Source of the DNA: a virus
Length of the DNA: 64,000 nt
Direction: 5' to 3' (one strand)
IMG/VR virus record: IMGVR_UViG_3300027759_000045
Coordinates: 1 to 64,000 of that record
Shown here: in pieces, positions 1 to 64,000 of the stretch
Layout of the letters: each line of letters starts with the position of its first letter
How positions within the stretch are numbered: position 1 is the stretch's first letter
Program-made: the position numbers and the translations under genes
The notes under the pieces: model-generated
Told to the model about the DNA's origin: nothing
Database searches by the model: none
The model's input: the letters and a program-made list of their open reading frames with translations, nothing else

Positions 1-1934
1 CCGGCTGCCACATGTATATCCGCGGCCCCGGTCAAGTAAATATTTACATATGCGGCAGCATCAGCAGGGTCTGGTTGTAGGTTCAAGTTACCTGTGCCAA
101 TGATATTGACGTCATTGAATGTGACATTGCCTGTTGAGATGCCAGTTAGTTGTGATCCATCACCGATAAAATAATCAGCAGTGACGTTGCCGTTGACCAC
201 AGCATCGCCATCTATCTCTGCACTATCTTGTATTTTAACAACAGTGCTGTCGTCACTGCGGATCACGTTGACTGAGAGCGTACCAATTATATTGGTATCA
301 TGCAGGTCAGTGCTGCCGTCGACACTGAGGTATCCGCCTGTGCTGAATCCTGTGCCGGTCTGTATCACACCACTGGCCACAACTTGGGCGCTGGTCAGCA
401 CGTTGCCTGCTGTGACATTGCCTGGAGCGGATAAATCACCATCTGTGCCAAACGTCCATTGATTGCTGTTGGTTCTATCGCTGATGCTGTAATTGTTGCT
501 GCCATTGCCCAAGATACCAAAGTCCCATTGTTGGGTCGCCGTCGCTTGATCCTGAACAGAAAGGTAAGCACTACGGGGTGTGTTGTAGTTGTCATCATAG
601 CCAACCACTGTTATACCTGGACCAGCCACAATGTCAAAGTCTGTGCTCTCAACACGCGGCGCACTAACTGTCACATAAGGTGTGTAGTCAACTCTTGGTT
701 GGTACGCCGTGGTGCCGTTGACGTTCAATAAACCATCACTGTCAAACTGTAAAGTGCTATAGGTATCGCCCGGTGTGCCGCCTTGATTGCTGAATCTTCC
801 TAGCCAGTTTACCTGGACTGCTCCGTTATTCCCAACAGGTATATTAAGAAGTTGGCTGCCATCGCCAATGAAATAATCCGCAGTGACGTTGCCGCGAGTT
901 TCCATGTCTCCAACCACATTAAGTCCGTCTTGAATGGTCACAAACGAACTGTCATCACTACTGATGTCATTGGTAATGATAGTGGATGCAGTGACAGTGC
1001 CATCTGTGCTGATCACCAAAGGAATGGTACTTGCTGTTCTGTTCCGGACACTAAAGGCGTTGCTGCCATTGCCCAAGATACCAAAGTCCCATTGTTGGGT
1101 TGCTGTGGCCTGATCCTGCACTGACAAATAAGCACTGCGTGGCGTATTATAAAAAACATCGTCTGCGTATCCAGTTATCTGTATAGCAGGGCCGGCTACA
1201 ATGCCAAAGTCTGTGCTTTCTACTCTAGGAGCAAGCACCTGCAAGTAAGGTGAGTAATCAACACGCTGTTGATATGCTGTGGTGCCATCCAGTGTGGGCA
1301 TGCCGTTGCTGTCAAACTGTAGTGTACTGTAGGTGTCGCCCGGAGTACCACCTTGGTTACTGAACTTACCTAGCCAGGCAACCTGTACTGCTCCGTTGTT
1401 TCCGACAGGTATGTTAAGCAGTTGGCTGCCATCACCGAGTACATAGTCCGCAGTGACATTGCCATTGGCCAAGATATCGCCGTCTACTTCTACACCATCT
1501 TGTATGTTAACAACAGTGCTGTCATCACTGCGGATTGTGTTCACTGTGAGTTCTGGGGTAATTACTGCATTGGCAAAAAGGTTACCGGACACAGTTAAAT
1601 CACCAGAATAAATTGTACCATTGGTTATGTCTACATATTTTGCGTAAATAGTACCCCAACGAGCAGTGCTACTGCCCAGGTTACGCACATTGGCTTGGTT
1701 GGGCACAATGCTAACATTGCTCTGTACTACACCTGTGCCGTTGGGTGCCAGCACCAAGTTTCCATTGGTGTTTATTGTTAAGATCGTGTTGTTGGCAATC
1801 CTAACATTGGAACCTACCGGTCCAGCAGTGTAGATTTCTGTAAAATTGCTGTTGGTTTCGGTAAACGCAGTGCGTAGCGGGTCACCGGTGCCATCGTTGG
1901 CCACTGCGCCTGTGTTGATAATCTGTTGAGCCAT
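1..1934 (-). CDS. Tail fibre-like repetitive structural protein (3' end outside window)
   Basis: Reading the minus strand from the ATG at 1934 gives an uninterrupted frame of 644 codons that runs off the window start, so the C-terminus is missing. The first 40 residues (MAQQIINTGA, then NDGTGDPLRTAFTETN and NF.EIY) match the N-terminus of the fibre at 19893, so this is probably a shared attachment domain. The rest is low-complexity Gly/Asn/Val/Thr repeat of the phage beta-helix kind. A unit of about 190 residues (NGNVTADY, GDGSQLLNIPVGNNGAVQV, FSNQGGTPGDTYSTLQF, QQWDFGILGNGSN) occurs twice, with a third partial copy. A RSDDSTVV.IQD module is also found in the fibre at 24378. The role is inferred as host-contact or tail structure. 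It is transcribed divergently from the early genes, with a TAAATA box 26 nt upstream. Confidence 0.75.
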   Translation of the reverse strand, partial: MAQQIINTGAVANDGTGDPLRTAFTETNSNFTEIYTAGPVGSNVRIANNTILTINTNGNLVLAPNGTGVVQSNVSIVPNQANVRNLGSSTARWGTIYAKYVDITNGTIYSGDLTVSGNLFANAVITPELTVNTIRSDDSTVVNIQDGVEVDGDILANGNVTADYVLGDGSQLLNIPVGNNGAVQVAWLGKFSNQGGTPGDTYSTLQFDSNGMPTLDGTTAYQQRVDYSPYLQVLAPRVESTDFGIVAGPAIQITGYADDVFYNTPRSAYLSVQDQATATQQWDFGILGNGSNAFSVRNRTASTIPLVISTDGTVTASTIITNDISSDDSSFVTIQDGLNVVGDMETRGNVTADYFIGDGSQLLNIPVGNNGAVQVNWLGRFSNQGGTPGDTYSTLQFDSDGLLNVNGTTAYQPRVDYTPYVTVSAPRVESTDFDIVAGPGITVVGYDDNYNTPRSAYLSVQDQATATQQWDFGILGNGSNNYSISDRTNSNQWTFGTDGDLSAPGNVTAGNVLTSAQVVASGVIQTGTGFSTGGYLSVDGSTDLHDTNIIGTLSVNVIRSDDSTVVKIQDSAEIDGDAVVNGNVTADYFIGDGSQLTGISTGNVTFNDVNIIGTGNLNLQPDPADAAAYVNIYLTGAADIHVAA

Positions 1935-1960
1935 TTGGGATCCTTGTTAGCCGTTTTTAT

Positions 1961-1967
1961 TATTTAT
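1961..1967 (-). promoter_or_regulatory. Late promoter-like box ATAAATA for the minus-strand fibre
   Basis: The minus strand reads ATAAATA here, 26 nt upstream of the fibre ATG, with AAGGA of the ribosome site between. It resembles the T4 late promoter TATAAATA and the CTAAATA motif of marine T4-like phages. Assignment is by pattern only. Confidence 0.5.
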
Positions 1968-1991
1968 GGCTAAACTGCTATTCGAAACAGC

Positions 1992-2020
1992 TTGTGCATT
2001 GTGCGTTTTTATAGTACAAT
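1992..2020 (+). promoter_or_regulatory. Sigma70-type promoter (TTGTGC-17-TACAAT)
   Basis: The -35 TTGTGC is at 1992-1997 and the -10 TACAAT at 2015-2020, with a 17-nt spacer. Predicted +1 is about 2027, which is the A of an ATG opening an 11-codon leader ORF (2027-2062). The promoter drives the HTH gene at 2078. Confidence 0.65.
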
Positions 2021-2026
2021 AGATAC

Positions 2027-2062
2027 ATGCTGTACGGTACAGCTAATGTTTATATTACTTAA
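2027..2062 (+). other. Leader mini-ORF MLYGTANVYIT starting at predicted +1
   Basis: ATG to TAA, 11 residues, begins exactly 7 nt after the end of the -10 box, so the transcript would start with AUG. It ends 15 nt before the HTH gene, which has its own GAAAGG ribosome site. Translation is unproven. Comparable mini-ORFs occur at 13265, 16824 and 29985. Confidence 0.35.
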
Positions 2063-2077
2063 GAAAGGTAACATTCT

Positions 2078-2344
2078 ATGCGTTTTAATACTGAAACAAA
2101 GACTTACAAACTGTTTTCTGCTCTTCACTCCGGTGAGACAGTGACTGCCAGCCAAGCTGCCAAGCGTTTTGGCATCAAGAACATTTCTGCAGAAGTGTCA
2201 CGTATCCGTCAAAGCGGTTTTGCAGTGTATGCAAATTCACGCAAGGCAGGTAACGGCGTTACTGTTACGGAATACGCGATTGGAAAACCCAGTCGAAAAT
2301 TGGTTGCCGCTGGTTATCGCGCCATGGCGTTAGGTTTAGTCTAA
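2078..2344 (+). CDS. Small helix-turn-helix-like protein
   Basis: An 88-residue protein. Residues about 20-45 (ETVTASQAAKRFGIKNISAE then VSRIRQSGFAVYA) have the look of a helix-turn-helix, with a wing-like segment after it and a basic C-terminus (KPSRKLVAAGYRA). Proteins of this pattern are common small genes in T4-like phages of aquatic bacteria. A DNA-binding or regulatory role is inferred from the fold only. The start is fixed by GAAAGG 10 nt upstream. The gene is monocistronic: it has its own promoter at 1992 and is followed by a strong terminator at 2381. Confidence 0.7.
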   Translation: MRFNTETKTYKLFSALHSGETVTASQAAKRFGIKNISAEVSRIRQSGFAVYANSRKAGNGVTVTEYAIGKPSRKLVAAGYRAMALGLV

Positions 2345-2380
2345 TTTAGACTCGCTGGCTTGTTCAACAAAGCCACACCA

Positions 2381-2409
2381 AAAAAGCCTACCGCCTTGGT
2401 GGGCTTTTT
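2381..2409 (+). terminator. Rho-independent terminator
   Basis: A 12-nt stem (AAAAAGCCTACC pairing with GGTGGGCTTTTT, one G-T wobble) with a 5-nt loop and a terminal T run. It sits between the HTH gene and the next promoter. Confidence 0.85.
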
Positions 2410-2410
2410 A

Positions 2411-2439
2411 TTGACTTTTTATTCTGCTTGTAGTATAAT
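2411..2439 (+). promoter_or_regulatory. Sigma70-type promoter (TTGACT-17-TATAAT)
   Basis: TTGACT at 2411-2416 and TATAAT at 2434-2439, 17-nt spacer, directly after the terminator. It is followed by GGAG and the ATG at 2461, giving a normal short leader. Confidence 0.8.
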
Positions 2440-2460
2440 TGCACAGTAAAGGAGTAGCCA

Positions 2461-2913
2461 ATGCTGTTAAAATTGTTAGAAAAACTCGGGCGTAAACGCA
2501 TCGTAATGGATCGTGTAGAGAACGAACCTTATTTGGAACGTTATTACTTGTTCCTTCGAGAGCGTGAACGATTCCCATTCAACATATTTCTACACAAGTT
2601 CCTTAAAAGTGATCCGGATGATGTACACGATCATCCGTGGCCCTATGCTACACTTGTACTAAAAGGCGGCTACTGGGAATGGATTCCGCATTTTGATACT
2701 GTGGGAAGAAAAATTGGTGAGTATCAAGTGTGGCGAGGCCCAGGGCATTTTAGAGTCAGCAAGGCCCGCAGTTTTCATCGCATTGAACTTGATCCTGACA
2801 TAACAGCATGGACCTTGTTCATGCCCGGACCCAAACAACGTGAATGGGGATTTCTGGTTCGGAACCAATGGATACAATGGGAAGAATATCTGAAACAAAG
2901 GAAATCAGTATGA
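2461..2913 (+). CDS. Cupin-like protein
   Basis: A 150-residue protein with a cupin-type pattern. A histidine-rich first motif (DDVHDHPWPYATLVLKGGYW, about residues 53-72) is followed by a Gly-rich turn and a second His motif (RSFHRIEL, about 102-109). The C-terminal WTLFMPGPKQREWGF is typical of a family of small phage cupins. The fold suggests metal and small-ligand binding, but no substrate can be named. A GGAG site precedes the start. The end overlaps the next ATG (ATGA), so the two genes are probably translationally coupled. Confidence 0.6.
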   Translation: MLLKLLEKLGRKRIVMDRVENEPYLERYYLFLRERERFPFNIFLHKFLKSDPDDVHDHPWPYATLVLKGGYWEWIPHFDTVGRKIGEYQVWRGPGHFRVSKARSFHRIELDPDITAWTLFMPGPKQREWGFLVRNQWIQWEEYLKQRKSV

Positions 2914-3209
2914 AGTGGTTAAAGCGACTAATTTGGCAGTGGAATCTGGAAGGTAGAGAACTGCTTGAGTACAGCAATTCAAAACCAATTGCCAGCAGAC
3001 TTGCTATACGCAGTGGTGGCGGTGATATTGACTCTGACGAAGGGCTCAACATCACAGTTCGCAAAGCCATTGGCGGTAAGATTGTATCATTCCGCAACTA
3101 CGATAATAAACAGGACCGTGCTAGCTACAAACTGTATGTGGTATCAGACGACGTGGATTTTGACAAAGAACTGGGCAAGATGATCACACTGGAATCAATG
3201 CGAATGTAA
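2910..3209 (+). CDS. Hypothetical protein, 99 aa
   Basis: Not recognised. The start is taken at 2910 because it overlaps the preceding stop as ATGA and has AAGGAAATC upstream. The N-terminus is basic and Trp-rich (MKWLKRLIWQW), and the remainder is a mixed alpha/beta-looking sequence. Followed by a separate promoter for the tRNA. Confidence 0.55.
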   Translation: MKWLKRLIWQWNLEGRELLEYSNSKPIASRLAIRSGGGDIDSDEGLNITVRKAIGGKIVSFRNYDNKQDRASYKLYVVSDDVDFDKELGKMITLESMRM

Positions 3210-3224
3210 ATACGCATGAGAGAC

Positions 3225-3253
3225 TTGACAACCGGCACAATACACTATATAAT
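3225..3253 (+). promoter_or_regulatory. Sigma70-type promoter of the tRNA gene (TTGACA-17-TATAAT)
   Basis: Perfect consensus TTGACA (3225-3230) and TATAAT (3248-3253), 17-nt spacer. Predicted +1 is about 3260, 4 nt before the tRNA 5' end. Confidence 0.9.
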
Positions 3254-3263
3254 AACACATAAT

Positions 3264-3339
3264 GCGCCTGTAGCTCAGGGGTCAGAGCAGGGGTCTCATA
3301 AACCCTTGGTCGTTGGTTCAAAACCAACCAGGCGCACCA
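3264..3339 (+). tRNA. tRNA-Met (anticodon CAT), CCA encoded
   Basis: A 76-nt cloverleaf. The acceptor GCGCCTG pairs with CAGGCGC, the D arm is GCTC/GAGC, the anticodon loop CTCATAA has CAT at 3297-3299, the T arm is GTTGG-TTCAAAA-CCAAC, and the 3' CCA is encoded. G1-C72 pairing argues against an initiator tRNA. It is an elongator Met tRNA, or possibly a lysidine-modified Ile tRNA, which also has CAT. It is the only tRNA I see in the window. It is co-transcribed with the downstream small genes. Confidence 0.95.
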
Positions 3340-3353
3340 ATTTTAAAAACAGT

Positions 3354-3674
3354 ATGGACGAAATAATTAATTTTCTAATTAACTTTGCAGTAGTGTATTT
3401 TTTGATACGCATTGTGTTTAGGTTAATTGCACGGCGGCTAGAAAAACAAATTGTGCATGTTGAACACGCAGTTCAATCTGAATATGTGATTTTAGATCTA
3501 GAACACACTGACAATCAGTACTTTTGTTACGATACCCAAACTAAAGATTTTGTGTGTCAGGGTCGAGACATGGTAGAAGTTGCACGGAATTTCCGTCAAC
3601 GCTATCCGGCTCGTCGTGGAATGATTTACAATGCTGACACAAATGCCATGACTGCATTGGCGGAAGCGGTATGA
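3354..3674 (+). CDS. Small membrane-anchored hypothetical protein
   Basis: A 106-residue protein starting 15 nt after the tRNA; an in-frame extension upstream would run across the tRNA and is rejected. Residues about 4-24 (INFLINFAVVYFLIRIVF) form one hydrophobic helix followed by a basic stretch, giving a type II-like single membrane pass with a soluble C-terminal domain. Function not recognised. It overlaps the next gene by 4 nt (ATGA). Confidence 0.6.
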   Translation: MDEIINFLINFAVVYFLIRIVFRLIARRLEKQIVHVEHAVQSEYVILDLEHTDNQYFCYDTQTKDFVCQGRDMVEVARNFRQRYPARRGMIYNADTNAMTALAEAV

Positions 3675-3865
3675 ACAGTGTGCTTAAATGGATTCGGTAC
3701 AGTGGAGCCAGTGTTATCATTACACTAAATCCACTGCATTGGTGTTGGATGCCTGTGGCAAAACACGAACAGAACATAGAATGGCCCAGTCCTAATGAAC
3801 ACACCTACCGGGTGGCCTGGTTATGGTTAACTGTGAGAATTTGGATAGACAACGGAGATTGGTAA
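3671..3865 (+). CDS. Small Trp-rich hypothetical protein, 64 aa
   Basis: A 64-residue protein rich in Trp (nine) with a hydrophobic, proline-containing middle (SVIITLNPLHWCWMP) and a C-terminal WLWLTVRIWIDNGDW. It probably associates with membrane. It overlaps both neighbours (ATGA and TAATG), so it is a genuine operon member. Function unknown. Confidence 0.6.
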   Translation: MNSVLKWIRYSGASVIITLNPLHWCWMPVAKHEQNIEWPSPNEHTYRVAWLWLTVRIWIDNGDW

Positions 3866-4062
3866 TGGCAGCACAGATGCAATTGTCACGACGTCAATTG
3901 GAGCAAGTTCTCACAATGTTGGCACTGAACACCAGAATCAACACTGTTCGATTTGTCGAACAATCAAAATCTGGCATTGGACCAGACGTTACTGCGTATT
4001 TTTATGATGATAGAAATGTACCGCAACACGAAATGGACATCACAGATGTCAATACTTGGTAA
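3865..4062 (+). CDS. Hypothetical protein, 65 aa
   Basis: The start at 3865 overlaps the preceding stop (TAATG), which favours it over the longer in-frame option. The protein begins MAAQMQLSRRQLEQVLTML and is soluble and acidic at the C-terminus. Not recognised. Confidence 0.5.
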   Translation: MAAQMQLSRRQLEQVLTMLALNTRINTVRFVEQSKSGIGPDVTAYFYDDRNVPQHEMDITDVNTW

Positions 4063-4071
4063 AGGAACACT

Positions 4072-4803
4072 ATGAAAGTTTATATCGGCGACTATCGACA
4101 CCATTGGTTCAGTCCATACACTTGGTTTGATTACATGTTTTTCTGGACTGACTGGTCAAAGTGTGCTCGAGACAAGAGCCTAGACCACGTCATCGATGAG
4201 ATGGAGGGCAAATACAAGTACGTGGATCGTCCCGACTGGGTAGAAAAATGGACAGACCGCCTTGAGCCTGTTAGCCGAGGTATCATGTGGGTGCTGGATC
4301 GTGTGCATCCTAAAATTGACTATGTGAAGATTGACAAATGGGACACCTGGAGCATGGATCATACCTTGGCTCTGATTGTGTTGCCCATGCTGAAGCAACT
4401 GCAAGCAACCAAACATGGCGCACCCAATGTGGATGACGAAGATGTGCCTGAAGGTGTTGGTCTACGTAGTACCGAAGCAGGCGCCAAAGAAAACGAATGG
4501 GACACAGACGAAAACTGGCACAAGCGGTGGGACTGGGCCCTGAAAGAAATGATCTTTGCGTTTGAGTGCAAAGTGGACGATTCATGGGAAGAAGCTTTCC
4601 GTTCCGGAGTAATGGATGTGATAACTGTTCCTGTGGATAAGGATGGCAACGAAGTGCCCAAAGGTGAACACAAATATTGGCAAATGAAAGACGGTCCTAA
4701 AAATACCTACAAATGCGATTACGAAGGCATGCGAGTGGTAGAAGCTCGTATCCAAAACGGATTCCGCTTGTTTGGCAAGTACTACCAGGCCCTTTGGGAT
4801 TGA
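4072..4803 (+). CDS. Conserved phage hypothetical protein, 243 aa
   Basis: A 243-residue protein rich in Trp, Asp and Tyr, with no transmembrane segment or known catalytic motif. Long proteins of this type (beginning MKVYIGDY and containing many Trp) recur in T4-like phages of aquatic bacteria without an assigned function. AAAGGAACACT provides the ribosome site. The stop codon lies inside the -35 of the next promoter. Confidence 0.65.
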   Translation: MKVYIGDYRHHWFSPYTWFDYMFFWTDWSKCARDKSLDHVIDEMEGKYKYVDRPDWVEKWTDRLEPVSRGIMWVLDRVHPKIDYVKIDKWDTWSMDHTLALIVLPMLKQLQATKHGAPNVDDEDVPEGVGLRSTEAGAKENEWDTDENWHKRWDWALKEMIFAFECKVDDSWEEAFRSGVMDVITVPVDKDGNEVPKGEHKYWQMKDGPKNTYKCDYEGMRVVEARIQNGFRLFGKYYQALWD

Positions 4804-4829
4804 CACACAATAACACTTTGTGTTATAAT
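4800..4829 (+). promoter_or_regulatory. Sigma70-type promoter (TTGACA-18-TATAAT)
   Basis: TTGACA at 4800-4805, overlapping the stop codon of the upstream gene, and TATAAT at 4824-4829. The spacer is 18 nt, the only departure from 17 among these promoters. It serves the carbohydrate block that follows. Confidence 0.8.
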
Positions 4830-4855
4830 TGGTGACCCTAACTACGATAGTGTCG

Positions 4856-5107
4856 ATGTTTGATTCAATGATCCGTGAACTGCTTACACAACAGACTCCC
4901 AAAGCAGTCAGTACACCAGTGGCGCCCGACGCTTATGCTGAATGGAAAAAACTCTACACCTTCGAAGGCTTAAAAAGTCAACGTTACGGTCAGAGTTTTT
5001 GCAATCACTTTGGTATTCAAGATCATAGAATATACTATGAACCGGACTGGTCTCGCTGTGACGAAATAATACAGCGTGACTGGATAATTAAACTACATAC
5101 AGAATGA
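4856..5107 (+). CDS. Hypothetical protein, first gene of the carbohydrate block
   Basis: 83 residues from the ATG at 4856. An in-frame TTG at 4829 overlaps the -10 box and is rejected; GTG at 4850 is possible. No clear ribosome site is visible. The sequence is hydrophilic (AYAEWKKLYTFEGLKSQRYG) and not recognised. It overlaps the cupin gene by 4 nt. Confidence 0.5.
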   Translation: MFDSMIRELLTQQTPKAVSTPVAPDAYAEWKKLYTFEGLKSQRYGQSFCNHFGIQDHRIYYEPDWSRCDEIIQRDWIIKLHTE

Positions 5108-5463
5108 CAAGATTAACAGGACTAGTACCCAAGGGGTGGGGTTCAGAGTTTATCTGGGCCACCAATGATCAGTACTGCGGCAAGTTCATGAACTTCAATG
5201 CAGGTGCAAAGTTCAGTATGCACTTTCATCAGTTCAAAGAAGAAACCTGGTATGTACAATCAGGACGGTTTATTGTGCGCTGGATTGACACTGCCACTGC
5301 TGAACACCATGAAAAAGAACTGCGTGATGGTGCAGTATGGCACAACGAACCCTGCAAGCCACATCAGTTGGAATGTCTTGAAGCAGGCACAGTAATTGAG
5401 GTCAGCACACCAGACTCAGTGGAAGATAATTACAGAGTGGCCAAGGGCGACAGTCAACGATGA
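5104..5463 (+). CDS. Cupin, sugar isomerase/epimerase-like
   Basis: A single-domain 119-residue cupin. Motif 1 has the metal-binding pattern FSMHFHQFKEETWYVQSGRF (about residues 37-56) and motif 2 is CKPHQLECLEAGTVIEVSTP. The pattern resembles the C-terminal cupin domain of mannose-6-phosphate isomerases. Its place ahead of HAD, HldE-like and HldD-like genes suggests a sugar-phosphate substrate, which is inference. It overlaps both neighbours by 4 nt. Confidence 0.65.
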   Translation: MTRLTGLVPKGWGSEFIWATNDQYCGKFMNFNAGAKFSMHFHQFKEETWYVQSGRFIVRWIDTATAEHHEKELRDGAVWHNEPCKPHQLECLEAGTVIEVSTPDSVEDNYRVAKGDSQR

Positions 5464-5942
5464 GAACAGTATACCTAGACATGGATGATGTTGTTGCAGA
5501 CTTCAAAAGTTATGCTGTCAGTGTGCTTCGAAAGACAACCAACGAAGAACGCTGGGCACATGAGGAATGGACTAGACTACGTGACAATCCCAGACTGTAC
5601 CGAGACCTGGACAAGACAGCAGAAGCAGACCGCATTGTTGAAGCCTGCAGAGAAAAGTGCAAGACCAACAACTGGAACTTGATGTTCCTGACCGCAGTGC
5701 CCAAAGGCAATGATGTCAAGTGGGCATTTTATGACAAGGTAAATTGGGTTGCCACACACTATCCCGACATTCCGGTTATGTTTGGACCCTACAGTCATGA
5801 CAAGCATGTGCATTGTCTACCAGGAGATGTGCTGATTGATGACCGTACCAGCAACTGCGAAGAGTGGCGCAAGGCCGGAGGCGTTGCTATTCAGCATCGT
5901 GACAGTGTTGAAAACACACTGAGGGAAATTGCCGACCTATGA
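5460..5942 (+). CDS. HAD-superfamily 5'(3')-nucleotidase-like phosphatase
   Basis: A 160-residue HAD protein. Motif I is YLDMDDVVADF (residues 4-14, nucleophile Asp in DxD), motif II is the FLTAVP region, and motif IV is DVLIDDRTSNCEEWRKAGG near the C-terminus. This organisation is that of the 5'(3')-deoxyribonucleotidase type of HAD enzyme. In an HldE/HldD-like cluster it might instead supply the heptose-bisphosphate phosphatase step (GmhB role), but the sequence looks closer to nucleotidases. It overlaps both neighbours as ATGA. Confidence 0.65.
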   Translation: MRTVYLDMDDVVADFKSYAVSVLRKTTNEERWAHEEWTRLRDNPRLYRDLDKTAEADRIVEACREKCKTNNWNLMFLTAVPKGNDVKWAFYDKVNWVATHYPDIPVMFGPYSHDKHVHCLPGDVLIDDRTSNCEEWRKAGGVAIQHRDSVENTLREIADL

Positions 5943-6343
5943 CTCGAGTTGTTGTGAATGGTACATTTGACATCTTGCATGTGGGGCATCTACGATTGCT
6001 CCAGACAGCAAGGGCATACCCTGACTCATACGTGCTGGTACTGTTGGACACAGATCGACGCATTAAACAACTCAAAGGTGCCGATAGGCCTATACACAAC
6101 GAACTGGATCGTTGTACCATGATGTTTGCATTAAAGTCAGTTGACCGTGTAGAAACATTTGACAGCGACGAAGAACTGGCAAGATTAATTCGAGAATTTG
6201 ACCCCGATGTTATGGTCAAAGGCAGTGACTACAGAGACCAGCCAATCATTGGTTCTGAGTACTGCAAAAAAATACATTTTTACGATAGATACCGTGACTA
6301 CTCAACCACCAACACCATTAAGAATATTGCTAGTCGGAGATAA
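5939..6343 (+). CDS. Cytidylyltransferase, HldE C-terminal domain-like
   Basis: A 134-residue nucleotidyltransferase of the HxGH class. GTFDILHVGH (H14-H17) is the nucleotide-binding motif. Segments further on (LDTDRRIKQLKG, RPIHNELDR, FDPDVMVKGSDY) match the adenylyltransferase domain of HldE/RfaE, which converts heptose-1-phosphate to ADP-heptose; glycerol-phosphate cytidylyltransferases are the alternative. In bacteria this domain is usually fused after the kinase domain. Here it is a separate gene placed before the kinase gene and overlapping it by 17 nt. Confidence 0.7.
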   Translation: MTRVVVNGTFDILHVGHLRLLQTARAYPDSYVLVLLDTDRRIKQLKGADRPIHNELDRCTMMFALKSVDRVETFDSDEELARLIREFDPDVMVKGSDYRDQPIIGSEYCKKIHFYDRYRDYSTTNTIKNIASRR

Positions 6344-7037
6344 CTGCCTGGATGTATATCAATTCGGGACTGTGGATCGCATCAGTCCCGAAGCTCCTGT
6401 GCCTGTGTTTGTGGCAGGTCACACAGAACAACGTGCCGGAATGGCCGGCAATGTGAAGAATAACTTAGAATCACTGGGTTGTGACGTGGATTTTCTTTTT
6501 GATGGAATATCAAAAAAGACCCGACTGATTGACAGTCGTAGCAAGCAACAGATTGTACGCATTGATAACGATATGGCTTGTAAGTTCGTCGCTGTTGATT
6601 ACAATGCACTGTATTATGATGCTGTTGTGGTCAGCGACTACAACAAAGGCACAGTCAGCTATGAGATCATTGAGAAACTACGCCGAGAGTTTTCAGGTCC
6701 TATTTTTGTTGACACAAAGAAAACTGACCTGGCTAGACTGGAAGGTTGTATTGTAAAAATCAATCAACTTGAACACAGTCGCATCACCAGTACCTGCACA
6801 GATTTAATTGTGACGCTGGGCGACCAAGGCGCACGATGGAATGGAATTCATTTTACATCTAAACGTGTGGAGGTTGCAGACGTATGCGGTGCTGGCGATA
6901 CTTTTTTGGCCGCATTGGCCTACAAGTATCTGGTTGAAAACAGCATGTCACAGGCAATAAATTTTGCCATCCGAGCCAGTGCGGTAACTGTGCAACACAT
7001 TGGCAACTATGCCCCCACGTCAAAGGAAATAGCATGA
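6327..7037 (+). CDS. PfkB-family sugar kinase, HldE N-terminal domain-like (TTG start)
   Basis: About 236 residues. LLVGDNCLDVYQFG followed by RISPEAPVPVF is the N-terminal signature of HldE/RfaE heptose-7-phosphate kinases, and ADVCGAGDTFLAALA near the C-terminus is the PfkB signature with the catalytic Asp. No ATG precedes the conserved start, so TTG at 6327 is the best initiator; the longer in-frame extension lies entirely over the cytidylyltransferase gene and is discarded. At roughly three quarters of the usual kinase length it lacks internal segments, so it is either a compact enzyme or altered in specificity. Confidence 0.65.
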   Translation: MLVGDNCLDVYQFGTVDRISPEAPVPVFVAGHTEQRAGMAGNVKNNLESLGCDVDFLFDGISKKTRLIDSRSKQQIVRIDNDMACKFVAVDYNALYYDAVVVSDYNKGTVSYEIIEKLRREFSGPIFVDTKKTDLARLEGCIVKINQLEHSRITSTCTDLIVTLGDQGARWNGIHFTSKRVEVADVCGAGDTFLAALAYKYLVENSMSQAINFAIRASAVTVQHIGNYAPTSKEIA

Positions 7038-7681
7038 ATATATGCGTGATCGGTGGTGGTGGCGCTGTTGGCAAATTTGGAAGAGACTTTTGTGATCGTG
7101 CTCGACAAGACGGGCACAATGTGTATGTGTTAAGCCATCGTCCCAGTGCAGAAAACAACAGTCAGCACACCTGGGCAAACTTTGATGTAGTAACAGATGT
7201 AGTTACTGCGTTTGAACAACTCACAGCAGATCTTGATCACATTGATATTTTTGTATACAACTCCAAGCCACGACAGGAGTTTCCAGGACAACCCGAAGAT
7301 TTTGTGTCAAACAGCCGTGGCAATCCTTGGCTATGGCATAAAACCATTGACGGACATGCAGTACTGCCACACCTGTTGAGCATTGCGGCCTTGAAAAAAA
7401 TGTCCGACCGTAGCAAATTGGTTTTTTTGGTGTCAGGACTGGCAACCAATTTTGATCGAGACTACTACACTCAGTTAGTTGGGTATTCCACTGGCAAAGC
7501 GGCCCAGGCTTTTCTCATGCTGGCTTTTGCCAATCACAATGACCGTGGTGCCATATCCACAGCAGTGTCTCCGCATTTTGACAATCCAGACACTTATGAA
7601 AATATATTTGACAATACCTATCGATATATACTGACTATAGATCACGAACAAAATGGAAAAATTAAAAATTTTCACCTCTAA
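7034..7681 (+). CDS. Short-chain dehydrogenase/reductase-like protein
   Basis: A 215-residue Rossmann protein. ICVIGGGGAVGKFGRDF (residues 3-19) is the nucleotide-binding Gly-rich loop, and LVFLVSG (about 131-137) with the later YSTGKAA (YxxxK) matches the SDR catalytic Ser-Tyr-Lys arrangement. NAD(P)H-dependent reduction or epimerisation of a sugar intermediate would fit the neighbours, but the substrate is unknown. It overlaps the kinase gene by 4 nt. Confidence 0.6.
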   Translation: MNICVIGGGGAVGKFGRDFCDRARQDGHNVYVLSHRPSAENNSQHTWANFDVVTDVVTAFEQLTADLDHIDIFVYNSKPRQEFPGQPEDFVSNSRGNPWLWHKTIDGHAVLPHLLSIAALKKMSDRSKLVFLVSGLATNFDRDYYTQLVGYSTGKAAQAFLMLAFANHNDRGAISTAVSPHFDNPDTYENIFDNTYRYILTIDHEQNGKIKNFHL

Positions 7682-7683
7682 TT

Positions 7684-8451
7684 ATGAAAATACTACTCAC
7701 AGGTTATAAAGGCTTTATCGGCAGTCACATGTTTCGAGCATTAGAAACACAGGGGCATGATGTTTCTGTGTACGACTGGGGCGAGATACTGCCTAGCATA
7801 ATGGAACAGGATTGGGTCATCCACATGGGTGCTATCAGTTCAACCACTGAGCGTGATGTAGAAAAGGTCATGCAACAAAATGTTGACTTTACTCTGCAAT
7901 TGTATGAAGCATGCCATACGTTTGGTGTAAACTTCCAGTATTCTAGTTCAGCCAGCGTGTATGGATTGGTCAGTACATTCCGTGAAGATGCTGAACTGGA
8001 TCCACGCACTCCGTATGCTTGGAGCAAGTATTTGACCGAGCGTTATATACAAAGACATCCAATGGGTGCAAGAGCACAGATATTTCGTTACTTCAATGTG
8101 TGCGGACCCGAAGGTGAAGAACACAAAGGCAAGCAGGCCAGCCCGTATGCACAGTTCAAACGGCAAGCAGAACAAACTGGCAAAATCACTGTGTTCGAAG
8201 GCAGTGATAAGTTTTTACGTGACTTTGTGCCTGTGAGTAAAATTGTCGAAACACACTTGAAATTCTTAACAGTAAAAGAAAGCGGTGTATGGAATGTGGG
8301 CACGGGCCAGCCAAGAAGTTTTATGGACGTGGCCAAAGAGTTCAACGTTCCCATCTCAACCATTCCCATGCCGGACATCTTGAAAGACTCATATCAAAAG
8401 TACACCTGTGCTGACATGACCCGATACAACACTACCCTAAGTCGACTATGA
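7684..8451 (+). CDS. NAD-dependent epimerase, ADP-heptose 6-epimerase (HldD)-like
   Basis: A 255-residue extended SDR. GYKGFIG (7-13) is the dinucleotide loop, Ser at SSSASVYG (87-94) and Y111-xxx-K115 are the catalytic residues. The stretch RYFNVCGPEGEEHKGKQAS and the later FEGSDKFLRDFVPV, NVGTGQPRSF and Y.KYTCADMT closely follow HldD (RfaD), which converts ADP-D-glycero- to ADP-L-glycero-manno-heptose for LPS inner core. It is somewhat shorter than cellular HldD (about 310). Together with the two HldE-like genes it outlines the last three steps of ADP-heptose synthesis. It overlaps the next gene by 4 nt. Confidence 0.75.
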   Translation: MKILLTGYKGFIGSHMFRALETQGHDVSVYDWGEILPSIMEQDWVIHMGAISSTTERDVEKVMQQNVDFTLQLYEACHTFGVNFQYSSSASVYGLVSTFREDAELDPRTPYAWSKYLTERYIQRHPMGARAQIFRYFNVCGPEGEEHKGKQASPYAQFKRQAEQTGKITVFEGSDKFLRDFVPVSKIVETHLKFLTVKESGVWNVGTGQPRSFMDVAKEFNVPISTIPMPDILKDSYQKYTCADMTRYNTTLSRL

Positions 8452-8867
8452 AATCACTGTACTTCGCCTATGGCGCCAACATGCACCCAACCTCAATGAA
8501 AATGCGTTGCCCGGCGGCAGTTCCGTTGTGCCAATTCAATTTGCTAGATTGGAAATTGGAGTTTTATAACCATGCCACCATTGTGCCTCAAGCCGGTTGC
8601 TATGTACCGGGTGTGCTGTGGGAAATCACTGAAGATTGTGAATACGCATTGGATGCGTACGAAGGTTATCCTGCATACTATACCAAACGTGATTGGTATC
8701 AAGGCGATACAGATTTTTTCTTTTATGAAATGGCTCCTAGTAACAGGTCTGGAGCACCTGGCAGCAGTTATGTTGCCAACATTGCTGACAGTTATAGATA
8801 CTGGAATATATCCAGTAACGTGTTAAAGGCTGTGACATATGAAAACTACGCTGACCAAGCGGTCTAA
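8448..8867 (+). CDS. Gamma-glutamylcyclotransferase-like (GGCT/AIG2) protein
   Basis: A 139-residue protein starting with LYFAYGANM (residues 3-11), the phosphate-binding loop of the GGCT fold. It continues with GVLWEIT and LDAYEGYPAYYTK, where the Glu of the EGYP motif is the family's catalytic acid. Known members cleave gamma-glutamyl peptides or gamma-glutamylamines. The link to the sugar genes is positional only. Its 3' end overlaps the next gene by 29 nt in another frame. Confidence 0.7.
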   Translation: MKSLYFAYGANMHPTSMKMRCPAAVPLCQFNLLDWKLEFYNHATIVPQAGCYVPGVLWEITEDCEYALDAYEGYPAYYTKRDWYQGDTDFFFYEMAPSNRSGAPGSSYVANIADSYRYWNISSNVLKAVTYENYADQAV

Positions 8868-9093
8868 GACTTTTAGTTTTGAAATACGAGATGCCGAAAG
8901 TTTCAGGCACAGTATCTCAATAACCAAACCATTTGGATCACTTGATTCGGTGATAGACTGGGCCAAGACCGAACTCACGGAAGAATGGCGCTGGCAAGTG
9001 GTACGCACCAGTTCGGATCGCATGCCAGGTACCTACGTATTTTACTTTGATTCCGAATCTGATTACTTGGCATTCACAATGAAATTTGCCTGA
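8839..9093 (+). CDS. Small protein of the F-x-F...LKW paralogous family
   Basis: An 84-residue protein of unknown function, ending MPGTYVFYFDSESDYLAFTMKFA. This ending has the same layout as the C-termini of three tandem genes at 17472-18270 (F.F.D..D...F.LKW), so it belongs to a small paralogous family. The start overlaps the GGCT gene by 29 nt; no later ATG preserves the conserved N-terminal part. Confidence 0.5.
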   Translation: MKTTLTKRSKTFSFEIRDAESFRHSISITKPFGSLDSVIDWAKTELTEEWRWQVVRTSSDRMPGTYVFYFDSESDYLAFTMKFA

Positions 9094-9097
9094 CAGG

Positions 9098-9126
9098 TTG
9101 ACAAATAATAAGAAGTTTGCTATACT
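9098..9126 (+). promoter_or_regulatory. Sigma70-type promoter (TTGACA-17-TATACT)
   Basis: TTGACA 9098-9103 and TATACT 9121-9126, 17-nt spacer, with TTTGC before the -10. Leader of about 20 nt with AAAGGTG before the ATG at 9153. Confidence 0.85.
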
Positions 9127-9152
9127 ACAAGCAATCTTACAAAGGTGTTAGA

Positions 9153-9368
9153 ATGCCATCCATTAACGGACTTACATATTACCAAAAAGACCTGCTTGAC
9201 TGCATGTGGGAAATTGATACTCCTGAGGAATTTCAAGAATGGTACCTTAATCTCGACCACTACGATCAGAAAGAAGTAGACCTGTTAAAATTGATGCTGG
9301 TGTATGATCTACTGGATGAAGTGTACAATCTTGACCAAGCCCGTGAAGTGATTGATCGAGTAAAATGA
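9153..9368 (+). CDS. Hypothetical acidic protein, 71 aa
   Basis: Starts at the ATG at 9153, which has AAAGGTG 8 nt upstream; the longer frame begins inside the promoter. The protein is acidic and predicted helical (EEFQEWYLNLDHYDQKEVDL). Not recognised. It overlaps the next gene by 4 nt. Confidence 0.6.
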   Translation: MPSINGLTYYQKDLLDCMWEIDTPEEFQEWYLNLDHYDQKEVDLLKLMLVYDLLDEVYNLDQAREVIDRVK

Positions 9369-9697
9369 ACCATCAATTTGTAATCATGTGGGACTGCAAC
9401 GGTCTTGAATACATTGGCGACATCACAGCAGACGATCAACGAATGATTGTGGAAAGCCTTCGAGGCAACAACAGTCCACGTCGTGCGTTGGCCAATCCGC
9501 ACCATCTGCGACTTAGAGCACAGTTCAATCCACAACGCCACTACGAGATTTACATTGTGGAAGCCACTGACGGCATCACAGAGGCGGATATCCGTGACAT
9601 GTTTGAAGCGTCACCACAAACAGCCGCTGACACCATACGTGAACTTGGTACTGTGTTTTACAGTGACCGTGCCACCCAAAAAGCGGCAATTGTCTAA
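9365..9697 (+). CDS. Conserved phage hypothetical protein, 110 aa
   Basis: A 110-residue soluble protein (MNHQFVIMWDCNGLEYIGDI, later LRLRAQFNPQRHYEIYIV). Proteins of this pattern recur in T4-like phages, with no function I can assign. It is coupled by ATGA to the preceding gene. Confidence 0.55.
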   Translation: MNHQFVIMWDCNGLEYIGDITADDQRMIVESLRGNNSPRRALANPHHLRLRAQFNPQRHYEIYIVEATDGITEADIRDMFEASPQTAADTIRELGTVFYSDRATQKAAIV

Positions 9698-9722
9698 CCA
9701 ATCAGTCCGAGCAAGCTAGAGG

Positions 9723-9751
9723 TTGACGAATAAGACAATCCGTTATATAAT
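9723..9751 (+). promoter_or_regulatory. Sigma70-type promoter (TTGACG-17-TATAAT)
   Basis: TTGACG 9723-9728 and TATAAT 9746-9751, 17-nt spacer. Predicted +1 is near 9758, giving an unusually long leader of about 70 nt before the ParB-like gene. Confidence 0.85.
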
Positions 9752-9755
9752 ACAC

Positions 9756-9811
9756 ACATAGTTTAAATAGTTTAGACTATGTTTTATTAACCAATCCCGC
9801 ATTGTGTCGGG
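9756..9811 (+). promoter_or_regulatory. Structured 5' leader with two small hairpins
   Basis: Two inverted repeats: ACATAGT (9756-9762) with ACTATGT (9776-9782), and CCCG (9796-9799) with CGGG (9808-9811). They lie in the untranslated leader before the ribosome site GAAGGAAG. A regulatory role is possible but not shown. Confidence 0.35.
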
Positions 9812-9826
9812 TAAAGAAGGAAGATT

Positions 9827-10879
9827 ATGGCACAGAAACGACTTACACGTAAACTCACGGACGTCATTGCCGAAGTTGAAACACAACTCAAAGCACATTA
9901 CGGCGTCACACAAAAAGAACTTGACGCTTGGCGGGCCCGAGCAAAAGCTCTATCACATAAATTCCCTATCAGTTCAATGATCCAAATCGAGGATCTATGG
10001 ATTGACTACGAAGTTCAACGAGATGTGCTACACAAGCACATTATCAACATCATGCGAAAATGGGATCCACGCATCTGCTCCCCCGGTTCTGCCTGTCGCT
10101 TTGGTGGAAAGCCTCCAATCTATCTGTATGACGCACAACATCGCACTATTGCCGCAGGTATTTTAGGCTTTACAGAAATCCCGTGTGCTGTGGTAGAAAC
10201 AGACGACCCTAACTTTGCTAGCTACGCATTTGAAATGCTCAACGATACAGGCGTTAAACGTCTTACACCCGGTGACCTCCATCGTAATGCCTTGGTGCGT
10301 TACAAGAACGGCAGTCCAGATGTTAAGGTAGCTCGTGCTCGCAAAATGCAAGATCAATTTGATTCCGCTGGCATTGACCTTCAAGACAAAGGTTCTCGTA
10401 ACAGCGACAACCTACGTGGTGATAACGACTACTTCTTCAGTCACTTTAAGTATGCACAAAAAGGAATCGAAGTAGATGAGAAGGGTAAAGTTTTGTTTGA
10501 AATCTTAAATTCTATTAAAATAGCCTTTCCGTTGCAAGAAGAAATTGATCAAGGTGTTTACATTGGACTTTTAGAATTGCACAAGTTGAGCCGTGCAGAA
10601 ACTACCGCATTACCAAATCAATGGATAATTGAATTACTAAATGTAGTTAAGAAAACATTCAAGAGCTCTGGGTTAATACATGCCAAAGCCAAAGTGCAAT
10701 GGGAACATGTGAACCCAGGCGGCACCTGGACTGCTCCTACTGCTATGAGCAACTTTATGCGGGAGTTGTATATTCGCAACGGTGGCACCAAATTAAACTT
10801 GCCCTATCACGGAGAAGGCGCTAAAATGGGTATTACTGAAGGCAATGTTGCCCCAGGTTTATTCCCAGAGGAGAATTGA
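9827..10879 (+). CDS. ParB/sulfiredoxin-like domain protein
   Basis: 350 residues. The N-terminal third contains IYLYDAQHRTIAAGILGFTE and IPC (about residues 99-121), matching the conserved DGQHR-type core of ParB/Srx-like domains, where the His-Arg pair binds nucleotide phosphate. Before it is a SSMIQIEDLWIDYEVQRDV element like the ParB N-terminal strand. The C-terminal half is helical and unassigned. Possible roles are DNA binding, a nuclease or a CTPase switch; none is proved. It has its own promoter and a strong ribosome site. Confidence 0.6.
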   Translation: MAQKRLTRKLTDVIAEVETQLKAHYGVTQKELDAWRARAKALSHKFPISSMIQIEDLWIDYEVQRDVLHKHIINIMRKWDPRICSPGSACRFGGKPPIYLYDAQHRTIAAGILGFTEIPCAVVETDDPNFASYAFEMLNDTGVKRLTPGDLHRNALVRYKNGSPDVKVARARKMQDQFDSAGIDLQDKGSRNSDNLRGDNDYFFSHFKYAQKGIEVDEKGKVLFEILNSIKIAFPLQEEIDQGVYIGLLELHKLSRAETTALPNQWIIELLNVVKKTFKSSGLIHAKAKVQWEHVNPGGTWTAPTAMSNFMRELYIRNGGTKLNLPYHGEGAKMGITEGNVAPGLFPEEN

Positions 10880-10880
10880 A

Positions 10881-11393
10881 ATGAGTCACTTTCTTTATAT
10901 ACACAAGGACATGTCCAATGTTGCCGGCGTTTGGAAAGTAGGAGTGGCAATGACCCCTTACTCTGCGGTACGGGCACGACAAAAATTTTGTTGGAACAAA
11001 TTCCATCTTGACTATCTTTATTTTGGATTACCCGGGCATGTTAAGTCGTTGGAAAAAACTATCAAATATAGATTCAACCATCTTACTGGTAAACAGGCAC
11101 AGGGCACCAGTGCCAACACAGAAATGATCAAAATAGATATTGAGATTTTGCTAAAAGAAATTAAAGAGATAATCGAAGAACATGATCTCAAAATTCATCA
11201 ATTGGAATTGGCCGATCCGTATAGCGCCGCTAAAAGTGGTGATTGTCCGTTTGGGATTCCTTCGGAAGTATATGCCGTTGCCTGGTTGCAACGCAAAGCA
11301 AAACATTTCTTTAAAACAGAAGATCTTGAATACCCTCGAAAAATCAAACTCAACGCTAGAACAATGTTTAATGAATTGTTTGCAGTATGTTAA
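10881..11393 (+). CDS. GIY-YIG/T5orf172-like protein
   Basis: 170 residues from the ATG at 10881, which has GAGGAG upstream. The N-terminal FLYIHKDMSNVAGVWKVGVA with downstream RARQKF, FGLPGHVKSLEKTIKYRFN resembles the T5orf172/MUG113 branch of GIY-YIG-like domains. That family includes nucleases, but I do not see a full canonical catalytic set, so activity is uncertain. The second half is helical. The end overlaps the next start. Confidence 0.5.
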   Translation: MSHFLYIHKDMSNVAGVWKVGVAMTPYSAVRARQKFCWNKFHLDYLYFGLPGHVKSLEKTIKYRFNHLTGKQAQGTSANTEMIKIDIEILLKEIKEIIEEHDLKIHQLELADPYSAAKSGDCPFGIPSEVYAVAWLQRKAKHFFKTEDLEYPRKIKLNARTMFNELFAVC

Positions 11394-11947
11394 AAGAATC
11401 TTTAGATAATTTTACTGCACCTGTGTATGGTAAGACCAAGCGCAGTGCCGAAACTTACCGGACTGTGGCAAAGCATTGCCGTACTCATCTTGAACGGTTG
11501 GTTAGTGAATATCAAACAGTTAAGAATGACCAACAATGGTTGCGTGAAATTCGCAACGACATTGATTACTATCTGCGCCGTTATCATGAATACTGTATCC
11601 AACAACGTGATGGAATGAAAGCACACTATCATGAAGTTGGTGCAGACGACGACTGTGACTTTGAACACCTGATTCCGGCCAGTCGTATTCGTGACCTGTT
11701 GTTGGCCAGTGCTGTCACAGTTGAGCAGGCATTAAATGCTCCAACTGTGAGATTGAGCCGTGCCAAACACATGGCATTAAAAGATGCTGGGTGGGCGGCC
11801 AAGACTCCGGACATGTGGCTACCATTTAAACGCTACACCAACGTATTTGAGGCCACGTATCAAACGCACGATGGCACGGAAATAGATCCAGAAACTTGGA
11901 CTTTGGAACGGCATTTTGACTATTTTAAGCACTTGGTTATAGGGTAA
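11387..11947 (+). CDS. Hypothetical protein with possible HNH-like segment
   Basis: 186 residues. A helical N-terminal half is followed by CDFEHLIPASRIRDLLL and LSRAKHMALKDAGW, with a conserved-looking FEH..P and later KH. This spacing is reminiscent of HNH-type endonuclease folds seen in phage genes, but the fit is weak. Translationally linked to the GIY-YIG-like gene by a 7-nt overlap. Confidence 0.45.
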   Translation: MLKESLDNFTAPVYGKTKRSAETYRTVAKHCRTHLERLVSEYQTVKNDQQWLREIRNDIDYYLRRYHEYCIQQRDGMKAHYHEVGADDDCDFEHLIPASRIRDLLLASAVTVEQALNAPTVRLSRAKHMALKDAGWAAKTPDMWLPFKRYTNVFEATYQTHDGTEIDPETWTLERHFDYFKHLVIG

Positions 11948-11977
11948 TTTTGTTGTGTAAAAACAACACTAGTTCGG

Positions 11978-12006
11978 TTGACCAATTATTGCCATTTTGC
12001 TATAAT
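11978..12006 (+). promoter_or_regulatory. Sigma70-type promoter (TTGACC-17-TATAAT) with ATG at predicted +1
   Basis: TTGACC 11978-11983 and TATAAT 12001-12006, 17-nt spacer, TTTGC before the -10. The next ATG is at 12013, exactly 7 nt after the -10, so the mRNA is expected to be leaderless. Nearly identical to the promoter at 12219. Confidence 0.85.
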
Positions 12007-12012
12007 TAGTGT

Positions 12013-12213
12013 ATGAAAAATGCAACATTATCCCGTCCCGAACTGCTAAACGAGTTCGAAGTGCTCCAAGTCGCTGACTACATGGAGCAAAAACATCCTG
12101 ATTTACACTACACAATGACACCGGGAAACCAGTGCATTTGGGTGTACTACCAAAGTATTAACTTGTATTTTGTGTTTCGAGCCGGAAAAATCGCTGACAT
12201 CCAAATAGATTAA
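12013..12213 (+). CDS. Hypothetical protein, 66 aa, probably leaderless
   Basis: 66 residues (MKNATLSRPELLNEFEVLQV at the start). No ribosome site can exist because the -10 box ends 6 nt before the ATG. The frame's next Met is at residue 23. Function unknown. Confidence 0.6.
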   Translation: MKNATLSRPELLNEFEVLQVADYMEQKHPDLHYTMTPGNQCIWVYYQSINLYFVFRAGKIADIQID

Positions 12214-12218
12214 AACGG

Positions 12219-12247
12219 TTGACCAATTATTCCCAATTTGCTATAAT
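12219..12247 (+). promoter_or_regulatory. Sigma70-type promoter (TTGACC-17-TATAAT), duplicate of the one at 11978
   Basis: TTGACC 12219-12224 and TATAAT 12242-12247. The spacer differs from the 11978 promoter at only a few positions. Here a normal leader with AAAAAGGAG follows. Confidence 0.85.
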
Positions 12248-12278
12248 AGAAGTATAGTAAGTAAAAAGGAGTTAAAAA

Positions 12279-12557
12279 ATGTCATACGTAATCGTAGCTA
12301 AAGGTACCGGATTAATTGTCACAGACGGTCCCAATAAAACCCGTGCATACAAAACTTTTGGTGCCGCCAAAGCCACCAGAACTCGGTTGTGTAACAAAGC
12401 AGGTTGGAACGAAAGCCAACTGAACATTGTAAGCCGTGCAACCTACACCGCACCCAAGATCACTGTTCGCAACATGATGACGGGCAAGTCTGTGGAAATT
12501 GACGCAGACACACCTTGGGCTTGCCGAGTTGACAGCGAAGCATTTTGGAGCAATTGA
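12279..12557 (+). CDS. Hypothetical basic protein, 92 aa
   Basis: 92 residues, Lys/Arg/Thr-rich (GPNKTRAYKTFGAAKATRTR), possibly nucleic-acid binding by composition only. A strong AAAAAGGAG ribosome site precedes the ATG. Not recognised. The next ATG lies 2 nt after its stop. Confidence 0.6.
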   Translation: MSYVIVAKGTGLIVTDGPNKTRAYKTFGAAKATRTRLCNKAGWNESQLNIVSRATYTAPKITVRNMMTGKSVEIDADTPWACRVDSEAFWSN

Positions 12558-12558
12558 T

Positions 12559-12792
12559 ATGATGCACAAAAACGTACAAAAACTTATCAATGATTATCAG
12601 ACAATTCTGGACCGAGATCCCTTGGATCAGATGGAAGACACGCAGAGCATTCTCGCTCGCTTTGCTCAACAGTTGGCCACCGAGCTAGGTGAAATCGTAG
12701 TAGCAAGTCCGTTCAATGAAGGTACTCGCATGTACTTTGACGAGAAGATTGCTCGCTACGAAATTAAAAAGAGTGTGGGTTTGGTTGACTAA
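12559..12792 (+). CDS. Hypothetical helical protein, 77 aa
   Basis: Starts at 12559 (MMHKNVQKLINDYQTILDRD); a longer in-frame extension runs into the upstream gene and is rejected. The sequence is acidic and helical. The last codons (Gly-Leu-Val-Asp-stop) carry the -35 of the next promoter. Confidence 0.55.
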   Translation: MMHKNVQKLINDYQTILDRDPLDQMEDTQSILARFAQQLATELGEIVVASPFNEGTRMYFDEKIARYEIKKSVGLVD

Positions 12793-12813
12793 CAAATCCC
12801 CGTTTGCTACAAT
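12785..12813 (+). promoter_or_regulatory. Sigma70-type promoter (TTGACT-17-TACAAT)
   Basis: TTGACT 12785-12790 overlaps the stop codon of the upstream gene. TACAAT 12808-12813, spacer 17 nt, TTTGC before the -10. The leader carries AAAAAGGA. Confidence 0.8.
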
Positions 12814-12842
12814 ACTTGTATAGAAATTAAAAAGGATTTCAA

Positions 12843-13079
12843 ATGATTTTAGACCTACACATGAGGCCCACTATTTGTTTTGACAGCGCAAATCATCAAC
12901 ATCGCAGATGGTTCGCTGAGTTTCAAAAAAATCGCACATGGAGCAAGTGCCCAGTTCGATTTGCAGTGCCAGGCGACAGCAGTGGCGGTGACTTGGTTGC
13001 AATGATCCAAAAATCTCTGTTGGTATATTACGTTTCCAAAGAGTTTTCTCCACGTAAACAGAAAGTGAAAGCATCATGA
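12843..13079 (+). CDS. Hypothetical protein, 78 aa
   Basis: 78 residues with a basic C-terminus (SPRKQKVKAS). Contains HQHRRWFAEFQKNRTW and a Gly-rich SGGDLV segment. Function not recognised. AAAAAGGA lies 8 nt before the ATG. It overlaps the next start by 4 nt (ATGA). Confidence 0.5.
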   Translation: MILDLHMRPTICFDSANHQHRRWFAEFQKNRTWSKCPVRFAVPGDSSGGDLVAMIQKSLLVYYVSKEFSPRKQKVKAS

Positions 13080-13201
13080 GATTCGTTATAGGATTTGTAT
13101 TGGGGTTGGTAGTGGCCAGTGTGGGCTTTTCGGGTATTGCCCGTATGCTGGACCGTGGTGTCCAAACTATCCAAACTCAAAGTCAAGAATTGGCCAAGTG
13201 A
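13076..13201 (+). CDS. Tiny single-pass membrane protein, 41 aa
   Basis: 41 residues. MRFVIGFVLGLVVASVGFSG is a single hydrophobic helix with Gly spacing, followed by a short polar tail ending QSQELAK. The ATGA overlap with the upstream gene supports translation. It could be a small inner-membrane effector of the kind common in phage early regions; no homologue is recognised. Confidence 0.6.
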   Translation: MRFVIGFVLGLVVASVGFSGIARMLDRGVQTIQTQSQELAK

Positions 13202-13229
13202 TTTTGGCAAACCAGAATACACTTTGTGG

Positions 13230-13258
13230 TTGACAATCTAAACAAGATCAACTACAAT
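13230..13258 (+). promoter_or_regulatory. Sigma70-type promoter (TTGACA-17-TACAAT) with ATG at predicted +1
   Basis: TTGACA 13230-13235 and TACAAT 13253-13258. Predicted +1 at 13265 is the A of an ATG opening a 13-codon leader ORF. Confidence 0.8.
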
Positions 13259-13264
13259 ATGTAT

Positions 13265-13306
13265 ATGTTGAGCAGTAAGGCACAGCATTTTTTTAAACTT
13301 AGATAG
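13265..13306 (+). other. Leader mini-ORF MLSSKAQHFFKLR at predicted +1
   Basis: ATG to TAG, 13 residues, starting at the predicted transcription start. A further in-frame ATG lies 6 nt upstream, inside the untranscribed region. It ends 21 nt before the gene at 13328. Its translation is unproven. Confidence 0.35.
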
Positions 13307-13327
13307 GCAACATTAAAAGGCAACATT

Positions 13328-13675
13328 ATGACAGAAAAACTCTTTACAGTGGCAGGTACCGCAACTAACGCAGATGGTACCACAAAGGCTCGTTTTGCTA
13401 ACGACTTGGTGGCTCGCATCAAGATCCTCAACAAGGCCAAATGCACTGCCATTAACTTGGTAGAGCTGCCCCATGCAATGACCAAGCTCGAGGCTCTGCA
13501 GTTCTTGCAGGACACACAGGGCTACACAGGTGACGCCAGTTACGCTGTGGCTAACAAATTGGCTGAGAAAACCAAAGTCGCTAAAAAAGGCGAAGTTACA
13601 ATCTCTGCCAAGAGTGCCAAGCCCAGCAAGAGCACAGTGACTGCCAAGCAATTGGTAGAAGCTGCCAAAGCCTAA
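13328..13675 (+). CDS. Conserved phage hypothetical protein, 115 aa
   Basis: 115 residues. An N-terminal beta-like half (KLFTVAGTATNADGTTKARF, then ARIKIL) and a Lys/Ser/Ala-rich basic tail (KSAKPSKSTVTAKQ) make DNA binding conceivable. The type is familiar from T4-like phages of aquatic bacteria but has no assigned role. The leader repeats GGCAACATTA twice just before the ATG. The gene stands alone between a strong promoter and a strong terminator, which suggests high expression. Confidence 0.65.
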   Translation: MTEKLFTVAGTATNADGTTKARFANDLVARIKILNKAKCTAINLVELPHAMTKLEALQFLQDTQGYTGDASYAVANKLAEKTKVAKKGEVTISAKSAKPSKSTVTAKQLVEAAKA

Positions 13676-13693
13676 ACAACTTGGGCACAACAC

Positions 13694-13717
13694 AAAGCGG
13701 CTTCGGCCGCTTTTTTT
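13694..13717 (+). terminator. Rho-independent terminator with TTCG tetraloop
   Basis: AAAGCGGC-TTCG-GCCGCTTT followed by more T residues: a perfect 8-bp stem with a stabilising UUCG loop and a T7 run. Confidence 0.95.
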
Positions 13718-13739
13718 ATTAAGTGTTATAACTAATACT

Positions 13740-13979
13740 ATGCTAGACGACGACGAAAAACTAGATGAAGATATCCGTGCCCATGTGCTGAGTTTAATGT
13801 ATGTACTTTATGAGTACGGATTACGAGACGTTCACATGGGAGGCCTGTTGCGCATACTGGGAGTGCCAGATACCGTGGCCGCAGGGTTTGATGACCGGGT
13901 ATTGGGACTAGATGCTGACTTTGCTAAGTATATGAACGACATTCAGTCGGGCAGAGACTTGAGCCAAACACTACATTAA
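13740..13979 (+). CDS. Hypothetical acidic protein, 79 aa
   Basis: 79 residues beginning MLDDDEKLDED. The core VLYEYGLRDVHMGGLLRILG is a conserved-looking helical motif seen in small phage proteins. No function known. Its TAA touches the next ATG (TAATG). Confidence 0.55.
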   Translation: MLDDDEKLDEDIRAHVLSLMYVLYEYGLRDVHMGGLLRILGVPDTVAAGFDDRVLGLDADFAKYMNDIQSGRDLSQTLH

Positions 13980-14224
13980 TGACCGTACCCTCCTACAAAA
14001 GCAACACCGCACTTTATATCATAGCACTGAGAGATGATGATGCCAAAAGCAAACTCACTAAATGGGTAAACTCGCATTCCAATGCCAGTGCCCGAGTTGA
14101 GGAGCATCGTCTCCAAATTTACGATCAAAACACCTTGAACCTTTTTGTGGTATCCTGGACTCACGGTATCGGCAACCTTACAGTTTGGGATTGTTGGAAT
14201 CGGCGACATATCTACTTAGATTAG
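13979..14224 (+). CDS. Hypothetical protein, 81 aa
   Basis: 81 residues, mixed composition, coupled by TAATG to the upstream gene. Not recognised. Its TAG stop lies directly before the -35 of the next promoter. Confidence 0.5.
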   Translation: MTVPSYKSNTALYIIALRDDDAKSKLTKWVNSHSNASARVEEHRLQIYDQNTLNLFVVSWTHGIGNLTVWDCWNRRHIYLD

Positions 14225-14253
14225 TTGACACACAGAAAAAAATGCTGTATACT
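14225..14253 (+). promoter_or_regulatory. Sigma70-type promoter (TTGACA-17-TATACT)
   Basis: TTGACA 14225-14230 and TATACT 14248-14253, 17-nt spacer. The leader carries AAAGGAAC before the ATG at 14300. An in-frame GTG at 14261 lies 1 nt from predicted +1. Confidence 0.85.
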
Positions 14254-14299
14254 GTACACAGTGTTAAGTAAACACGTTATAACTTTTAAAGGAACAAAA

Positions 14300-14491
14300 A
14301 TGACACAACATGAACAAATCGTAGCCGCTTATGAATCTTACCTCGCTGAAAACGAGAAGTTTACTGCCAAAGGTGTTAAGGCCGCTGCCGCTCGTGCCCG
14401 CAAAGCACTACAGGAAATGAGCAAAGGCATCAAAGAACGCCGCAAAGAAATCACAGCAGAAAAAGAAGCCCTGGCCACCACTGCCAAGTGA
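14300..14491 (+). CDS. Histone H1-like small basic protein
   Basis: 63 residues from the ATG at 14300 (AAAGGAAC upstream). Two helical halves, EQIVAAYESYLAENEKFTAK and VKAAAARARKALQEMSKGIK, with many Lys/Arg/Ala. Comparable phage proteins are often labelled histone H1-like. This suggests DNA binding or compaction, but composition alone supports it. Confidence 0.55.
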   Translation: MTQHEQIVAAYESYLAENEKFTAKGVKAAAARARKALQEMSKGIKERRKEITAEKEALATTAK

Positions 14492-14495
14492 TCCA

Positions 14496-14660
14496 ATGAA
14501 CACACGCACCGTGCAAGTGGTCGAAGATCCGGAAAATCCGGAAGAGCTACTTCTGGATCTAGGCAATGAATTATGTGCCGAACTTGGGTGGCAAGTCGGC
14601 GACACAGTTACATGGACAGATAACAAGGACGGCACATGGACTCTACACAAAAACAACTAG
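14496..14660 (+). CDS. AbrB/SpoVT-like swapped-hairpin small protein, 54 aa
   Basis: 54 residues, below the length usually listed. ELLLDLGNELCAELGWQVGD then TVTWTDNKDGTWTLHKNN has the pattern of AbrB-type DNA-binding beta-hairpin domains (D..L.ELGW..GD.......DG...). The first 10 residues replace the usual strand. It starts 4 nt after the H1-like stop and overlaps the next gene by 25 nt. A regulatory role is inferred from the fold. Confidence 0.5.
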   Translation: MNTRTVQVVEDPENPEELLLDLGNELCAELGWQVGDTVTWTDNKDGTWTLHKNN

Positions 14661-15127
14661 ATCTATGGGACTATGGTACTGATACCATTACCATTACCGG
14701 TAGCGGATCGTCTGGCAATGTGTTAACAACCGATACCATTGATCTGAGTTCACTAGACTTGAGCAGTACATTTGATTATAGTAGTTTATCAAACACTATT
14801 ATAAGCCAGTCTCATACCGGAAGATACACCTATGACACAGGTATGTCTCCTAACCTGACTGTAGGCACATCAATTAATACCAGTGGCACAATAGATCTGC
14901 GTGGCGACAATGCTGACATTGTGGTAAACGGTGTCAGCCTGATGGACAAACTTGATGCCATTGCTGAGCGTCTTAACCTGTTAGACGTCAACAAAGAACT
15001 TGAAGCAGAATGGGATCAACTTCGAGAGCTGCGTGAACGCTATCGACAACTTGAGCAAGATCTCAAAATCAAGTCGGCGATGTGGAAAACACTAAAAACC
15101 AAAACGCCCAGTAAACCGCGCAGTTAA
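14636..15127 (+). CDS. Conserved phage protein with C-terminal coiled coil
   Basis: 163 residues. A Ser/Thr/Gly/Asp-rich N-terminal half (TITITGSGSSGNVLTTDTID) looks like repetitive beta structure. The C-terminal third (ADIVVNGVSLMDKLDAIAER, ELEAEWDQLRELRERYRQLE) is a coiled coil conserved in small T4-like phage proteins, probably virion-associated. The role is unproven. It overlaps the AbrB-like gene by 25 nt. Confidence 0.6.
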   Translation: MDSTQKQLDLWDYGTDTITITGSGSSGNVLTTDTIDLSSLDLSSTFDYSSLSNTIISQSHTGRYTYDTGMSPNLTVGTSINTSGTIDLRGDNADIVVNGVSLMDKLDAIAERLNLLDVNKELEAEWDQLRELRERYRQLEQDLKIKSAMWKTLKTKTPSKPRS

Positions 15128-15194
15128 CGGCAAAAGTGTTTCGTTTCAGCCCGGTTTGTCCGGGGATCTACAACCATTGAGTAAGTACAAGCCT

Positions 15195-15773
15195 ATGGAA
15201 ACAAACTTAATTTTTAAAAATATCGACTTCGTACCTTGGCTCTCGCGAGCGTTAAAGACTGTGGGATTGGCTGGAGTGGCAATCGCAGTAGTAGCAGTTT
15301 GCCAAGCACGACTAGACAACCTGCGACTAGCACAGAATAACATGCCGCCTGGATATGTCACTGCCGCAGAACAGACACGTCAGTTAGAATGCCTAACTCG
15401 CAACATCTATTGGGAAGCTGCATCAGAGCCATTTGAAGGCAAAGTAGCAGTGGCCCAGGTCACACTGAATCGCATGCAATCGGGCAAGTTTGCAGATTCA
15501 GTCTGTGGAGTTGTACATCAAAAGAATGTGTTCTACGAAAAGGTAGTATGCCAATTTTCCTGGTACTGCGAAGGCAATCACAAAGTAAAAGCCATACACA
15601 AACCCATGTGGCGCGAATCTGAAGAAGTGGCCAAGAAGGTCTTGCTTGAGGGATTTAGATTACCCAGTTTGCATAAAGCACTGTACTATCATGCAGACTA
15701 TGTAAACCCCGGATGGAAACATCCTAAAATTGAAAAAATTGGTCGTCATATTTTTTACGGAGAACGCTCATGA
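15195..15773 (+). CDS. SleB-type cell wall hydrolase
   Basis: 192 residues from the ATG at 15195 (an in-frame TTG at 15156 is the alternative). A hydrophobic segment near the N-terminus (AGVAIAVVAVC) anchors or exports it. The catalytic domain begins LTRNIYWEAASEPFEGKVAV, with the Glu of YWEA matching the SleB/hydrolase_2 active site. VTLNRMQSGKFADSVCGVV and CQFSWYCEG follow the family pattern. It cleaves peptidoglycan and may help lysis or DNA entry. It overlaps the membrane protein gene by 4 nt. Confidence 0.8.
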   Translation: METNLIFKNIDFVPWLSRALKTVGLAGVAIAVVAVCQARLDNLRLAQNNMPPGYVTAAEQTRQLECLTRNIYWEAASEPFEGKVAVAQVTLNRMQSGKFADSVCGVVHQKNVFYEKVVCQFSWYCEGNHKVKAIHKPMWRESEEVAKKVLLEGFRLPSLHKALYYHADYVNPGWKHPKIEKIGRHIFYGERS

Positions 15774-16066
15774 ACATCGAATCAGTACGCAACTTTCTTT
15801 CCACAACCCTTACCAAAATCTCTGCAGAAACACTGGGTTGGTTGGCAGCCATTGTAATCCACGCTGCCACTATTCCTACCCTGCTGGCCTTGATGACTGG
15901 ACTGAGTGATCGTACACCCAATTTGGATGTTGTACTGTTTGCCTGGGCCGGGCTGGTATTACTGTTCTTTAGAGCAGTGGTGCTCAAAGATTTATTAAAC
16001 ATCATCACAATTGGCCTGGGTTTTATTATCCAAGCCGTGTTGATGGCTTTGATTCTTTTTAAATGA
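15770..16066 (+). CDS. Multi-pass membrane protein next to the wall hydrolase
   Basis: 98 residues with two or three hydrophobic helices (LGWLAAIVIHAATIPTLLAL, VVLFAWAGLVLLFFRAVVL, IITIGLGFIIQAVLMALILF). It overlaps the SleB-type gene and the FkbM gene by 4 nt each. Small size and the hydrolase neighbour fit a holin or a membrane partner for the hydrolase, but another holin candidate exists at 46431. Confidence 0.55.
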   Translation: MNIESVRNFLSTTLTKISAETLGWLAAIVIHAATIPTLLALMTGLSDRTPNLDVVLFAWAGLVLLFFRAVVLKDLLNIITIGLGFIIQAVLMALILFK

Positions 16067-16788
16067 CCATACCCAACTTTGTGGTACTAGACAGCATACA
16101 TGGTCGGTTTATTGTGAACCGACACTGTGCTTTCCAAGCTGAAGCACTGGTCAAAACAGGTGCCACCCACATCGAAGGTGAACTTGCCAACATCTTTGTG
16201 TTGATAGATACCTTGCCCACAGGTGCTGTGATCATTGATGGTGGCGCCAATGCTGGATTCTTTACTATCCCAGTGGCCAACAGAATCCGTGGCCGCGGGC
16301 AACGAATCATCAGCTTTGAACCGCAACTGACACTGTTCCGTGCGCTGTCTGGCAGCCTGGCCTTGAACGACATTGACTTTTGTGATTTACGCTATGCTGG
16401 ACTTGGTGATGCACCTGGCACAGCTCGGGTTCCGGATATCGATTACGGAACACCACAGGACTTTGGCACAGTACAGATCAGTGCAACCGGTTCTGGCACA
16501 CCTGTTGAAGTTACAACGATTGACAGCTTGGGATTGGAACGTGTAGACTTTATCAAGTTAGATGTAGAAGGCTACGAGTGTGCCGCATTGGCCGGCGGAA
16601 TTGGTATGATCCAACAGCACCGGCCCTACATCTGGATAGAGTTCTTTATCACCGGCAAGGAACCAATTAAGGCTAGTTTGGCTGGAGTGCCAGATTACGC
16701 CTTTTTCCAAGTGGATTACCAAAACATGCTGTGTATTCCAAGAGAACGCTTGCCCGAAATTAAGTTTTCCGGCGTGGCCGAATGCTAG
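16063..16788 (+). CDS. FkbM-family methyltransferase
   Basis: 241 residues. AVIIDGGANAGFFTIPVANR (about 63-82) is the SAM-binding loop, IISFEPQLTLF the acidic-strand motif, and VDFIKLDVEGYECAALAGG the conserved FkbM signature. Family members O-methylate sugars and lipids. A likely target is a surface polysaccharide or phage glycan. It is followed immediately by a new early promoter. Confidence 0.8.
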   Translation: MTIPNFVVLDSIHGRFIVNRHCAFQAEALVKTGATHIEGELANIFVLIDTLPTGAVIIDGGANAGFFTIPVANRIRGRGQRIISFEPQLTLFRALSGSLALNDIDFCDLRYAGLGDAPGTARVPDIDYGTPQDFGTVQISATGSGTPVEVTTIDSLGLERVDFIKLDVEGYECAALAGGIGMIQQHRPYIWIEFFITGKEPIKASLAGVPDYAFFQVDYQNMLCIPRERLPEIKFSGVAEC

Positions 16789-16817
16789 TTGACTATTAAA
16801 TCTTGGTGTGCTATAAT
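16789..16817 (+). promoter_or_regulatory. Sigma70-type promoter (TTGACT-17-TATAAT) with ATG at predicted +1
   Basis: TTGACT 16789-16794 directly after the TAG stop, TATAAT 16812-16817, spacer 17. Predicted +1 at 16824 is the A of an ATG. Confidence 0.85.
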
Positions 16818-16823
16818 ACTAGC

Positions 16824-16847
16824 ATGATTAACAGAGTTCAATTATGA
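16824..16847 (+). other. Leader mini-ORF MINRVQL, ATGA-coupled to the next gene
   Basis: ATG at predicted +1, seven codons, stop TGA overlapping the ATG at 16844 (ATGA). This looks like a leaderless initiation site that hands ribosomes to the gene by termination-reinitiation. No ribosome site is otherwise visible for the gene. Confidence 0.45.
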
Positions 16848-17083
16848 CCAATACTAAAAAACCAATGAAGGTAGAATTTGCTCCCGGAGCCCTTGATCAT
16901 CTTGACGTGGAGGATCAAGCAGAACTGGATGCTGTGATGAAAGAAATTACAGAAATGTTTGCCAACATGACGCCAGAAGAACTTGAAGCACAGAGTCGTC
17001 CCATTGACTGGGACAGTCTTGATGACGAAGAACGTGTTATCCTCGAGCAGGCAATCAACAATGAACCAAGGAAACTACAATGA
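16844..17083 (+). CDS. Hypothetical acidic protein, 79 aa
   Basis: 79 residues, strongly acidic and helical (ALDHLDVEDQAELDAVMKEI). No Shine-Dalgarno sequence precedes it; translation probably depends on the 7-codon leader ORF that overlaps its start. It overlaps the next gene by 4 nt. Confidence 0.6.
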   Translation: MTNTKKPMKVEFAPGALDHLDVEDQAELDAVMKEITEMFANMTPEELEAQSRPIDWDSLDDEERVILEQAINNEPRKLQ

Positions 17084-17472
17084 GCATGCATCTTGAACAT
17101 CCTGCACTAAGCTATAACGGCAAGAAAAAAGGCAAGATTAAATTCCGCAACGCAGAAGAAGCACGTAAGGCACGTGAGCTTGACGCATCATGGAAAGAAC
17201 TACAGGCCAAGTGGGAATTAGATGCCAATGAAAAACGTCGTCAACGTGCGCTGGCAGCCGAACCCCTAAGCTACAGTTTGAACACACCCATTGGTCGTAC
17301 AAACACACACCACATTCCCAGCCGTGTGACCCCGGGTTCTTCAACTGCACCTGTTCATAAAGTGTACACAGGTACAAAAGTTCTTGGCATTGGCACCATG
17401 CACAAATCCAATGCAGTACCTATCTTTTCCAACGAAGAGGCACATGACATTGCCACAATGAGGAGAGGATAA
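17080..17472 (+). CDS. Conserved phage hypothetical protein, 130 aa
   Basis: 130 residues. A basic helical N-terminal part (KGKIKFRNAEEARKARELDA) precedes the conserved C-terminal motif VYTGTKVLGIGTMHKSNAVP then IFSNEEAHDIATMRRG, which recurs in many T4-like phages of aquatic bacteria. No function is established. Located in a compact early operon. Confidence 0.65.
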   Translation: MSMHLEHPALSYNGKKKGKIKFRNAEEARKARELDASWKELQAKWELDANEKRRQRALAAEPLSYSLNTPIGRTNTHHIPSRVTPGSSTAPVHKVYTGTKVLGIGTMHKSNAVPIFSNEEAHDIATMRRG

Positions 17473-17741
17473 TGATGCATCCGGCAGCACTTAATAACTT
17501 GGTGCATGAAACCTTTATTGACATGCCCAAACGTGTGCAGGTTCACAAATGGTGTGAACAACAGTTTGGCCGTGCCTGGGAACCATTCAACAATCGAGAA
17601 GGACGTTGGACCATGATCTGGGGCGGACATGACGAAGACACTCGAACCCTGATCAATGAGAAACTCACCAAATCTAACAAGTACAAAGTTTGCTTTGAGG
17701 ATGAACAAGATTTGGCTGTGTTTAAACTGACCTGGTCATGA
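17472..17741 (+). CDS. Small protein of the F-x-F...LKW family (copy 1)
   Basis: 89 residues, with RVQVHKWCEQQFGRAWEPFN in the middle and a C-terminal YKVCFEDEQDLAVFKLTWS. The ending matches those of the two following genes and of 8839. Tandem paralogues of unknown function. It overlaps its neighbours. Confidence 0.6.
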   Translation: MMHPAALNNLVHETFIDMPKRVQVHKWCEQQFGRAWEPFNNREGRWTMIWGGHDEDTRTLINEKLTKSNKYKVCFEDEQDLAVFKLTWS

Positions 17742-18061
17742 AAACTTCTGATGTTGATCGTATCATTGATAATCTTGGTGAACAGATAGTCCGGGATATT
17801 GACACCCAGGTTATGATGTCTGCACTGGGATGGATGGCATTTGAGATTAGTGAAGGCACAGTGTACGGACAAAAATACTTGACTGTACACCCAACCAGTG
17901 GCACCAGATGGGACGACATGATGGAGTGGACAGTCAAAACATTTGGCCCCAGTGCTTGGGATGGTGTATGGACTCCGGACCAGCGTTGGTATGCCAACAA
18001 TGCTAAATTTTGGTTCCGCGATGCCAAAGACCTAGAGTGGTTCATGTTGAAGTGGTCATGA
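17738..18061 (+). CDS. Small protein of the F-x-F...LKW family (copy 2)
   Basis: 107 residues. SGTRWDDMMEWTVKTFGPSA is followed by W and the C-terminal AKFWFRDAKDLEWFMLKWS, aligning with copy 1. Possibly a host-directed early protein, unproven. ATGA overlaps on both sides. Confidence 0.6.
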   Translation: MKTSDVDRIIDNLGEQIVRDIDTQVMMSALGWMAFEISEGTVYGQKYLTVHPTSGTRWDDMMEWTVKTFGPSAWDGVWTPDQRWYANNAKFWFRDAKDLEWFMLKWS

Positions 18062-18270
18062 CCATTGTAAAACTACACAACAAGCGTGTGGATGAAATGT
18101 TGTTGATTGTGCATGACCTAAAGCATCAAGGGCTACGACAAGGAGCAGATTTTGATTTTGCGTATTATCAGCCTAGGTGGGACAACATGACAGGAGATGT
18201 TCCGGGTTATGTTGAATTTAGATTTTATGACAGTAAATGGGCAAGCTGGTTCAGTTTAAAATGGACATGA
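18058..18270 (+). CDS. Small protein of the F-x-F...LKW family (copy 3)
   Basis: 70 residues from the ATG at 18058 that overlaps the preceding stop. C-terminus GYVEFRFYDSKWASWFSLKWT aligns with copies 1 and 2; the N-terminal part is shorter. Confidence 0.6.
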   Translation: MTIVKLHNKRVDEMLLIVHDLKHQGLRQGADFDFAYYQPRWDNMTGDVPGYVEFRFYDSKWASWFSLKWT

Positions 18271-18728
18271 AGAAAAAACGTTTATTAACCTATAGAGGAG
18301 AAAGTGAAATGGCCGCAGACATGTGGGAAAAGCAAGAAGTGGTTCGTCTGCTCCGAGGAGCACCGGGCACACAATATCAAGAAGCAGATGACACAAACCG
18401 ACATGTCATACGTGACTGGGTACGAGGTCTGTTGCAACAACAACCTATCACAGTGACATTTACCAAAGCAGACGGCACAGATCGTAGTATGCGATGCACA
18501 CTGAACTGGGATTTGATTCCAGAAAAACCCCCAATGGCTTTTATATCACACAGTGCTTCTATTGTAGGGCGTGTTGATGGGCTAGTAACAGAAACCAAAA
18601 AATCACGAAAAGAACCAAAAGAACCCGATCCTGCTGTGATCAAAGTGTGGGATCTGGACGCCGGATCCTGGCGCAGTTTCCGAATGGACCGACTGAAGAA
18701 GATCACAGCAGAACTCAGTTTCGAATAA
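18267..18728 (+). CDS. DUF2693/WYL_2-like SH3-fold phage protein
   Basis: 153 residues if started at the ATG overlapping the upstream stop (18267). The ATG at 18309 has a stronger site (AGAGGAGAAAG) and starts MAADMWEKQEV; it may be the true start. WEKQEVVRLLR, PITVTFTKADGTDRSMRCTL and VWDLDAGSWRSFRMDRLKKI are the pattern of the phage DUF2693 (Sm-like SH3 beta-barrel) family. Nucleic-acid or regulatory binding is suspected for such folds. Confidence 0.6.
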   Translation: MKKKRLLTYRGESEMAADMWEKQEVVRLLRGAPGTQYQEADDTNRHVIRDWVRGLLQQQPITVTFTKADGTDRSMRCTLNWDLIPEKPPMAFISHSASIVGRVDGLVTETKKSRKEPKEPDPAVIKVWDLDAGSWRSFRMDRLKKITAELSFE

Positions 18729-18738
18729 GTAATTGCTT

Positions 18739-18957
18739 ATGGCAAAAGAAGAAACAATCAACATGGAAGGTCGGGTGGAGGAGATTTTACCAGCTGCCAT
18801 GTTTAGAATTAAATTAGACAGTGTAGATAACATAGTGTTAGGGCATCTAAGCGGACGTATGCGTACCAACAACATCAAAGTGTTGCTGGGCGACCGCGTA
18901 GAAATTGAATTTACTCCGTATGATCTAACTCGTGGACGTATTACACGTAGGAAATAA
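18739..18957 (+). CDS. infA: Translation initiation factor IF-1
   Basis: 72 residues, exactly the length of bacterial IF-1. [20 protein letters not shown], then [26 protein letters not shown] and [15 protein letters not shown] follow the IF-1 S1/OB-fold along its whole length. IF-1 occupies the ribosomal A site during initiation and works with IF2 and IF3. The start is at 18739 and the upstream CTT/TTG extension is dropped. It is followed at once by superoxide dismutase and an Fe-S carrier. Identification is strong; whether it replaces or competes with the host factor is unknown. Confidence 0.9.
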
Positions 18958-18960
18958 ATA
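18955..18960 (+). promoter_or_regulatory. Late promoter-like TAAATA box 4 nt before SOD ATG
   Basis: TAAATA at 18955-18960 overlaps the IF-1 stop codon; the SOD ATG starts at 18965. With T4-type spacing the mRNA would begin at about the AUG. Confidence 0.4.
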
Positions 18961-18964
18961 CAAC

Positions 18965-19513
18965 ATGGAACTACGTGATCATATTAATCTGCTGGAAGCC
19001 AGCACTCGTCCAGCCAAACTGGAAACTACACCACTACCTTACGGTGAAAAAGACCTTGAGCCAGTGTTGAGTAAAGAAAGTTTAGAATACCATTATGGGC
19101 ATTTGGCCCGAGGCTATGCCAAGCGTTACAACGCAGGCGAAGGCAACGCAGATTTTAATCGTGCTGGTAGTTTTTTACACAACAAATTCTTCCCTCAGCT
19201 TAGGGCTCCCAAAGGCGCCAACAGACCAAAGGGCGCAGTGTTGGCACTGATAGAAGAACATTTTACCACTTACGAAGACTTCAAAGATGCAGTGAAAGAA
19301 ACTGCCATGAAAATCCAAGGCTCTGGATGGGTTTATCTCAGCACCAGTGGCACAATTAAAACAATTGCTAACCATGCAGTACGCACAGATATATGTGTGC
19401 TTATTGATTGGTGGGAACATGTGTGGGCACTGGACTACCAGTGGGACAAAGAAAAATACCTGGACAATATCTGGAAGATTATTGACTGGGATGTTTGTAA
19501 CGAAAGACTATAA
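18965..19513 (+). CDS. Iron/manganese superoxide dismutase
   Basis: 182 residues. LPYGEKDLEP, SLEYHYGH, LHNKFFPQ, GSGWVYLS and DWWEHVWALDY line up with the Fe/Mn-SOD family. Predicted metal ligands are H43, H72, D148 and H152, and Y51 matches the active-site Tyr34 of E. coli SodB. Position 47, normally a second-shell His (His30 in SodB), is Leu, and the usual Trp after the second ligand is Phe. A 22-residue N-terminal extension has no export signal, so it is probably cytosolic. It would remove superoxide in infected cells if active. Confidence 0.85.
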   Translation: MELRDHINLLEASTRPAKLETTPLPYGEKDLEPVLSKESLEYHYGHLARGYAKRYNAGEGNADFNRAGSFLHNKFFPQLRAPKGANRPKGAVLALIEEHFTTYEDFKDAVKETAMKIQGSGWVYLSTSGTIKTIANHAVRTDICVLIDWWEHVWALDYQWDKEKYLDNIWKIIDWDVCNERL

Positions 19514-19836
19514 TGATATTAGAATCCAGCGCAATAGTAAAACTCAAAGACTTATTGGCAGAAGAAAACAACCCGGATATTAAACTACGTGTGTTTGTTC
19601 AGGGCGGCGGCTGTTCGGGAATGAGCTATGGGTTTACACTGGACGAAGTACAAAACGAAGACGACATGGACTTTGAATATGATTCAGTGCGAGTGCTGGT
19701 AGACAGCATCAGCTATCAATACCTGGAAAAAGCCAGCATTCGTTACGAAGAAGGCCCAATGGGCAGTAGTTTTGCCATCAACAACCCCGAAGCAGTTTCA
19801 ACTTGCGGGTGTGGCAGTAGTTTTAGTCCGGGCTAA
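19513..19836 (+). CDS. A-type iron-sulfur cluster carrier (ErpA/IscA-like)
   Basis: 107 residues with the three conserved cysteines: C34 in GGGCSGMSYGF, and C98 and C100 in the C-terminal TCGCGSSF. This is the complete HesB/IscA/ErpA motif set. These proteins deliver Fe-S clusters to apo-enzymes. Related genes are known in cyanophages. It overlaps the SOD gene by 1 nt (TAATG), which couples Fe-S supply with oxidative protection. Confidence 0.9.
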   Translation: MILESSAIVKLKDLLAEENNPDIKLRVFVQGGGCSGMSYGFTLDEVQNEDDMDFEYDSVRVLVDSISYQYLEKASIRYEEGPMGSSFAINNPEAVSTCGCGSSFSPG

Positions 19837-19859
19837 CACAAAACACCGAGCGTGAGTAA

Positions 19860-19880
19860 TCTGGTAAATACAATACCAGA
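19860..19880 (+). promoter_or_regulatory. Late promoter-like TAAATA inside a perfect 7-bp inverted repeat
   Basis: TCTGGTA (19860-19866) pairs with TACCAGA (19874-19880), loop AATACAA. The TAAATA box (19865-19870) lies within it, 22 nt before the fibre ATG. The downstream arm touches the ribosome site AGAGGA. Confidence 0.5.
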
Positions 19881-19892
19881 GGACTCAAATAT

Positions 19893-21845
19893 ATGGCTCG
19901 TGAAATTATCAATGTAGGTGCGGCTCCGAATGACGGACAAGGCGATCCCATACGCACTGCGTTTACTAAAACAAACAACAATTTTGGAGAACTTTACTCC
20001 AGAATTCAAACTGTACCTCCTGTTGCGTTAACAGGCAGCGTAGGCGATGTTGCAGGCATGACTGCGTACGACGCAGAATATTACTATTATTGTTTTGCAA
20101 ATTACAACGGATCCAGTATAATTTGGAGAGAAGTTCCAAATGCCGCCCAGGCCAATATCACTGCTTTGTCGGCAACCGGCAACATCACAGCCAGTTATTA
20201 CATTGGTAATGGCAGCCAACTCACTGGGGTAATAGCCACCGCTGGTCCGGCTATTGTCAATGGCAATACCAATATTACCCTGGCCAACAACGGCAATGCA
20301 ACCATAACAATCAACGGTACATCAAACGTTGCTGTGTTCACAACCACAGGTGTTGCCATATCTGGTAATGTCACTGCTGGCACACTCAGTACAACCGGCA
20401 ATGTCAGTGCTGGAAACTTGCGCACAACTGGTGCTGTAAGTGCCACTGGTATTGTTTATTCAGCAGGTGGATTGGAGACAGCAGGCGCAGCCAGTGCAAC
20501 TGGTACTGTGACCGGCGGTAATGTTGTGACCGGAGGCTTAGTAAGTGCAACTGGAAATGCCACACTAGGAAATATCACAACCGGCGGCACAATAAGTTCT
20601 GTTGGAAATATCAACACATCTGCAAATGTTGTTGCTGTTGGAAACGTCTCTGGCACCTACATCATTGGCGACGGCGGCTATCTAAGCAATGTCACTGTGG
20701 TCAGCAACGTGGCTGTGACACAGATTGCCAATGGCACATCTATTCTGTCAGTTGCAGGGTCGGCTGGAAATATTGTGGTCAACGTCAATGGTGTTTCAAA
20801 TGTGGCACAGTTTGTACCCAATGGCATAGAAGTCCTGGGCAATGTAAATTCTGCAAATATCTATCTGACAGGAAGATTTGTAAGTGTTGGCAATGTCACT
20901 GGCAGTAACTTATTGGCCACTTCTGGTGTTATTGCCACCGGAAATGTCACCGGTGCGCATGTAAACTCAGATTTGACCATGTCGGCCTCGGGCAACATCA
21001 CCGGAGGCAACCTACGCACCGTTGGAAGTGTCAGTGCCACAGGTAATGTCACCAGCGGCAATGTTGTAACAGGTGGATTGATCAGTGCGACTGGAAATAT
21101 ATTTGGCAACATTATCAGTGCCACTGGCAATGTCAATGCTGCAGATGCATATCTGTCAGGACGATTTGTAAGTGTTGGTAACGTCACTGGCAGTAACTTA
21201 AGGGCTACTTCTGATGTTGTGGCCACTGGAAATGTCACTGGCGGCCAGGTAATCTCAAATTCAACCATGTCAGCCGTGGGCAACATCACTGGCAGCTATT
21301 TCTTTGGCAATGGTAGTCAATTAACTGGCGTAGTTGCCAACAGCACAGGCACCTTGGCCTCACTGAGTGTGACTGGAAACACAACCACTGGCAATTTATT
21401 CACCAGCGGTGCGGTAAGCGCCACCGGCAATGTGATTGGGTCATATTTTGTTGGTACTGCTACCTCAGCACAATACGCTGACATAGCAGAAAACTACACA
21501 GCAGATGCTGAGTATGAGCCTGGCACAGTGCTGGAATTTGGTGGTAACAAAGAAGTTACCATTGCCACAGACGAAACTGCACGAGTTGCAGGAATTGTAT
21601 CCACTCAACCTGCACATTTGATGAACAGCATGTTGAACAGTGAGCATGTGGTGGCAGTGGCTTTATTGGGCCGAGTTCCATGTCGAGTGCGTGGCACAGT
21701 TGTCAAAGGCGACATGCTTGTATCAACAGGCAACGGATATGCTCGAGCTAAACAAAACCCAATGATGGGCACTGTGATTGGCAAAGCGTTAGAAGCATCA
21801 ACTGGTGATCACAGTATTATTGAAGTTGTTGTTGGAAGACTATAA
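19893..21845 (+). CDS. Tail fibre-like protein with C-terminal YADIAENY domain
   Basis: 650 residues. The N-terminal 40 (IINVGAAPNDGQGDPIRTAF, TKTNNNFGELY) are shared with the minus-strand fibre at 1934. Residues about 90-520 are repeats of SATGNVTGGN type, expected to form a trimeric beta-helical shaft. The final 130 begin SAQYADIAENYTADAEYEPG then TVLEFGG and continue VAGIVSTQPAHLMN, a conserved C-terminal domain of T4-like phage structural proteins that may act in folding or autoprocessing. It leads a four-gene structural block. Confidence 0.75.
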   Translation: MAREIINVGAAPNDGQGDPIRTAFTKTNNNFGELYSRIQTVPPVALTGSVGDVAGMTAYDAEYYYYCFANYNGSSIIWREVPNAAQANITALSATGNITASYYIGNGSQLTGVIATAGPAIVNGNTNITLANNGNATITINGTSNVAVFTTTGVAISGNVTAGTLSTTGNVSAGNLRTTGAVSATGIVYSAGGLETAGAASATGTVTGGNVVTGGLVSATGNATLGNITTGGTISSVGNINTSANVVAVGNVSGTYIIGDGGYLSNVTVVSNVAVTQIANGTSILSVAGSAGNIVVNVNGVSNVAQFVPNGIEVLGNVNSANIYLTGRFVSVGNVTGSNLLATSGVIATGNVTGAHVNSDLTMSASGNITGGNLRTVGSVSATGNVTSGNVVTGGLISATGNIFGNIISATGNVNAADAYLSGRFVSVGNVTGSNLRATSDVVATGNVTGGQVISNSTMSAVGNITGSYFFGNGSQLTGVVANSTGTLASLSVTGNTTTGNLFTSGAVSATGNVIGSYFVGTATSAQYADIAENYTADAEYEPGTVLEFGGNKEVTIATDETARVAGIVSTQPAHLMNSMLNSEHVVAVALLGRVPCRVRGTVVKGDMLVSTGNGYARAKQNPMMGTVIGKALEASTGDHSIIEVVVGRL

Positions 21846-24362
21846 ATGACAGCGCAACCAGTGTGGCTTACTCCTGCAGGTAATTTAGGAACATATCCTG
21901 AGGGTGTGTTCTTTCAATTGCCATTACTAGCAGAAGTTGTAGATGACACTCTGTACTACAGATTGATTGCTGGAGAATTACCTGCAGGTGTACAATTGAC
22001 AGATCTTGGTGCAATCGTAGGAATCCCGTCAGTTGATGTACAAGGTGTTCCTGGTCTGGTGTCCAGAGATACAGTTAGTAAGTTTGCAGTTCGTGCCTAT
22101 ACAAAGAAAACAGTTGGTACGGTTACTGTGGTCAACAGACTTGCCGATCGAACATTTAGCATAACAGTGTCCGGACAAAACGTTCCGGAGTTCATCACAC
22201 CGCCTGGAAACATTGCCACATATTTTGATGGCAGTCAAGTGACAGATTTGCAAATTCAGTACACTGACACCGACCCATTGGATGTGGTAATTGTGAGACT
22301 GATTGCAGGAACGTTGCCGCCCGGAACCACTATAACTACCAAAGGAGTTATATCAGGATTTATTACTCCGGAAGCGCCAAGCGGTGGTGTTGCAGGATTT
22401 TCTAGGGATGGTCAGGGATATGATGAATATGATTTCGACTTTTCCACAAATAGTTTAAATATAAATTATGAATTTATTCTCGAAGTCACTGATGGCAAAG
22501 CCAGTAATATACGTACATTTAGCATTCAAGTATACAGTCGAGACAGTTTGACTGCGGACACAACAGATTTTACTGCAGATAACACATTCATCACAGCCGA
22601 CGGTACTCCGATACGTCCACCCATACTGCTAACACCAGAAGGCAGCATTGGAACTGTTCGCAACGACAACTTCTTTGCATTCAAATTTGACGGAATCGAC
22701 CTCGACGATAATGCAATTGTATATGATATTATTGTAGGTCAGGGGGTTGGCTACGACTCAGATCCGTACGACACAACAGGATTTGATCGCGGCGCTTATG
22801 AGTTACCGCCTGGTGTGACTCTTGATCCAAACAGTGGTTGGTTATATGGTTATATTCCTGACACTGGATTGACCGAACAAACATACTATTTTACTGTGCG
22901 TGTTTCCCAACTTGATAATCCTGATATAAGTAGTCCTTATCAAAGTTACAGTTTGACCATCATTGGACAAATTGGCACAGACATAGTTTGGACAACACCC
23001 GGCACAGCAGTTGATCGCGCTAAAGACCCCAGCCCATTGGGAACTATCAACACCGGCTCAATAAGCACACTGTACGTTGCTGCCGTTAACGTAGACGGCA
23101 TTGGCCTAGAATACAGACTTAAATCTGGCAGTGACAGTAGTTTGCCGCAGGGGTTAGAGTTGATGCCTTCGGGCAACATTGTCGGGCGTGTCAGTTTTAA
23201 TACATTTGCCGTGGATGGTGGCACAACAACTTTTGACGTGGCCAGTGTCAATCGTACCGTGACCAGTCCAACAACATTTGACATGGAATTTGTTTTCACA
23301 GTCGAAGCATTCAATGGTGGTAGTAATGTCAGTGTGTATAAAACTTTCTCTGTGGTTGTGAATAGAGCATTTAATACTCCCTACGAGAATTTGTATATTC
23401 AAGCAATGCCGCCACAGAACGATCGAGATCTGATCAACAATTTGTTGCAAGATTCAGTTGTTATTCCGATTGAATCATTATATCGACGGGATGATCCAAA
23501 CTTTGGCCGTGCCACACAGGTGGTTTATGATCACGCTTATGGATTGACCGCGGCCACTTATATAGATTATGTGTCTAGTTTGTATCTGAATCATTACTGG
23601 AAAAACCTAGTACTGGGAGAAATTTCCACAGCACGGGCATTGGATCCTGTCACTGGCGCTGTTGTGTATGAAGTTGTGTACAGCCGCGTGATTGACAATT
23701 TGGTCAACAATTCGGGTCAAAGCGTTGGCAAACAAGTTGTTATTCCTTATCCAATAGATCCAAATACCCTGGCAGAAATTGATGTGGTATATCCCAACAG
23801 CTTGATAAACATGCGTGATCAAGTGATTGATGTTGTTGGACAAGAAAGTAATTTGTTACCATTATGGATGTTGTCGAAACAAACTGATGGCCGTGTGTTG
23901 GGATTTACACCAGCCTGGGTTATTGCCTATGTGAATCCAGGACAAAGCGGACAAGTTGCTTATAATATACGTACACAATTTGGAGCAAGATTAAATCTAA
24001 TAGACTTCCAGGTTGACCGTTACGAATTAGATCGTGCATTGACACACAACTGGAGTCCTGAATACGAACAGTGGGAGCCACAGCCGCCGGCAGAAACAAC
24101 ATTTGATCTGTCGCCTGGGCCGCAGACTGTGTTCGATGGCGGAAGTTTACGATTCATCACTCCTGTGGATATATACCTTGACAGCAACACACAAGACTAC
24201 GACAAGTATCTGGTGTTCCCAAGAAGAAACATTATTTCTCCAGTTACTCCGATTATTCCTTCACAACCAGTGGGATGGACTAATAATTCTGTCCAACCAG
24301 TTGAATGGGTCAACGATGATACCGATGCAGTTGAATGGATAAATGATCCATCGCAACTTTAA
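21846..24362 (+). CDS. Large structural/fibre protein with putative Ig-like (He_PIG) repeats
   Basis: 838 residues, ATG immediately after the preceding stop. At least four copies of a cadherin/Ig-like unit are visible (L.P.G......G...G.P; for example YRLIAGELPAGVQLTDLGAI, VRLIAGTLPPGTTITTKGVI, LPPGVTLDPNSGWLYGYIPD). The C-terminal half (from about 510) is unique and probably forms the virion-attachment or assembly part. Such repeats are typical of tail appendages that contact cell-surface polysaccharides. Confidence 0.75.
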   Translation: MTAQPVWLTPAGNLGTYPEGVFFQLPLLAEVVDDTLYYRLIAGELPAGVQLTDLGAIVGIPSVDVQGVPGLVSRDTVSKFAVRAYTKKTVGTVTVVNRLADRTFSITVSGQNVPEFITPPGNIATYFDGSQVTDLQIQYTDTDPLDVVIVRLIAGTLPPGTTITTKGVISGFITPEAPSGGVAGFSRDGQGYDEYDFDFSTNSLNINYEFILEVTDGKASNIRTFSIQVYSRDSLTADTTDFTADNTFITADGTPIRPPILLTPEGSIGTVRNDNFFAFKFDGIDLDDNAIVYDIIVGQGVGYDSDPYDTTGFDRGAYELPPGVTLDPNSGWLYGYIPDTGLTEQTYYFTVRVSQLDNPDISSPYQSYSLTIIGQIGTDIVWTTPGTAVDRAKDPSPLGTINTGSISTLYVAAVNVDGIGLEYRLKSGSDSSLPQGLELMPSGNIVGRVSFNTFAVDGGTTTFDVASVNRTVTSPTTFDMEFVFTVEAFNGGSNVSVYKTFSVVVNRAFNTPYENLYIQAMPPQNDRDLINNLLQDSVVIPIESLYRRDDPNFGRATQVVYDHAYGLTAATYIDYVSSLYLNHYWKNLVLGEISTARALDPVTGAVVYEVVYSRVIDNLVNNSGQSVGKQVVIPYPIDPNTLAEIDVVYPNSLINMRDQVIDVVGQESNLLPLWMLSKQTDGRVLGFTPAWVIAYVNPGQSGQVAYNIRTQFGARLNLIDFQVDRYELDRALTHNWSPEYEQWEPQPPAETTFDLSPGPQTVFDGGSLRFITPVDIYLDSNTQDYDKYLVFPRRNIISPVTPIIPSQPVGWTNNSVQPVEWVNDDTDAVEWINDPSQL

Positions 24363-24377
24363 CAAAGAAAGATAACA

Positions 24378-26078
24378 ATGACCGTTCCTTTTAATTTCGC
24401 AACACAATCCGGCAACATACCACTCAGTGAGTTGGATGCAAACTTTGCCAATGTGAGTGCTAGTACTATCACAGCAACTTATGTAACTGGCAATAACCAA
24501 AGCAATATTACCGATGTTGGCACACTGAACAGTTTGGCTGTGTACGGCAATGTGTCGGCTGGTAATGTCTCTACCAATGGTATTGTTAGAGCCAATGCTG
24601 TAATTGGGGTCAACTATACAGGTACAAATGTAAGTGTCACAGGCAACATCACAGGTAGTAATATTTCAGCCACTAGTTATACAGGTACCACTGTCAGTGT
24701 CACAGGCAATGTAACTGGCGGTAATATGCGAACTAGTGGTATCGTAAGTGCCACAGGTAACATCACAGGTGGGAATGTTCTGACAGGTAATCTTACGGTC
24801 AATAATATTTCCAGCGATGACTCAACATACGTGACTGTTACCAATGGATTAGAAATATTTGGCGAGTTAATTTCTGAAGCACTTGATGTAACAGGCAATT
24901 CTATCATGAACAATTTAACAGTTACCGGAAACTTTATTGGTACCGATATCACTGTTAACAGTATCAAAAATGGATCAAGTAATGTTGACATTACCAACAC
25001 AAACGGTAACGTAACAATTGGAGTAGATGGAGTTAGTAATGTGTTGGTTGTGACCAGCACAGGTACTAACGTTGCAGGCACAATTAATGCCACTGGTAAT
25101 ATAACTGCTGGCAACTTGGAATCTGTTAACCTTCTAATCAACCGCATCTCCAGCGATGACTCAACTGCAATAACTGTGTTAGATGGGTTATCAGTGCATG
25201 GTGATATTGATGTAATTGGAGATATATCTGCTACTGGCAATGTAACAGGTGCGGCAATAAGTGCTGTTGGCAATGTAACAGGTGGCAATTTGATAATACC
25301 AATTGGGGGGAAGATAAGAGGTAATTTCTCGACCTCAGTTGCCGCAGGCAGAACAATATTCCAAACATCTGTTGCCAACAACGCTACTATACTTACTGCT
25401 ATTCCCAATGGCACAGGCATCACTGCAGGATTGGTGGCATACAATACAAGCGACACAGTCAATTTTGTAAGCGGAGCAATCCTGGCAAACGCCACTGCTA
25501 TTTCAATTAGATCTTCAAATGTTGGCAACACCGCGCCTCTACCAATATTGTTTGAAACCGGCAATGTAGTTCGGGCCACATTTGATGTTAATGGCAATGT
25601 TGGCATTGGCAACACCACACCTGTTGACACACTCAGCGTGGGAGGCAATGCGTATGTGTCGGGTAATATAACAAGTGGTAACTTGGCAGCCACTAACCAC
25701 ACAGGAACCACAGTAAGTGTGTCGGGTAATGTCACAGGAGGTAATTTGATTACTGTAGGACAAATTAAGAATACTGGATTAGAAGTGGTAGGTGTTAATT
25801 ATGCAACCATAACTGCCAATGCTGCCACATCAAATCTAAGTGCCACTATTTCTACTAACATATTGATTGCTAACAACACAGGGTACACACACACTGTAAA
25901 TATGCCTACAAGCCCAGTTGACGGACAAGTGACACAATTTACAATTTTGGGCAACACAGTAACACTGTTAGTAGGAACAGGTACTGTTACTCCAAGTTTT
26001 GCAGGTAGCACCACTGCAGGTTCTGGGTACACATATGTGTACAGGAATACTGATACCACATGGTACAGATCAATCTGA
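24378..26078 (+). CDS. Tail fibre-like repetitive protein
   Basis: 566 residues. A short N-terminal attachment-like domain (FATQSGNIPLSELDANFANV) precedes SATGNITGGN-type repeats. Two ISSDDST..TV modules relate it to the minus-strand fibre. The C-terminus (GYTHTVNMPTSPVDGQVTQF, then GSGYTYVYRNTDTTWYR) resembles a beta-sandwich tip found on phage fibres. AAGAAAGA ribosome site upstream. Predicted to be in the virion; receptor unknown. Confidence 0.7.
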   Translation: MTVPFNFATQSGNIPLSELDANFANVSASTITATYVTGNNQSNITDVGTLNSLAVYGNVSAGNVSTNGIVRANAVIGVNYTGTNVSVTGNITGSNISATSYTGTTVSVTGNVTGGNMRTSGIVSATGNITGGNVLTGNLTVNNISSDDSTYVTVTNGLEIFGELISEALDVTGNSIMNNLTVTGNFIGTDITVNSIKNGSSNVDITNTNGNVTIGVDGVSNVLVVTSTGTNVAGTINATGNITAGNLESVNLLINRISSDDSTAITVLDGLSVHGDIDVIGDISATGNVTGAAISAVGNVTGGNLIIPIGGKIRGNFSTSVAAGRTIFQTSVANNATILTAIPNGTGITAGLVAYNTSDTVNFVSGAILANATAISIRSSNVGNTAPLPILFETGNVVRATFDVNGNVGIGNTTPVDTLSVGGNAYVSGNITSGNLAATNHTGTTVSVSGNVTGGNLITVGQIKNTGLEVVGVNYATITANAATSNLSATISTNILIANNTGYTHTVNMPTSPVDGQVTQFTILGNTVTLLVGTGTVTPSFAGSTTAGSGYTYVYRNTDTTWYRSI

Positions 26079-26094
26079 CCACGGTACAACCGCG

Positions 26095-26101
26095 CTAAAT
26101 A
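26095..26101 (+). promoter_or_regulatory. Late promoter-like box CTAAATA
   Basis: CTAAATA 23 nt before the ATG at 26125, with a TTAGGA ribosome site between, the normal layout of the longer-leader class. Confidence 0.5.
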
Positions 26102-26124
26102 CACTAACAAATTAGGATAAACAA

Positions 26125-27072
26125 ATGTCATCAAACATTAACCCAAACAACATCGACGGCGCATACCCTGTAGCCGGGCAAGATAACAATTCGCAAGGTT
26201 TTCGTGATAACTTCACCAACACCAAAACCAATTTTCAGTTTGCTGCCGACGAAATTAGCCAATTGCAATCTTACGCTGTGTTAAAGGCAGCACTTACAGG
26301 AACTGTGCTTGACAACAACATGAACGGATCTGTGCTGAGTAATGCGCAATTACAAGACATGTCATTGACTCGTGTGGCATTGGGTACACTAAGTGGAAGT
26401 GTTGGTATCAACTATTCCGCTGGTCATTACCAAACTGTAACAACTGCTGGCAGCATTAGTTTAGCATTCACTAACTTTTCTGCCGCAGGAACGTTGAGTT
26501 TTGTCACTGTACGAGTCACTGTGACAAGTACTGCACACACATTGACGTTGCCGGCGCAAGTTGGAAATGCTAGTGCCAGCACCAGCATCTTGGGTATCGA
26601 AGGCATTGCCAGCAACATTATCACGTTTGCCGAAACAGGCACATACGAATTCCAATTCCACACAGATGACGGTGGCAACACTGTTTATCTAAGTGAGTTG
26701 ACTCGTCCACGAAACTATTTCACTAATAAAATTACAGTGGCTGGCGGCATTACTGTGACCAATGGTGTAGTCGTTGTTGCTGGATCTGAAGATTTGGCAG
26801 CTTCAGCAGCCGCTAGTTTGACCGTACCAACCAGTTACTTCACAACTGCCACTGCCGAAACAGCAACATTGGCAGCAGGTACAAATGGACAAATTAAAAC
26901 ATTTGCCATGTACGGAGACGGTGGTGACATGGTCATTACTGTGACCAACGCAGGATGGAAGTCCAGTGGCACCGGAACTATTACATTTAACACAATCGGC
27001 CAGGCATGTACTTTACAGTACATCAATTCAAAATGGTTCTGTGTCGGCAACAACGGAACAGTGTTTGCTTAA
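26125..27072 (+). CDS. Structural protein, fibre family
   Basis: 315 residues. The N-terminal domain (NNSQGFRDNFTNTKTNFQFA) is a version of the T4-like fibre attachment domain in the neighbouring genes. The middle is beta-rich (LTLPAQVGNASAST), with a C-terminal jelly-roll-like end (GDMVITVTNAGWKSSGTGTI). Probably a short fibre or baseplate appendage. Last gene of the block; a hairpin with an embedded early promoter follows. Confidence 0.65.
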   Translation: MSSNINPNNIDGAYPVAGQDNNSQGFRDNFTNTKTNFQFAADEISQLQSYAVLKAALTGTVLDNNMNGSVLSNAQLQDMSLTRVALGTLSGSVGINYSAGHYQTVTTAGSISLAFTNFSAAGTLSFVTVRVTVTSTAHTLTLPAQVGNASASTSILGIEGIASNIITFAETGTYEFQFHTDDGGNTVYLSELTRPRNYFTNKITVAGGITVTNGVVVVAGSEDLAASAAASLTVPTSYFTTATAETATLAAGTNGQIKTFAMYGDGGDMVITVTNAGWKSSGTGTITFNTIGQACTLQYINSKWFCVGNNGTVFA

Positions 27073-27077
27073 CCAAA

Positions 27078-27110
27078 CAGGTTGATCTTTACATCAACCT
27101 GCTGTACAAT
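27078..27110 (+). promoter_or_regulatory. Sigma70-type promoter over a perfect 9-bp inverted repeat; ATG at predicted +1
   Basis: TTGATC (27082-27087) and TACAAT (27105-27110), 17-nt spacer. CAGGTTGAT (27078-27086) pairs with ATCAACCTG (27093-27101), placing the -35 in one arm. Predicted +1 at 27117 is the A of the next gene's ATG. Confidence 0.6.
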
Positions 27111-27116
27111 TAACGC

Positions 27117-27365
27117 ATGGAACATCCGTTAATACCCAGTGTAGACTCGTTGACCATTGACGAGCTGGGCGGTAAAATATCAGAACTCAACAAAAAAATG
27201 GGCATTGCTCTCCGTATGGGCAATACCGAACTGGTACGTCAAATTCAAATGGCAATTGAAACGTATCAGACCAAATACACAGAAAAATCCACAGCTCTGT
27301 TCAACAAGCAAAACAACAAAGATGGATCAGGTCCCAACTTTGATCAAATCATCGACATATCATGA
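27117..27365 (+). CDS. Hypothetical helical protein, 82 aa, probably leaderless
   Basis: 82 residues with predicted coiled coil (ELGGKISELNKKMGIALRMG, then NTELVRQIQMAIETYQTKY). Its ATG lies exactly at the predicted transcription start, so no ribosome site is possible. Function unknown. It overlaps the next gene by 4 nt. Confidence 0.6.
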   Translation: MEHPLIPSVDSLTIDELGGKISELNKKMGIALRMGNTELVRQIQMAIETYQTKYTEKSTALFNKQNNKDGSGPNFDQIIDIS

Positions 27366-27973
27366 ACGTAAGATTACAATACTCCGTTGACTTCTTGGCA
27401 GGATGTTACTTTGATGGCACACTCAGAATGAACAACTACACTGTTCGTTTATGGATGATGACCACCACAATGGATGGCGAAAGTCATAATGTTGCGTTTG
27501 ATCGCATCAAGTTCTTCATTGCCGACTCGTTAGATTCAAGTGTGTTTATCAATGGCAGCAACGAAGAGCAGTGTAAACTGTTGGCCAATGCTGGTGTTAA
27601 AATTACCACATTACCGGATGAACCAGTTGACCAACTGATTGGTATTATGCTATACTGCAAACTAAATGCCATTTGCGAGGATCGCATGGTTATTGGCGAA
27701 GTTGAAGTCAGTAGTGAACTCGGTGGCGGAGTAACTTACATGCACAGTGACGAAGAGCCCATTGGTCCTTATGATCAAAAGGGCTGGTGGCACGACGCCA
27801 ACTTGATGCACTATAATAACAAGATATCCGAAACAGAAAACATCATGAGTTTAGGCGCTATCTCATCCTGGAGAGAACTAGAATTACAATGGCCCGAAGA
27901 CGACGCCCCTGTTTCTGAGGACACTGGTAACACTATTGTGTTTGTTAATTTTAATAAAGATGAAACAAAATAA
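27362..27973 (+). CDS. Possible 6-pyruvoyltetrahydropterin synthase (QueD)-like protein
   Basis: 203 residues. FDRIKFFIADSLDSSVFING and LPDEPVDQLIGIMLYCKLNA resemble the second half of the QueD/PTPS tunnel fold in a divergent phage form, but the zinc-binding His set of real QueD enzymes is not evident. Activity is doubtful and the fold assignment is weak. An acidic C-terminal tail overlaps the next gene. Confidence 0.4.
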   Translation: MNVRLQYSVDFLAGCYFDGTLRMNNYTVRLWMMTTTMDGESHNVAFDRIKFFIADSLDSSVFINGSNEEQCKLLANAGVKITTLPDEPVDQLIGIMLYCKLNAICEDRMVIGEVEVSSELGGGVTYMHSDEEPIGPYDQKGWWHDANLMHYNNKISETENIMSLGAISSWRELELQWPEDDAPVSEDTGNTIVFVNFNKDETK

Positions 27974-28469
27974 CGTTGGTGAGTTAATTTACACAGAAGA
28001 AGATGTATGCGATCTTGTAATGAAAGGTCACACGCCTGTGGAACTCAGCGGAATGATTGTTGATTCCACTGTGGAATTAACATATCTAACTGAACTGTTG
28101 GATCCGGTGCCGCAGTGGTTTCTTGAGCAAGAACATATCAATCCTGCAGAGTTCCATGCACAGCAACAGGCCGTATGGCACATGCCCGAGCAGTATCAGA
28201 GCATGGACATTGCGGCACATGTACTGGGATTGTGCAGTACAGAAGCAGAACTGCAACGTTGTGGCAAAGAGTTGCTACTGTATCAAGAACGTGATCTGTT
28301 TGACCTGCTACGTTTTATGGTGTATATAGTTGACACAATGACTGAACACCGGATAATATGGGGTGTCGGACGTGGATCCAGTGTGGCCAGTTATGTACTG
28401 TACAAATTACAGGTACACCGAATCGACAGCATGTACTATAATTTAGATGTGGAAGAGTTTCTACGTTAA
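27960..28469 (+). CDS. DnaE-like fragment (DNA polymerase III alpha-related)
   Basis: 169 residues from the ATG at 27960. The last 40 (IIWGVGRGSSVASYVLYKLQ, then VHRIDSMYYNLDVEEFLR) match the conserved GPGRGS..GS..AY.LGIT.ID...Y.L.FERFL block at the start of the polymerase domain of bacterial DnaE. The rest of the polymerase, including the catalytic Asp residues, is absent. It cannot be a polymerase; it may be a clamp- or template-binding relic or a decoy. It overlaps the upstream gene by 14 nt. Confidence 0.6.
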   Translation: MKQNNVGELIYTEEDVCDLVMKGHTPVELSGMIVDSTVELTYLTELLDPVPQWFLEQEHINPAEFHAQQQAVWHMPEQYQSMDIAAHVLGLCSTEAELQRCGKELLLYQERDLFDLLRFMVYIVDTMTEHRIIWGVGRGSSVASYVLYKLQVHRIDSMYYNLDVEEFLR

Positions 28470-28472
28470 ATA
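28467..28472 (+). promoter_or_regulatory. Late promoter-like TAAATA box
   Basis: TTAAATA overlapping the stop codon of the DnaE-like gene, 24 nt before the ATG at 28497 with CAAAGGAA between. Confidence 0.45.
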
Positions 28473-28496
28473 TATGTATATTTCAAAGGAATAGTT

Positions 28497-29066
28497 ATGG
28501 CACAAAAAATATATAAATCGGCTATGGGGCGTGTGGTTGACATCGGAGCACTGATGTTAGAAAACGAAAATGTCCGTGCAGTTGGCAACATGAATGTTAA
28601 TGCTCGTGGTGACACACTGGACAGTGCTAACCGCGTGATTGAGTCCAAGACTAAACAGGTACAAAAACACTATCAGAAACAAAGCACAAACACATCAGCA
28701 ATGGAGCCCACTACCAGCACAATAGTTGCCAAAAAACAACAGGCAGAAAAAGCCAAGATTAAGAAACGCAAAGAAAAGGTTGTAAGTGATTCAGTGTTGG
28801 ATGTATACAATGATGAGCGGTTAGTATCTGTGCATGATAAGACTCAGCCAGACCCTGTTGAAGTTGAAGAAATTCCAGAAATTGAATCATTAGAAGAACT
28901 TGCAGAACTAGAAGCTGTTGTTCCAGAACTAGCACAAGAACCCGCAAAAACTATTCCACGCGGCGGCCTGGCAGCTGCCATTGCCAAAGCACAAACAGTC
29001 AAACAAGAACTACTTACCACACCACGTCAAATGGCACAAAACAAGCCAGGCGTCAACAAAATCTAA
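28497..29066 (+). CDS. Conserved T4-like phage protein of unknown function
   Basis: 189 residues. The N-terminus (AQKIYKSAMGRVVDIGALML, ENENVRAVGNMNVNARGD) is a conserved signature in marine T4-like phages. The C-terminal half is Lys- and then Glu-rich (EVEEIPEIESLEELAELEAV), ending in a basic patch. It sits upstream of the co-chaperonin, behind a late-type promoter, and is likely virion or assembly related. Confidence 0.6.
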   Translation: MAQKIYKSAMGRVVDIGALMLENENVRAVGNMNVNARGDTLDSANRVIESKTKQVQKHYQKQSTNTSAMEPTTSTIVAKKQQAEKAKIKKRKEKVVSDSVLDVYNDERLVSVHDKTQPDPVEVEEIPEIESLEELAELEAVVPELAQEPAKTIPRGGLAAAIAKAQTVKQELLTTPRQMAQNKPGVNKI

Positions 29067-29075
29067 GAGGAATCA

Positions 29076-29468
29076 ATGAACAAAGCCGCATTTGCACCAT
29101 ATAAATTATCAGCTGACAGTCTCGAGCCATTGAGAGATGCAGTGATTGTGAGAGACATGTCGTTTGACATGCGTCAAACATCCGCGGGTATTGTGTTATT
29201 AAACGACAACGGAACAGGACTAGGTATCCGTCCACGCTGGGCACAGGTCTATGCGGTTGGCCCAGAGCAACAGGATGTTCGGCCCGGTGACTGGATCTGC
29301 GTGGCCCACGGTCGTTGGACACGTGGAATTGAAATTGACGACAACGGTACTGAACGCACCATCCGACGAGTTGATCCCGGTGACATTTTACTAGTGTCAG
29401 ATGAACAGCCGCAAGATGACACAATGAGCACAGCCGAACATGTGGAATCCAAGCATAGATTTGCATAA
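29076..29468 (+). CDS. GroES-like co-chaperonin (gp31-like)
   Basis: 130 residues. PLRDAVIVRDMSFDMRQTSA with GIVLLND, then WAQVYAVGPEQQDVRPGDWI follow the GroES beta-barrel; the segment around residues 35-48 corresponds to the mobile loop that binds GroEL. T4 gp31 replaces host GroES to fold the major capsid protein; the same role is likely here. A C-terminal extension of about 25 residues is unusual. AAGAGGAATC precedes the ATG. It overlaps the next gene by 1 nt. Confidence 0.75.
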   Translation: MNKAAFAPYKLSADSLEPLRDAVIVRDMSFDMRQTSAGIVLLNDNGTGLGIRPRWAQVYAVGPEQQDVRPGDWICVAHGRWTRGIEIDDNGTERTIRRVDPGDILLVSDEQPQDDTMSTAEHVESKHRFA

Positions 29469-29947
29469 TGATTTTCAATCACATCAAAGAACTAAAAGCT
29501 CAAGGCAAAAAGATTGGTATCACTTTCAGTACCTTTGATATGTTGCATGCCGGGCATGTTGCTATGCTGAGTGAAGCAAAGAATCATTGTGATTATCTAA
29601 TCTGTGGACTGCAAACAGATCCCACAATCGATCGCCCCGACACCAAAAACAAACCTATTCAAAGTATTGTAGAACGTCAAATTCAATTGGCCGCTTGCCG
29701 TTATGTAGACGAAGTTGTTGTGTACCAAACTGAACAGGATCTAATTGACTTACTGTTAATTCTTCCTTTGGATGTGCGTATACTGGGTGTAGAATATCAA
29801 GACCAAGAGTTCACTGGAAGATACGAAGGCAGCGAACGAGGTATCGAACTGGTGTTTAACGGTCGCGATCATTCTTTTTCATCAAGCAGTCTCCGCAAAC
29901 GTGTGGCAGCTGCCGAAACATTTAAAGCATTAACTGCTCCAAACTAG
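29468..29947 (+). CDS. TagD-like cytidylyltransferase
   Basis: 159 residues with FSTFDMLHAGH (H27-H30), the HxGH motif of glycerol-3-phosphate and related cytidylyltransferases. The conserved RPIQS-like KPIQSIVERQIQLA follows, with SSSSLRKRV at the C-terminus. It would activate a phosphorylated polyol or sugar with CTP. It is one of four HxGH proteins in the window. Its neighbours give no pathway. An early promoter follows. Confidence 0.75.
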   Translation: MIFNHIKELKAQGKKIGITFSTFDMLHAGHVAMLSEAKNHCDYLICGLQTDPTIDRPDTKNKPIQSIVERQIQLAACRYVDEVVVYQTEQDLIDLLLILPLDVRILGVEYQDQEFTGRYEGSERGIELVFNGRDHSFSSSSLRKRVAAAETFKALTAPN

Positions 29948-29976
29948 TAGACACACATCGCCACAGATGTTATAAT
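29948..29976 (+). promoter_or_regulatory. Sigma70-type promoter (TAGACA-17-TATAAT)
   Basis: TAGACA 29948-29953 overlapping the previous stop, TATAAT 29971-29976, spacer 17. Predicted +1 is near 29983, two bases before the ATG of a leader mini-ORF. Confidence 0.75.
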
Positions 29977-29984
29977 TGTCAACA

Positions 29985-30011
29985 ATGAAACAACAAATTG
30001 CAATAACATGA
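29985..30011 (+). other. Leader mini-ORF MKQQIAIT, ATGA-coupled to clamp loader
   Basis: Eight codons, starting 2 nt after predicted +1, with TGA overlapping the clamp-loader ATG (30008). The first four codons closely repeat the beginning of the clamp-loader gene (MKQQ and MKQL). No other ribosome site is visible for the clamp loader. Confidence 0.45.
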
Positions 30012-30928
30012 AACAACTCTGGACAGAAAAATATAGACCAAATGTAGTCAGCGATTATGTGTTTATTGATGATAACCATAAGCAACAAGTGGCAGCCTGG
30101 ATTACAGACGGAACCATTCCGCATTTGATGTTTTCGGGCGGTCCTGGCACAGGAAAAACCACCTTGGCCAAAGTGTTGATCAACGAACTGGGCATAGACG
30201 AGTATGATGTACTGTATGCCAATGGTAGTAAAGAAGCACGTAAAGTTGAATGGGTTGACAAACTGATCAGTTTCTGTCAGACCATGCCATTTGGCAAGTT
30301 CAAGGTGGTACTGATTGACGAAGCAGACTACATGAATCCCAACTCAGTGCAACCGGCCATGCGTAACTTGATGGAAGACTACAGTCACAGTGTGCGTTTT
30401 ATTTTAACGTGCAACTATCCCAACAAGATTTTGCCGCCAATACATAGTCGTTGTCAGCATATTGCTATTCCCAAAACTGATCACACAGAGTTCACTGCCC
30501 GGGCGGCCACTGTGTTGGTCACAGAAGGTGTGGAGTTTGACATTGACACACTAGACAGCTATGTCAAAGCCACTTATCCGGATCTGCGCAAGTGTTTGAA
30601 TCTGACACAGCAAAACAGTCAAACTGGCACACTGTTGGCACCCAGTGTAGGCGATAGGTCAGTGGGTGACTGGAAGTTGGACTGTGTAGGCCTGTTCAAA
30701 ACAGGCCGGATCCGTGAAGCACGTACACTGCTGTGTCAACAAAGCACTCCGGAAGAAGCAGATGTCACATTCCGTTGGATGTACGACAATCTTGATCTGT
30801 GGAGCCAGGATGTTGAAAAACAAGACCAGGCAATTATCATTATTCGTAATGGCATAGCCAACATTCCTTTGGTAGCAGATCAAGAAATTAATTTAAGTGC
30901 AACATTGATTGAATTGGCAAACTTATGA
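30008..30928 (+). CDS. 44: Sliding clamp loader, large (ATPase) subunit (gp44-like)
   Basis: 306 residues, RFC/gp44 type. LWTEKYRPNVVSDYV opens the protein. Walker A is GGPGTGKTT (44-52), Walker B VVLIDEADYM, and the SRC motif with arginine finger lies in IHSRCQH. The C-terminal collar domain follows. It loads the clamp for the replicative polymerase with gp62. No clear gp62 homologue follows here, so it must lie elsewhere or be unrecognised. Initiation is probably coupled to the 8-codon leader ORF. Confidence 0.9.
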   Translation: MKQLWTEKYRPNVVSDYVFIDDNHKQQVAAWITDGTIPHLMFSGGPGTGKTTLAKVLINELGIDEYDVLYANGSKEARKVEWVDKLISFCQTMPFGKFKVVLIDEADYMNPNSVQPAMRNLMEDYSHSVRFILTCNYPNKILPPIHSRCQHIAIPKTDHTEFTARAATVLVTEGVEFDIDTLDSYVKATYPDLRKCLNLTQQNSQTGTLLAPSVGDRSVGDWKLDCVGLFKTGRIREARTLLCQQSTPEEADVTFRWMYDNLDLWSQDVEKQDQAIIIIRNGIANIPLVADQEINLSATLIELANL

Positions 30929-31197
30929 GATACCTGATCCTTACCTACTATAAAAAAGCCAATGGTCAAACTGACGAAGTTATGACTGTGGCCACAAGAT
31001 TAAAAACAAACGACATTCAAACTGCCAGTGTGATTTTAGATTTCAAACTGCTCCGAGTTGAAAAGTGCAGTATGAATGGTGTTCAAGTTCCTAGAGTTTG
31101 GGACACTGTTGTAAGTTATTATTACCAGCACTATGCCAATATTATCGAACGCTTGTTCAATGAAAATGGCCATCCAATTGATATAAAATCAGACTAA
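30925..31197 (+). CDS. Conserved phage hypothetical protein, 90 aa
   Basis: 90 residues coupled to the clamp loader by ATGA. MRYLILTYYKKANGQTDEVM then SVILDFKLLRVEKC and YYQHYANIIERLF are of a type commonly found next to replication genes of T4-like phages. Function unknown. Confidence 0.6.
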   Translation: MRYLILTYYKKANGQTDEVMTVATRLKTNDIQTASVILDFKLLRVEKCSMNGVQVPRVWDTVVSYYYQHYANIIERLFNENGHPIDIKSD

Positions 31198-31198
31198 T

Positions 31199-31903
31199 AT
31201 GAAATTTCATCAAACCGAATCATTTAAAAATTTAAACAATTATAAAGGCATGCGACTTAATTTTGAATTGTTGCTAATCTTTAAATTGATCAAATATTTT
31301 AAATTAAATAAAATTTTAGAGATAGGGTTTAGGCAAGGAAAATCATTTGGTGCAATGATAGAAGCCACTAATGATGTTGGTGATCTAACCGCAGTTGACA
31401 TTGTAATGGATCGAACATTGTATGATAAAATATATCATTGTAGTTCAATTATTAATAATAAAAAAATCAATTTAGTAACTATGCCAAGCTCAGACTTTGT
31501 TGACCATCCTGCCTCGTATGATTTTATCAATGTTGACGGTGATCACACCATGCCGCAGGTGCTAGATGATATAATTATGTCATCCAAACTGATCAAACAA
31601 AATGGTATAATTATGGTTGACGATTATAGAGTACCCGATGTTAACATAGCAATTGATAAGTTTTTAACATTGAATACTGATTTTGTTCCATTTTTAATAG
31701 ACGAACAGGCTATATTTTTTCATCATACATCACACAACGCTTCTGATTTTTTGGACATTGAATTGGAAAAGATATTTTCATCATTTGCTTCGTTGGACAA
31801 TATTACATATAAATCATTTATAGTTAAAAAAATCAAATGTTTACCAGCAGTAACAACACATGAGGATATCTTTTCATTAATCTGCCAACGCTACAATTTA
31901 TAG
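31199..31903 (+). CDS. Class I SAM-dependent methyltransferase, AT-rich
   Basis: 234 residues. NKILEIGFRQGKSFGAMIEA (about 38-57) is the SAM-binding Gly loop (motif I variant), VDGDHT and IIMVDDYRVPD later motifs, as in Methyltransf_24 proteins. Substrate unknown; small molecules or glycans are typical. The DNA is visibly more AT-rich than its neighbours and has many Lys/Ile/Asn codons ending in A/T, suggesting recent acquisition. Confidence 0.65.
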   Translation: MKFHQTESFKNLNNYKGMRLNFELLLIFKLIKYFKLNKILEIGFRQGKSFGAMIEATNDVGDLTAVDIVMDRTLYDKIYHCSSIINNKKINLVTMPSSDFVDHPASYDFINVDGDHTMPQVLDDIIMSSKLIKQNGIIMVDDYRVPDVNIAIDKFLTLNTDFVPFLIDEQAIFFHHTSHNASDFLDIELEKIFSSFASLDNITYKSFIVKKIKCLPAVTTHEDIFSLICQRYNL

Positions 31904-31916
31904 GTGTTTTTAACGG

Positions 31917-31945
31917 TTGACCATTAATTCCATTTCTAGTATAAT
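31917..31945 (+). promoter_or_regulatory. Sigma70-type promoter (TTGACC-17-TATAAT) with ATG at predicted +1
   Basis: TTGACC 31917-31922 and TATAAT 31940-31945. The ATG at 31952 is exactly at predicted +1, so the transcript is expected to be leaderless. Confidence 0.85.
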
Positions 31946-31951
31946 AATAAT

Positions 31952-32557
31952 ATGAAGAAATACAAAAATTTAGATAAAGTAATCTTAGCCGATTGTGATG
32001 GTGTGTTGTTAGATTGGGAATGGGCGTTTAATGTTTGGATGCAGGAACACGGATTTGAAGAAGTTCCGGGTAGTAAACTCAACTATGACATGTCAATGCG
32101 ATATGGCATACCCAAAGAGCAGGTTAAAAAATTAATACGCTTGTTCAACGAATCGGCCGCAATTGGCTTTTTGCCTGCACTGCGTGATGCCATGTACTAT
32201 GTTAAACGACTGCATGAAGAACACGGATTTAGATTTCACTGTATCACCAGTTTGAGTCTAGATCCCAATGCACAAAAACTTCGTGAAATGAATCTAAACA
32301 AACTGTTTGGAACATCGGCATTTGAACGTATTGTGTGCTTGGACACTGGAGCCGACAAAGATGAAGTGCTACAAGAATATGAAGGTACTGGGTGTTACTG
32401 GCTTGAAGACAAAATTGAAAATGCCGAAGCCGGATACCGCGCAGGATTAAGGAGCCTTCTGGTAGAGCACGGACATAACATGCACCACTACCATGAAGGC
32501 ATCACAACTGTTAAAAACTGGAAAGAAATTTACCAGTTAATAACTGATCAAGAGTAA
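31952..32557 (+). CDS. HAD-like hydrolase, probably leaderless
   Basis: 201 residues. VILADCDGVLLDWEWAF (about 9-25) is HAD motif I with the DxDG nucleophile; FHCITSLS is motif II-like, and the later GCYWLEDKIENAEAGYRAG is motif IV. It resembles phage HAD phosphatases without a defined substrate. Its ATG lies at the predicted transcription start. It converges with PhoH, with which it overlaps by 10 nt at the 3' ends. Confidence 0.7.
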   Translation: MKKYKNLDKVILADCDGVLLDWEWAFNVWMQEHGFEEVPGSKLNYDMSMRYGIPKEQVKKLIRLFNESAAIGFLPALRDAMYYVKRLHEEHGFRFHCITSLSLDPNAQKLREMNLNKLFGTSAFERIVCLDTGADKDEVLQEYEGTGCYWLEDKIENAEAGYRAGLRSLLVEHGHNMHHYHEGITTVKNWKEIYQLITDQE

Positions 32558-33279
32558 AGTTTTAACACTGAACCAATGATAGCATGACGTTGAACATCTC
32601 TTGCTTCCATTGGGCACACTGCAATACCCTCCACATCTTGACGATCTAACTTGACACACAGATCCAGTAGGCCGTTGTTACTGCCCGGACGGTCAGTTTG
32701 TTCCACATCGCCTGTGACCACAATCTTACTGCCTACACCAATGCGTGTCATCAGCATTTTCATCTGATTAGGCGTGGCGTTCTGCATTTCGTCAGCAATG
32801 ATCCAACTGTGCTTGAACGTGCGCCCACGCATGAATGCCAAGGGTGATATTTCTATCAGTTGATTTTCAATCATGGCAGCTATGTCCTGTGGACGATAGG
32901 TCTCACGTAGCACATCTATCAGGGGTCTGGTCCAGGGTTCCATTTTCTGGTTAAGGTCCCCGGGTAGGAATCCATGTGATTCATCCTCTACGCCCACCGC
33001 CGGGCGTGTTAATACTATACGTTCGCAGGTGCCTTCTTTAAGGGCTTTTACTGCGGCTTGCATGGCTAGATAGGTTTTGCCAGTGCCTGCCGGTCCTGCT
33101 GTTACTACGATGTGTTGGTGTTCATCCAACAACGCTAACACAAGTCGTTCTTGATTGCGAGTCCGTGGCACAAGTGCAATCGCTTTTGGGCGATGATACT
33201 GTTGTGCCTGGGAAAAATCAATTGTGTTTTCTACTTGTGCCATACGTTTCTGTGCTTTTGCGGCTCTTTGTCTGCTCAA
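32548..33279 (-). CDS. phoH: PhoH-like P-loop ATPase
   Basis: 243 residues. TAGPAGTGKTYLAMQ (about 57-71) is Walker A. LTRPAV, SHGFLPGDLNQKMEPWTRPL, GRTFKHSWIIADEMQNATPN (Walker B) and VTGDVEQTDRP are the classic PhoH block. Phage phoH is very common in marine T4-like phages; its function, possibly RNA or phosphate-stress related, is unsettled. The start is TTG at 33279 with GGAGAAG five nt upstream; ATG at 33243 is an alternative without a ribosome site. A hairpin leader and a CTAAATA box lie upstream. Confidence 0.9.
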   Translation of the reverse strand: MSRQRAAKAQKRMAQVENTIDFSQAQQYHRPKAIALVPRTRNQERLVLALLDEHQHIVVTAGPAGTGKTYLAMQAAVKALKEGTCERIVLTRPAVGVEDESHGFLPGDLNQKMEPWTRPLIDVLRETYRPQDIAAMIENQLIEISPLAFMRGRTFKHSWIIADEMQNATPNQMKMLMTRIGVGSKIVVTGDVEQTDRPGSNNGLLDLCVKLDRQDVEGIAVCPMEARDVQRHAIIGSVLKLYS

Positions 33280-33309
33280 GGTACTTCTCCAAAGTTGAGG
33301 GTTTTGTCT

Positions 33310-33326
33310 GACAGCAACATGCTGTC
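33310..33326 (-). promoter_or_regulatory. Perfect 7-bp hairpin in the phoH leader
   Basis: GACAGCA and TGCTGTC separated by 3 nt, between the CTAAATA box and the phoH start. The loop is very small. It may be an mRNA stability element or an operator. Confidence 0.35.
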
Positions 33327-33331
33327 CTGAG

Positions 33332-33338
33332 TATTTAG
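33332..33338 (-). promoter_or_regulatory. Late promoter-like box CTAAATA for phoH
   Basis: The minus strand reads CTAAATA, 52 nt upstream of the phoH TTG start, a longer leader than the other boxes. Confidence 0.45.
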
Positions 33339-33365
33339 GCTATAACTTTTTGAATTCTCTGGGCG

Positions 33366-34046
33366 GTGATAACGGACTTTTACGGCATAAGTATTAGGCT
33401 AACCGAGACACAATTCCAAAATACCCCACACAGTGTCAATGCCATAAATAACTGTATGGATTTAGCAGACGAAAAAGTATTCAAAGACGGTTCAGATTAC
33501 TGGCAAGTGGCAGAGAACATCCGCGACATTTACATGTCAGAAGGAAGTTTGCTGACCTTGTTGGATTTTGAGCGTGTTATTGACGAACTAGACTTATACG
33601 CATTTCAAAACTGGGCGATCGGCGAACTAGTGGCTGGACCAGACATTGGCAAATACACAGTGACTTGTGTGTTCATGTGGCCCGAAAAGCGCATGCCCGA
33701 TCCACGTGGCGCACGTAGATTGCTGCCGTTTGACTGCACAGTAAAGTTCAAGAAAACCACAATGAAAGTGCCGGTAAAGATCGAAACACCCAGTGACTAT
33801 CGTCCCGGCACACACAAAGCAAGAATAATGGAACAGAAGATTTGGCTGGTGGAAATTACCATGCCAAAGAGTCTGATGAGTGATATCCGCACAGGATCCA
33901 TAGAACTGGAAGATCAAGACATTGATCTAGCAGACCTAGATGATGCCTACGAACAAGACATTGATCAGGATGAATACCAAAATGACCAGCAAGCACAAAA
34001 TGCACAAGACAACCTTTCCCAACAGCCTCAGCAACCTGCTGTCTGA
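33366..34046 (+). CDS. Conserved T4-like phage protein, probably structural
   Basis: 226 residues from GTG at 33366. The N-terminal GISIRLTETQF reads like genuine protein, so the longer start is preferred over ATG 33456, although a TAAATA box lies 5 nt before the latter. The core (LLTLLDFERVIDELDLYAFQ, FMWPEKRMPDPRGARRLLP) is well known as a conserved hypothetical in marine T4-like phages, probably virion-associated. The tail is Asp/Gln-rich and disordered. It overlaps the next gene. Confidence 0.6.
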   Translation: MITDFYGISIRLTETQFQNTPHSVNAINNCMDLADEKVFKDGSDYWQVAENIRDIYMSEGSLLTLLDFERVIDELDLYAFQNWAIGELVAGPDIGKYTVTCVFMWPEKRMPDPRGARRLLPFDCTVKFKKTTMKVPVKIETPSDYRPGTHKARIMEQKIWLVEITMPKSLMSDIRTGSIELEDQDIDLADLDDAYEQDIDQDEYQNDQQAQNAQDNLSQQPQQPAV

Positions 34047-34566
34047 AAGCCTTAATTACAAGGACCTAGAAGGCTTGATGAAGCCCACTATTCACGTTGA
34101 CGAGTTTAGCAGTAAAATGGGCGACGATGACGACATTATTGTTGTGAGTTTCTTTGTGCGTGATCCACAAGCAGCCAAGGATCTAATGGCCTGGTTTGAA
34201 AAGGGCTATGACTTTGTGCTGGACGCAGACAAGAGCCCCGGAGAAGTCAAACCCAATCGTTACCTAGTATACGTGGAAATACGTCGTCGTAGCACAGCAG
34301 GTCAGCATGTAGAAACCTTATTGAATGATCTAAACACTTTAACAGAGTATGAGCCAGATGACTGGACCATGCACTACAAAGGTGACTCTGTGCCGTTCAG
34401 CAGAGATACATTTGACAGTACAGTTCCCACCAGCCCCAAGGCCTACAGAGAACGCTACGAAAAAGATCTCAACGAAGTACGTGTGTCAGCCGGACTGCCT
34501 TACAAGCAGATCTATGAAACTGACGCAGAACTAAAATCCCTACAAACAGCCGCCGGCCTGCGTTAA
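33982..34566 (+). CDS. Conserved phage hypothetical protein, 194 aa
   Basis: 194 residues from the ATG at 33982, overlapping the upstream tail-encoding part by 65 nt. The central segment DDDDIIVVSFFVRDPQAAKD and DLMAWFEKGYDFVLDADKSP then VEIRRRSTAGQHVETLLNDL is conserved-looking in T4-like phages. No function known. Two further ATGs are possible starts. Confidence 0.55.
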   Translation: MTSKHKMHKTTFPNSLSNLLSESLNYKDLEGLMKPTIHVDEFSSKMGDDDDIIVVSFFVRDPQAAKDLMAWFEKGYDFVLDADKSPGEVKPNRYLVYVEIRRRSTAGQHVETLLNDLNTLTEYEPDDWTMHYKGDSVPFSRDTFDSTVPTSPKAYRERYEKDLNEVRVSAGLPYKQIYETDAELKSLQTAAGLR

Positions 34567-34587
34567 TTTACGCCCTGCTCCGTAAAG

Positions 34588-34605
34588 TAGGTATATAACT
34601 ACCTA
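34588..34605 (+). promoter_or_regulatory. Hairpin reaching into a start codon
   Basis: TAGGTA (34588-34593) pairs with TACCTA (34600-34605), loop TATAAC. The last base is the A of the SGNH gene's ATG, and no clear ribosome site exists. It might control initiation. Confidence 0.3.
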
Positions 34606-35327
34606 TGAATTTAAAAAGTTTTGGTTGCAGTTTTATCTTTGGCACGGAACTAAGTGACGATGGACAAAACAATCGATACGCCCGATACGTCCGAGACAAC
34701 GGCGTCTGGCGAGGTTGTCCTGTTGGCAGTCGACTAACATGGCCTGCACACCTGGCTACTCACCTTGGGTACAAATATCTAACTTATTCACGCCCTGGCA
34801 GCGGTAATCTGCAAATTGCAGAACGAGTGCTGTCACATTTGACCACCAATGAACAGGCATTTTTTGTGATTGGGTGGACATACATAGATCGGTTTGATTA
34901 CGTTGATGCTGCTACTTCCAATGGCTTCCCAGGTACACCATGGTCAACACTTATGCCAGTTGATACTACAGATATAGCAGCCGCATACTATAAAAACTTA
35001 CATTCTGAAATACGAGATAAACTAACAACACTTATGAGTATCCGATTGGTTATTGATGCACTTAAACAAAAAAGTTGCCCATTTATAATGACCTACATAG
35101 ATGATCTCATGTTTGATACTCAATGGAATACCTCTCCTGCAATTACAGATTTACAAGACTATATTCGTCCACACATGACCACATTCGAAGGATTAAACTT
35201 TCAGGCATGGAGCAAAAAGAATGGACACGCTATAACTGATATAGGGCATCCATTGGAATCAGCACATCGTGCCGCAGGCGAGTTAATGATCAAAGTTTTT
35301 GATACACAAAATACAATCGATCGTTAG
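34605..35327 (+). CDS. SGNH-hydrolase-like protein
   Basis: 240 residues. LKSFGCSFIFGTEL (3-16) carries a block I-like GCSF in place of GDS. LTWPAHLATHLGYKYLTYSR then PGSGNLQI is block II/III-like (G.GN), and ITDIGHPLESAHRAAGELM at the end has the His-containing block V pattern. The fold suits acyl-ester or glycan modification. It converges with the methyltransferase gene, overlapping by 38 nt. Confidence 0.55.
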   Translation: MNLKSFGCSFIFGTELSDDGQNNRYARYVRDNGVWRGCPVGSRLTWPAHLATHLGYKYLTYSRPGSGNLQIAERVLSHLTTNEQAFFVIGWTYIDRFDYVDAATSNGFPGTPWSTLMPVDTTDIAAAYYKNLHSEIRDKLTTLMSIRLVIDALKQKSCPFIMTYIDDLMFDTQWNTSPAITDLQDYIRPHMTTFEGLNFQAWSKKNGHAITDIGHPLESAHRAAGELMIKVFDTQNTIDR

Positions 35328-36015
35328 CGTCTTTCTTGAACGTTTCCAGTCGAAGATTATACTTTTCAGCAAAGTCGTTTACTACTTCAAATGTCCAGGG
35401 AAATATTTCCACATAAGGACCTGTGCGGTGTGTGATGCCTGGGTTAGCACGTAAAAAGAACTTGCCATCTGTTTTTAACAAATCTACACAATGACTGAAT
35501 CTAGCTTCAATTTCATCACGTGAGTTGAAGTTAATTGACCCCAGTGCCAAGATAACATCGTACTGATGTTTTACTCGGTACTCTAGAATGTCTACTTCAT
35601 AGTCTGCGCAGTTATTATATGGATCAATACCAACCAGATTTGTGATACGGCCTTTGAATGGATGGTATCCGCAACCAACATCTAGCACACGTTCTGGGTT
35701 CAGCTTGTTGATTTCTTCTACCAGTTCCCAGCCCGAATGTTCGTATTCGCCGGTTCTGGGTTTCCATATTTCGCCAAAGAACCGTAGTATGTAACGCTCA
35801 TTAAGATCATCCACAATACTTCTTACGGTACCTACATAATCGCAGGATAGACTTAGTTCTGCTTCCACAGCGTCCTTGAACTTGCGATAACGTGCAGGTG
35901 TCCAAGGCAGGGCCTGTACCTGAGTATCTGCATCAATTGTGATATCGGCGTACTTGGGCAGGCTAAAAGAGTCCTGCAAATTTTTGCAGATTAGGTTAAA
36001 AATTTTGGTGTTCAT
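35290..36015 (-). CDS. SAM-dependent methyltransferase
   Basis: 241 residues from the ATG at 36015. RVLDVGCGYHPFKGRITNLV then GIDP (about 109-132) is motif I and the following acidic strand; YDVILALGSINF is motif IV-like. A small-molecule or sugar target is likely. Convergent with the SGNH-like gene and divergent from the TctC gene. Confidence 0.7.
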   Translation of the reverse strand: MNTKIFNLICKNLQDSFSLPKYADITIDADTQVQALPWTPARYRKFKDAVEAELSLSCDYVGTVRSIVDDLNERYILRFFGEIWKPRTGEYEHSGWELVEEINKLNPERVLDVGCGYHPFKGRITNLVGIDPYNNCADYEVDILEYRVKHQYDVILALGSINFNSRDEIEARFSHCVDLLKTDGKFFLRANPGITHRTGPYVEIFPWTFEVVNDFAEKYNLRLETFKKDANDRLYFVYQKL

Positions 36016-36107
36016 AGAAAAATTTAATAAATAAAGTAGAATTTTTAACAAACCAGCAAATTATTTGCCAGGCGTTTAAAAATCAAGCATACTATTTAAG
36101 GAACTAT

Positions 36108-37085
36108 ATGTCAATCAAAAAATTATTTGCTGTGCTATTATTAGCACCTGCCCTGGCGTTTGCTTGGGAACCCACAAAGCCTGTCACTGTGTATATTGGT
36201 AACACACCCGGTGCTGGCAATGAAATGGCCTTTCGGAAACTGGCTGATATTGTACAAAAATCCAACCCTAAATTTGTTTATGTTGTGCAGAACATACCCG
36301 GTGCTGATAGTGTCATTGCCAACAACCGGTTTTTGGAAGTGGCCAATGATGGCTACACCATCAACTTGCCCAGCCATATGTCAAGCTATGTGACAAATGA
36401 TATCTGGGAAAAGTCGATTAAAAAGTACAACTACGACAGCTTCGTGGATGTGTTGACCATGGGCAAAAGCCCACTGGTATTAGTTGCCAGTCCTCGAAGC
36501 GGCATTAACACTCCGCAGGAGTTTGCAAAGTATATTCAATCAGGTAGAACAATCAACATTGCCATTGGTGGTGGCGCACATCGCACAGCGTTTGAATACT
36601 TGATGGACAAAGGTCGTGGCAACAAAGACACTGTAAAACCGATCAAATTCAATGGTCCAATGCCAGCAGTGACCAGTGCCGCAAGCTATGACGGCAAAAC
36701 AGGCACAGAATTTGCCATCATACCTATTGCAGTGGCCAAAGCACTAGTAGATGCTGGTAAGGTCAAACCAATTGGATTCACTGGCACACAGAAAATGTCG
36801 CAGTTTCCCACGGTTCCATTGCTTAATACAATAGCACCAGGCATCAATGTATATGCGGCCTGGTCAATTCAATTGCCGCCTGGCACAGATCGAGAAATTG
36901 TTGCCTGGTATCAACAACAATTTAGTCGTGCAGTTCGTTCAGCAGAATACAAAGAGTACACGGATGCCAATGTTATATTCTACGTGGAAGATGAATTAAC
37001 TCCTGCAGGGCTAAAGCGTCACATGGACGATTTAAGAGCTGCCTTTATTCCTGTACTGAGTCGAATTGATTTAAATAAAGAATGA
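36108..37085 (+). CDS. Tripartite tricarboxylate transporter receptor (TctC/Bug family)
   Basis: 325 residues with a clear signal peptide (MSIKKLFAVLLLAPALAFAW, cleavage after AFA). WEPTKPVTVYIGNTPGAGNE, VVQNIPGADSVIANNRFLEV and SPLVLVASPRSGINTPQEFA follow the Bug periplasmic receptor fold from start to finish, including the Pro/Gly-rich ligand-loop motif (P.G..) that contacts carboxylates. Full length, so likely functional in binding a carboxylate in the periplasm. No membrane subunits are present, so it would work with host TctA/B or as a scavenger. Its family is most abundant in Burkholderiales. Confidence 0.85.
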   Translation: MSIKKLFAVLLLAPALAFAWEPTKPVTVYIGNTPGAGNEMAFRKLADIVQKSNPKFVYVVQNIPGADSVIANNRFLEVANDGYTINLPSHMSSYVTNDIWEKSIKKYNYDSFVDVLTMGKSPLVLVASPRSGINTPQEFAKYIQSGRTINIAIGGGAHRTAFEYLMDKGRGNKDTVKPIKFNGPMPAVTSAASYDGKTGTEFAIIPIAVAKALVDAGKVKPIGFTGTQKMSQFPTVPLLNTIAPGINVYAAWSIQLPPGTDREIVAWYQQQFSRAVRSAEYKEYTDANVIFYVEDELTPAGLKRHMDDLRAAFIPVLSRIDLNKE

Positions 37086-37708
37086 AATATATCTTTGTGG
37101 CCGGTGCTCCGGGCTCAAAATGGAGCAGTGTAGTTAAAAATATCTACTACAGTCCTGACATTGATCGGTCAGACTACAGAGATGAATGGACTTATTATCA
37201 CGATGCGTCTGGCACTCGCGAACTCATGCACCTGGGTGCGTATTTTGATCCGGGCATGGCCTCTGCATTGCCCGAGGATTTGACCACACTGACTAGATCT
37301 GAATTAGAAAAAATCTTTGCTGAACCATTTAAATTCAAAGAATCTCATAGCACACGAATTATCAAAAGTCATGTGTTCTCAACGCATCTTGAGTATCTGC
37401 GAGAACAGTTTCCGGAGTCGCCCATTGTGTTGGTGCATCGCCCAGACGATGCTTGCCTGGGCTGGTGGGTCAAGTGCGGGCACTTTGACATAACATATCC
37501 CTCCTATGACATATATTATAAAAACTTAAAGACTATGGCCACGATAATTAAACAACAGAATGTGGGAATTGTCAATGCTTCATTAAAGTACCCAGGACAA
37601 CATCCGTTGACCAATCAACAGTTGGCACGAATGCTGGGTATAGCAGTACCGCCAAAGGAGTATGAACAAAGCTATGGCGCAAGCGACATAAGGGTAACAG
37701 TAATATGA
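37082..37708 (+). CDS. Sulfotransferase-like P-loop protein (1)
   Basis: 208 residues. YIFVAGAPGSKWSSVVKNIY (3-22) resembles the 5'-phosphosulfate-binding loop of sulfotransferases, and SPIVLVHRPDDACLGWW (about 117-133) the 3'-phosphate-binding segment with Arg. PAPS-dependent transfer of sulfate is inferred; the acceptor is unknown. It overlaps TctC and the 2OG gene by 4 nt each. Confidence 0.55.
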   Translation: MKYIFVAGAPGSKWSSVVKNIYYSPDIDRSDYRDEWTYYHDASGTRELMHLGAYFDPGMASALPEDLTTLTRSELEKIFAEPFKFKESHSTRIIKSHVFSTHLEYLREQFPESPIVLVHRPDDACLGWWVKCGHFDITYPSYDIYYKNLKTMATIIKQQNVGIVNASLKYPGQHPLTNQQLARMLGIAVPPKEYEQSYGASDIRVTVI

Positions 37709-38367
37709 TAACAGAAGAATTTAAAAGCAGTTGGGATTTTACCAAGAGCCGCAGTACATATCACTTTGATAGTACTGTAAAAGATGCACCGGAATCTGTG
37801 CTCACACACTTAGGGCACATTGAGCCTACTTGGCAAGCAGACATAGCAGACATTGTCAATCATTCTACACCAGCCACCTGGGAAACACGTGGCTACAAAG
37901 GAGAAGGCGTGCTGCCACCACGTGAAGATTTGCTTGCTGAAGAGTACGATGTCTCTCGTGTGGGTGCTGATCCCAAAATGATCATTACACACTTGAACTG
38001 GCAGATACCAGATTCACTGAAAGCAATTACTGCGGCATTTGGACTAGATGACTGTATGGAACGCATACACATACAACAGCCAGGCGAAGTGTGGAATCTG
38101 CACATGGACAAACTGCAAAAATGGTCGCCTGAAGATCCCAGTCGTGTGGGCCGGTACTTTGTTCAACTAACAGACTGGCAACCTGGACAGTTCTGGGAGT
38201 ACGGCAACTATCACTGGAATCAATGGTCAGCAGGAGATGTATCAACTTTTGACTGGGCAAACATACCACACAGCACTGCCAATGCTGGCCATCATCCTCG
38301 GGTGACATTTCAATTAACTGGTGTTATTACAGATCAGACTCGCCGCTTCCTAGCATCTCTACAATGA
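37705..38367 (+). CDS. 2-oxoglutarate/Fe(II) oxygenase-like protein
   Basis: 220 residues. EVWNLHMDK (HxD, about residues 130-138) and PHSTANAGHHPRVTFQLTGV near the C-terminus (distal His and Arg) fit a double-stranded beta-helix oxygenase of aspartyl-hydroxylase type. It would hydroxylate an unknown substrate. Overlaps between neighbours suggest one functional unit with the sulfotransferase-like genes. Confidence 0.6.
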   Translation: MITEEFKSSWDFTKSRSTYHFDSTVKDAPESVLTHLGHIEPTWQADIADIVNHSTPATWETRGYKGEGVLPPREDLLAEEYDVSRVGADPKMIITHLNWQIPDSLKAITAAFGLDDCMERIHIQQPGEVWNLHMDKLQKWSPEDPSRVGRYFVQLTDWQPGQFWEYGNYHWNQWSAGDVSTFDWANIPHSTANAGHHPRVTFQLTGVITDQTRRFLASLQ

Positions 38368-38588
38368 ACAAGTATCATGTTAGATTCAACACCAAGCACA
38401 ACGGCAGTGAGTTAGTGTGGCGCATCTTTGAAAATGGTCAGGAGCATCTAGCCTCTGATGTTCGCATCATTGGAGAAACCTACACCGAATGCACAAACGA
38501 ACACGGCGAAACAAAATGGAACATTGCTTGTGAAGGTCGAATGGTCTGGGTTGATCAAGTTGCTGTAATTGTCACAGACAAAGACTAA
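38364..38588 (+). CDS. Conserved phage hypothetical protein, 74 aa
   Basis: 74 residues (MNKYHVRFNTKHNGSELVWR, IFENGQEHLASDV, GETKWNIACEGRMVWVDQVA). A compact beta-rich protein recurrent in T4-like phages next to sulfotransferase-like genes. No function known. Confidence 0.6.
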   Translation: MNKYHVRFNTKHNGSELVWRIFENGQEHLASDVRIIGETYTECTNEHGETKWNIACEGRMVWVDQVAVIVTDKD

Positions 38589-38622
38589 CAATGAAAAAAC
38601 ACTTTTAAAAAGAATTGGATAG

Positions 38623-39408
38623 ATGACTAATTGGGCACTGCAATATTCCGGCGGATCTGGTGGATTTCTATTGTTACATCTTTTGTTATTGTCGGACAAG
38701 TTTTACACTGCATTTGACAGAAATATACCACTGGCCCAACTAATTCAAGAACACTGGAATATAAAATCTCCTGATCAATGGAAAAGCACTGAAATATGGC
38801 CAGATGCTCAAATCACACTAGACGCCCGGGTTGATTTTGATAAAATCTATTTTCAATGCAATCCATTTGAATACGATTACAACACTGTCTTGAAAGAATT
38901 AGTTTATAAAAAAATTGTTATCTATACAGATTACCAAAGCCAATTGTTATTAGCTCATTATAAAAAAGCAAATTGGTATATTAGTGTCCCTGGGCAAGAT
39001 TTAAAATATATTAAATTTAAAAAAGTTTTAAACAACTGGAAAGACCATTACGCCAATATAAAAGATCCATTGTGGCCAAAATGTCTCAGTGTCAGACATA
39101 TCGATCGTCTACCTGAGAATATACAAAAAGAAATATTAGCAGATCCGTATACTGAATATTTTTTAAATCTTACATATCAGGATCCTAGTGCGTATTTTAA
39201 CAATGAACTGGTGCATGAACCTATGATACCCTATTTAGAATCAGCCGATGTGGCTGTTAAATTGCAAGATTTAGTTAACAGCAATGGAAAAATTTTAGAA
39301 ACATTGTTCGACATACCTAAAATTAATAATAAACAACTGTTGTTGTTAAAAAAATGGAAACAACATCATACCAATGAGTTATTAATCAGCATAGGAATAA
39401 CCCCATAA
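38623..39408 (+). CDS. Sulfotransferase-like P-loop protein (2), AT-rich
   Basis: 261 residues. WALQYSGGSGGFLLLHLLLL (4-23) is a P-loop-like start; the remaining motifs are diverged, and membership in the sulfotransferase-like group is by N-terminal pattern only. The sequence is rich in Lys, Ile, Asn and Tyr and its DNA is clearly AT-richer than its neighbours, which suggests acquisition from another source. Confidence 0.45.
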   Translation: MTNWALQYSGGSGGFLLLHLLLLSDKFYTAFDRNIPLAQLIQEHWNIKSPDQWKSTEIWPDAQITLDARVDFDKIYFQCNPFEYDYNTVLKELVYKKIVIYTDYQSQLLLAHYKKANWYISVPGQDLKYIKFKKVLNNWKDHYANIKDPLWPKCLSVRHIDRLPENIQKEILADPYTEYFLNLTYQDPSAYFNNELVHEPMIPYLESADVAVKLQDLVNSNGKILETLFDIPKINNKQLLLLKKWKQHHTNELLISIGITP

Positions 39409-39421
39409 TACTTTTAATAAA

Positions 39422-40051
39422 ATGTCAAAAACACTTTTAATTTTAACAGGCCCACAGGGATCTGGCAATCATTTATGGAGTAAAATATTTGCACAGCACC
39501 CTGATGTGTACGGATGGCATGCACTGTTGCATGAATACTGGATAGGGCATGATCAAGAGCCCTTTGCTGAATACTGGGAAAATCCTGATTTACTCAAAGA
39601 CTTTGACTGGAGCCGCTGTGATTACTTTGTCACCAGTGTCAGCACACCTTACATGTTCAATGGTGAACGCACAGTACCCGACATTGTGCGTTTTGCTGCC
39701 ACTGCCATGGGCCTGGGTATCTGTGTAAAAATTGCTGTGATTGGACGAGATTGCAACATACTAAACTATCAACAAACTCGTGTGCGCGGCGAGCCCACTG
39801 TTGATATTGCACTTGCTGAATACAAAAAACTACGCACTTGGGATCCGGTATTTTTAAGTTATGAATTATTGCACTTGTACCGAGAAGATTACCTGCGTCA
39901 GATTGCAAAGCAGTTGGAATTCCCAATGGATTTTACGCATCCGCAGTTAACAAATATTCTAGTAGATGATACCAACAGTAAATACTTTCACCCTGTGGCG
40001 CATCATGCCACAGATGATCTAGCACAACATGCTTCAAGGCAATGGCGATAA
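39422..40051 (+). CDS. Sulfotransferase-like P-loop protein (3)
   Basis: 209 residues. LLILTGPQGSGNHLWSKIFA (4-23) is the 5'-PSB-like loop followed by HPDVYGWHALLHEYW, a pattern common to a family of phage proteins annotated as sulfotransferases. A variable middle and a short C-terminus follow. Catalytic residues cannot be verified by eye. It overlaps the next gene by 10 nt. Confidence 0.55.
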   Translation: MSKTLLILTGPQGSGNHLWSKIFAQHPDVYGWHALLHEYWIGHDQEPFAEYWENPDLLKDFDWSRCDYFVTSVSTPYMFNGERTVPDIVRFAATAMGLGICVKIAVIGRDCNILNYQQTRVRGEPTVDIALAEYKKLRTWDPVFLSYELLHLYREDYLRQIAKQLEFPMDFTHPQLTNILVDDTNSKYFHPVAHHATDDLAQHASRQWR

Positions 40052-40890
40052 TTCACCCAATTTTTCTGTCAGAATTATATTTGTCTACTTATGCTGATAC
40101 ACATTGGCACAACTCTGGTCTGGACAGTCCAGAGTTGTGTTCAAATCGTCAACATTATTTTTCATACCCGCATAAAGTTGAGTATTGTTATAATAGTCGA
40201 GGCTTCAGAGATGCAGAATGGCCTGATGATCTAGCCGATGTAATATGGTGCGTCGGCGATAGCTTCACAGTGGGACTGGGAAGTCCGCGTGAACACACAT
40301 GGCCTTATATACTACAGCAACGCTTGGGTCGGCGCACAATAAATCTCAGCCTGGATGGAGCAAGCAATAATTGGATTGCCAGGATTGGATCTGCCATCCT
40401 AGCGGAATTCCCCAATGCGGTTATTGTGACCCAATGGAGTTTCCTACACAGAAGAGAGTTATCTGTGGAAGCATCGTTAAAAAAAGGATTCCCAGAGTTT
40501 TATAAAGCAGTAGCAGATCACAGTTGGCCGCTGTGCAATAATTTAGATGATTTCAAAGAATTACCCGAATGGATAAAACAAGAAATAAAACAACTGCACA
40601 ATTGGCCAGACTGCCTGACTACTAGTGAAAAGAGACGGGCATATTATATAAATTCCACAACCGAAGAGGATGTTGTTAATACTCAATTCTGCATACAACA
40701 ACTTCAAGGCAATGTTGTGCATTCTGCTATTCCAAATTGGGCACCACCCGGAATTGATTTAAACTATGATAATATAATATTAACCAAGCAGTTGGATCGT
40801 GCTCGCGACGACTTTCATTATGACATTCTTACTAGCAATTCCTTAATAGATCAAATTATTCCAGCCTTGGCATCGAATGCCAGGTACTAA
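40042..40890 (+). CDS. SGNH/GDSL hydrolase-like protein
   Basis: 282 residues. VIWCVGDSFTVGLGSPREHT (about 69-88) contains the GDS block I with the nucleophile Ser, and NLSLDGASNNWI the block II/III Gly and Asn. The C-terminal DDFHYDILTSNSLIDQI includes a possible DxxH block V. Likely an esterase or acyltransferase acting on glycans. It converges on the minus-strand sulfotransferase gene. Confidence 0.65.
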   Translation: MAIIHPIFLSELYLSTYADTHWHNSGLDSPELCSNRQHYFSYPHKVEYCYNSRGFRDAEWPDDLADVIWCVGDSFTVGLGSPREHTWPYILQQRLGRRTINLSLDGASNNWIARIGSAILAEFPNAVIVTQWSFLHRRELSVEASLKKGFPEFYKAVADHSWPLCNNLDDFKELPEWIKQEIKQLHNWPDCLTTSEKRRAYYINSTTEEDVVNTQFCIQQLQGNVVHSAIPNWAPPGIDLNYDNIILTKQLDRARDDFHYDILTSNSLIDQIIPALASNARY

Positions 40891-41983
40891 TTTCATCCAG
40901 TGCAATTTTCTTGATATCAGCATCTGTATAAAGATTGCCTACTCCGCTTTGCTTGACCCAGTTATTGTATGCTTCTGCGCATTGATCAAAGTTGCGTATT
41001 AGTCGGCGTTTTTCCATCATGGTTTGCAATTTAATGGGAACACCTGTGACCATTATTTTATGCTGAACTAACTCATTGATTGCTTTGTAACTGTCAATAT
41101 ACTTGCCGGTATGGTGTTGTAAAAACTGTTTATCACCGGCGCTTAGACTATTGAGAATTGCATTTCTAGTCAACACAGGTGCTAGATCTACACTGTCCAG
41201 CTGGTCCGTAGAGTCGAACGTGATTTTTAAGTTGTCAGGCGCAGGCAACTGCGCACTTATACCGCTTATGTCGCTGGCAAGATAATGACATCGATTCCAG
41301 TCTTGAAATTCAATGCCAAATGTGTCATGCCAGGATTTTGTTTGTTGTCCACCAAATATATCTAAACCTAATATATACTCTTCAATTTTAAGCATGTGTG
41401 TTTCGTATTCAAAATAGGAACTTACAGTAAAATGATCATTGACCCACTGTAAATAATTAACATACTTGTTAAGATATGACAGCATTACATTTACATCAAC
41501 GGTAATTCTATTTTGATATATGCCAGCAAATGCATCGATCTTTTCTTGGTGCGTATAAACATTTAACTTTTTTGAATGTCCTTGAATACACCAACTCAGT
41601 GCGTGTTCTAGTAGATTTTTTCGTTGAGCACTGATTATAAAAAAGTTATCGTTTAGGTATTGATAAAACGGTACTTGATTGGCCAATGAATCTTGTCGAT
41701 TCACAATGTGATAATGTGCCAATCGTGCTGTCTTATAGTGATCTGTACTGTGCAAGTGTTCAATTATTTCATTGAGTGTTTGATAATATCCCCAAGGGCG
41801 GTCAGTTGGTTTACCCAGCACTTCTTGATTGAACACAGGACTGTAGTATTTCATTAGCCCGTTTGTGAGTTCATGCAAATTGATTACAGGGCGATCGTAC
41901 GTGTGCGATTGCATGTACACTGTGATCAGACGTTGCAATAGTGTGCTGCCAACTCGGTCCGGGGTTAAAATTAATACATTCAT
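40856..41983 (-). CDS. Sulfotransferase-family protein (4)
   Basis: 375 residues. VLILTPDRVGSTLLQRLITV (3-22) is a convincing 5'-phosphosulfate-binding loop (R-x-GST). FIISAQRKNLLEHALSWCIQ (about 113-132) has the Arg and following Ser of the 3'-PB motif. This is the clearest sulfotransferase here. It is transcribed divergently from the APS-kinase-like gene 23 nt away, a natural pairing of PAPS supply and use. The acceptor is unknown. Confidence 0.7.
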   Translation of the reverse strand: MNVLILTPDRVGSTLLQRLITVYMQSHTYDRPVINLHELTNGLMKYYSPVFNQEVLGKPTDRPWGYYQTLNEIIEHLHSTDHYKTARLAHYHIVNRQDSLANQVPFYQYLNDNFFIISAQRKNLLEHALSWCIQGHSKKLNVYTHQEKIDAFAGIYQNRITVDVNVMLSYLNKYVNYLQWVNDHFTVSSYFEYETHMLKIEEYILGLDIFGGQQTKSWHDTFGIEFQDWNRCHYLASDISGISAQLPAPDNLKITFDSTDQLDSVDLAPVLTRNAILNSLSAGDKQFLQHHTGKYIDSYKAINELVQHKIMVTGVPIKLQTMMEKRRLIRNFDQCAEAYNNWVKQSGVGNLYTDADIKKIALDEISTWHSMPRLE

Positions 41984-41995
41984 GCAATTACTTAG

Positions 41996-42001
41996 TAAAT
42001 A
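41996..42001 (+). promoter_or_regulatory. Late promoter-like TAAATA box 5 nt before an ATG
   Basis: AGTAAATA with 5 nt to the ATG at 42007; T4-type geometry would start the mRNA at this ATG. No Shine-Dalgarno sequence lies between. Confidence 0.4.
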
Positions 42002-42006
42002 GCACT

Positions 42007-42801
42007 ATGACACAACGTATTTTAATCATGGGCTTACCAGGAGCCGGCAAAACATATCTGGCACAACACATTGTAGATCACTTACAAGCAGAAAAGAAAC
42101 GGGTAGGTTGGCTCAACGCTGACGATGTACGTAAAAAGTACAACGACTGGGACTTTAGCGAAGCAGGCCGTATTCGACAAAGTCTACGTATGAGAGAACT
42201 GGCAGACACAATGGCCGATGTTGATTATGTGATCTGCGACTTTGTTGCTCCATTGGTTGAGATGCGCAACAACTTCAAAGCAGACTGGACTGTGTGGGTT
42301 GATACCATTGACAAAGGTAGATACGAAGACACTAACCGGGCATTTGTTCCTCCTGAACAGTATGATTTTAGAATCACAGAACAGCACAGTGAGAAATGGG
42401 GCGAGTTTATTGCCGCGCATATCTTAGACAACCGTCGTAGACCGGTGTTTGACTGGCAAAAGGAAACTGTTGAACAACTTGGCAGATGGCAACCTTGGCA
42501 TGCAGGTCACCGTGCGTTGTTTGACAGACTGATACAAAAAACAGGGCAAGTATGCATTATGATTCGTGATTGTCAAGGATGGCAAGGTTCAAATCCATTT
42601 GCAATTGATCAGGTCAAAAACGCTATCAAACGAGATTTAGACATGATGTATCAAGGTCAATACGAAATACTGGTAGTTCCTAATATTACTCATATTGGAT
42701 ACGGTCGCGGAGTAGGCTACACAATGGCAGAAGAAAAATTCGACGAATCTATTACAAACATATCCGGGACAGAGATCCGCAAAAGCCTGGGATTAAAGTA
42801 A
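42007..42801 (+). CDS. Bifunctional APS kinase-like / HxGH nucleotidyltransferase (PAPS synthase-like)
   Basis: 264 residues. The N-terminal domain has Walker A GLPGAGKT (9-16) and LNADDVRKKYNDWDFSEAGR (36-55), the APS-kinase (CysC) pattern. The C-terminal domain has PWHAGH (H165-H168) and ISGTEIR (252-258), the HxGH and ISGTxIR motifs of ATP sulfurylase and NMN adenylyltransferases. Read together they suggest a short PAPS-synthase-like protein: sulfate to APS to PAPS. The second domain is much shorter than real ATP sulfurylase, so an NMNAT-like activity is the alternative. It sits in a cluster with four sulfotransferase-like genes. Confidence 0.65.
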   Translation: MTQRILIMGLPGAGKTYLAQHIVDHLQAEKKRVGWLNADDVRKKYNDWDFSEAGRIRQSLRMRELADTMADVDYVICDFVAPLVEMRNNFKADWTVWVDTIDKGRYEDTNRAFVPPEQYDFRITEQHSEKWGEFIAAHILDNRRRPVFDWQKETVEQLGRWQPWHAGHRALFDRLIQKTGQVCIMIRDCQGWQGSNPFAIDQVKNAIKRDLDMMYQGQYEILVVPNITHIGYGRGVGYTMAEEKFDESITNISGTEIRKSLGLK

Positions 42802-42831
42802 TTTCCTAAATCGCGCACTCTTTGTTGTTCG

Positions 42832-42838
42832 CTAAATA
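42832..42838 (+). promoter_or_regulatory. Late promoter-like box CTAAATA before the lysis genes
   Basis: CTAAATA 20 nt before the ATG at 42859, with ATAAGG ribosome site between. Likely drives the spanin/endolysin block. Confidence 0.55.
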
Positions 42839-42858
42839 CTTCCATATAAGGTATACGT

Positions 42859-43332
42859 ATGTCGCAACTTGCATGGATGTTTAGTTTAATTCCAGATTTT
42901 ATTTTTGTACTCATTGCCTGGGCCGCTGCTGTAGGCGGGGTTGGACTATTTTTAGCCAGCAAAGCAGTGCGTTGGATTCCCGGTATTGCACTGTACCGAA
43001 CACCTGCTGAGTTAGCAGGCGTTGTGTTGTTGGTCATTGGTGCCTGGATGCTGGGCGGGCAAGCTGCCGATGCACGTTGGCAAGCAAAAGTTGTAGAAGT
43101 TGAAGCAAAGTTAAAAATTGCCGAAGAACAATCTGTTGTTGCCAACACAGAAATAGAAACCAAAACCCGAGAAACAATCAAATACATTCGTGGTCGCACA
43201 GAGATTGTTAAACAATATGTTGACCGCGAAGTGGTCAAGTACGACACCAAGTTCATGCCAGGCGGCATTTGTGAAATACCTCGAGAATTTGTCAAGGCAC
43301 ACAATGATGCCGCAGAAGGACCTAAAAAATGA
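42859..43332 (+). CDS. Inner-membrane spanin-like protein (Rz-like)
   Basis: 157 residues. Two hydrophobic segments in the first 75 residues (FIFVLIAWAAAVGGVGLFLA, LAGVVLLVIGAWMLGG) are followed by a coiled coil (VVEVEAKLKIAEEQSVVANT, TKTRETIKYI) and a periplasmic tail. Spanins usually have one N-terminal helix, so the fit is partial. The lipoprotein and endolysin two genes downstream support a lysis role. Confidence 0.55.
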   Translation: MSQLAWMFSLIPDFIFVLIAWAAAVGGVGLFLASKAVRWIPGIALYRTPAELAGVVLLVIGAWMLGGQAADARWQAKVVEVEAKLKIAEEQSVVANTEIETKTRETIKYIRGRTEIVKQYVDREVVKYDTKFMPGGICEIPREFVKAHNDAAEGPKK

Positions 43333-43901
43333 GAGCTAATGAATTTGTAACTGAAGAACCCAGAACAGCGGCCCCAAAGCCCGAAATAGTATCAGTACAG
43401 GACGATGGCAAAACGATCACAATTAAAGTACGCGGCCATGACGGGGCTGTGCGAGCAATTGCAAATTCGAACCCAGCGGTGTTACAACAACAGTTGAATC
43501 TCAAATACGGGCTAAGACTGCCACACAGCATTGCTAAAAAGTTTGCAGGAATGCCAGCTGCAATGGCCGAAGATCAAGCAGACAATCCCGACAGTTGGCA
43601 GTCACAGGCAGCAGATGCCGAACGTGATGAAGAAACTGCTAAGATGGCTGCGCAAGATGCTGAGGCAGGTGGATTGGCAGAAGAACAACTAGACGAAAAA
43701 AGTACTAGCCAAGCACAGTTCCGCACAATGGCAGCAGCCGCACACAATCCCAAGTTTGCCAAGAAAGTTGGCATCAGCCCGGATGTGGCTCGAGAATTCC
43801 ACGGTGCTGATCGTAAACAAAATTATAAATCATTGCCCCGGAAAGCCGCAGAAGACGCATCCTGGGGAATGGCACCCGAAAGTCGAGGCTACAAGAAATG
43901 A
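43329..43901 (+). CDS. Phage protein with MRxxEF capsid-targeting-like N-terminus
   Basis: 190 residues. MRANEFVTEE at the N-terminus resembles the T4 internal-protein capsid-targeting peptide (MKTYQEFIAE, cut after Glu by gp21). The body is Ala/Glu/Gln-rich. KVGISPDVAREFHGADRKQN near the C-terminus is a conserved-looking motif in T4-like phages. Prohead packaging is inferred. It lies inside the lysis block, overlapping its neighbours by 4 nt. Confidence 0.5.
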   Translation: MRANEFVTEEPRTAAPKPEIVSVQDDGKTITIKVRGHDGAVRAIANSNPAVLQQQLNLKYGLRLPHSIAKKFAGMPAAMAEDQADNPDSWQSQAADAERDEETAKMAAQDAEAGGLAEEQLDEKSTSQAQFRTMAAAAHNPKFAKKVGISPDVAREFHGADRKQNYKSLPRKAAEDASWGMAPESRGYKK

Positions 43902-44179
43902 TCAACAAACGTGTCGTAGCTAGTTTAGTCGTACTTGTGACACTTGCAGGATGCTCAACCGCAGTACCAGTTACTGCACGGTTTCCAGAACCTCCTGGGC
44001 TAAACTCTTTAGAACGTTGCCCCAACTTGGAAAAATTAAAAGATACACCTGTGCTGAGTGATGTTGCTAGAACAGTAACCATCAACTATGGCACCTACTA
44101 TGAGTGCGCCGTAAAAGCAGATGCTTGGCAACAGTGGTATCAGATACAAAAAAATATATTTGAAGGAGCCGTTAAATGA
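43898..44179 (+). CDS. Small outer-membrane lipoprotein, o-spanin (Rz1)-like
   Basis: 93 residues. KRVVASLVVLVTLAGCSTAV is a lipoprotein signal with lipobox LAGC, cysteine at 19. A Pro-containing spacer (RFPEPPG) and two further Cys follow. Position between the spanin-like and endolysin genes suggests the outer-membrane half of a spanin pair. It overlaps the endolysin start by 4 nt. Confidence 0.65.
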   Translation: MINKRVVASLVVLVTLAGCSTAVPVTARFPEPPGLNSLERCPNLEKLKDTPVLSDVARTVTINYGTYYECAVKADAWQQWYQIQKNIFEGAVK

Positions 44180-44793
44180 GTAGCATACTAGCACTGGACC
44201 AACTAAAACAGATGGTCAAGAATCCCTACATTGATCATTGGCACGACGCACTGGATCAGTTGTTAGATGATTACGAAATCAATACACCACTGCGTGTGGC
44301 GCACTTTATTGCACAGTGCGCACACGAGTCGGGCAACTTTGTGTTCATTAAAGAAAACTTAAACTACAAGGCCGCAAGTTTGATGACGGTGTTTAAAAAG
44401 TATTTCCCTACACCGGACTTGGCACAACAATATGCCAACAAACCCGAGCGCATTGCCAACAGAGTATATGCTAATCGTATGGGCAATGGTGATGAAGCAT
44501 CTGGCGACGGATTCCGCTATTGTGGACGTGGACTTATTCAGTTGACCGGCAAAGACAACTACACATTCTTTGCCGGAAGTTTAAATATCAGTGTGGAAGA
44601 GGCCGCAGAATACTTGGCCACCTTTGAAGGTGCCGCACAGAGTGCCTGCTGGTACTGGGAACAAAACAAACTAAATCGCTTTGCTGACGCAGACGATACC
44701 AAGGGGCTCACACGAGCCATCAACGGTGGCTACATTGGTCTAGAAGATCGAATCCAGCATACTGAACACGCATTACATATACTAGGAGCATAA
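44176..44793 (+). CDS. Endolysin, GH19 chitinase/lysozyme-like
   Basis: 205 residues without signal peptide. RVAHFIAQCAHESGNFVFIK (about 36-55) has the catalytic HES Glu of GH19-type phage endolysins; YCGRGLIQLTGKDNYTFFAG is the second signature (RG.IQLTG..NY). A full-size single-domain muramidase or chitinase-like enzyme releasing phage by cutting peptidoglycan. It would depend on a holin, candidate at 46431. Confidence 0.9.
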   Translation: MSSILALDQLKQMVKNPYIDHWHDALDQLLDDYEINTPLRVAHFIAQCAHESGNFVFIKENLNYKAASLMTVFKKYFPTPDLAQQYANKPERIANRVYANRMGNGDEASGDGFRYCGRGLIQLTGKDNYTFFAGSLNISVEEAAEYLATFEGAAQSACWYWEQNKLNRFADADDTKGLTRAINGGYIGLEDRIQHTEHALHILGA

Positions 44794-44795
44794 AT

Positions 44796-44915
44796 ATGTT
44801 AGAAACACTATTTTGGTTGGCATTAGGAGCATTTGTTGGATGGAATTTTCCGCAACCAGACTTTGCAAAACGCATACAGGCCCGCGTCATGGCCGCATTT
44901 CGAAAGGATCAATAA
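44796..44915 (+). CDS. Tiny membrane protein, 39 aa
   Basis: 39 residues, too short for normal listing. MLETLFWLALGAFVGWNFPQ is one hydrophobic helix, then a basic tail (KRIQARVMAAFRKDQ). Preceded by TAGGAGC; followed after 1 nt by the carbonic anhydrase gene. Possibly a small lysis modulator; function unknown. Confidence 0.55.
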   Translation: MLETLFWLALGAFVGWNFPQPDFAKRIQARVMAAFRKDQ

Positions 44916-44916
44916 A

Positions 44917-45858
44917 ATGACAAAGACAAATTTTTTAGCAACAATTATTTTGGCCTTGGCACCCGTGGTGTCCATGAGTCAAAGTCAAACACCAATTAAT
45001 ATCACAGCAGTTACTCCACAAGGCAGTCCTGCTCAGTTTACCAATTATAGTGGTCTGAATGCTACATTTACTTTTCAAACACAAAACACATTGAATAGTC
45101 CATTTTGTAATACCGGTGCAGGCGATATTTGTACCTTGCCAACTGCAACGGCCGGGGTGAATGCATATCCCATTGCCAACACTCGCTGGGGAACATATAA
45201 ACTTAATAACCCCAATGCAGGTTCATGTGCGCCTGGCATTATGTTTGGCGGTGCTCAATACTGCTTGCTAGAGTTTCACTTTCATGGACCTGCAGAACAC
45301 TGGGTCAACAACTCAGTAACTGATTTAGAAGTACACTTTGTCTATTTTAAACTGGCTGATTTTACAGGTCCTTATGGATTGTGTAATGCAGACAGTTTGT
45401 TGGTGTTGGGTCAGCGCATGGTTGGTAATGGCAATACAGCAAACGCAGCCTGGACCACGGTGTTCAATGCAATACCGGCTGCCAATGCCAGCGGCGCAAA
45501 TTCTGGACAGACCGTGAGTTTCAACATTGCAAGCATGATGGGCATGGCCAACTTTAACACAGCACCAAGCTATAGATACAGCGGTGGATTGACTGCACCA
45601 ATTTCAATTGGTACATTAGGCGCCAACAGTACTTGTGTAGCAACTACTAACCCTGCCAATGGTCGTCCATGGTGGGGCAATCCACAACGTCAACTGACTC
45701 AACAAGCATACCCACAAATTGTTTCTTGGGTGTTGTTTAGACAACCAATACAGTTGTCTGTAGCACAGGTAGCACAATTTAAAACTGTGTTCCCTGATGG
45801 CAATGCTCGTGCTGTACAACCACAAGGTTCTACTGTTTATTTTGCCAATCCAAATTGA
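44917..45858 (+). CDS. Alpha-class carbonic anhydrase with signal peptide
   Basis: 313 residues from the ATG at 44917 (an in-frame upstream extension overlaps the small gene). NFLATIILALAPVVSMS is a signal peptide. QTPINI, LLEFHFHGPAEHW and LEVHFVYF are the family signatures; zinc ligands are H121, H123 and H140. VSWVLFRQPIQLSVAQVAQF and NARAVQP match the C-terminal motifs. It reversibly hydrates CO2 in the periplasm. Three Cys in the first half and one near residue 241 could form disulfides. It lies in the late lysis block, so expression is probably late. Confidence 0.85.
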   Translation: MTKTNFLATIILALAPVVSMSQSQTPINITAVTPQGSPAQFTNYSGLNATFTFQTQNTLNSPFCNTGAGDICTLPTATAGVNAYPIANTRWGTYKLNNPNAGSCAPGIMFGGAQYCLLEFHFHGPAEHWVNNSVTDLEVHFVYFKLADFTGPYGLCNADSLLVLGQRMVGNGNTANAAWTTVFNAIPAANASGANSGQTVSFNIASMMGMANFNTAPSYRYSGGLTAPISIGTLGANSTCVATTNPANGRPWWGNPQRQLTQQAYPQIVSWVLFRQPIQLSVAQVAQFKTVFPDGNARAVQPQGSTVYFANPN

Positions 45859-45878
45859 TATAAAAAAGAAAATTAAAA

Positions 45879-46415
45879 ATGATCGAAGAAAAGAAACCCT
45901 TATCACGCAGTGAACGTGAAGCTCAGATCAAAGACAAAGCCGGCCTGGTCATTGTGTTTATGGCCTTGTTCCTGGCAGCAAATACATATCTTGCCAATGG
46001 GTTTAGTAGCACAGCACAAACTAACCTGTTACAGGCCAGTAACACATATGGTTTTTATCAGAGCAAAAGTATCAAACAAACTCTTGCTGAAGGACAATTA
46101 GAAGAAGCTAAGAAGGGCACTGATAAAGCTCGCATTGAGAAACTGGAAGCCAAGATTGCTCGTTACGAAAGTGAACCGGCCACTGGCGAAGGCAAACGAG
46201 AACTGCTTGAAAAAGCACGGGCACAAGACGCCGCACGTGAAGAAGCCAGAGCACACAGTCCTTGGTTAACATTCTCCGGCATGTTGTTTCAACTGGCCAT
46301 TGTACTGTTAAGTGCTAGTATTTTGTCGGTGAACAACCGGATGTACCGGGCCAGTTTAGGTGTTGGTGCAGTTGGATTAGTGCTGATGGCCCAGGGCTAT
46401 TGGTTGTGGTTTTAA
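45879..46415 (+). CDS. DUF4337-like membrane protein
   Basis: 178 residues. A first hydrophobic helix (AGLVIVFMALFLAANTYLAN), then TYGFYQSKSIKQTLAE typical of DUF4337, then a charged coiled coil, then two C-terminal helices (FSGMLFQLAIVLLSASILSV, LGVGAVGLVLMAQGYWLWF). Found in bacteria and T4-like phages, role unknown. AAAAAAGAAAA site upstream. Confidence 0.7.
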   Translation: MIEEKKPLSRSEREAQIKDKAGLVIVFMALFLAANTYLANGFSSTAQTNLLQASNTYGFYQSKSIKQTLAEGQLEEAKKGTDKARIEKLEAKIARYESEPATGEGKRELLEKARAQDAAREEARAHSPWLTFSGMLFQLAIVLLSASILSVNNRMYRASLGVGAVGLVLMAQGYWLWF

Positions 46416-46430
46416 TAACAAGGAGTTGGC

Positions 46431-46994
46431 ATGACACAAAAAATAAGTGAGTCAGAAAAGAAAAAAGAAGATTGGATGAACTCTAAATGGCGTCCGGCCA
46501 TGGGTTGGTTGTACATGTTTGTATGTTTCTTTGATTTTGTACTTGCGCCCATCCTTTGGAGTCTAGTACAGGCCTTATACAAGGGCGGAATTAATTTGCA
46601 ATGGCAACCACTGACGCTACAAGGCGCTGGATTGTTTCATATTTCCATGGGTGCTGTGTTGGGTCTTGCCGCATATGGCAGAACACAAGAAAAACTAAAT
46701 GGAGCAAACAATGGCGGAATCAACTTACCGCCAAATGTCGGTACAACATATACGCCACCGGGAGCAGTCACGCAGGCCGGGCCCGGTGCGTTTGGTGCAC
46801 CAACAGCAACAACAGTTACCCAGTCCTGGGGAACAACACCCATTGGTAGCGGGTTTGGAGGTTCATCCTCCGGCTTTGGCGCAGTACCGCCAGCACCAGC
46901 CGTATTCGGCAACGACTTTGGGGCACCAGTGGGTGTGACCACAGGATTTGGCGGCAAGCCGGCGCCTGTAATTCCACCATTCCCAGAACGCTGA
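46431..46994 (+). CDS. Holin of the 3-TM type with Gly/Pro-rich tail
   Basis: 187 residues. SKWRPAMGWLYMFVCFFDFV then LAPILW, and GAVLGLAAYGRTQEK are the pattern of 3-TM phage holins (W+RP...R..EK). Its last 95 residues are Gly/Pro/Thr-rich (GTTYTPPGAVTQAGPGAFGA) and unusual; the tail may regulate timing or protein contact. It would open the membrane for the endolysin. AAGGAG upstream. Confidence 0.7.
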   Translation: MTQKISESEKKKEDWMNSKWRPAMGWLYMFVCFFDFVLAPILWSLVQALYKGGINLQWQPLTLQGAGLFHISMGAVLGLAAYGRTQEKLNGANNGGINLPPNVGTTYTPPGAVTQAGPGAFGAPTATTVTQSWGTTPIGSGFGGSSSGFGAVPPAPAVFGNDFGAPVGVTTGFGGKPAPVIPPFPER

Positions 46995-47620
46995 TGCACA
47001 TACAACTAGGCCAACGTCACATACACATAGTGCCACAACAGCCAGGCCATTTAAGTGGCATGTATGATAATGTGTTTTGGGAAGTTGAACTAGTTGATGC
47101 TCCTGATTGTTCGAATGAATTACTTCGCACAGACATCTGGGTTGATAATACAACATCAGCTATCGGCCACCAACGAAAACAGTGTCACGCAGATTGCAAG
47201 TCAGATATGTTGAAAGAAATATTACAGGTGCCTAGCCAACAACGTGCAGAATTTCTTGGTGCTGCTGCTCAGGCAGATACGGATACAGGCAAGGCTTATT
47301 TTAGAAAGCTCTGGCACAGAGATCTTGATTCCTATGTCAATTCCACTCGTACCGTAACTGTTATAAATCATGATGCTCCGGGATTTGCAATGGGTACTCA
47401 TTGTGACAACAATCATATTATTCTACAGATGATTGTTAATTTAACTGACAACGATACTGGAACCGAACTGTTTGATATCATTTCACCAGACCCCTACTAC
47501 ACAATGACCGGACAACGTAACAAAGGCATTATGTTTCTCAACGGTGCAGGCACACTGCACAATATACGCAATATAAATAAAGACAGGTACACATTATACT
47601 CGGCTGTAATGATTGGATAA
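46994..47620 (+). CDS. 2OG/Fe(II) oxygenase-like protein
   Basis: 208 residues. FAMGTHCDNN (HxD), TLHNI (distal His) and DRYTLYSAVMIG (Arg) fit the double-stranded beta-helix oxygenase fold. It is related in type to the protein at 37705 but not close in sequence. It overlaps the holin stop by 1 nt. Substrate unknown. Confidence 0.6.
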   Translation: MHIQLGQRHIHIVPQQPGHLSGMYDNVFWEVELVDAPDCSNELLRTDIWVDNTTSAIGHQRKQCHADCKSDMLKEILQVPSQQRAEFLGAAAQADTDTGKAYFRKLWHRDLDSYVNSTRTVTVINHDAPGFAMGTHCDNNHIILQMIVNLTDNDTGTELFDIISPDPYYTMTGQRNKGIMFLNGAGTLHNIRNINKDRYTLYSAVMIG

Positions 47621-47637
47621 AATAAAGGAAAAACAAA

Positions 47638-47850
47638 ATGAAAAAAATCGTATTAGCATTAGCATTGGCCCTAGGTAGTCAATTTGCAGTGGCCGAAGAA
47701 CCAAAAGAAAAAACACGAGTTTGTGTTGATGTCAAAGACAAAGAAGGCCGGGATGTAATTGATCCAAAAACCAAAAAAGTCAAACAAAACTGCAAAGAAG
47801 TCAAAGTACACAAGAAGCTAGAAGGACATGAAGTTCCTGTTAAGAAGTAA
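47638..47850 (+). CDS. Small secreted basic protein
   Basis: 70 residues. MKKIVLALALALGSQFAVAE is a signal peptide cut after AVA. The mature part (EEPKEKTRVCVDVKDKEGRD, VKQNCKEVKVHKK) is Lys-rich with two Cys that may bridge. Periplasmic function unknown. It is followed by a terminator that overlaps the DnaJ promoter. Confidence 0.65.
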   Translation: MKKIVLALALALGSQFAVAEEPKEKTRVCVDVKDKEGRDVIDPKTKKVKQNCKEVKVHKKLEGHEVPVKK

Positions 47851-47879
47851 TTGACCCGACCCAATAAGTCCTGTATAAT
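47851..47879 (+). promoter_or_regulatory. Sigma70-type promoter (TTGACC-17-TATAAT) inside a terminator
   Basis: TTGACC 47851-47856 directly after the TAA stop; TATAAT 47874-47879 lies within the terminator hairpin. An AGGAC site precedes the DnaJ ATG at 47901. Confidence 0.8.
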
Positions 47880-47899
47880 TAACTGTACAGGACTTTTTT
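47866..47899 (+). terminator. Rho-independent terminator overlapping the dnaJ promoter
   Basis: AAGTCCTGTA (47866-47875) pairs with TACAGGACTT (47886-47895), 10-bp stem, 10-nt loop, then TTTT. It ends the small secreted-protein transcript. Confidence 0.75.
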
Positions 47900-47900
47900 C

Positions 47901-48677
47901 ATGATAGATTACTATTCAACGTTGGGTGTGAGCCGGACTGCCACACAAGATGAAATCAAACGGGCTTTTCGTAAGTTGGCCAGCCAGCATCATCCAGACA
48001 AAGGCGGAGACACTGCTAAGTTCCAAGAAATACAAGCTGCCTATGATACCTTAGGTGACAGTGCCAAACGACAACAGTACGACAACCCAAGGCCGCAGTT
48101 TAACAACTTTAACCAGCCAGGCGGACAACAGTTTGATTTTGACACAATCTTTAATGTATTTGGTGCAAAATTTGGGCATCAACAAAGACAGCAACCAGCA
48201 GTTAGTCGTGCAAACTTAACTATTACGTTGGCAGATGTGGCAACAGGTGGCAAACGTACAATCGGCATTGGCGCATCCACAGTAGAAATAGAAATTCCCA
48301 TGGGTATCAACGATGGTGACAGTGTTCAGTACCGGGGCATTGGACCACACGGAAGTGATCTTGTGATAACTTTTAGAATTGCACCCAGTCCAACATGGGG
48401 CCGACAAGGATCAAACTTGTTAACCGAACATGAAGTAAACATTTGGGATCTTATACTAGGCAGTGAAACCACAGTTAAAGACCTGCTCGGCAACGAAATA
48501 ACTATCGTTGTGCCAAAAGACACACAGCCCGGTGCCAAGCTACGCTTACGTGGCAGAGGATTGCCCGGGCGAACCGGGCCTGGGGATATGATTGTGCAAA
48601 TACAAGCAGTCATTCCCAAAGACATACCACAGGATCTGTTGGACATGATACAACAAAAACGAACAAGTATCACTTGA
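47901..48677 (+). CDS. dnaJ: DnaJ/CbpA-like co-chaperone
   Basis: 258 residues. J domain 1-60 with HPD at 31-33 ([13 protein letters not shown]). The middle is Phe/Gly/Asn-rich, and the C-terminal substrate-binding domains carry [20 protein letters not shown] and [20 protein letters not shown]. No zinc-finger CxxCxGxG repeats, so it is CbpA/type II-like. It would recruit host DnaK. The stop overlaps the next promoter. T4-like phages seldom carry it. Confidence 0.9.
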
Positions 48678-48702
48678 TATATAAAACAAATTGCTGTATA
48701 AT
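48674..48702 (+). promoter_or_regulatory. Sigma70-type promoter (TTGATA-17-TATAAT)
   Basis: TTGATA 48674-48679 overlaps the DnaJ stop; TATAAT 48697-48702, spacer 17. The leader has AAAAGGAACC before the ClpA ATG. Confidence 0.8.
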
Positions 48703-48731
48703 AATATATACACGAACTATAAAAGGAACCG

Positions 48732-51020
48732 ATGCAAAATAATCCTGAAATTGAAAAAATTGTCAACAATGCTGTGGCCATTGCAAAAGCTCACAATCAT
48801 GCTTATGTGATAACCGAACATGTACTGATGGCAATGATTCAACACGCACCATTTCGAGCATTGTTGGTGAAATATGGCACAGCCGTTGAACAGTTCGAAG
48901 GCGAACTAAGTGCATATATTCTAGCGCAGGTTAGTTTAATAACCAGCAAAGAAGATGTTACACCTCGCAAAACCAATGGCCTTGAGCGCATGTTTAATCG
49001 TGCGCTGACACAGGTACTGTTTACCGGACGCAGATCAATCACATTGCTGGATCTGTACCTGGCCATGATGGCAGAAAATAACAGCCATGCACATTACTTT
49101 TTGTTGAAGTATGGCGTTCACAAAACTGAATTTGCTGAGTTCTATCAGAAAAATCATGCCTCTGCCTCTAAAGAGTTGAGCAATGAAACTGCAAACGAAA
49201 TCCTGGATCAACACTGTACAAATCTAAGCAAACGAGCTGCCGACGGACAATTAGAACCCATGATCGGCCGGGCCGCAGAACTGGAAGAAATGATCACTGT
49301 GTTGGCTCGCAAGTTCAAGGCCAACGTGCTGATGGTGGGCGATCCTGGTGTGGGCAAAACTGCCATCATTGACGGACTAGCACAGGAGATCAACGCTGGC
49401 CGTGTTCCAGAGTTTCTTAAAGGTTCTGAAGTTTGGGGATTAGAGATTGGTTCGCTGTTGGCTGGCAGCAAATACCGTGGTGAGTTTGAAGAAAAGTTCA
49501 AAGACGTTATCTCTGCACTGGAAACTAAAAAGAACTGTGTGCTGTTTATCGACGAAGCGCACACCATGATGGGCGCAGGAACTTCGGGATCAAGCAGTTT
49601 AGACTTTGCCAACATGATCAAACCAGCAATTACCAAGGGCAACATCAAGGTAATTGCGAGTACCACATGGGAAGAATACTACGAGAGCTTTGAAAAAGAT
49701 CGTGCGCTGATGCGCAGATTCCACAGAGTCAATATTGGTGAGCCTGATTCAGCCACCACAGAGCAAATTCTAATTGGCATTAGCCCGCGTCTAGAAACAT
49801 TCCACAATGTACTGATTGACACAGAAGCAATGACAGCGGCTGTGGAATTGAGTGGACGCTACATTCATGATCGTAAGAATCCTGACAAGTCAATCGACCT
49901 GTTGGATGGCGCCTGTGCTGGAGAGCGTGTGAAAGACCTGGGCACAGTTACCATCAACCGTGACATGATCATGGCGCAACTCAGTCGTGTTACCGGAGTT
50001 CCTTTAGATAGATTGCAAAACGAACGCAGTACCAAGGTTACCGAGCTGGAAGGTAACATCAAGCAGTTCTTATACGGGCAAGACCAAGCCATTGACACTG
50101 TGCTAGAACGTATCTACATCAACTTCTCCGGCATTGGCAATGCTAAAAAGCCTGTGGCCAGTTTCTTGTTCCTGGGTCCAACCGGCACAGGTAAAACAGA
50201 ACTGGCCAAACTGCTGTCGCAAAATCTAGACATGCACCTGTTGAAATATGACATGAGTGAGTTCCAAGAGAAGCACAGCATTGCCAGTTTGATTGGTGCC
50301 CCTCCTGGATACGTGGGCTTTGATGACGGCAACGTGGGCGGCGGCAAGTTGATCAGCGACATTTCCAAGCACCCGTTCAGTATCCTGTTGTTTGACGAAA
50401 TTGAAAAGGCACACCCAGATGTGGTCAACATCATGTTGCAGATGCTGGATGAAGCCCGGATCACTGGCAGCAGTGGCAAGTCAGTGGATGTCAAGAACTG
50501 TATCATTATTATGACCAGTAACCTAGGTGCCAGAGACAATGAAAACAACAACATCGGCTTTGGTCAGTCGTTAGAAAAGACCGGCGAAGAAGACCGTGCT
50601 ATGAAAGAGTTCTTCAAGCCGGAACTGCGCAATCGCATTGACAAGGTGTGCAAATTCAACAAGTTAGACAAGCTAGCCATCAAGAAGATTGTGGTCAAGT
50701 TCACAGCAGAGTTACAAGAAACACTGTTGAACAAGAACATTCGTCTTACATTTGCTGAAGATGTGATCGACATGCTGGCAGACAAAGGCTACGATCCCAA
50801 GATGGGTGCTCGTCCATTGGGTCGCAAGATTGACGAACTGATCCGTGTACCACTTAGTAAGCGTATCTTGTTTGATCAAATTGCTGACTGTGCAATTCAT
50901 GCCAGTATGGTCAATGATACAGTGGAATTCACAACCACATCATTGCTGACTGTGCCTGGCCCAGGCGTCAACGACGAAGGATACATTGTAATTGATCAAT
51001 TTACACCCAACATTCAATAA
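48732..51020 (+). CDS. clpA: ClpA-like AAA+ unfoldase
   Basis: 762 residues with two AAA+ modules. Walker A1 is GDPGVGKT (203-210) and A2 GPTGTGKT (482-489). An N-domain (residues 1-140) is present. ELRNRIDKVC is the sensor/arginine region, and NNIGFGQ includes an IGF tripeptide at the place of the ClpP-binding loop (IGL in E. coli ClpA). This suggests use with host ClpP. Length equals cellular ClpA. Together with DnaJ it forms a promoter-separated chaperone pair. Target proteins unknown. Confidence 0.9.
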   Translation: MQNNPEIEKIVNNAVAIAKAHNHAYVITEHVLMAMIQHAPFRALLVKYGTAVEQFEGELSAYILAQVSLITSKEDVTPRKTNGLERMFNRALTQVLFTGRRSITLLDLYLAMMAENNSHAHYFLLKYGVHKTEFAEFYQKNHASASKELSNETANEILDQHCTNLSKRAADGQLEPMIGRAAELEEMITVLARKFKANVLMVGDPGVGKTAIIDGLAQEINAGRVPEFLKGSEVWGLEIGSLLAGSKYRGEFEEKFKDVISALETKKNCVLFIDEAHTMMGAGTSGSSSLDFANMIKPAITKGNIKVIASTTWEEYYESFEKDRALMRRFHRVNIGEPDSATTEQILIGISPRLETFHNVLIDTEAMTAAVELSGRYIHDRKNPDKSIDLLDGACAGERVKDLGTVTINRDMIMAQLSRVTGVPLDRLQNERSTKVTELEGNIKQFLYGQDQAIDTVLERIYINFSGIGNAKKPVASFLFLGPTGTGKTELAKLLSQNLDMHLLKYDMSEFQEKHSIASLIGAPPGYVGFDDGNVGGGKLISDISKHPFSILLFDEIEKAHPDVVNIMLQMLDEARITGSSGKSVDVKNCIIIMTSNLGARDNENNNIGFGQSLEKTGEEDRAMKEFFKPELRNRIDKVCKFNKLDKLAIKKIVVKFTAELQETLLNKNIRLTFAEDVIDMLADKGYDPKMGARPLGRKIDELIRVPLSKRILFDQIADCAIHASMVNDTVEFTTTSLLTVPGPGVNDEGYIVIDQFTPNIQ

Positions 51021-51666
51021 TGTCAGTAAAGATCGGTTGTTTTACGATCAATACCGATACTGCATGACAGGTGAACTGCGTGAAGCAGGTTGTATGCGCA
51101 AACTTGATCATGCCGCAATTGATCATGTTGTGTCAGTGCGCAAAGAATGGACAGGTCGATTACATGATTACTATTCTTCAAATCGTGCTATCACAGATGA
51201 TGTAGTAAAAAATTTACACAACATGTGTGACGTGTTGATCAATACTAAACGGCAGCATAAATTAATAATAGAGCATGGCCAAATACGTGTGTACGCCAAT
51301 GAGCCCGAACTGTTCACAGAGATAATTGATCATGTACCAGGCCTTAAATATCCAGCATACACACAGGCTGTGATTGATCGCCCCAGAGACTCTATTCGTC
51401 TTAAAGAATCTGCATACTCACATCGCACATACCTGCGATCAGTTGTGGTAAACGATCAACAAAAACGATCAATTGGTCAACTACTAAGGAATCAAGAAGG
51501 TATCAGATTAAGTCCTGGATTAAAGTCCTGGGCATCAACTATCAGCTGGCGCGGCTGGACTGAATCGTATTACTTTGTGGATCACACGGATACAGGCTGG
51601 ATGACCATGTTGAGTTTGGTATATCCTGGCCTGATAAAAAACACAATTCAAATCATAAAAGCATAA
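50992..51666 (+). CDS. Conserved phage protein, possibly structural
   Basis: 224 residues if started at TTG 50992, overlapping the ClpA end by 29 nt; ATG 51064 is the next in-frame Met but would cut into the conserved FYDQYRYCMTGELREAGCMR region. DHAAIDHVVSVRKEW and LSPGLKSWASTISWRGWTES are conserved-looking in T4-like phages. No function assigned. Confidence 0.55.
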   Translation: MINLHPTFNNVSKDRLFYDQYRYCMTGELREAGCMRKLDHAAIDHVVSVRKEWTGRLHDYYSSNRAITDDVVKNLHNMCDVLINTKRQHKLIIEHGQIRVYANEPELFTEIIDHVPGLKYPAYTQAVIDRPRDSIRLKESAYSHRTYLRSVVVNDQQKRSIGQLLRNQEGIRLSPGLKSWASTISWRGWTESYYFVDHTDTGWMTMLSLVYPGLIKNTIQIIKA

Positions 51667-51676
51667 GTAATACACT

Positions 51677-51841
51677 ATGGCAAAAATACACGAAGAAATA
51701 GTTGTGATCAAACTATCAAAATTGGTCCGAGATACAGATGCTGGCACCGAAATTGCCACAGCTGACATTGTTACAGCCCTACAAAGCGTGGCAGAAGAAC
51801 TGGCTGGCACAGGTGTTGTGGTAGAAGCGGAACGAGCATAA
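51677..51841 (+). CDS. Small hypothetical protein, 54 aa
   Basis: 54 residues (MAKIHEEIVVIKLSKLVRDT, TALQSVAEELAGTGVVVEAE). Acidic with probable helix-strand layout. Located between virion-type genes with a 1-nt gap to the next ATG. Unknown. Confidence 0.6.
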   Translation: MAKIHEEIVVIKLSKLVRDTDAGTEIATADIVTALQSVAEELAGTGVVVEAERA

Positions 51842-51842
51842 C

Positions 51843-52226
51843 ATGACTATCACAACGTTGACATTACTAAGCGACCTAGTGACCGGCACACCCAGCGGCA
51901 ACTACGATGGTAGCACTGTTGACTTTGAAAGCGATCCTGTTAAAGCAGTGGGCTACTATCAAGGGCAAGGCAGTTTAGAAACTGTGTTTATCACTGTGGA
52001 AAACTTTCCGGGTAAAATAACCCTGCAAGCCACACTGGATTTTGATCCTGCTGATGCCAACTGGTTTACAGTGTTTGAATATGGTGATGGATCTACGCCT
52101 GCAACTGACTTTAGATATCCGGTTAATTTGACCGGTAATTTTTCCTGGTTAAAAGCAGTGGTAACCAGCTTTGAAGAATACGAAAGCGGACTGGCTTACA
52201 TCAACAGTGTGACAGTTTCGTACTAA
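51843..52226 (+). CDS. Beta-sandwich structural protein, 127 aa
   Basis: 127 residues, beta-rich (ETVFITVENFPGKITLQATL, FDPADANWFTVFEYGDG), resembling a discoidin-like or tail accessory domain. Such single-domain proteins occur among phage appendage genes. Function inferred only. Confidence 0.6.
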   Translation: MTITTLTLLSDLVTGTPSGNYDGSTVDFESDPVKAVGYYQGQGSLETVFITVENFPGKITLQATLDFDPADANWFTVFEYGDGSTPATDFRYPVNLTGNFSWLKAVVTSFEEYESGLAYINSVTVSY

Positions 52227-52235
52227 GGAATAATT

Positions 52236-52670
52236 ATGGATAAAATAACAGTCTCTTTTGACCTCACCTCCTCTGACTATGCCGCCGTGCTGGGATTTGA
52301 AGTGTTGCTTGATGATGTTTTGCTACTTTCAATTGATCACGTGACAGAACCAATGCCTGTGAGTTTAGAAATTCTCGATGATGAAACTGAGCACGAGTTT
52401 AAGTTTGTAATGAAAAACAAAACTCCGGAGCACACAGTTGTAGATGACAATGGTAATATTACCAAAGACGCAATGTTGTCCATTGCTAACGTAGCATTTG
52501 ATGACATTGAACTGGGTCAGGTGTTTGTTGACCAAAGTGTGTACCATCACAGTTTTAACGGATCACAAGCACCTATCGAAGACAAATTCTTTGGAGATAT
52601 GGGCTGTAATGGTCATGTTAGTTTACCGTTTACAACACCAATTTACCTGTGGTTGCTAGAAAACATGTAA
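52236..52670 (+). CDS. Beta-sandwich protein, carbohydrate-binding-like
   Basis: 144 residues. Repeated beta strands (ITVSFDLTSSDYAAVLGFEV, LEILDDETEHEFKFVMKNKT) and an Asp/Glu-rich layout recall Ca-binding CBM-like sandwiches. Unassigned; a glycan-contact role would fit. AAGGAATAATT upstream. Confidence 0.5.
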   Translation: MDKITVSFDLTSSDYAAVLGFEVLLDDVLLLSIDHVTEPMPVSLEILDDETEHEFKFVMKNKTPEHTVVDDNGNITKDAMLSIANVAFDDIELGQVFVDQSVYHHSFNGSQAPIEDKFFGDMGCNGHVSLPFTTPIYLWLLENM

Positions 52671-52673
52671 GCA

Positions 52674-52679
52674 TAAATA
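52674..52679 (+). promoter_or_regulatory. Late promoter-like TAAATA box, 7 nt from ATG
   Basis: ATAAATA just after the preceding stop, 7 nt from the ATG at 52687, with no ribosome site between. Confidence 0.4.
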
Positions 52680-52686
52680 TGCTATA

Positions 52687-53442
52687 ATGAATTATCTAGT
52701 AATTTACCCAGGACGTTTTCACCCATTCCACAAAGGTCACAAGGCCAGTTATGATTGGCTGAACAAACAGTTTAGCAACGACAGTGTTTTTATTGCCACC
52801 AGTGGTGTACAAGCACCTGTTACAAGTCCGTTCAGTTATTCCGACAAAGTAATGATGATGACCAAACTGGGCATTCCTGCTGGTCGCATTGTCAACGTAA
52901 AAAATCCATATCAAGCTGTTGAAATTACCAGTGCTGTTCCCGATGAAGAAAAGGCCAACACAGTATTGGTGTTTGCTGTGAGTGCTAAAGATGCAGAACG
53001 TTTTAATTTTGCTCCTAAAAAAGATGGCACCCCTGGGTATCTACAACCATTGCCTAAAAATAAAAAGTCAATAAAGCCCATGACCAAACATGGCTACGTT
53101 GTGATCACTCCCACTATCAACTTTCGAGTAAATGGCGTAGATGCCAACTCTGCATCCGAAATACGCAAAATGTATCTCAAAGGCAACGACCGTGACAAAG
53201 ATCAAGTGATTGCTGATTTATATGGTCAACCAGATTTGGCAATTCGCGCAGTGTTTGATAAGAAATTGGGCATTTCGGAACAGGCCCAAAACTATATTCG
53301 CGAAGCCAGGCAATTTGGCAATGTCAAGGTTGTGGAATGGCTGGAGAATGTGTTACAATTAGAAAAACAAGTAAACAGCGTCCACGCTGATTTCGCACAC
53401 ATCAACCCTGATTACATAGACGAAAAAACATATAATCGATAA
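52687..53442 (+). CDS. NMNAT-like nucleotidyltransferase
   Basis: 251 residues. YPGRFHPFHKGH (7-18; HKGH 15-18) is the HxGH motif, ANSASEIRKMYL is the ISSTxxR-like second motif, both of NMN adenylyltransferase type (NAD synthesis). A roughly 80-residue C-terminal extension (from about 170) is unassigned. NAD metabolism genes are known in large phages, but substrate is unproved. Confidence 0.7.
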   Translation: MNYLVIYPGRFHPFHKGHKASYDWLNKQFSNDSVFIATSGVQAPVTSPFSYSDKVMMMTKLGIPAGRIVNVKNPYQAVEITSAVPDEEKANTVLVFAVSAKDAERFNFAPKKDGTPGYLQPLPKNKKSIKPMTKHGYVVITPTINFRVNGVDANSASEIRKMYLKGNDRDKDQVIADLYGQPDLAIRAVFDKKLGISEQAQNYIREARQFGNVKVVEWLENVLQLEKQVNSVHADFAHINPDYIDEKTYNR

Positions 53443-53459
53443 TACTTGGAGTACGGAGT

Positions 53460-54314
53460 ATGAAGATAGCAGTAGCCAGTGACGTCCACCTAGAATTCGG
53501 TGACTTAGACCTAACCAACAACAACAACGCAGAAGTATTAATTCTGTCTGGAGATATTCTTGTGGCCAAGGATATCACACAACGTGACCCCAACGGAATT
53601 ATGGGACCAGAATACCGCAGTAATCGTTATCACGATTTTATGCAAAGATGTTCTGCACAGTTTCCACATGTGATTTACATCATGGGCAATCACGAGCATT
53701 ACAACGGCAACTTTGCCACTACAGAAACGCACTTAAAGAATGTGCTTGGGTACTTGCCCAACGTGTATCTGTTGGAAAAAGAAATTAAGGTCATTGACAA
53801 TATCACGTTTATTGGCGGCACACTGTGGACAGACATGAACAACGGTGATGGAATAACGCTGTATCACATGAAGAGTATGATGAATGACTTCCGTTGTGTT
53901 GCCAACAGCACAGCCCCGGTACACTTTAAAACACAACAAGGCGAATTCAAAACTCGTGTTGGCAAATTTAGTCCCGAAGATGCCATGGAAGAACATGTAA
54001 AATTCCGAGGCTATATTCAACAAATCATCGAAGGCAACCCAGCCCAAAAGTTTGTGGTTTGTGGGCATCACAGTCCCAGCAAATTGAGCACACATCCACG
54101 CTATGCAGATGATGTGATCATGAACGGTGGCTACAGTAGTGATATGAATGATTATATCCTGGATCATCCGCAAATTAAACTGTGGACACACGGGCATACA
54201 CATCACCCATTTGATTACCGGATTGGTTCTACACGTATCGTGTGTAACCCACGTGGGTATGTTGGCTACGAAGATCGTGCTGACGAATTTGAATTAATCA
54301 CCGTAGAAATTTAA
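53460..54314 (+). CDS. Calcineurin-like metallophosphoesterase
   Basis: 284 residues with all five metal motifs: DVHLE (8-12), GDI, MGNHEHY, VCGHHSP and THGHTHH. Such phage enzymes hydrolyse phosphodiesters or phosphomonoesters. Substrate unknown. TTGGAGTACGGAGT supplies the ribosome site. Confidence 0.85.
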   Translation: MKIAVASDVHLEFGDLDLTNNNNAEVLILSGDILVAKDITQRDPNGIMGPEYRSNRYHDFMQRCSAQFPHVIYIMGNHEHYNGNFATTETHLKNVLGYLPNVYLLEKEIKVIDNITFIGGTLWTDMNNGDGITLYHMKSMMNDFRCVANSTAPVHFKTQQGEFKTRVGKFSPEDAMEEHVKFRGYIQQIIEGNPAQKFVVCGHHSPSKLSTHPRYADDVIMNGGYSSDMNDYILDHPQIKLWTHGHTHHPFDYRIGSTRIVCNPRGYVGYEDRADEFELITVEI

Positions 54315-54334
54315 CCTGGGTAGGCAACTGGTAG

Positions 54335-54340
54335 TAAATA
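54335..54340 (+). promoter_or_regulatory. Late promoter-like TAAATA box
   Basis: AGTAAATA 24 nt before the glycosyltransferase ATG, with TTTAAGGA between. Confidence 0.5.
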
Positions 54341-54364
54341 TCTGACTAACTTTTTAAGGAAAAC

Positions 54365-55267
54365 ATGGCTGAAGAACAAAACGTAACAGGCAAAATGCCA
54401 GATGTTGTGCCCACAACAGAAATTCCATCAACACCACAACAGGTGGGTGGGCAACAACAGATACAAGTAAACATTGATTACTTAAAAACCACAAGAGTTC
54501 ACATTTGTATGCCATGTTACGGCGGTATGTTGACTGAGTCAACATTTATGAGCTACATCAAATGGTCAAACACAGCCCGCCAACTAGGCATTGACTGGAC
54601 CATGGAAACACTCACAAACGAAAGTTTGATCAGTCGTGCTCGCAACACCATGGTGGCCAAGTTTTTGGCCAACCCTGACTCAACACACTTGATGTTTGTA
54701 GATGCTGATATTGGCTGGGAGCCATGGCACCTGTTGGTCATGTTGAACCGTGACGTGGACGTTATTGGCGGATTGTACCCAATGAAAAGCCTGCCAATCA
54801 AGTGGTGTGTGAATGGATTTGATGGTGCCGAAGAAGGTGCAGATGGCCTGCAAGAAGTTAGTAAAACAGGCACAGGTTTCTTCTTGGTCAAGCGGCATGT
54901 GTTTGACAAGTTAAATGCACACCCTGCAACCAAGCCGTTTATCAACGACATTGGCTTGCCAGTGGAACTTAATCCCTATATGAAAACCTACTTTGACACA
55001 GCAGTGCGTGAAAATCGCTACTATTCAGAAGACTGGACATTCTGTGAAAACTGGCGTGACCTAGGTGGTCGTGTCTGGGTTGACAAACGTGTGTTACTAC
55101 GTCACACTGGCACATACACATTTGCACATGAAACACAAGAGAAACTGATCACTGATGTTACACCAATGGTTGAAGCACGACAAGTTGCCGCTAGAGCCGC
55201 TGCCGTGCCTGCGCCAGCTGAAACCAAAGTGTTGGCATCAAACAAAAAAGCCAGCAAAAAGAAATAA
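54365..55267 (+). CDS. GT-A-fold glycosyltransferase-like protein
   Basis: 300 residues. RVHICMPCYGGMLTESTFMS opens the nucleotide-sugar domain, and LMFVDADIGWEP is the DxD metal site. SKTGTGFFLVKRHVFD and YYSEDWTFCENWRDLGGRVW (ED acidic motif) complete the GT2-like pattern. The C-terminus is Ala/Lys-rich. It may glycosylate host surface or phage structures. Preceded by a late box and followed by a terminator. Confidence 0.7.
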   Translation: MAEEQNVTGKMPDVVPTTEIPSTPQQVGGQQQIQVNIDYLKTTRVHICMPCYGGMLTESTFMSYIKWSNTARQLGIDWTMETLTNESLISRARNTMVAKFLANPDSTHLMFVDADIGWEPWHLLVMLNRDVDVIGGLYPMKSLPIKWCVNGFDGAEEGADGLQEVSKTGTGFFLVKRHVFDKLNAHPATKPFINDIGLPVELNPYMKTYFDTAVRENRYYSEDWTFCENWRDLGGRVWVDKRVLLRHTGTYTFAHETQEKLITDVTPMVEARQVAARAAAVPAPAETKVLASNKKASKKK

Positions 55268-55290
55268 ACTGCTAGTTTAATTCCGATTCC

Positions 55291-55317
55291 AAAAGCCACT
55301 TTGCCCAGTGGCTTTTT
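55291..55317 (+). terminator. Rho-independent terminator
   Basis: AAAAGCCACT (55291-55300) pairs with AGTGGCTTTT (55307-55316), 10-bp stem, 6-nt loop, T run. Confidence 0.9.
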
Positions 55318-55325
55318 CATTTGCG

Positions 55326-55332
55326 CTAAATA
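55326..55332 (+). promoter_or_regulatory. Late promoter-like box CTAAATA, 8 nt from ATG
   Basis: CTAAATA directly after the terminator; the ATG at 55341 follows after 8 nt with no ribosome site. Confidence 0.5.
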
Positions 55333-55340
55333 TTACAATC

Positions 55341-58300
55341 ATGAATATTTCTGAACTAGATTCCTACAACCTTGCTGATGCTGTTAAATTTAATGAACAG
55401 TTGAACCCACGTATCTGGCAGGGCAATAAAATGCGCCCACAGGTGCGGGCCACGCTGTTAAAAATTGCTGAAGACTTTAAACAAAGTTTGGGGATTGGCG
55501 ATTTGAACGTCAAAGACATCACCTTGTCCGGCAGCAATGCTGGTTACACATATACTCCACATAGTGACATAGATCTACACCTGGTGGTGGACCTACCCGA
55601 AGCAGATGTGAGTGAAGTGTATCGCGAGTTGTTTGATGCTAAAAAGTTTCAGTACAACGAAACACACAATATCAAAATTGGTGGCTACGATGTAGAACTC
55701 TATGTGGAAAACGCCAACAAATCGGCAGTGAGTCAAGGCATATTCAGTGTGCTGAATAACGACTGGATCAACATTCCACTGAAAAAACGTTCTACAATAA
55801 ACGACACTGCGGTCAAGAGCAAGTACGATGTGATCAAGCATCGCATTGAATCAGCAGTGAAATCTGGCAGTCTAAAACGACTGACCAACACTGCTGCCAA
55901 GATTAAAAAGATGCGTCAAGCCGGACTTGATCAGCACGGTGAACTGGGTCCAGAAAACATTGCGTACAAGATGTTGCGTTCACAAGGTGTTATACAACAA
56001 CTGTATGATGCCAGAACCAAGGCCAAAGATCGAGCACTGAGTCTTAAAGAACGGTCTATTGAAATTGATAAACCATTTAAATTCACCTACGGATTCAAAG
56101 CCACAGAAGATGTTGGTGCTTCATGGGATGGAGTAAGTCCCACAACACAGATGTTCTTGAATGAAGAACCCAAGTCAGATGAAGATATACTCACAGACTT
56201 TGTGGAGTTTTGTGTTGCAGAACTAGAGATTGAACAGATGCCACGTGTTCGCCTGCGTAAAGATCCGCAGTGGCCTGTGCGGCACAAGACGTTTGGTCGC
56301 TACAACGACAATGAAAAAATGTTAGAAGTGGCCTGGGGTCAACGACACATCATGGATGTGTTGCGCACAGTGGCACATGAACTCACACACAAGCATCAAC
56401 ACGAACGTGATGGCAGTGATATGGGATCTGACGCAGGTGAAACTGGCAGTCCTTACGAAAACGAAGCCAATGCTCGTGCCGGTGTACTCATGCGTGACTA
56501 TGCCAAACTGCACCCGGAACATTTTGCCGCCGGCCAAACAGATGATTTAGCAGAAGCATCAGGATACATCCCCACAAAGAAGCAGGCAAAGGACCCACGC
56601 TTTAGCATGGCCTTGACTCGAGATGTACGTCCAGGTGCGGTGGGTAAGGAAGCAAACAAACTAGGACTAAAGACTGACAATCAAGGACATCCAGGATTGT
56701 TAATGACTGGTTTGGCCAATGCACTGCGTGAGTTTAAAGAAACTGGGCAGATGCCGCTGATATACGAAGATGAGTTGTTTGAAATCAACATGAGCACAGG
56801 TAGCTTACGTCGCGAAGCTGCCAAGACCGGCGCTATTGCTGGCATGGAATTTGAAATGATTGTGCCCAATGTGGAAGGTGGCGACGATGATGGCCAACAG
56901 GAACCTGATTATGAGTATGACGAAGGTGTTAGTAGTATCCAAGACGCATATGACTTCTTCTACGACGGTGATTACAACAGCCGAGGTGATGTTACTCGAC
57001 TGCGTGAGAAGATGCAAAATGAATATTACGAATGGCTAGGTGAGTCGTTTGATACTCGTTGGGACGGTGACGAGTCAGAGTTTGTGTACAACTACCTTAA
57101 AGAAAACGCCAGTGCAGATGAAATTGCAGAAATACTAAGCACAGAACCCGACGCAGACGGTGAATACCCAGAGCCTGATAAACAGGCATATCGCGATGCC
57201 ACAGAAAAAGTTGTCGAAGAAAGCTACGGCAACTACTGGTATGATGCAGCACGTGAAAGTGCGCAGGAAGATTTTAATCAGAATGCAGACCTAGAATCAG
57301 AATGGTTAGAAGATCGAGACTTGAACCGCATGTCAGACATTGAAAATGAATACAACATGAGTTGGCCGCACTGGCAGTCAATGGGCAATGGTGGCGAAGC
57401 CAGCATCGAAGATGTTGCCCAAGAGTTTGAAAATGCCATAGACCGTCCTGTTCAAGCCAGCGGTAACTATCACTCCGGCGGCGTGCGAAGACCCAGCCCA
57501 ACAGCACAGCACTATCTAGTAGAACCTGATGGCAGTTTAGAAGCCAATGACAGCGATGATGTAGGCCTAGAGTTTGTAAGTCCACCTTTGCCTATTGACG
57601 ATATATTAAGTGACTTGAACAAAGTCAAGGCCTGGGCCAAACAATACGGATGCTACACCAACGATTCAACAGGCCTACACATCAACATCTCAGTGCCGGA
57701 CTACAGTAGAGAAAACTTGGACTTTGTTAAACTAGCTCTGTTAATGGGCGACGAGTATGTGCTGGACAACTTTGGTCGTGCTGGCAATACCTACGCTAAA
57801 TCAGCAATGAAATTAGTACGCGATCAAGTGCGCACTAAACCCGACGAAGCTGAACGTTTGTTGGATAAAATGAAAGGCAACCTGGACAGTTTGGCAAGCA
57901 AGGCCATACACTCGGGCGTGACCAGCAAGTACACCAGTATCAACACCAAGGACGGACATATTGAATTCCGCTCACCCGGTGGTGACTGGTTAGATGACAA
58001 CTTTGACAAGATTGAAAACACATTATTGCGTTTTACAGTGGCCATGAGTGCGGCTCTAAATCCAGAAATGTATCGCGAAGAATACCTGAAGAAACTGTAC
58101 AAGTTGTTGACACAGGACAACAAGGGTTCTGACACCATCAAGTACTTCAGTGAATATGTAGCAGGCAAGATTCCTGCAGCCGCACTGCGTAGTTTTGTTA
58201 AGCAGGCACAGTTGGAACGCAAGTTGAAGAAAGATCCAACAGGCGGTGAAAAATATTGGTGGAGTGTTCGTAGTCCTGGCAATAGCAATGCTGGTATAGA

Positions 58301-59072
58301 AGTTGTTGCCTCATCTAAAGAAGAAGCAATTGAAAAAGCCATTGGTGGTTATCCAAGTTGGGCTAACTATCGAAGTTCGTTGGTTGCCAAGCCAATGCGT
58401 CCATATGAACAATCTGCAAAAACTGTTCGCTACGAAATCTACAACAAACAGACTGGCAACTCAGTAGAGGATGCCGATGGAATTACCAATGATGAAGAGG
58501 CATTGGTTCGTCTCAATGATTATATTGAACACGGTCCGCATAGCCTACAACGAGGCCAGGCCACTGCTATGTTTGGTATACGTACTACCGGTGGAGTTGG
58601 AATTGTTGATATAGACATGCCAATAGCCCAGGGTCGTGCTGCCACAAGCCCAACTGGACAGTGGAAAATGATTGACGGATTAAATCGTGAATTATATCGT
58701 TTCCGTCCTGCAGAAAACACAAGAACAAGAGCCAATTACTTGGCAAGAGTATGGGCAGAAACACATAACTTTGACGGTAACTATCAAGTTGATCCAGTGG
58801 AAGAAAACGATGTGGTGCCGCAACCGGACGTGATCCCGCTACAGCAACCAACACCCGTTCCAGGCAGTACCGCAGACCTAGCACAACGCCGAGCACAAGG
58901 TGGCGAGTTTACCGGTGCTTGGAAGATTGTAGATTCTGATGGTAATGAACTGCATAGATTTTCCGGCATAGGCAATCAACAGCGTGACGCTAATCGTGTG
59001 GCCACACAGTGGTTGACCGACAATGGCTACAGCTATGGCACAGATGTCACTGTGCTACCAATAGTGAGTTAA
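55341..59072 (+). CDS. Giant protein: nucleotidyltransferase + zinc peptidase-like + amidoligase-like
   Basis: 1243 residues. About 55-90: GSNAGYTYTPHSDIDLHLVV, the GS...DxD core of nucleotidyltransferases (poly(A) polymerase/MNT type). About 335-375: AHELTHKHQHERDG with HELTH at 346-350 (zinc peptidase HExxH). From about 510: GMEFEMIVP, later GLEFVSPPLPIDD and NDSTGLHINIS, then HIEFRSPGGDW, the pattern of amidoligase (COOH-NH2 ligase) enzymes. C-terminal repeats follow (WKMIDGLNRELYRF and WKIVDSDGNELHRF). A late promoter and the neighbouring prohead-type genes suggest it is packaged in the capsid or acts in infection. None of the three activities is shown. Confidence 0.65.
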   Translation: MNISELDSYNLADAVKFNEQLNPRIWQGNKMRPQVRATLLKIAEDFKQSLGIGDLNVKDITLSGSNAGYTYTPHSDIDLHLVVDLPEADVSEVYRELFDAKKFQYNETHNIKIGGYDVELYVENANKSAVSQGIFSVLNNDWINIPLKKRSTINDTAVKSKYDVIKHRIESAVKSGSLKRLTNTAAKIKKMRQAGLDQHGELGPENIAYKMLRSQGVIQQLYDARTKAKDRALSLKERSIEIDKPFKFTYGFKATEDVGASWDGVSPTTQMFLNEEPKSDEDILTDFVEFCVAELEIEQMPRVRLRKDPQWPVRHKTFGRYNDNEKMLEVAWGQRHIMDVLRTVAHELTHKHQHERDGSDMGSDAGETGSPYENEANARAGVLMRDYAKLHPEHFAAGQTDDLAEASGYIPTKKQAKDPRFSMALTRDVRPGAVGKEANKLGLKTDNQGHPGLLMTGLANALREFKETGQMPLIYEDELFEINMSTGSLRREAAKTGAIAGMEFEMIVPNVEGGDDDGQQEPDYEYDEGVSSIQDAYDFFYDGDYNSRGDVTRLREKMQNEYYEWLGESFDTRWDGDESEFVYNYLKENASADEIAEILSTEPDADGEYPEPDKQAYRDATEKVVEESYGNYWYDAARESAQEDFNQNADLESEWLEDRDLNRMSDIENEYNMSWPHWQSMGNGGEASIEDVAQEFENAIDRPVQASGNYHSGGVRRPSPTAQHYLVEPDGSLEANDSDDVGLEFVSPPLPIDDILSDLNKVKAWAKQYGCYTNDSTGLHINISVPDYSRENLDFVKLALLMGDEYVLDNFGRAGNTYAKSAMKLVRDQVRTKPDEAERLLDKMKGNLDSLASKAIHSGVTSKYTSINTKDGHIEFRSPGGDWLDDNFDKIENTLLRFTVAMSAALNPEMYREEYLKKLYKLLTQDNKGSDTIKYFSEYVAGKIPAAALRSFVKQAQLERKLKKDPTGGEKYWWSVRSPGNSNAGIEVVASSKEEAIEKAIGGYPSWANYRSSLVAKPMRPYEQSAKTVRYEIYNKQTGNSVEDADGITNDEEALVRLNDYIEHGPHSLQRGQATAMFGIRTTGGVGIVDIDMPIAQGRAATSPTGQWKMIDGLNRELYRFRPAENTRTRANYLARVWAETHNFDGNYQVDPVEENDVVPQPDVIPLQQPTPVPGSTADLAQRRAQGGEFTGAWKIVDSDGNELHRFSGIGNQQRDANRVATQWLTDNGYSYGTDVTVLPIVS

Positions 59073-59073
59073 C

Positions 59074-60060
59074 ATGCGAGCCAGTGAATTTTTAATCGAA
59101 TATAGAGATAGACTATTACAATATGTCAAGAGTCTGTTGCCCACTTGGCCTGAATATGTTCTCAAAGATTGGTTGGTGCCCAACAAAGGTGACTTTAGTA
59201 ATTTACCAGATACTGAACTTAAAAATGGTATAATGGAAAAATTAAAAGGACAAGGTCTTTCTCCGAGTACTAAATGGCAACTTGTACCCGATATGAAGTT
59301 TACAATGGACATGTTTGAGCCAATGACTACACAGCGATTGGTTGGTCGTGCAGGTGGCAAAAGTGATTTAGGCATGAAAATTCCAAAGGATGCCGAACGA
59401 CACGCTACACAAGCCGCCCTGGCACAACAGCAAGGCGGTGTGCGTAAAGAACCTGTGCTACTAATAAAAACAGCCAATGGATATGAACTATTAGAAGGTT
59501 GGCATAGAACAATACAGCACTTTGCTCGGTATCCTAATGGATATACAGGCCCTGCGTATGTGGCAGTGGCACAAGGTCAGCAAGGTGTGGCGGAAGGCTC
59601 GGAACATTACAATGGCATTGAAATCTCCATGGAAAAGGAAGATGATGAAATTATGGTAAAGGCAATAATGCCAGGCGGTCGCGAACTTGGACATGTATTA
59701 TTTGTACAAGAGGGTGATTACTTAATGCCACAAGATTTAGAAGTTGATGAACGCTATCAAGGCCAAGGCATTGCCGCCACAATGTACGACTATATAAAAA
59801 GCAAAGGATACAAGATACGCCGCAGTGGTCAACAAACAGATGCAGGTGCAGGCTTCTGGGACAAACATCGTCCTGAGCAAAACGTTTGGGAAAACTTTGC
59901 GGATGGCAAAAATCCTGGACGCAAAGGCTTGAGCAAGCGAGTGGGAATTCCTAAAAAAGCCACCTTGGGCAAACTGGAAAAGATTGCAAAGTCCAGCACA
60001 GGCGAACGCCGCAGGATGGCACAGTGGCAACTAAATATGAGACGAGGTAAGAAAAAATGA
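59074..60060 (+). CDS. MRxxEF protein: ParB-like segment fused to GNAT-like domain
   Basis: 328 residues. MRASEFLIEY resembles the T4 capsid-targeting peptide. ELLEGWHRTIQHFARYP (about 144-160) is a ParB/Srx-type core; a linker with QGVAEG follows. VDERYQGQGIAATMYDYIKS (about 224-243) is the GNAT acetyl-CoA motif A (Q/RxxGxG/A). A basic tail (GRKGLSKRVGIPKKATLGKL) follows. If packaged, it could acetylate host targets after injection; inference. Confidence 0.55.
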   Translation: MRASEFLIEYRDRLLQYVKSLLPTWPEYVLKDWLVPNKGDFSNLPDTELKNGIMEKLKGQGLSPSTKWQLVPDMKFTMDMFEPMTTQRLVGRAGGKSDLGMKIPKDAERHATQAALAQQQGGVRKEPVLLIKTANGYELLEGWHRTIQHFARYPNGYTGPAYVAVAQGQQGVAEGSEHYNGIEISMEKEDDEIMVKAIMPGGRELGHVLFVQEGDYLMPQDLEVDERYQGQGIAATMYDYIKSKGYKIRRSGQQTDAGAGFWDKHRPEQNVWENFADGKNPGRKGLSKRVGIPKKATLGKLEKIAKSSTGERRRMAQWQLNMRRGKKK

Positions 60061-60794
60061 GATCAAGTGAATTCGTATTTGAAAAGTGGAGCGAAAAATA
60101 CAAAAGCAGTATTAACTGTAGCCACCCTCGAGGCTTTTCACAAAAAGCACACTGTGCCGGTAAAAACAAACAGAATGAATCAGTTGAGATGGAAATGGTG
60201 TGCGAAGATTGTGGCATGTGTGAAACACATGGCAATGTAAATGAAATTAAAAAAGGTGCTAAAGACTCAAATGGCTATACCCGTTGCTGGCCTGGCAAAC
60301 ATGCTGAAGGCACCAAAAAGGGCAAGAATGGCGGACAAGTTCGCAACTGTGTGCCCAATGAATCGCAAGGTGTGGCGGAAGAATTATCAAAAGAGTTTGA
60401 TCTTATTGAAAGTATCATCGAAGGTATTGCTGAGCACAATGGTGTAGATGCCGAAACAGTATGGGAGGACCTAGAAAGCCTGACTGAAGATGAACTGTAT
60501 GCGTTTGCTGTGACTTCGCAACTGAACGAAGACTGGCAAAAGGCCAACAAGCGAGACAAGACCGATGGCATGAGCCAAAAGGCTGTGAATGCTTATCGCA
60601 GAGAGAATCCCGGATCGAAACTAAAGACTGCTGTGACCACTAAACCTTCGAAGCTAAAGAAAGGCTCTAAAGCCTCCAAGCGCAGATCAAGCTATTGCTC
60701 ACGCAGCCGTGGACAAATGAAAATGCATAGTATCTCATGTGCCAAAACTCCAGACAAAGCCATCTGCAAAGCACGACGTCGTTGGAACTGCTGA
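60057..60794 (+). CDS. MRxxEF protein, Cys-rich, with conserved C-terminal YCxRSxGQM
   Basis: 245 residues. MRSSEFVFEK start, then SINCSHPRGFSQKAHCAG, a Cys-rich patch (CEDCGMCETHG) that could bind zinc, a NESQGVAEEL linker, an acidic helical core, and the basic C-terminus SSYCSRSRGQMKMHS and ARRRWNC conserved in T4-like phages. Probably virion-internal. It overlaps both neighbours. Confidence 0.55.
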   Translation: MRSSEFVFEKWSEKYKSSINCSHPRGFSQKAHCAGKNKQNESVEMEMVCEDCGMCETHGNVNEIKKGAKDSNGYTRCWPGKHAEGTKKGKNGGQVRNCVPNESQGVAEELSKEFDLIESIIEGIAEHNGVDAETVWEDLESLTEDELYAFAVTSQLNEDWQKANKRDKTDGMSQKAVNAYRRENPGSKLKTAVTTKPSKLKKGSKASKRRSSYCSRSRGQMKMHSISCAKTPDKAICKARRRWNC

Positions 60795-60982
60795 TGAAGG
60801 TCAAAGAAGTCGTTAAAAGTGCAAAGCAATGGACTGCCAAGGTGCGTGTTCAGAATCCTGGATATGTGGGCTGGGTCGATGCAGTGGTCTGGGCTCCTAA
60901 CACTCATGTGGCCAGACAAATGATCAAAGCACAGTACCGAATTGAAGATTGGCACGTGGGCTCAATCAAAGAACTGCGTTAA
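60794..60982 (+). CDS. Small hypothetical protein, 62 aa
   Basis: 62 residues from the ATG at 60794 overlapping the preceding TGA. MKVKEVVKSAKQWTAKVRVQ, VDAVVWAPNTHVARQMIKAQ: a small beta-alpha protein of unknown role. It converges with the desaturase, overlapping by 4 nt. Confidence 0.55.
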   Translation: MKVKEVVKSAKQWTAKVRVQNPGYVGWVDAVVWAPNTHVARQMIKAQYRIEDWHVGSIKELR

Positions 60983-61683
60983 CTACGTAAGCGAGCCAGT
61001 CCTACTAGTCTAAATACACCAAGCCACATCCATCCTGCATCAAATTCAAACCAACGACGACTCAGTCTAGGGTTAGCAGGATCCAGATGATGGTTATTAT
61101 GCAGGCATTCCCCACCAACAACAATATCCCAAGGCACAATGTTTCTGCTGTGATCTTTAGTTTCGCCATTTCTATATCCCCACCAATGTCCAATGCCGTT
61201 GATAACTCCGGCCGCCCACCAAGGTATCCATGCCATTTGTATACCCCAAATCAGCACTCCCCACACACCAAACAACGCAACATCGATCGCAAGCATTAAT
61301 AAGATGCCTAGTCTGCTGTGGCGAGTGTAAACGTTGCGTTCAATCCAGTCATCCGGTGTGCCTGCGCCATACTGTGCAACCATCTCTGCGTCTCGGCTGG
61401 CTGAGTGATACAGGCCTGCACCTTTAAACAATACACGCCCAATTCCGTATACGTGTGGGCTGTGCGGATCACCTTCTGCATCACTGAATCTGTGATGCTT
61501 GCGATGGATAGCTACCCATTGCTTTGTAACCATGCCTGTGGTGAGCCATAGCCAGGCTCGCATGAAGTGTTCCAGTACAGGAGTAAAAACGATACCGCGA
61601 TGTGCTTGGCCACGGTGTAGGTACAATGTAACACAGATTATGGTAATGTGTGTGACTATTAAGGTATAGATAAGTTCTGTCAT
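60979..61683 (-). CDS. Fatty-acid desaturase (delta-9 type)
   Basis: 234 residues from ATG 61683; TTG 61710 is in frame but lacks a ribosome site. All three histidine boxes of membrane acyl-CoA/acyl-lipid desaturases are present: HRGQAH (23-28), HRKHH (60-64), HNNHH (195-199). Hydrophobic spans at 3-20 and about 95-145 fit a compact four-helix enzyme. It would insert double bonds in host lipids, changing membrane fluidity. Related genes are known in cyanophages. A TAAATA box is 4 nt from the ATG. Confidence 0.85.
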   Translation of the reverse strand: MTELIYTLIVTHITIICVTLYLHRGQAHRGIVFTPVLEHFMRAWLWLTTGMVTKQWVAIHRKHHRFSDAEGDPHSPHVYGIGRVLFKGAGLYHSASRDAEMVAQYGAGTPDDWIERNVYTRHSRLGILLMLAIDVALFGVWGVLIWGIQMAWIPWWAAGVINGIGHWWGYRNGETKDHSRNIVPWDIVVGGECLHNNHHLDPANPRLSRRWFEFDAGWMWLGVFRLVGLARLRS

Positions 61684-61687
61684 AGTG

Positions 61688-61693
61688 TATTTA
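61688..61693 (-). promoter_or_regulatory. Late promoter-like TAAATA box 4 nt before desaturase ATG
   Basis: The minus strand reads TTAAATA, then CACT, then the ATG. With T4-type geometry the mRNA would start at the AUG. Confidence 0.4.
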
Positions 61694-61740
61694 AGTAAAA
61701 CTATTGCCAAATTGCTAATTTAACTATACAGTTAACGGCA

Positions 61741-61747
61741 CTAAATA
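61741..61747 (+). promoter_or_regulatory. Late promoter-like box CTAAATA 4 nt before ATG
   Basis: CTAAATA, then CAGC, then the ATG at 61752. Same geometry as the divergent desaturase box 50 nt away. Confidence 0.45.
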
Positions 61748-61751
61748 CAGC

Positions 61752-62033
61752 ATGAAACAGTTTATTCGTGTGCTATGTGACGTTGATTGTGCTTGGGCAG
61801 GTACTGAGCCAGTGTATCGCGTTTATGTTGATGACGAATTATTTGCTGAAAGAACCTGGCGCTGGCAAGATGTGTATCTAGAAGAAATGATACAGATCGA
61901 AGCAGAGCCGGGAGAATATGTAATCAGTTATGAACTTGTTGATTCTCCCGGTGCCACGCTACGTGTGTCAAACATGCGTGTGGATTATGGTCCCGGAAGA
62001 ATTAAAGGAAATCTACTAAAGATACTCACATGA
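61752..62033 (+). CDS. Small hypothetical protein, 93 aa
   Basis: 93 residues, beta-rich (VYRVYVDDELFAERTWRWQD, GEYVISYELVDSPGATLRVS). Resembles single-domain phage tail or head accessory proteins; not recognised. Overlaps the next gene by 4 nt. Confidence 0.55.
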   Translation: MKQFIRVLCDVDCAWAGTEPVYRVYVDDELFAERTWRWQDVYLEEMIQIEAEPGEYVISYELVDSPGATLRVSNMRVDYGPGRIKGNLLKILT

Positions 62034-62230
62034 GAGCTCAGGAATTTATCAAAGAAAATGCGTCAGTTGGTGCCACCAGTTCCGGCAGCGTTGCCACAGT
62101 GGCCATGCCCATGGGTGGCATGCAGTCAAGAAATCCCGATAGTTTCTTTTCTGGTAAATATACAAATGACCCTTTTCCCAACACACCGAAAAGTATGAGA
62201 AAGAAAGCAAGGAAAACAAATGTTAAGTGA
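62030..62230 (+). CDS. MRxxEF small protein, 66 aa
   Basis: 66 residues. MRAQEFIKEN is the closest match here to the T4 targeting peptide MKTYQEFIAE. The remainder is Gly/Ser/Met-rich with a basic end (SMRKKARKTNVK), as for a small internal head protein. It overlaps the Dps-like gene by 11 nt. Confidence 0.55.
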   Translation: MRAQEFIKENASVGATSSGSVATVAMPMGGMQSRNPDSFFSGKYTNDPFPNTPKSMRKKARKTNVK

Positions 62231-62660
62231 TTTACTAAAGACCTATTTGGCCAGTACATTTTCGTACTATTTGAAGGCACACTATTTTCATTGGAATGTG
62301 GAAGGACCTGACTTTGGTGAATTACATGAATTCTTTTCCAACATCTACGAAGATGCCTATTCAGCTGTGGATCCCATTGCTGAGTACATCCGTACCACAG
62401 AAGAATATGCTCCTGGCAGTCTCAGCCGCTTTTTAGAACTAACACAAGTACCAGATCAAACCAAAGTGCCACGTGCTCGTTTGATGCTGGAAGAATTACT
62501 CGCAGACACCCAAATAATGATCAACCTTAGCCGCCAAGTTTTCGAAGCCAGTGCTGCCGAAGGTCGTGAAGACATTGCAAACTTTGCCGCAGAACGCCAA
62601 AGCCAACACGGCAAGTATCAGTGGCAACTGAAAAGTTACTTGAAGGACGCGAGGGCATAA
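62220..62660 (+). CDS. Dps-like ferritin-fold protein
   Basis: 146 residues. LKAHYFHWNVEGPDFGELHE and FFSNIYEDAYSAVDPIAEYI (about 18-58) contain the Dps ferroxidase ligands (H..W........H......D/E...D.....E). The C-terminal helices are predicted as in the four-helix bundle. Dps binds iron and protects DNA from oxidants. Basic N-terminal tail for DNA binding is missing. Confidence 0.75.
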   Translation: MLSDLLKTYLASTFSYYLKAHYFHWNVEGPDFGELHEFFSNIYEDAYSAVDPIAEYIRTTEEYAPGSLSRFLELTQVPDQTKVPRARLMLEELLADTQIMINLSRQVFEASAAEGREDIANFAAERQSQHGKYQWQLKSYLKDARA

Positions 62661-62661
62661 C

Positions 62662-63360
62662 ATGGATGAAATTTACACGATAATGCAGAGACTTGCATTG
62701 ATTGAAAGCACTATCACACCAGATAATGTTACCAAGGGATTGAACGCACAACAAAAATCTGTGCCGCAGATGCCTGCACTGTTTAAAATGCCTGATCAAG
62801 GTCCTGTGTTGGGTGGCGATCCTGATAAGAAAGCCTCCAGTGCTGGTTACATGGTTGGCTCCAATGAAAGTGAAGAACCTGAGCAGGATGCACTGGAAGA
62901 AGAAGTGGCCAGTGAAGACAAGCTGGACCGAGTTAAAAAGTCATTTGCCGATTACCTTGACAGCATTTCCGACGAAAAGAAAGACAGTGACTTAAAAGAC
63001 CGGGTCCGAGTAGATCGTGACATCAGCAAGCGGCCTGCGAAAGATGCCAGCATCATTGCCAAACAAGTTGTAGGTGTTGCAGAAGATCCCACAGAAGAAG
63101 ATCCCATTGTACAAATGCCCACAACCCCGGTACAAGAACCTACCTATGCTGAATCAGCGCCGGTTAAAACCGTTGCACTAGAAGACGGTCGTTCATGTGA
63201 AATACACGGAGACGAACGTGCGGGATTTGAAATTCGACACGCGGGCCGTTCATTGAAGAGTCGCTTTAAGAACTTGGACCAAGCACAGATGGCACTGGAA
63301 ATGTACCAGGCTAGACAACGCCGACAAGACGAATCAGCCGACTACGTAGAGGAAGCATAA
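62662..63360 (+). CDS. Conserved T4-like phage protein, possibly prohead/internal
   Basis: 232 residues. MDEIYTIMQRLALIESTITP and NAQQKSVPQMPALFKMP are a conserved opening known from marine T4-like phages; Glu/Asp-rich linker follows, with QVVGVAEDPTEEDP. A small C-terminal domain (GRSCEIHGDERAGFEIRHAG) is repeated in type elsewhere. Function unknown. Confidence 0.55.
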   Translation: MDEIYTIMQRLALIESTITPDNVTKGLNAQQKSVPQMPALFKMPDQGPVLGGDPDKKASSAGYMVGSNESEEPEQDALEEEVASEDKLDRVKKSFADYLDSISDEKKDSDLKDRVRVDRDISKRPAKDASIIAKQVVGVAEDPTEEDPIVQMPTTPVQEPTYAESAPVKTVALEDGRSCEIHGDERAGFEIRHAGRSLKSRFKNLDQAQMALEMYQARQRRQDESADYVEEA

Positions 63361-64000
63361 TGAACCTAAATGACCTATATGAAATGAGAGACTCACGTGA
63401 CGCATACGAACGTGATGTTGATAACAGCCAAGCGGGTATGGGCAAGCAGTCTCGTTCGGACGTCACAGGCGAGGAAGAACCCAGCGGTGTTTTTACTGTT
63501 GTGATCAACGGTAAACCTTGGAAAACTGGCTCGAGCAATGAAATGTTTGCTCTTGCCAGTCGTGTTGCCGACAAGCACTCTGACAAAAAAGTTGCTGTTA
63601 AATGGCCCACAGGTGAATTAAACACAGTTAAATCACGTGATGTAACCGAAGGTTATCATAATTCTAAAACAATAATCACTGAAGCGTTAATTACACAAAA
63701 ATTATGGGAAAATGCTGGCCGTAAGTTGATGGAAGCACAGTTAACTGCTGACCAAATTAATCAAATCTTTCAACAGGTAGAACAAGGTGCCACTGCCGCA
63801 GGCGGTAATCGTACCTTGATTGGTAAAGGCAAAGATGCTGCCGAAGCTGTTAACAAAGCCTGGGAAGATTTAAAGACCAAAGTACAGAACTCAGGACCTA
63901 TCAAAGGTGTTGATGCCATGTATGACCAAGCCGCTGAGAAACTAAAGCAAGCAACAGGCGGTGATCAAGGCGTGATGAAATACGTTCAAAAGTATCGTGA
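63360..64000 (+). CDS. Virion-associated conserved protein (3' end outside window)
   Basis: 213 codons visible; the frame stays open to the window end. It begins MNLNDLYEMRDSRDAYERDV (1-nt overlap TAATG with the previous stop). An N-terminal domain ends GVFTVVINGKPWKTGSSNEM, KKVAVKWPTGELNTVKS. The second part is helical (LTADQINQIFQQVEQGATAA, GGNRTLIGKGKDAAEAVNKA). Function unknown; the location suggests head or internal protein. Confidence 0.55.
   Translation, partial: MNLNDLYEMRDSRDAYERDVDNSQAGMGKQSRSDVTGEEEPSGVFTVVINGKPWKTGSSNEMFALASRVADKHSDKKVAVKWPTGELNTVKSRDVTEGYHNSKTIITEALITQKLWENAGRKLMEAQLTADQINQIFQQVEQGATAAGGNRTLIGKGKDAAEAVNKAWEDLKTKVQNSGPIKGVDAMYDQAAEKLKQATGGDQGVMKYVQKYR

Follow-up and report, generated by a model that had tools for sequence, protein, structure and literature searches.

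A Predicted Leaderless Mini-ORF Overlapping the Start of a 79-aa Gene in a Huge Phage

Introduction

How could ribosomes reach a phage gene whose predicted message begins only 20 nt before the start codon? This question is raised by a locus in a 64,000-nt stretch of DNA (the window) that belongs to a phage record of 346,856 bp. An earlier note on this DNA had described an ATG at the predicted transcription start that opens a seven-codon ORF running into the start of a 79-aa gene, and had proposed that ribosomes load on this 5′ AUG and reinitiate at the gene.

The kind of arrangement is already known from mycobacterial leaderless small ORFs, the 5′-uAUGs of Escherichia coli, and the AUGA-overlapping uORF of PPE2. 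In mycobacteria, a leaderless RTG opens an ORF of 5-50 codons, which terminates in a TGA that forms RTGA with the start that follows (Shell et al. 2015, PMC4633059). In these coupled small ORFs, the peptide is lost and the linkage is kept, and coupling is enriched there over a random control (23/220 vs 32/1000; PMC4633059). In addition, the Mycobacterium gene ppe2, which has no Shine-Dalgarno (SD) sequence, needs translation of an AUGA-overlapping uORF and is reached mainly by termination-reinitiation (PMC11260477). Our literature search, limited to open-licence papers, found no phage reports of leaderless coupling.

Results

The Promoter, the Mini-ORF, and Its Neighbors

The features of the locus are listed in Table 1. 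The spacing TTGACT-17-TATAAT makes a predicted promoter that is near consensus. The ATG at 16824-16826 begins at the seventh base after the -10 element, and promoter geometry predicts +1 at 16824. The codons that follow are ATG ATT AAC AGA GTT CAA TTA TGA, and the TGA (16845-16847) overlaps the ATG (16844-16846) of the 79-aa ORF, the two AUGs lying 20 nt apart. Thus, the sequence is as the earlier note described it, both for the seven-codon ORF opened at predicted +1 and for the ATGA overlap. With its seven codons, the mini-ORF falls within the size range of the small ORFs of Shell et al. (5-50 codons), and the RTGA-type overlap is found here and also in four related contigs (L001-L004). A single ATGA is by itself unremarkable.

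Table 1. Positions in the window of the features around the mini-ORF
Feature	Position	Strand	Remark
Methyltransferase-like gene (phrog_8156)	16063..16788	+	Upstream; conserved flank of the promoter
Predicted sigma70-type promoter	16789..16817	+	TTGACT, 17-nt spacer with TG before the -10, TATAAT
-35 element, TTGACT	16789-16794	+	
-10 element, TATAAT	16812-16817	+	
Discriminator, ACTAGC	16818..16823	+	6 nt; sets the ATG at predicted +1
Putative leaderless mini-ORF, MINRVQL	16824..16847	+	7 codons, TGA stop; +1 predicted
CAGAG, weak SD remnant	16832..16836	+	Within the mini-ORF, 7 nt upstream of the ATG of the 79-aa gene
Stop/start overlap, ATGA	16844..16847	+	
79-aa gene	16844..17083	+	Its own end forms ATGA on the 130-aa ORF
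130-aa gene (phrog_27048 family)	17080..17472	+	ATGA-coupled to the 79-aa gene

The 79-aa protein matched no PHROG and no Pfam family. Searches for relatives in named phages found none at either the protein or the DNA level, and none of the gene was found in bacterial genomes. Meanwhile, an Rfam search gave no match at the mini-ORF. A leader-peptide attenuator was considered and rejected: there is no predicted terminator-like site just past the mini-ORF, the fold is weak, and the ATGA junction follows immediately.

The Ribosome Site of the 79-aa Gene

The earlier note held that the gene has no ribosome site of its own. This is a fair description, because the predicted anti-SD pairing of CAGAG (-2.4 kcal/mol) is unremarkable, being equalled or bettered by 38% of random positions; the neighboring genes reach -5.4 and -9.4 kcal/mol. 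However, the description is not absolute, since CAGAG does stand at SD spacing. The leader and the start of the gene are weakly structured by prediction. In most relatives, an SD is embedded in the mini-ORF, and many of them carry a good one (GGAG), while none is evident in L249 and L272. The GGAG inside the mini-ORFs of many relatives indicates that SD and coupling can coexist, and ordinary internal initiation could suffice in relatives with an embedded SD.

The SD spacing of CAGAG and the SDs embedded in the relatives support a rival explanation, in which 30S subunits initiate in the ordinary way at the 79-aa gene, helped by a weak SD and a nearly unstructured 20-nt leader, and the mini-ORF is incidental or the remnant of a deleted gene. 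The remnant version draws on one related contig, L005, in which the same promoter and the same ATGATTAA start belong to a 75-aa gene; a further 79-aa gene comes next, ahead of the same downstream gene. A deletion could therefore have left the start behind. In L005, AAAGG lies upstream of the homologue of the 79-aa gene. The 75-aa protein was sought in the present phage by a search that carried no positive control, and it was not found.

The Same Locus in Related Contigs

Contigs L001-L004 (in the 4 kb that were compared, L001 does not differ from L004) retain promoter, mini-ORF, and ATGA. Their MINRVQL frame differs by one synonymous change (TTA to CTA), and their discriminator is one base shorter (ACAGC, 5 nt), so that some transcripts there could begin at the G of the ATG. 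The mini-ORF diverges by 1/24 vs about 14% in the flanks, which is not significant with so few bases. Thus, the conservation of MINRVQL was discarded as a proof in its own right. In four other contigs (L058-L061), the promoter leads to ATGATTGAGCCACAAAGGATnTTTCAATGAC, a nine-codon mini-ORF that is ATGA-coupled directly to the phrog_27048 gene, and in L062, the promoter opens an 86-aa gene that appears to be leaderless.

The Phase of Mini-ORFs at the phrog_27048 Gene

In relatives, the phrog_27048 gene stands directly after +1 mini-ORFs. Two profile searches with this gene yielded 92 non-redundant loci (counted after deduplication alone), of which 49 have a strong promoter at most 60 nt away. 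At 21 non-redundant loci, a +1 ATG opens an upstream mini-ORF, and the phase is the same in 20 of them (19 ATGA, 1 TAATGA), with distances of 20, 23, or 26 nt from the uAUG to the gene. The only exception is L243 (MFKIT). The peptides vary, examples being MITRRIQ, MTTWRTL, MISNSGVLQ, MIDNYGVLQ, MIEPQRIFQ, MNHYRILQS, MLTMILPV, and MSTQQLSL. When similar sequences were collapsed, 7/8 groups were in phase (P 0.003), the eight groups including MINRVQL of the window itself. At the 26 loci without a +1 ATG, the phase is mixed (8/4/14), many sister promoters have ATA instead of ATG at +1, and at two loci, the phrog_27048 gene is itself apparently leaderless. In all 92 loci, the longest upstream ORF ends in ATGA in 53 cases (31 ORFs of >15 codons and 22 mini-ORFs). 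A 4-nt overlap also joins the annotated genes 113 and 114 of Delftia phage PhiW-14.

These phase data, which are comparative, are the strongest evidence that we obtained. As judged from these sequences, it is the frame that is conserved rather than the peptide: the architecture is kept and the peptide is not at the adjacent phrog_27048 locus, while for MINRVQL itself, the comparison covers close relatives only. Phase conserved without the peptide points, as the most likely case, to translation of the mini-ORF and to coupling by termination-reinitiation.

The same result bears on ordinary initiation at the gene. A relic should drift out of phase, yet at the neighboring gene, similar mini-ORFs whose sequences are unrelated keep the phase again and again, and ATGA coupling is enriched at other sites too (see below). 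We regard an incidental or relic mini-ORF as rather unlikely.

It also bears on a second rival, in which the 5′-terminal AUG is only a landing site and ribosomes relocate to the gene AUG with the mini-ORF untranslated, as proposed for E. coli ptrB. In ptrB, changing the 5′-uAUG to AUC left expression at <8%, and a start-stop uORF restored 40% (PMC4965119); the closeness of the two AUGs in the window would also suit such relocation. However, mere landing needs no frame, and the length changes between loci are multiples of three. Phase kept despite differences of 3 nt and 6 nt fits translation of the mini-ORF with reinitiation better than recruitment by the 5′ AUG by itself, and we consider the landing-site explanation unlikely. 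Finally, it is very improbable that the pattern reflects selection against harm, with a +1 AUG favored for transcription or easily arising (AT at +1/+2 is common, and many sister promoters have ATA) and the other phases giving inhibitory or fused products, because the ATA variants show that ATG is easily avoided, yet many lineages keep it, and because this explanation likewise requires translation of the mini-ORF.

Leaderless Starts across the Record

A scan of the 346,856-bp record with a strict promoter pattern (TTGAC-18-TATAAT) found 34 promoters, every one of them on the + strand. An ATG lies exactly 6 nt past TATAAT in 8/34 (P about 6e-7), and at offset 5 or 7 in 0/34, against a background of 2.2% per position. 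Of these eight, five lead into ORFs of 66 to 321 codons and the other three into mini-ORFs (7, 12, and 24 codons). Each of the mini-ORFs finishes in NTGA on the start of a longer ORF, with ATGA at 16844 and near 333.8 kb and with a TTG start near 83.2 kb. The 24-codon mini-ORF precedes a 230-aa lipoprotein-like ORF and is kept in a relative with a changed peptide. Most of the remaining promoters precede leaders some 15-30 nt long that carry an AAAGGA-type SD, often with ATA at +1. AT occupies +1/+2 in 18/34 strict promoters, and the next base is A or G equally.

Two of the proteins with such starts, the 66-aa MKNAT protein and the 112-aa MELKKQSRKK protein, are conserved in relatives from residue 1 at the +1 ATG, and in another apparently leaderless protein (about 305-337 aa), conservation begins near residue 4. 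N-termini conserved from the first residue argue that leaderless starts at a +1 ATG are really used. Thus, leaderless initiation looks like a genuine habit of this phage group, as far as the genomes can tell.

The apparently leaderless genes with an ATG 6 nt past TATAAT lie at 12013-12213 and 31952-32557 of the window and at 270430, 305066, and 342100 of the record. Many leaders in the record have ATAG at +1 in common, with AAAAAGGA preceding the start. In addition, at 13230-13308 of the window, a TACAAT promoter has a +1 ATG that opens MLSSKAQHFFKLR; relatives have MLSN or MLRN at this place, and the ORF at this position in the relatives does not overlap the next gene.

Several other promoters were noted. 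At 47868-47893 of the window, an inverted repeat, GTCCTG-TATAATTAACTGTA-CAGGAC, spans a promoter -10 and is kept in a relative, and it is a possible operator. At 105496-105680 of the record (L018), two similar promoters are separated by about 100 nt, the 75 nt that follow contain no ATG, and the promoters may drive small RNA genes. A tRNA with a CAT anticodon (window 3264-3339) lies directly behind a promoter; it does not look like an initiator tRNA, because its first pair, judged by eye, is T-A. Elsewhere in the window, a 1254-aa ORF (55308-59072) has a Pfam match to an amidoligase domain and below-cut-off Pfam matches to nucleotidyltransferase and M78 peptidase domains.

Coupling beyond This Locus

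A small ORF counted as coupled when it formed ATGA with the first ATG of another ORF of ≥60 aa. After deduplication, related and other viral contigs supplied 67 ORFs of 5-50 codons opened by a +1 ATG, of which 15 were coupled, vs 437/13,449 arbitrary small ORFs (3.2%; P 4e-9). With the phrog_27048 locus left out, 9/61 were coupled (P 1.6e-4), the case in the window being counted. A stricter comparison, drawn with upstream ATGs away from +1, gave 8/24 against 16/41, with no significant difference. Coupling as something peculiar to +1 uATGs was thus not supported, since upstream ATGs away from +1 were coupled about as often. It follows that upstream ORFs in these leaders are coupled in general and that placement at +1 is a separate feature. 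A loose pattern scan of viral contigs returned mostly chance matches.

Discussion

Taken together, we think that the leaderless mini-ORF is probably translated and feeds the 79-aa gene by termination-reinitiation. The promoter would yield an mRNA starting with AUG. Ribosomes would bind this 5′-terminal AUG in the leaderless manner, read seven codons, and terminate at the UGA inside AUGA. Then, the same ribosome or its 30S subunit would reinitiate at the AUG that shares bases with this stop and begins the 79-aa gene. That gene would in turn be AUGA-coupled to the phrog_27048 gene. The peptide would be a by-product, and selection would act on three features: a +1 AUG, an uninterrupted frame, and the overlap of stop and start. 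The weak SD and the scant structure predicted where the gene begins agree with this scheme. The sequences themselves show the promoter, the place of the ATG, the overlap, its recurrence, and the conserved phase, whereas we infer the exact +1, the translation of the mini-ORF, the reinitiation, and how much of the expression depends on the mini-ORF.

The loading and reinitiation proposed in the earlier note gain support from the leaderless habit and from the phase at 20/21 loci. However, the idea that the gene relies on the mini-ORF alone, as it was put there, is not supported, given the SDs in the mini-ORFs of most relatives and the weak CAGAG here.

As in the mycobacterial type, coupling is enriched over control (15/67 vs 3.2% here), and the architecture is conserved while the peptide is not. 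In mycobacteria, transcript starts were mapped and ribosomes profiled, whereas here the device occurs in a huge phage and the starts are predicted. Furthermore, unlike the mycobacterial type, the leader of one gene family here alternates between a mini-ORF, a real leaderless gene, and an SD leader. The likeness to the E. coli 5′-uAUG messages (Beck, Fleming, Janssen 2016, PMC4965119) is that an AUG at the mRNA 5′ end opens a uORF before the coding sequence; the E. coli genes are conventionally SD-led, whereas the 79-aa gene has a weak SD and a start that overlaps the stop of the uORF. The ppe2 uORF is SD-led and under a B12 riboswitch, unlike the putative leaderless mini-ORF here. In the bicistronic termination-reinitiation of M13 genes V-VII (PMC2268962), stop/start proximity likewise passes ribosomes to the next cistron, but the upstream cistron is a full gene and not a mini-ORF.

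If the preferred reading is true, the device of leaderless initiation plus coupling is used by viruses outside mycobacteria. Gene finders would overlook such mini-ORFs and may misplace leaderless starts. In addition, phage sequences would offer many aligned natural variants of one junction (mini-ORF, full gene, SD leader), so that the interplay of leaderless initiation and reinitiation would be directly testable with short reporters. Tentatively, it is possible that leaderless starts are in systematic use throughout a large group of huge phages, which would supply selected genes with ribosomes via exchangeable leaderless mini-ORFs, with the +1 AUG and ATGA replacing or assisting the Shine-Dalgarno sequence, and perhaps favoring phage messages when host initiation is altered by infection.

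Follow-up and report, generated by a model that had tools for sequence, protein, structure and literature searches.

Sulfotransfer_3 proteins encoded by phages are known from OM43 phages, cyanophages and glacier phages (PMC10580990, PMC8290583), and the available sections of one of these reports state that the role of phage sulfotransferases is unclear (PMC10580990). Viral cysC genes have also been reported (PMC11053968, PMC9611531, PMC9789665). An earlier note on the DNA analysed here had described sulfation by a phage as new. Phage sulfotransferases and viral cysC had in fact been published already, though separately; in the literature, we found no paper that joins phage cysC with phage sulfotransferases, or that describes the type of enzyme reported below.

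The window, which is the whole stretch of 64,000 nucleotides that was analysed, belongs to a 346,856 bp record from a freshwater giant phage, and all of the open reading frames named in the earlier note were found in place. At the center of our analysis is a gene that we call K (42007..42801, + strand), which encodes a protein of 264 aa. Its start is the ATG at 42007, where homologs open, at codon 23 of the listed reading frame (GTG 41941). As had been claimed, one protein combines an APS-kinase-like domain (approximately aa 1-140) with a short HxGH nucleotidyltransferase domain (approximately aa 150-264). The N-terminal half matches the APS kinase family in Pfam over the cut-off (PF01583, 1.5e-11), APS kinase is the best match of the kinase domain among PDB profiles (2e-16), and K matches the PHROG 10255 'kinase' across its full length (3.7e-45). 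AF2 models were made for K and for the protein encoded at 40856-41983. For the K model (pLDDT 88), the top Foldseek matches are APS kinases (7yq1, an APS-bound structure, and PAPSS1; prob 1.00), and the closest viral fold match is the RSL1 APS kinase from a Ralstonia phage (B2ZYE1). The P-loop residues, D39, R42, F50 and R55 are invariant in 41 K homologs; together with R61, also invariant, the latter four align with the DGDxxR...F...R region of APS kinases. K thus has the P-loop and the APS-site residues D..R, F and R. K reads NAD where classical APS kinases have DGD.

The second domain of K, at about 110 aa, finds its nearest PDB sequences among NMNATs (profile 1.4e-10), and carries the NMN adenylyltransferase motifs GRWQPWHAGH, containing the HxGH signature, and ISGTEIR (ISxTxIR). 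In Pfam and PDB profiles, it has no match over the cut-off to ATP-sulfurylase (PF01747) or to CysN/CysD, and canonical ATP sulfurylase is absent from 16 related phage records including the present one, where PF01747 occurs nowhere. Because the second domain is NMNAT-like by sequence and ATP-sulfurylase homology was not found, we rule out K as a classical PAPS synthase. The 'PAPS synthase' label of the earlier note therefore fits the APS-kinase half and not the second domain, whose resemblance to NMNAT is half of what that note had named as speaking against its own reading.

K lies in a cassette with a SAM methyltransferase-like gene at its edge (35290..36051, - strand; Methyltransf_23 0.0021, below the cut-off). 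This is followed by a gene for a TctC-like periplasmic receptor with a probable signal peptide (36108..37085, + strand; PF03401 4.7e-19, over the cut-off), which opens a run of genes overlapping by 4 bp. The gene at 37082..37708 (+ strand) encodes a sulfotransferase-like P-loop protein with an APGSKWS loop and at least 264 viral relatives, and its match to Sulfotransfer_3 (3.8e-4, 21.2 bits) is below the curated Pfam cut-off of 27. A candidate 2OG-Fe(II) oxygenase with Asp/Asn-hydroxylase-like motifs (37705..38367, + strand) has conserved H/D/H and R residues, and neither a Pfam nor a PDB profile match for 2OG oxygenase. It is followed by a 74-aa protein (38364..38588, + strand) that is conserved beside K in other phages, with its family directly 3' of K in six other loci. 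Two further P-loop proteins are encoded downstream. The first (38623..39408, + strand; SGGSGGF motif; three viral relatives found) is P-loop-like, with no Pfam match and no P-loop similarity to the sulfotransferase profile. The second (39422..40051, + strand; GPQGSGNH motif), also without a Pfam match, is possibly sulfotransferase-like, based upon an hhalign match of 84% to the phage Sulfotransfer_3 profile that is confined to the P-loop region. An SGNH/GDSL hydrolase-like gene (40042..40890, + strand) has a Lipase_GDSL_2 match of 4.6e-5, below the cut-off.

The remaining gene of the cassette (40856..41983, - strand) encodes an Stf0-like sulfotransferase of 375 aa. It is divergent from K, and the gap of 23 nt previously described between the two genes holds with the K start at 42007. 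The best PDB match of its model (pLDDT 90.5, pTM 0.90) is the Stf0 sulfotransferase 1tex (E 9.6e-4, prob 1.00; TM-scores modest, 0.32/0.46), and the protein has no sulfotransferase match in Pfam or PDB profiles. A TPDxxGS loop (T7, P8, D9, G12, S13) and R121/N123/E126/S130 are invariant across 13 homologs, and the protein carries a predicted PAPS-binding 5' loop and 3' Arg/Ser. The earlier note had counted four sulfotransferase-like proteins. This one has the Stf0 fold, and the 37082 protein a sub-threshold match; for 38623 and 39422, which lack a significant profile match, we rejected the assignment as proven sulfotransferases. The profiles named in that note gave a match for APS_kinase, none for ATP-sulfurylase, and for Sulfotransfer only the sub-threshold match of 37082. 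Its 2OG oxygenase agrees with the motifs and not with the profiles, and its SGNH hydrolase is weakly supported by the Lipase_GDSL_2 match.

The cassette recurs in other phages, with its methyltransferase, TctC, sulfotransferase-like, oxygenase, K, P-loop, SGNH and Stf0-like genes. Of 80 loci retrieved with the 37082 gene as seed, 79 contain the oxygenase, 72 TctC and 69 the methyltransferase, while K is found in 19/19 loci seeded on the 39422 gene and the SGNH gene in 10/10 loci seeded on the Stf0-like gene. The recurrence of K, with at least 587 viral relatives, and of the whole gene set is not due to chance.

Unrelated sulfotransferases also recur beside K, in phages as well as in bacteria. 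Pfam-verified sulfotransferases lie near K at nine loci from other phages, and among 150 neighbour families near K, four match Sulfotransfer_3, two Sulfotransfer_4 and two Stf0; at 5-9 genes from K, no sulfotransferase family was matched by two or more neighbour families, among the 25 families listed per set. Distances from K to Sulfotransfer_3 across whole records gave a Fisher p of 4.4e-4, and these near/far and distance tests describe closeness to K within K-bearing records rather than enrichment in K-bearing phages. Over whole records, Sulfotransfer_3 matches over the cut-off were tallied in just 6/29 and 6/50 records, and at many K loci, among them those of the Stenotrophomonas phages DLP6 and Bhz60, no sulfotransferase was recognised in the vicinity. 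DUF2061 (PF09834) is often directly 3' of K. It was considered as a sulfur-linked marker and dropped, as the literature mentioning it concerns, in the passages available, iron regulation or resistance.

K is also found in bacteria. A bacterial search seeded on the K of Sanovirus returned no matches, but a profile search did find bacterial K. At one bacterial locus, two TPR-Sulfotransfer_3 genes lie directly upstream of K, and at another, a single such gene lies directly downstream. In one Rhizobium genome only, Sulfotransfer_2 is fused to K, a fusion not found elsewhere in its family. In SAR11, which are ocean bacteria, K maps to the locus of the APS reductase genes aprBA (TIGR02060 4.2e-56, TIGR02061 2.8e-300), beside sulfur-oxidation genes, with its kinase and transferase split into separate genes; SAR11 K is also found in betaine/DMSP-type loci. 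Among six SAR11 genomes with K at aprBA, mostly single-cell assemblies in which absences are weak, ATP-sulfurylase was found in one and PAPS_reduct/CysD in none.

Based upon these data, we lean towards K being a compact PAPS-forming enzyme that feeds phage sulfotransferases. The N-terminal domain would phosphorylate APS to PAPS, and the C-terminal NMNAT-type domain probably adenylylates sulfate to APS, in place of a classical ATP-sulfurylase domain. The phage would use this PAPS for sulfotransferases of its own, which would include at least the Stf0-like protein encoded at 40856-41983, and probably that encoded at 37082. Sulfate would most likely be transferred to a glycan or lipid of the host envelope, or to a glycan of the virion. 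The oxygenase and the SGNH hydrolase, which are inherited together with these genes, may first modify this acceptor, for instance through hydroxylation or removal of an acyl group. Of the earlier proposal of PAPS formation and sulfation, sulfate activation is favoured by family, fold and gene context, because of aprBA in SAR11, the sulfotransferase fusion in Rhizobium and the repeated sulfotransferase neighbours; the NMNAT-like second domain counts against it.

That domain could instead mean that only the kinase half is concerned with sulfate, converting host APS to PAPS, while the nucleotidyltransferase half activates another small molecule, for instance a sugar phosphate or phospho-alcohol, for use in that same glycan or lipid pathway. 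The domain is NMNAT/cytidylyltransferase-like, and frequent neighbours of K include a second, RfaE-type nucleotidyltransferase, glycosyltransferases and epimerases, with gmhA near K in SAR11. However, the two domains stay together even as two genes beside aprBA, most simply explained if APS is handled by both, and the motifs GRxQPxHxGH, GRxVGY and ISATxIR show almost no variation between phages and SAR11, whatever pathway is encoded nearby. We consider this explanation unlikely. Still less probable is that the window genes make up a variable island for surface modification, and that its P-loop proteins lack sulfotransferase activity. Of the four P-loop families, three are without convincing profile matches, and in those of 37082 and 39422 the classical Ser of the 3'-phosphate motif could not be made out; yet the 40856-41983 protein folds like Stf0 and conserves the Arg/Ser spacing that would be expected, and the window genes travel with K.

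A role for K in NAD salvage or nucleotide metabolism, as a NadR-type NMN adenylyltransferase and kinase unconnected to sulfur, would agree with the second domain finding its closest PDB sequences among NMNATs, and with the overlap between the Sanovirus K and a NADAR-domain gene. But the NMNAT similarity is restricted to the first two thirds of the domain and ends before the GRxVGY segment, between NPF and ISxTxIR, which aligned to no NMNAT in the PDB profile comparison; moreover, the kinase is an APS kinase by sequence and fold, and K is linked to sulfotransferases and aprBA, making this role quite improbable. Finally, virome papers routinely place viral cysC in assimilatory sulfate reduction (PMC11053968, PMC9611531, PMC9789665), but K is very improbable as an ordinary auxiliary cysC that raises the host's incorporation of sulfate into cysteine. 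Sulfotransferases are found beside K, whereas genes for PAPS reductase or other steps of assimilation are absent from the commonest neighbour families listed and from the Pfam neighbour scans, and SAR11 carriers at aprBA gave no PAPS_reduct/CysD match.

If K is a PAPS-forming enzyme, then a widespread freshwater-virome gene labelled 'cysC' or 'kinase' would be the donor-making half of phage-directed sulfation, rather than a helper of sulfate assimilation, and the same enzyme would explain how AprBA-positive SAR11 without detectable ATP sulfurylase handle APS. More tentatively, and with somewhat less than an even chance in our estimation, the C-terminal domain may be an NMNAT-derived sulfate adenylyltransferase that belongs with neither Sat nor CysDN and forms a third class. 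SAR11 would pair it with AprBA instead of using ATP sulfurylase, and phages would have acquired it on several occasions, as a PAPS synthase in one gene with which to sulfate surfaces during infection.

How does this locus compare with known systems? Like the window, OM43 phages, cyanophages and glacier phages carry sulfotransferase genes, though the available sections of those reports describe no PAPS-generating partner gene (PMC10580990, PMC8290583). The 40856-41983 protein has the fold, P-loop and 3'-phosphate Arg/Ser spacing of Stf0 (1tex), but has diverged too far in sequence for Pfam, and exceeds Stf0 by about 120-130 aa, with a further helical part at its C-terminus. With CysC (PF01583), the RSL1 APS kinase and viral cysC, K shares the family, the fold and most substrate-site residues; unlike these, it comes with a nucleotidyltransferase, as a fusion or, in SAR11, as a paired gene, and its associations are with sulfotransferases or aprBA instead of sulfate assimilation. 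With NMN adenylyltransferases and NadR, it shares the GRxQPxHxGH and ISxTxIR motifs, whereas its domain is shorter, contains the invariant GRxVGY segment and is partnered by a kinase of the APS-kinase family. Finally, compared with PAPSS1/2, Aquifex Sat-APSK and CysNC, the kinase lid region of K looks shortened, and its NMNAT-type transferase is neither homologous to ATP sulfurylase nor a CysN. Yet in common with these enzymes, K unites an APS-kinase domain and a putative nucleotide-handling partner for sulfate activation in one polypeptide.

The gene termed K here, which joins an APS-kinase-like domain to a short HxGH nucleotidyltransferase domain, lies in a virus record of 346,856 bp, of which the window is bases 1-64000 and whose close relatives are IMG/VR phage contigs of up to several hundred kb; megablast against 50,697 phage records returned no similar sequence. 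The open reading frames of the earlier note were found where it had placed them. K is listed with a GTG start at 41941, and because its relatives begin at codon 23, the gene most likely spans 42007-42801 (+ strand, 264 aa). With this start, the 23-nt gap that the note described between K and the divergent ORF at 40856-41983 holds.

Assignment of K as a kinase is well supported. K matches Pfam APS_kinase (1.5e-11) and, over its full length, PHROG 10255 'kinase' (3.7e-45), and a profile of 41 K sequences matched APS kinases in the PDB (2e-16). The nearest folds to its AlphaFold model (pLDDT 88, pTM 0.69) are APS kinases, one of them in a structure that contains both APS and an analogue of ATP. 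D39, R42, F50 and R55 are invariant in the 41-sequence set, and we take them, from general knowledge of APS kinases and the PDB profile alignments, to be the APS site.

The earlier reading of K as PAPS synthase-like thus stands for the kinase half, by Pfam and fold, but its second domain is NMNAT-type, with no match to ATP sulfurylase. A profile of 62 phage and bacterial sequences retains GRxQPxHxGH, an Arg after the second strand, NPF, PNI, GRxVGY and ISATxIR. Its top PDB matches are NMNATs (1.4e-10), ATP sulfurylase is absent from the matches, and the NMNAT matches end ahead of GRxVGY; by sequence, this is an NMNAT-type domain whose substrate segment is altered. If it works like the GRD motif in ATP sulfurylase, GRxVGY could be a sulfate-binding element. 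For the second domain we strongly infer a putative sulfurylase role. No canonical ATP sulfurylase was found in 16 related phage records.

Of four sulfotransferases proposed near K, the one encoded at 40856-41983 (- strand) is supported by its fold. Its model is confident (pLDDT 90.5, pTM 0.90), and the top solved structure is a Stf0 sulfotransferase (E 9.6e-4, prob 1.00; TM-scores modest), with heparan 3-O-sulfotransferase and estrogen sulfotransferase also in the top ten; a TPDxxGS loop and Arg121/Ser130 are conserved among homologs. The other three are named by start position: ORF 37082 matches Sulfotransfer_3 below threshold, ORF 39422 resembles a phage Sulfotransfer_3 profile around the P-loop only, and ORF 38623 does not match that profile.

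The genes around K recur as a set. Among 80 loci seeded on ORF 37082, the candidate oxygenase (ORF 37705) is present in 79, a methyltransferase-like gene (35290-36051, - strand) in 69 and K in 37, rising to 28 of 43 for loci of at least 12 kb. K is present at all 19 loci seeded on ORF 39422 and at 9 of 10 seeded on the Stf0-like gene, all ten of which hold the SGNH gene (40042-40890), ORF 37082 and the oxygenase. That these genes are inherited together, with identities of roughly 35-90%, points to a set with a shared function. Successive 4-bp overlaps of the TctC gene, 37082, 37705 and the 74-aa ORF 38364 are consistent with one operon, on the strand opposite to the Stf0-like gene. The phage-encoded TctC-type tricarboxylate receptor (36108-37085; PF03401, 4.7e-19; probable signal peptide) heads the cassette in 72 of the 80 loci seeded on 37082.

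Several families of Pfam-verified sulfotransferases adjoin K in other phages: Sulfotransfer_3 (loci L234, L224, L210, L241, L247, L063 and L079), Sulfotransfer_2 (L213) and a Sulfotransfer_3/Stf0 match (L025). A profile from ten of them is nearest to protein-tyrosine sulfotransferases (1.6e-12). With the window phage excluded, the 150 families that lie no more than three genes from K match Sulfotransfer_3 in four cases, Sulfotransfer_4 in two and Stf0 in two; among the matches listed for 150 families five to nine genes away, no sulfotransferase family has two or more. Across whole records, K lies nearer to Sulfotransfer_3 genes than under uniform placement (combined p 4.4e-4). The link is not universal: DLP6 and Bhz60 show no recognised sulfotransferase near K, and neither do many further loci.

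Other neighbours vary. About 12 loci carry a tandem Stf0-like pair immediately 5' of K, followed by a peroxiredoxin gene (L180:4381-5984 and similar), one of the pair matching Sulphotransf below cut-off (0.0011). A small DUF2061 membrane protein is encoded directly 3' of K in about 40 phage loci from two K branches (L070:8803-9009, L230:3282-3485, G000:77297-77446). Many freshwater phages (L029, L031, L055, L070 and others) have FolE-, QueD- and QueE-like genes of the 7-deazaguanine pathway around K, and likewise an RfaE-type nucleotidyltransferase. An alpha (eukaryotic-type) carbonic anhydrase of the window phage (44833-45858; PF00194, 1.6e-15; probable signal peptide) occurs, among 80 K loci examined, elsewhere only in the near-identical contig L001.

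Cellular genomes also encode K. Bradyrhizobium has either two TPR-Sulfotransfer_3 genes upstream of K (L304) or a single one directly downstream (L313). In Rhizobium sp. BK376, K shares a single open frame with a Sulfotransfer_2 domain, a fusion with no second case found so far. In SAR11, K occurs at aprBA loci (TIGR02060 and TIGR02061 over cut-off; L279, L281, L315-L317, L321), fused in L279 and as two separate genes in L315; there it has metC-like/MFS genes on one side and, on the other, aprBA with a presumed aprM (L315:7998-12810, L279:7998-13639). ATP sulfurylase was found in one of these six genomes and PAPS_reduct/CysD in none; because most are incomplete, it is suggestive only that the carriers mostly lack ATP sulfurylase. 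Other SAR11 copies lie in betaine/DMSP-type loci or adjoin gmhA and glycosyltransferases. Split copies also adjoin dimethylglycine-dehydrogenase-like, DddP-like and HalD-like genes (as at L327:3729-9631), which suggests a role in sulfated or sulfonium osmolytes. In a tree with split SAR11 genes joined, phage and bacterial K interleave and supported branches force at least four changes; K has therefore moved repeatedly between cells and phages.

Most likely, K would form PAPS from ATP and sulfate (or host APS), and the cassette sulfotransferases would place sulfate on an acceptor that the co-inherited oxygenase and SGNH protein may ready. The phage sulfation system proposed in the earlier note is partly confirmed, in part by evidence beyond the window, and interest in it rises there. 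We found no paper in the openly accessible literature combining 'PAPS synthase', bacteriophage and sulfation. Viral cysC is known and has been interpreted as sulfate assimilation (PMC11053968, PMC9611531, PMC9789665); phage sulfotransferases are also known, their function being termed unclear in PMC10580990, while PMC8290583 counts them as an AMG. Beside these stands a recurrent phage cassette around a compact and unorthodox enzyme that is probably PAPS-forming and that SAR11 and rhizobia have as well.
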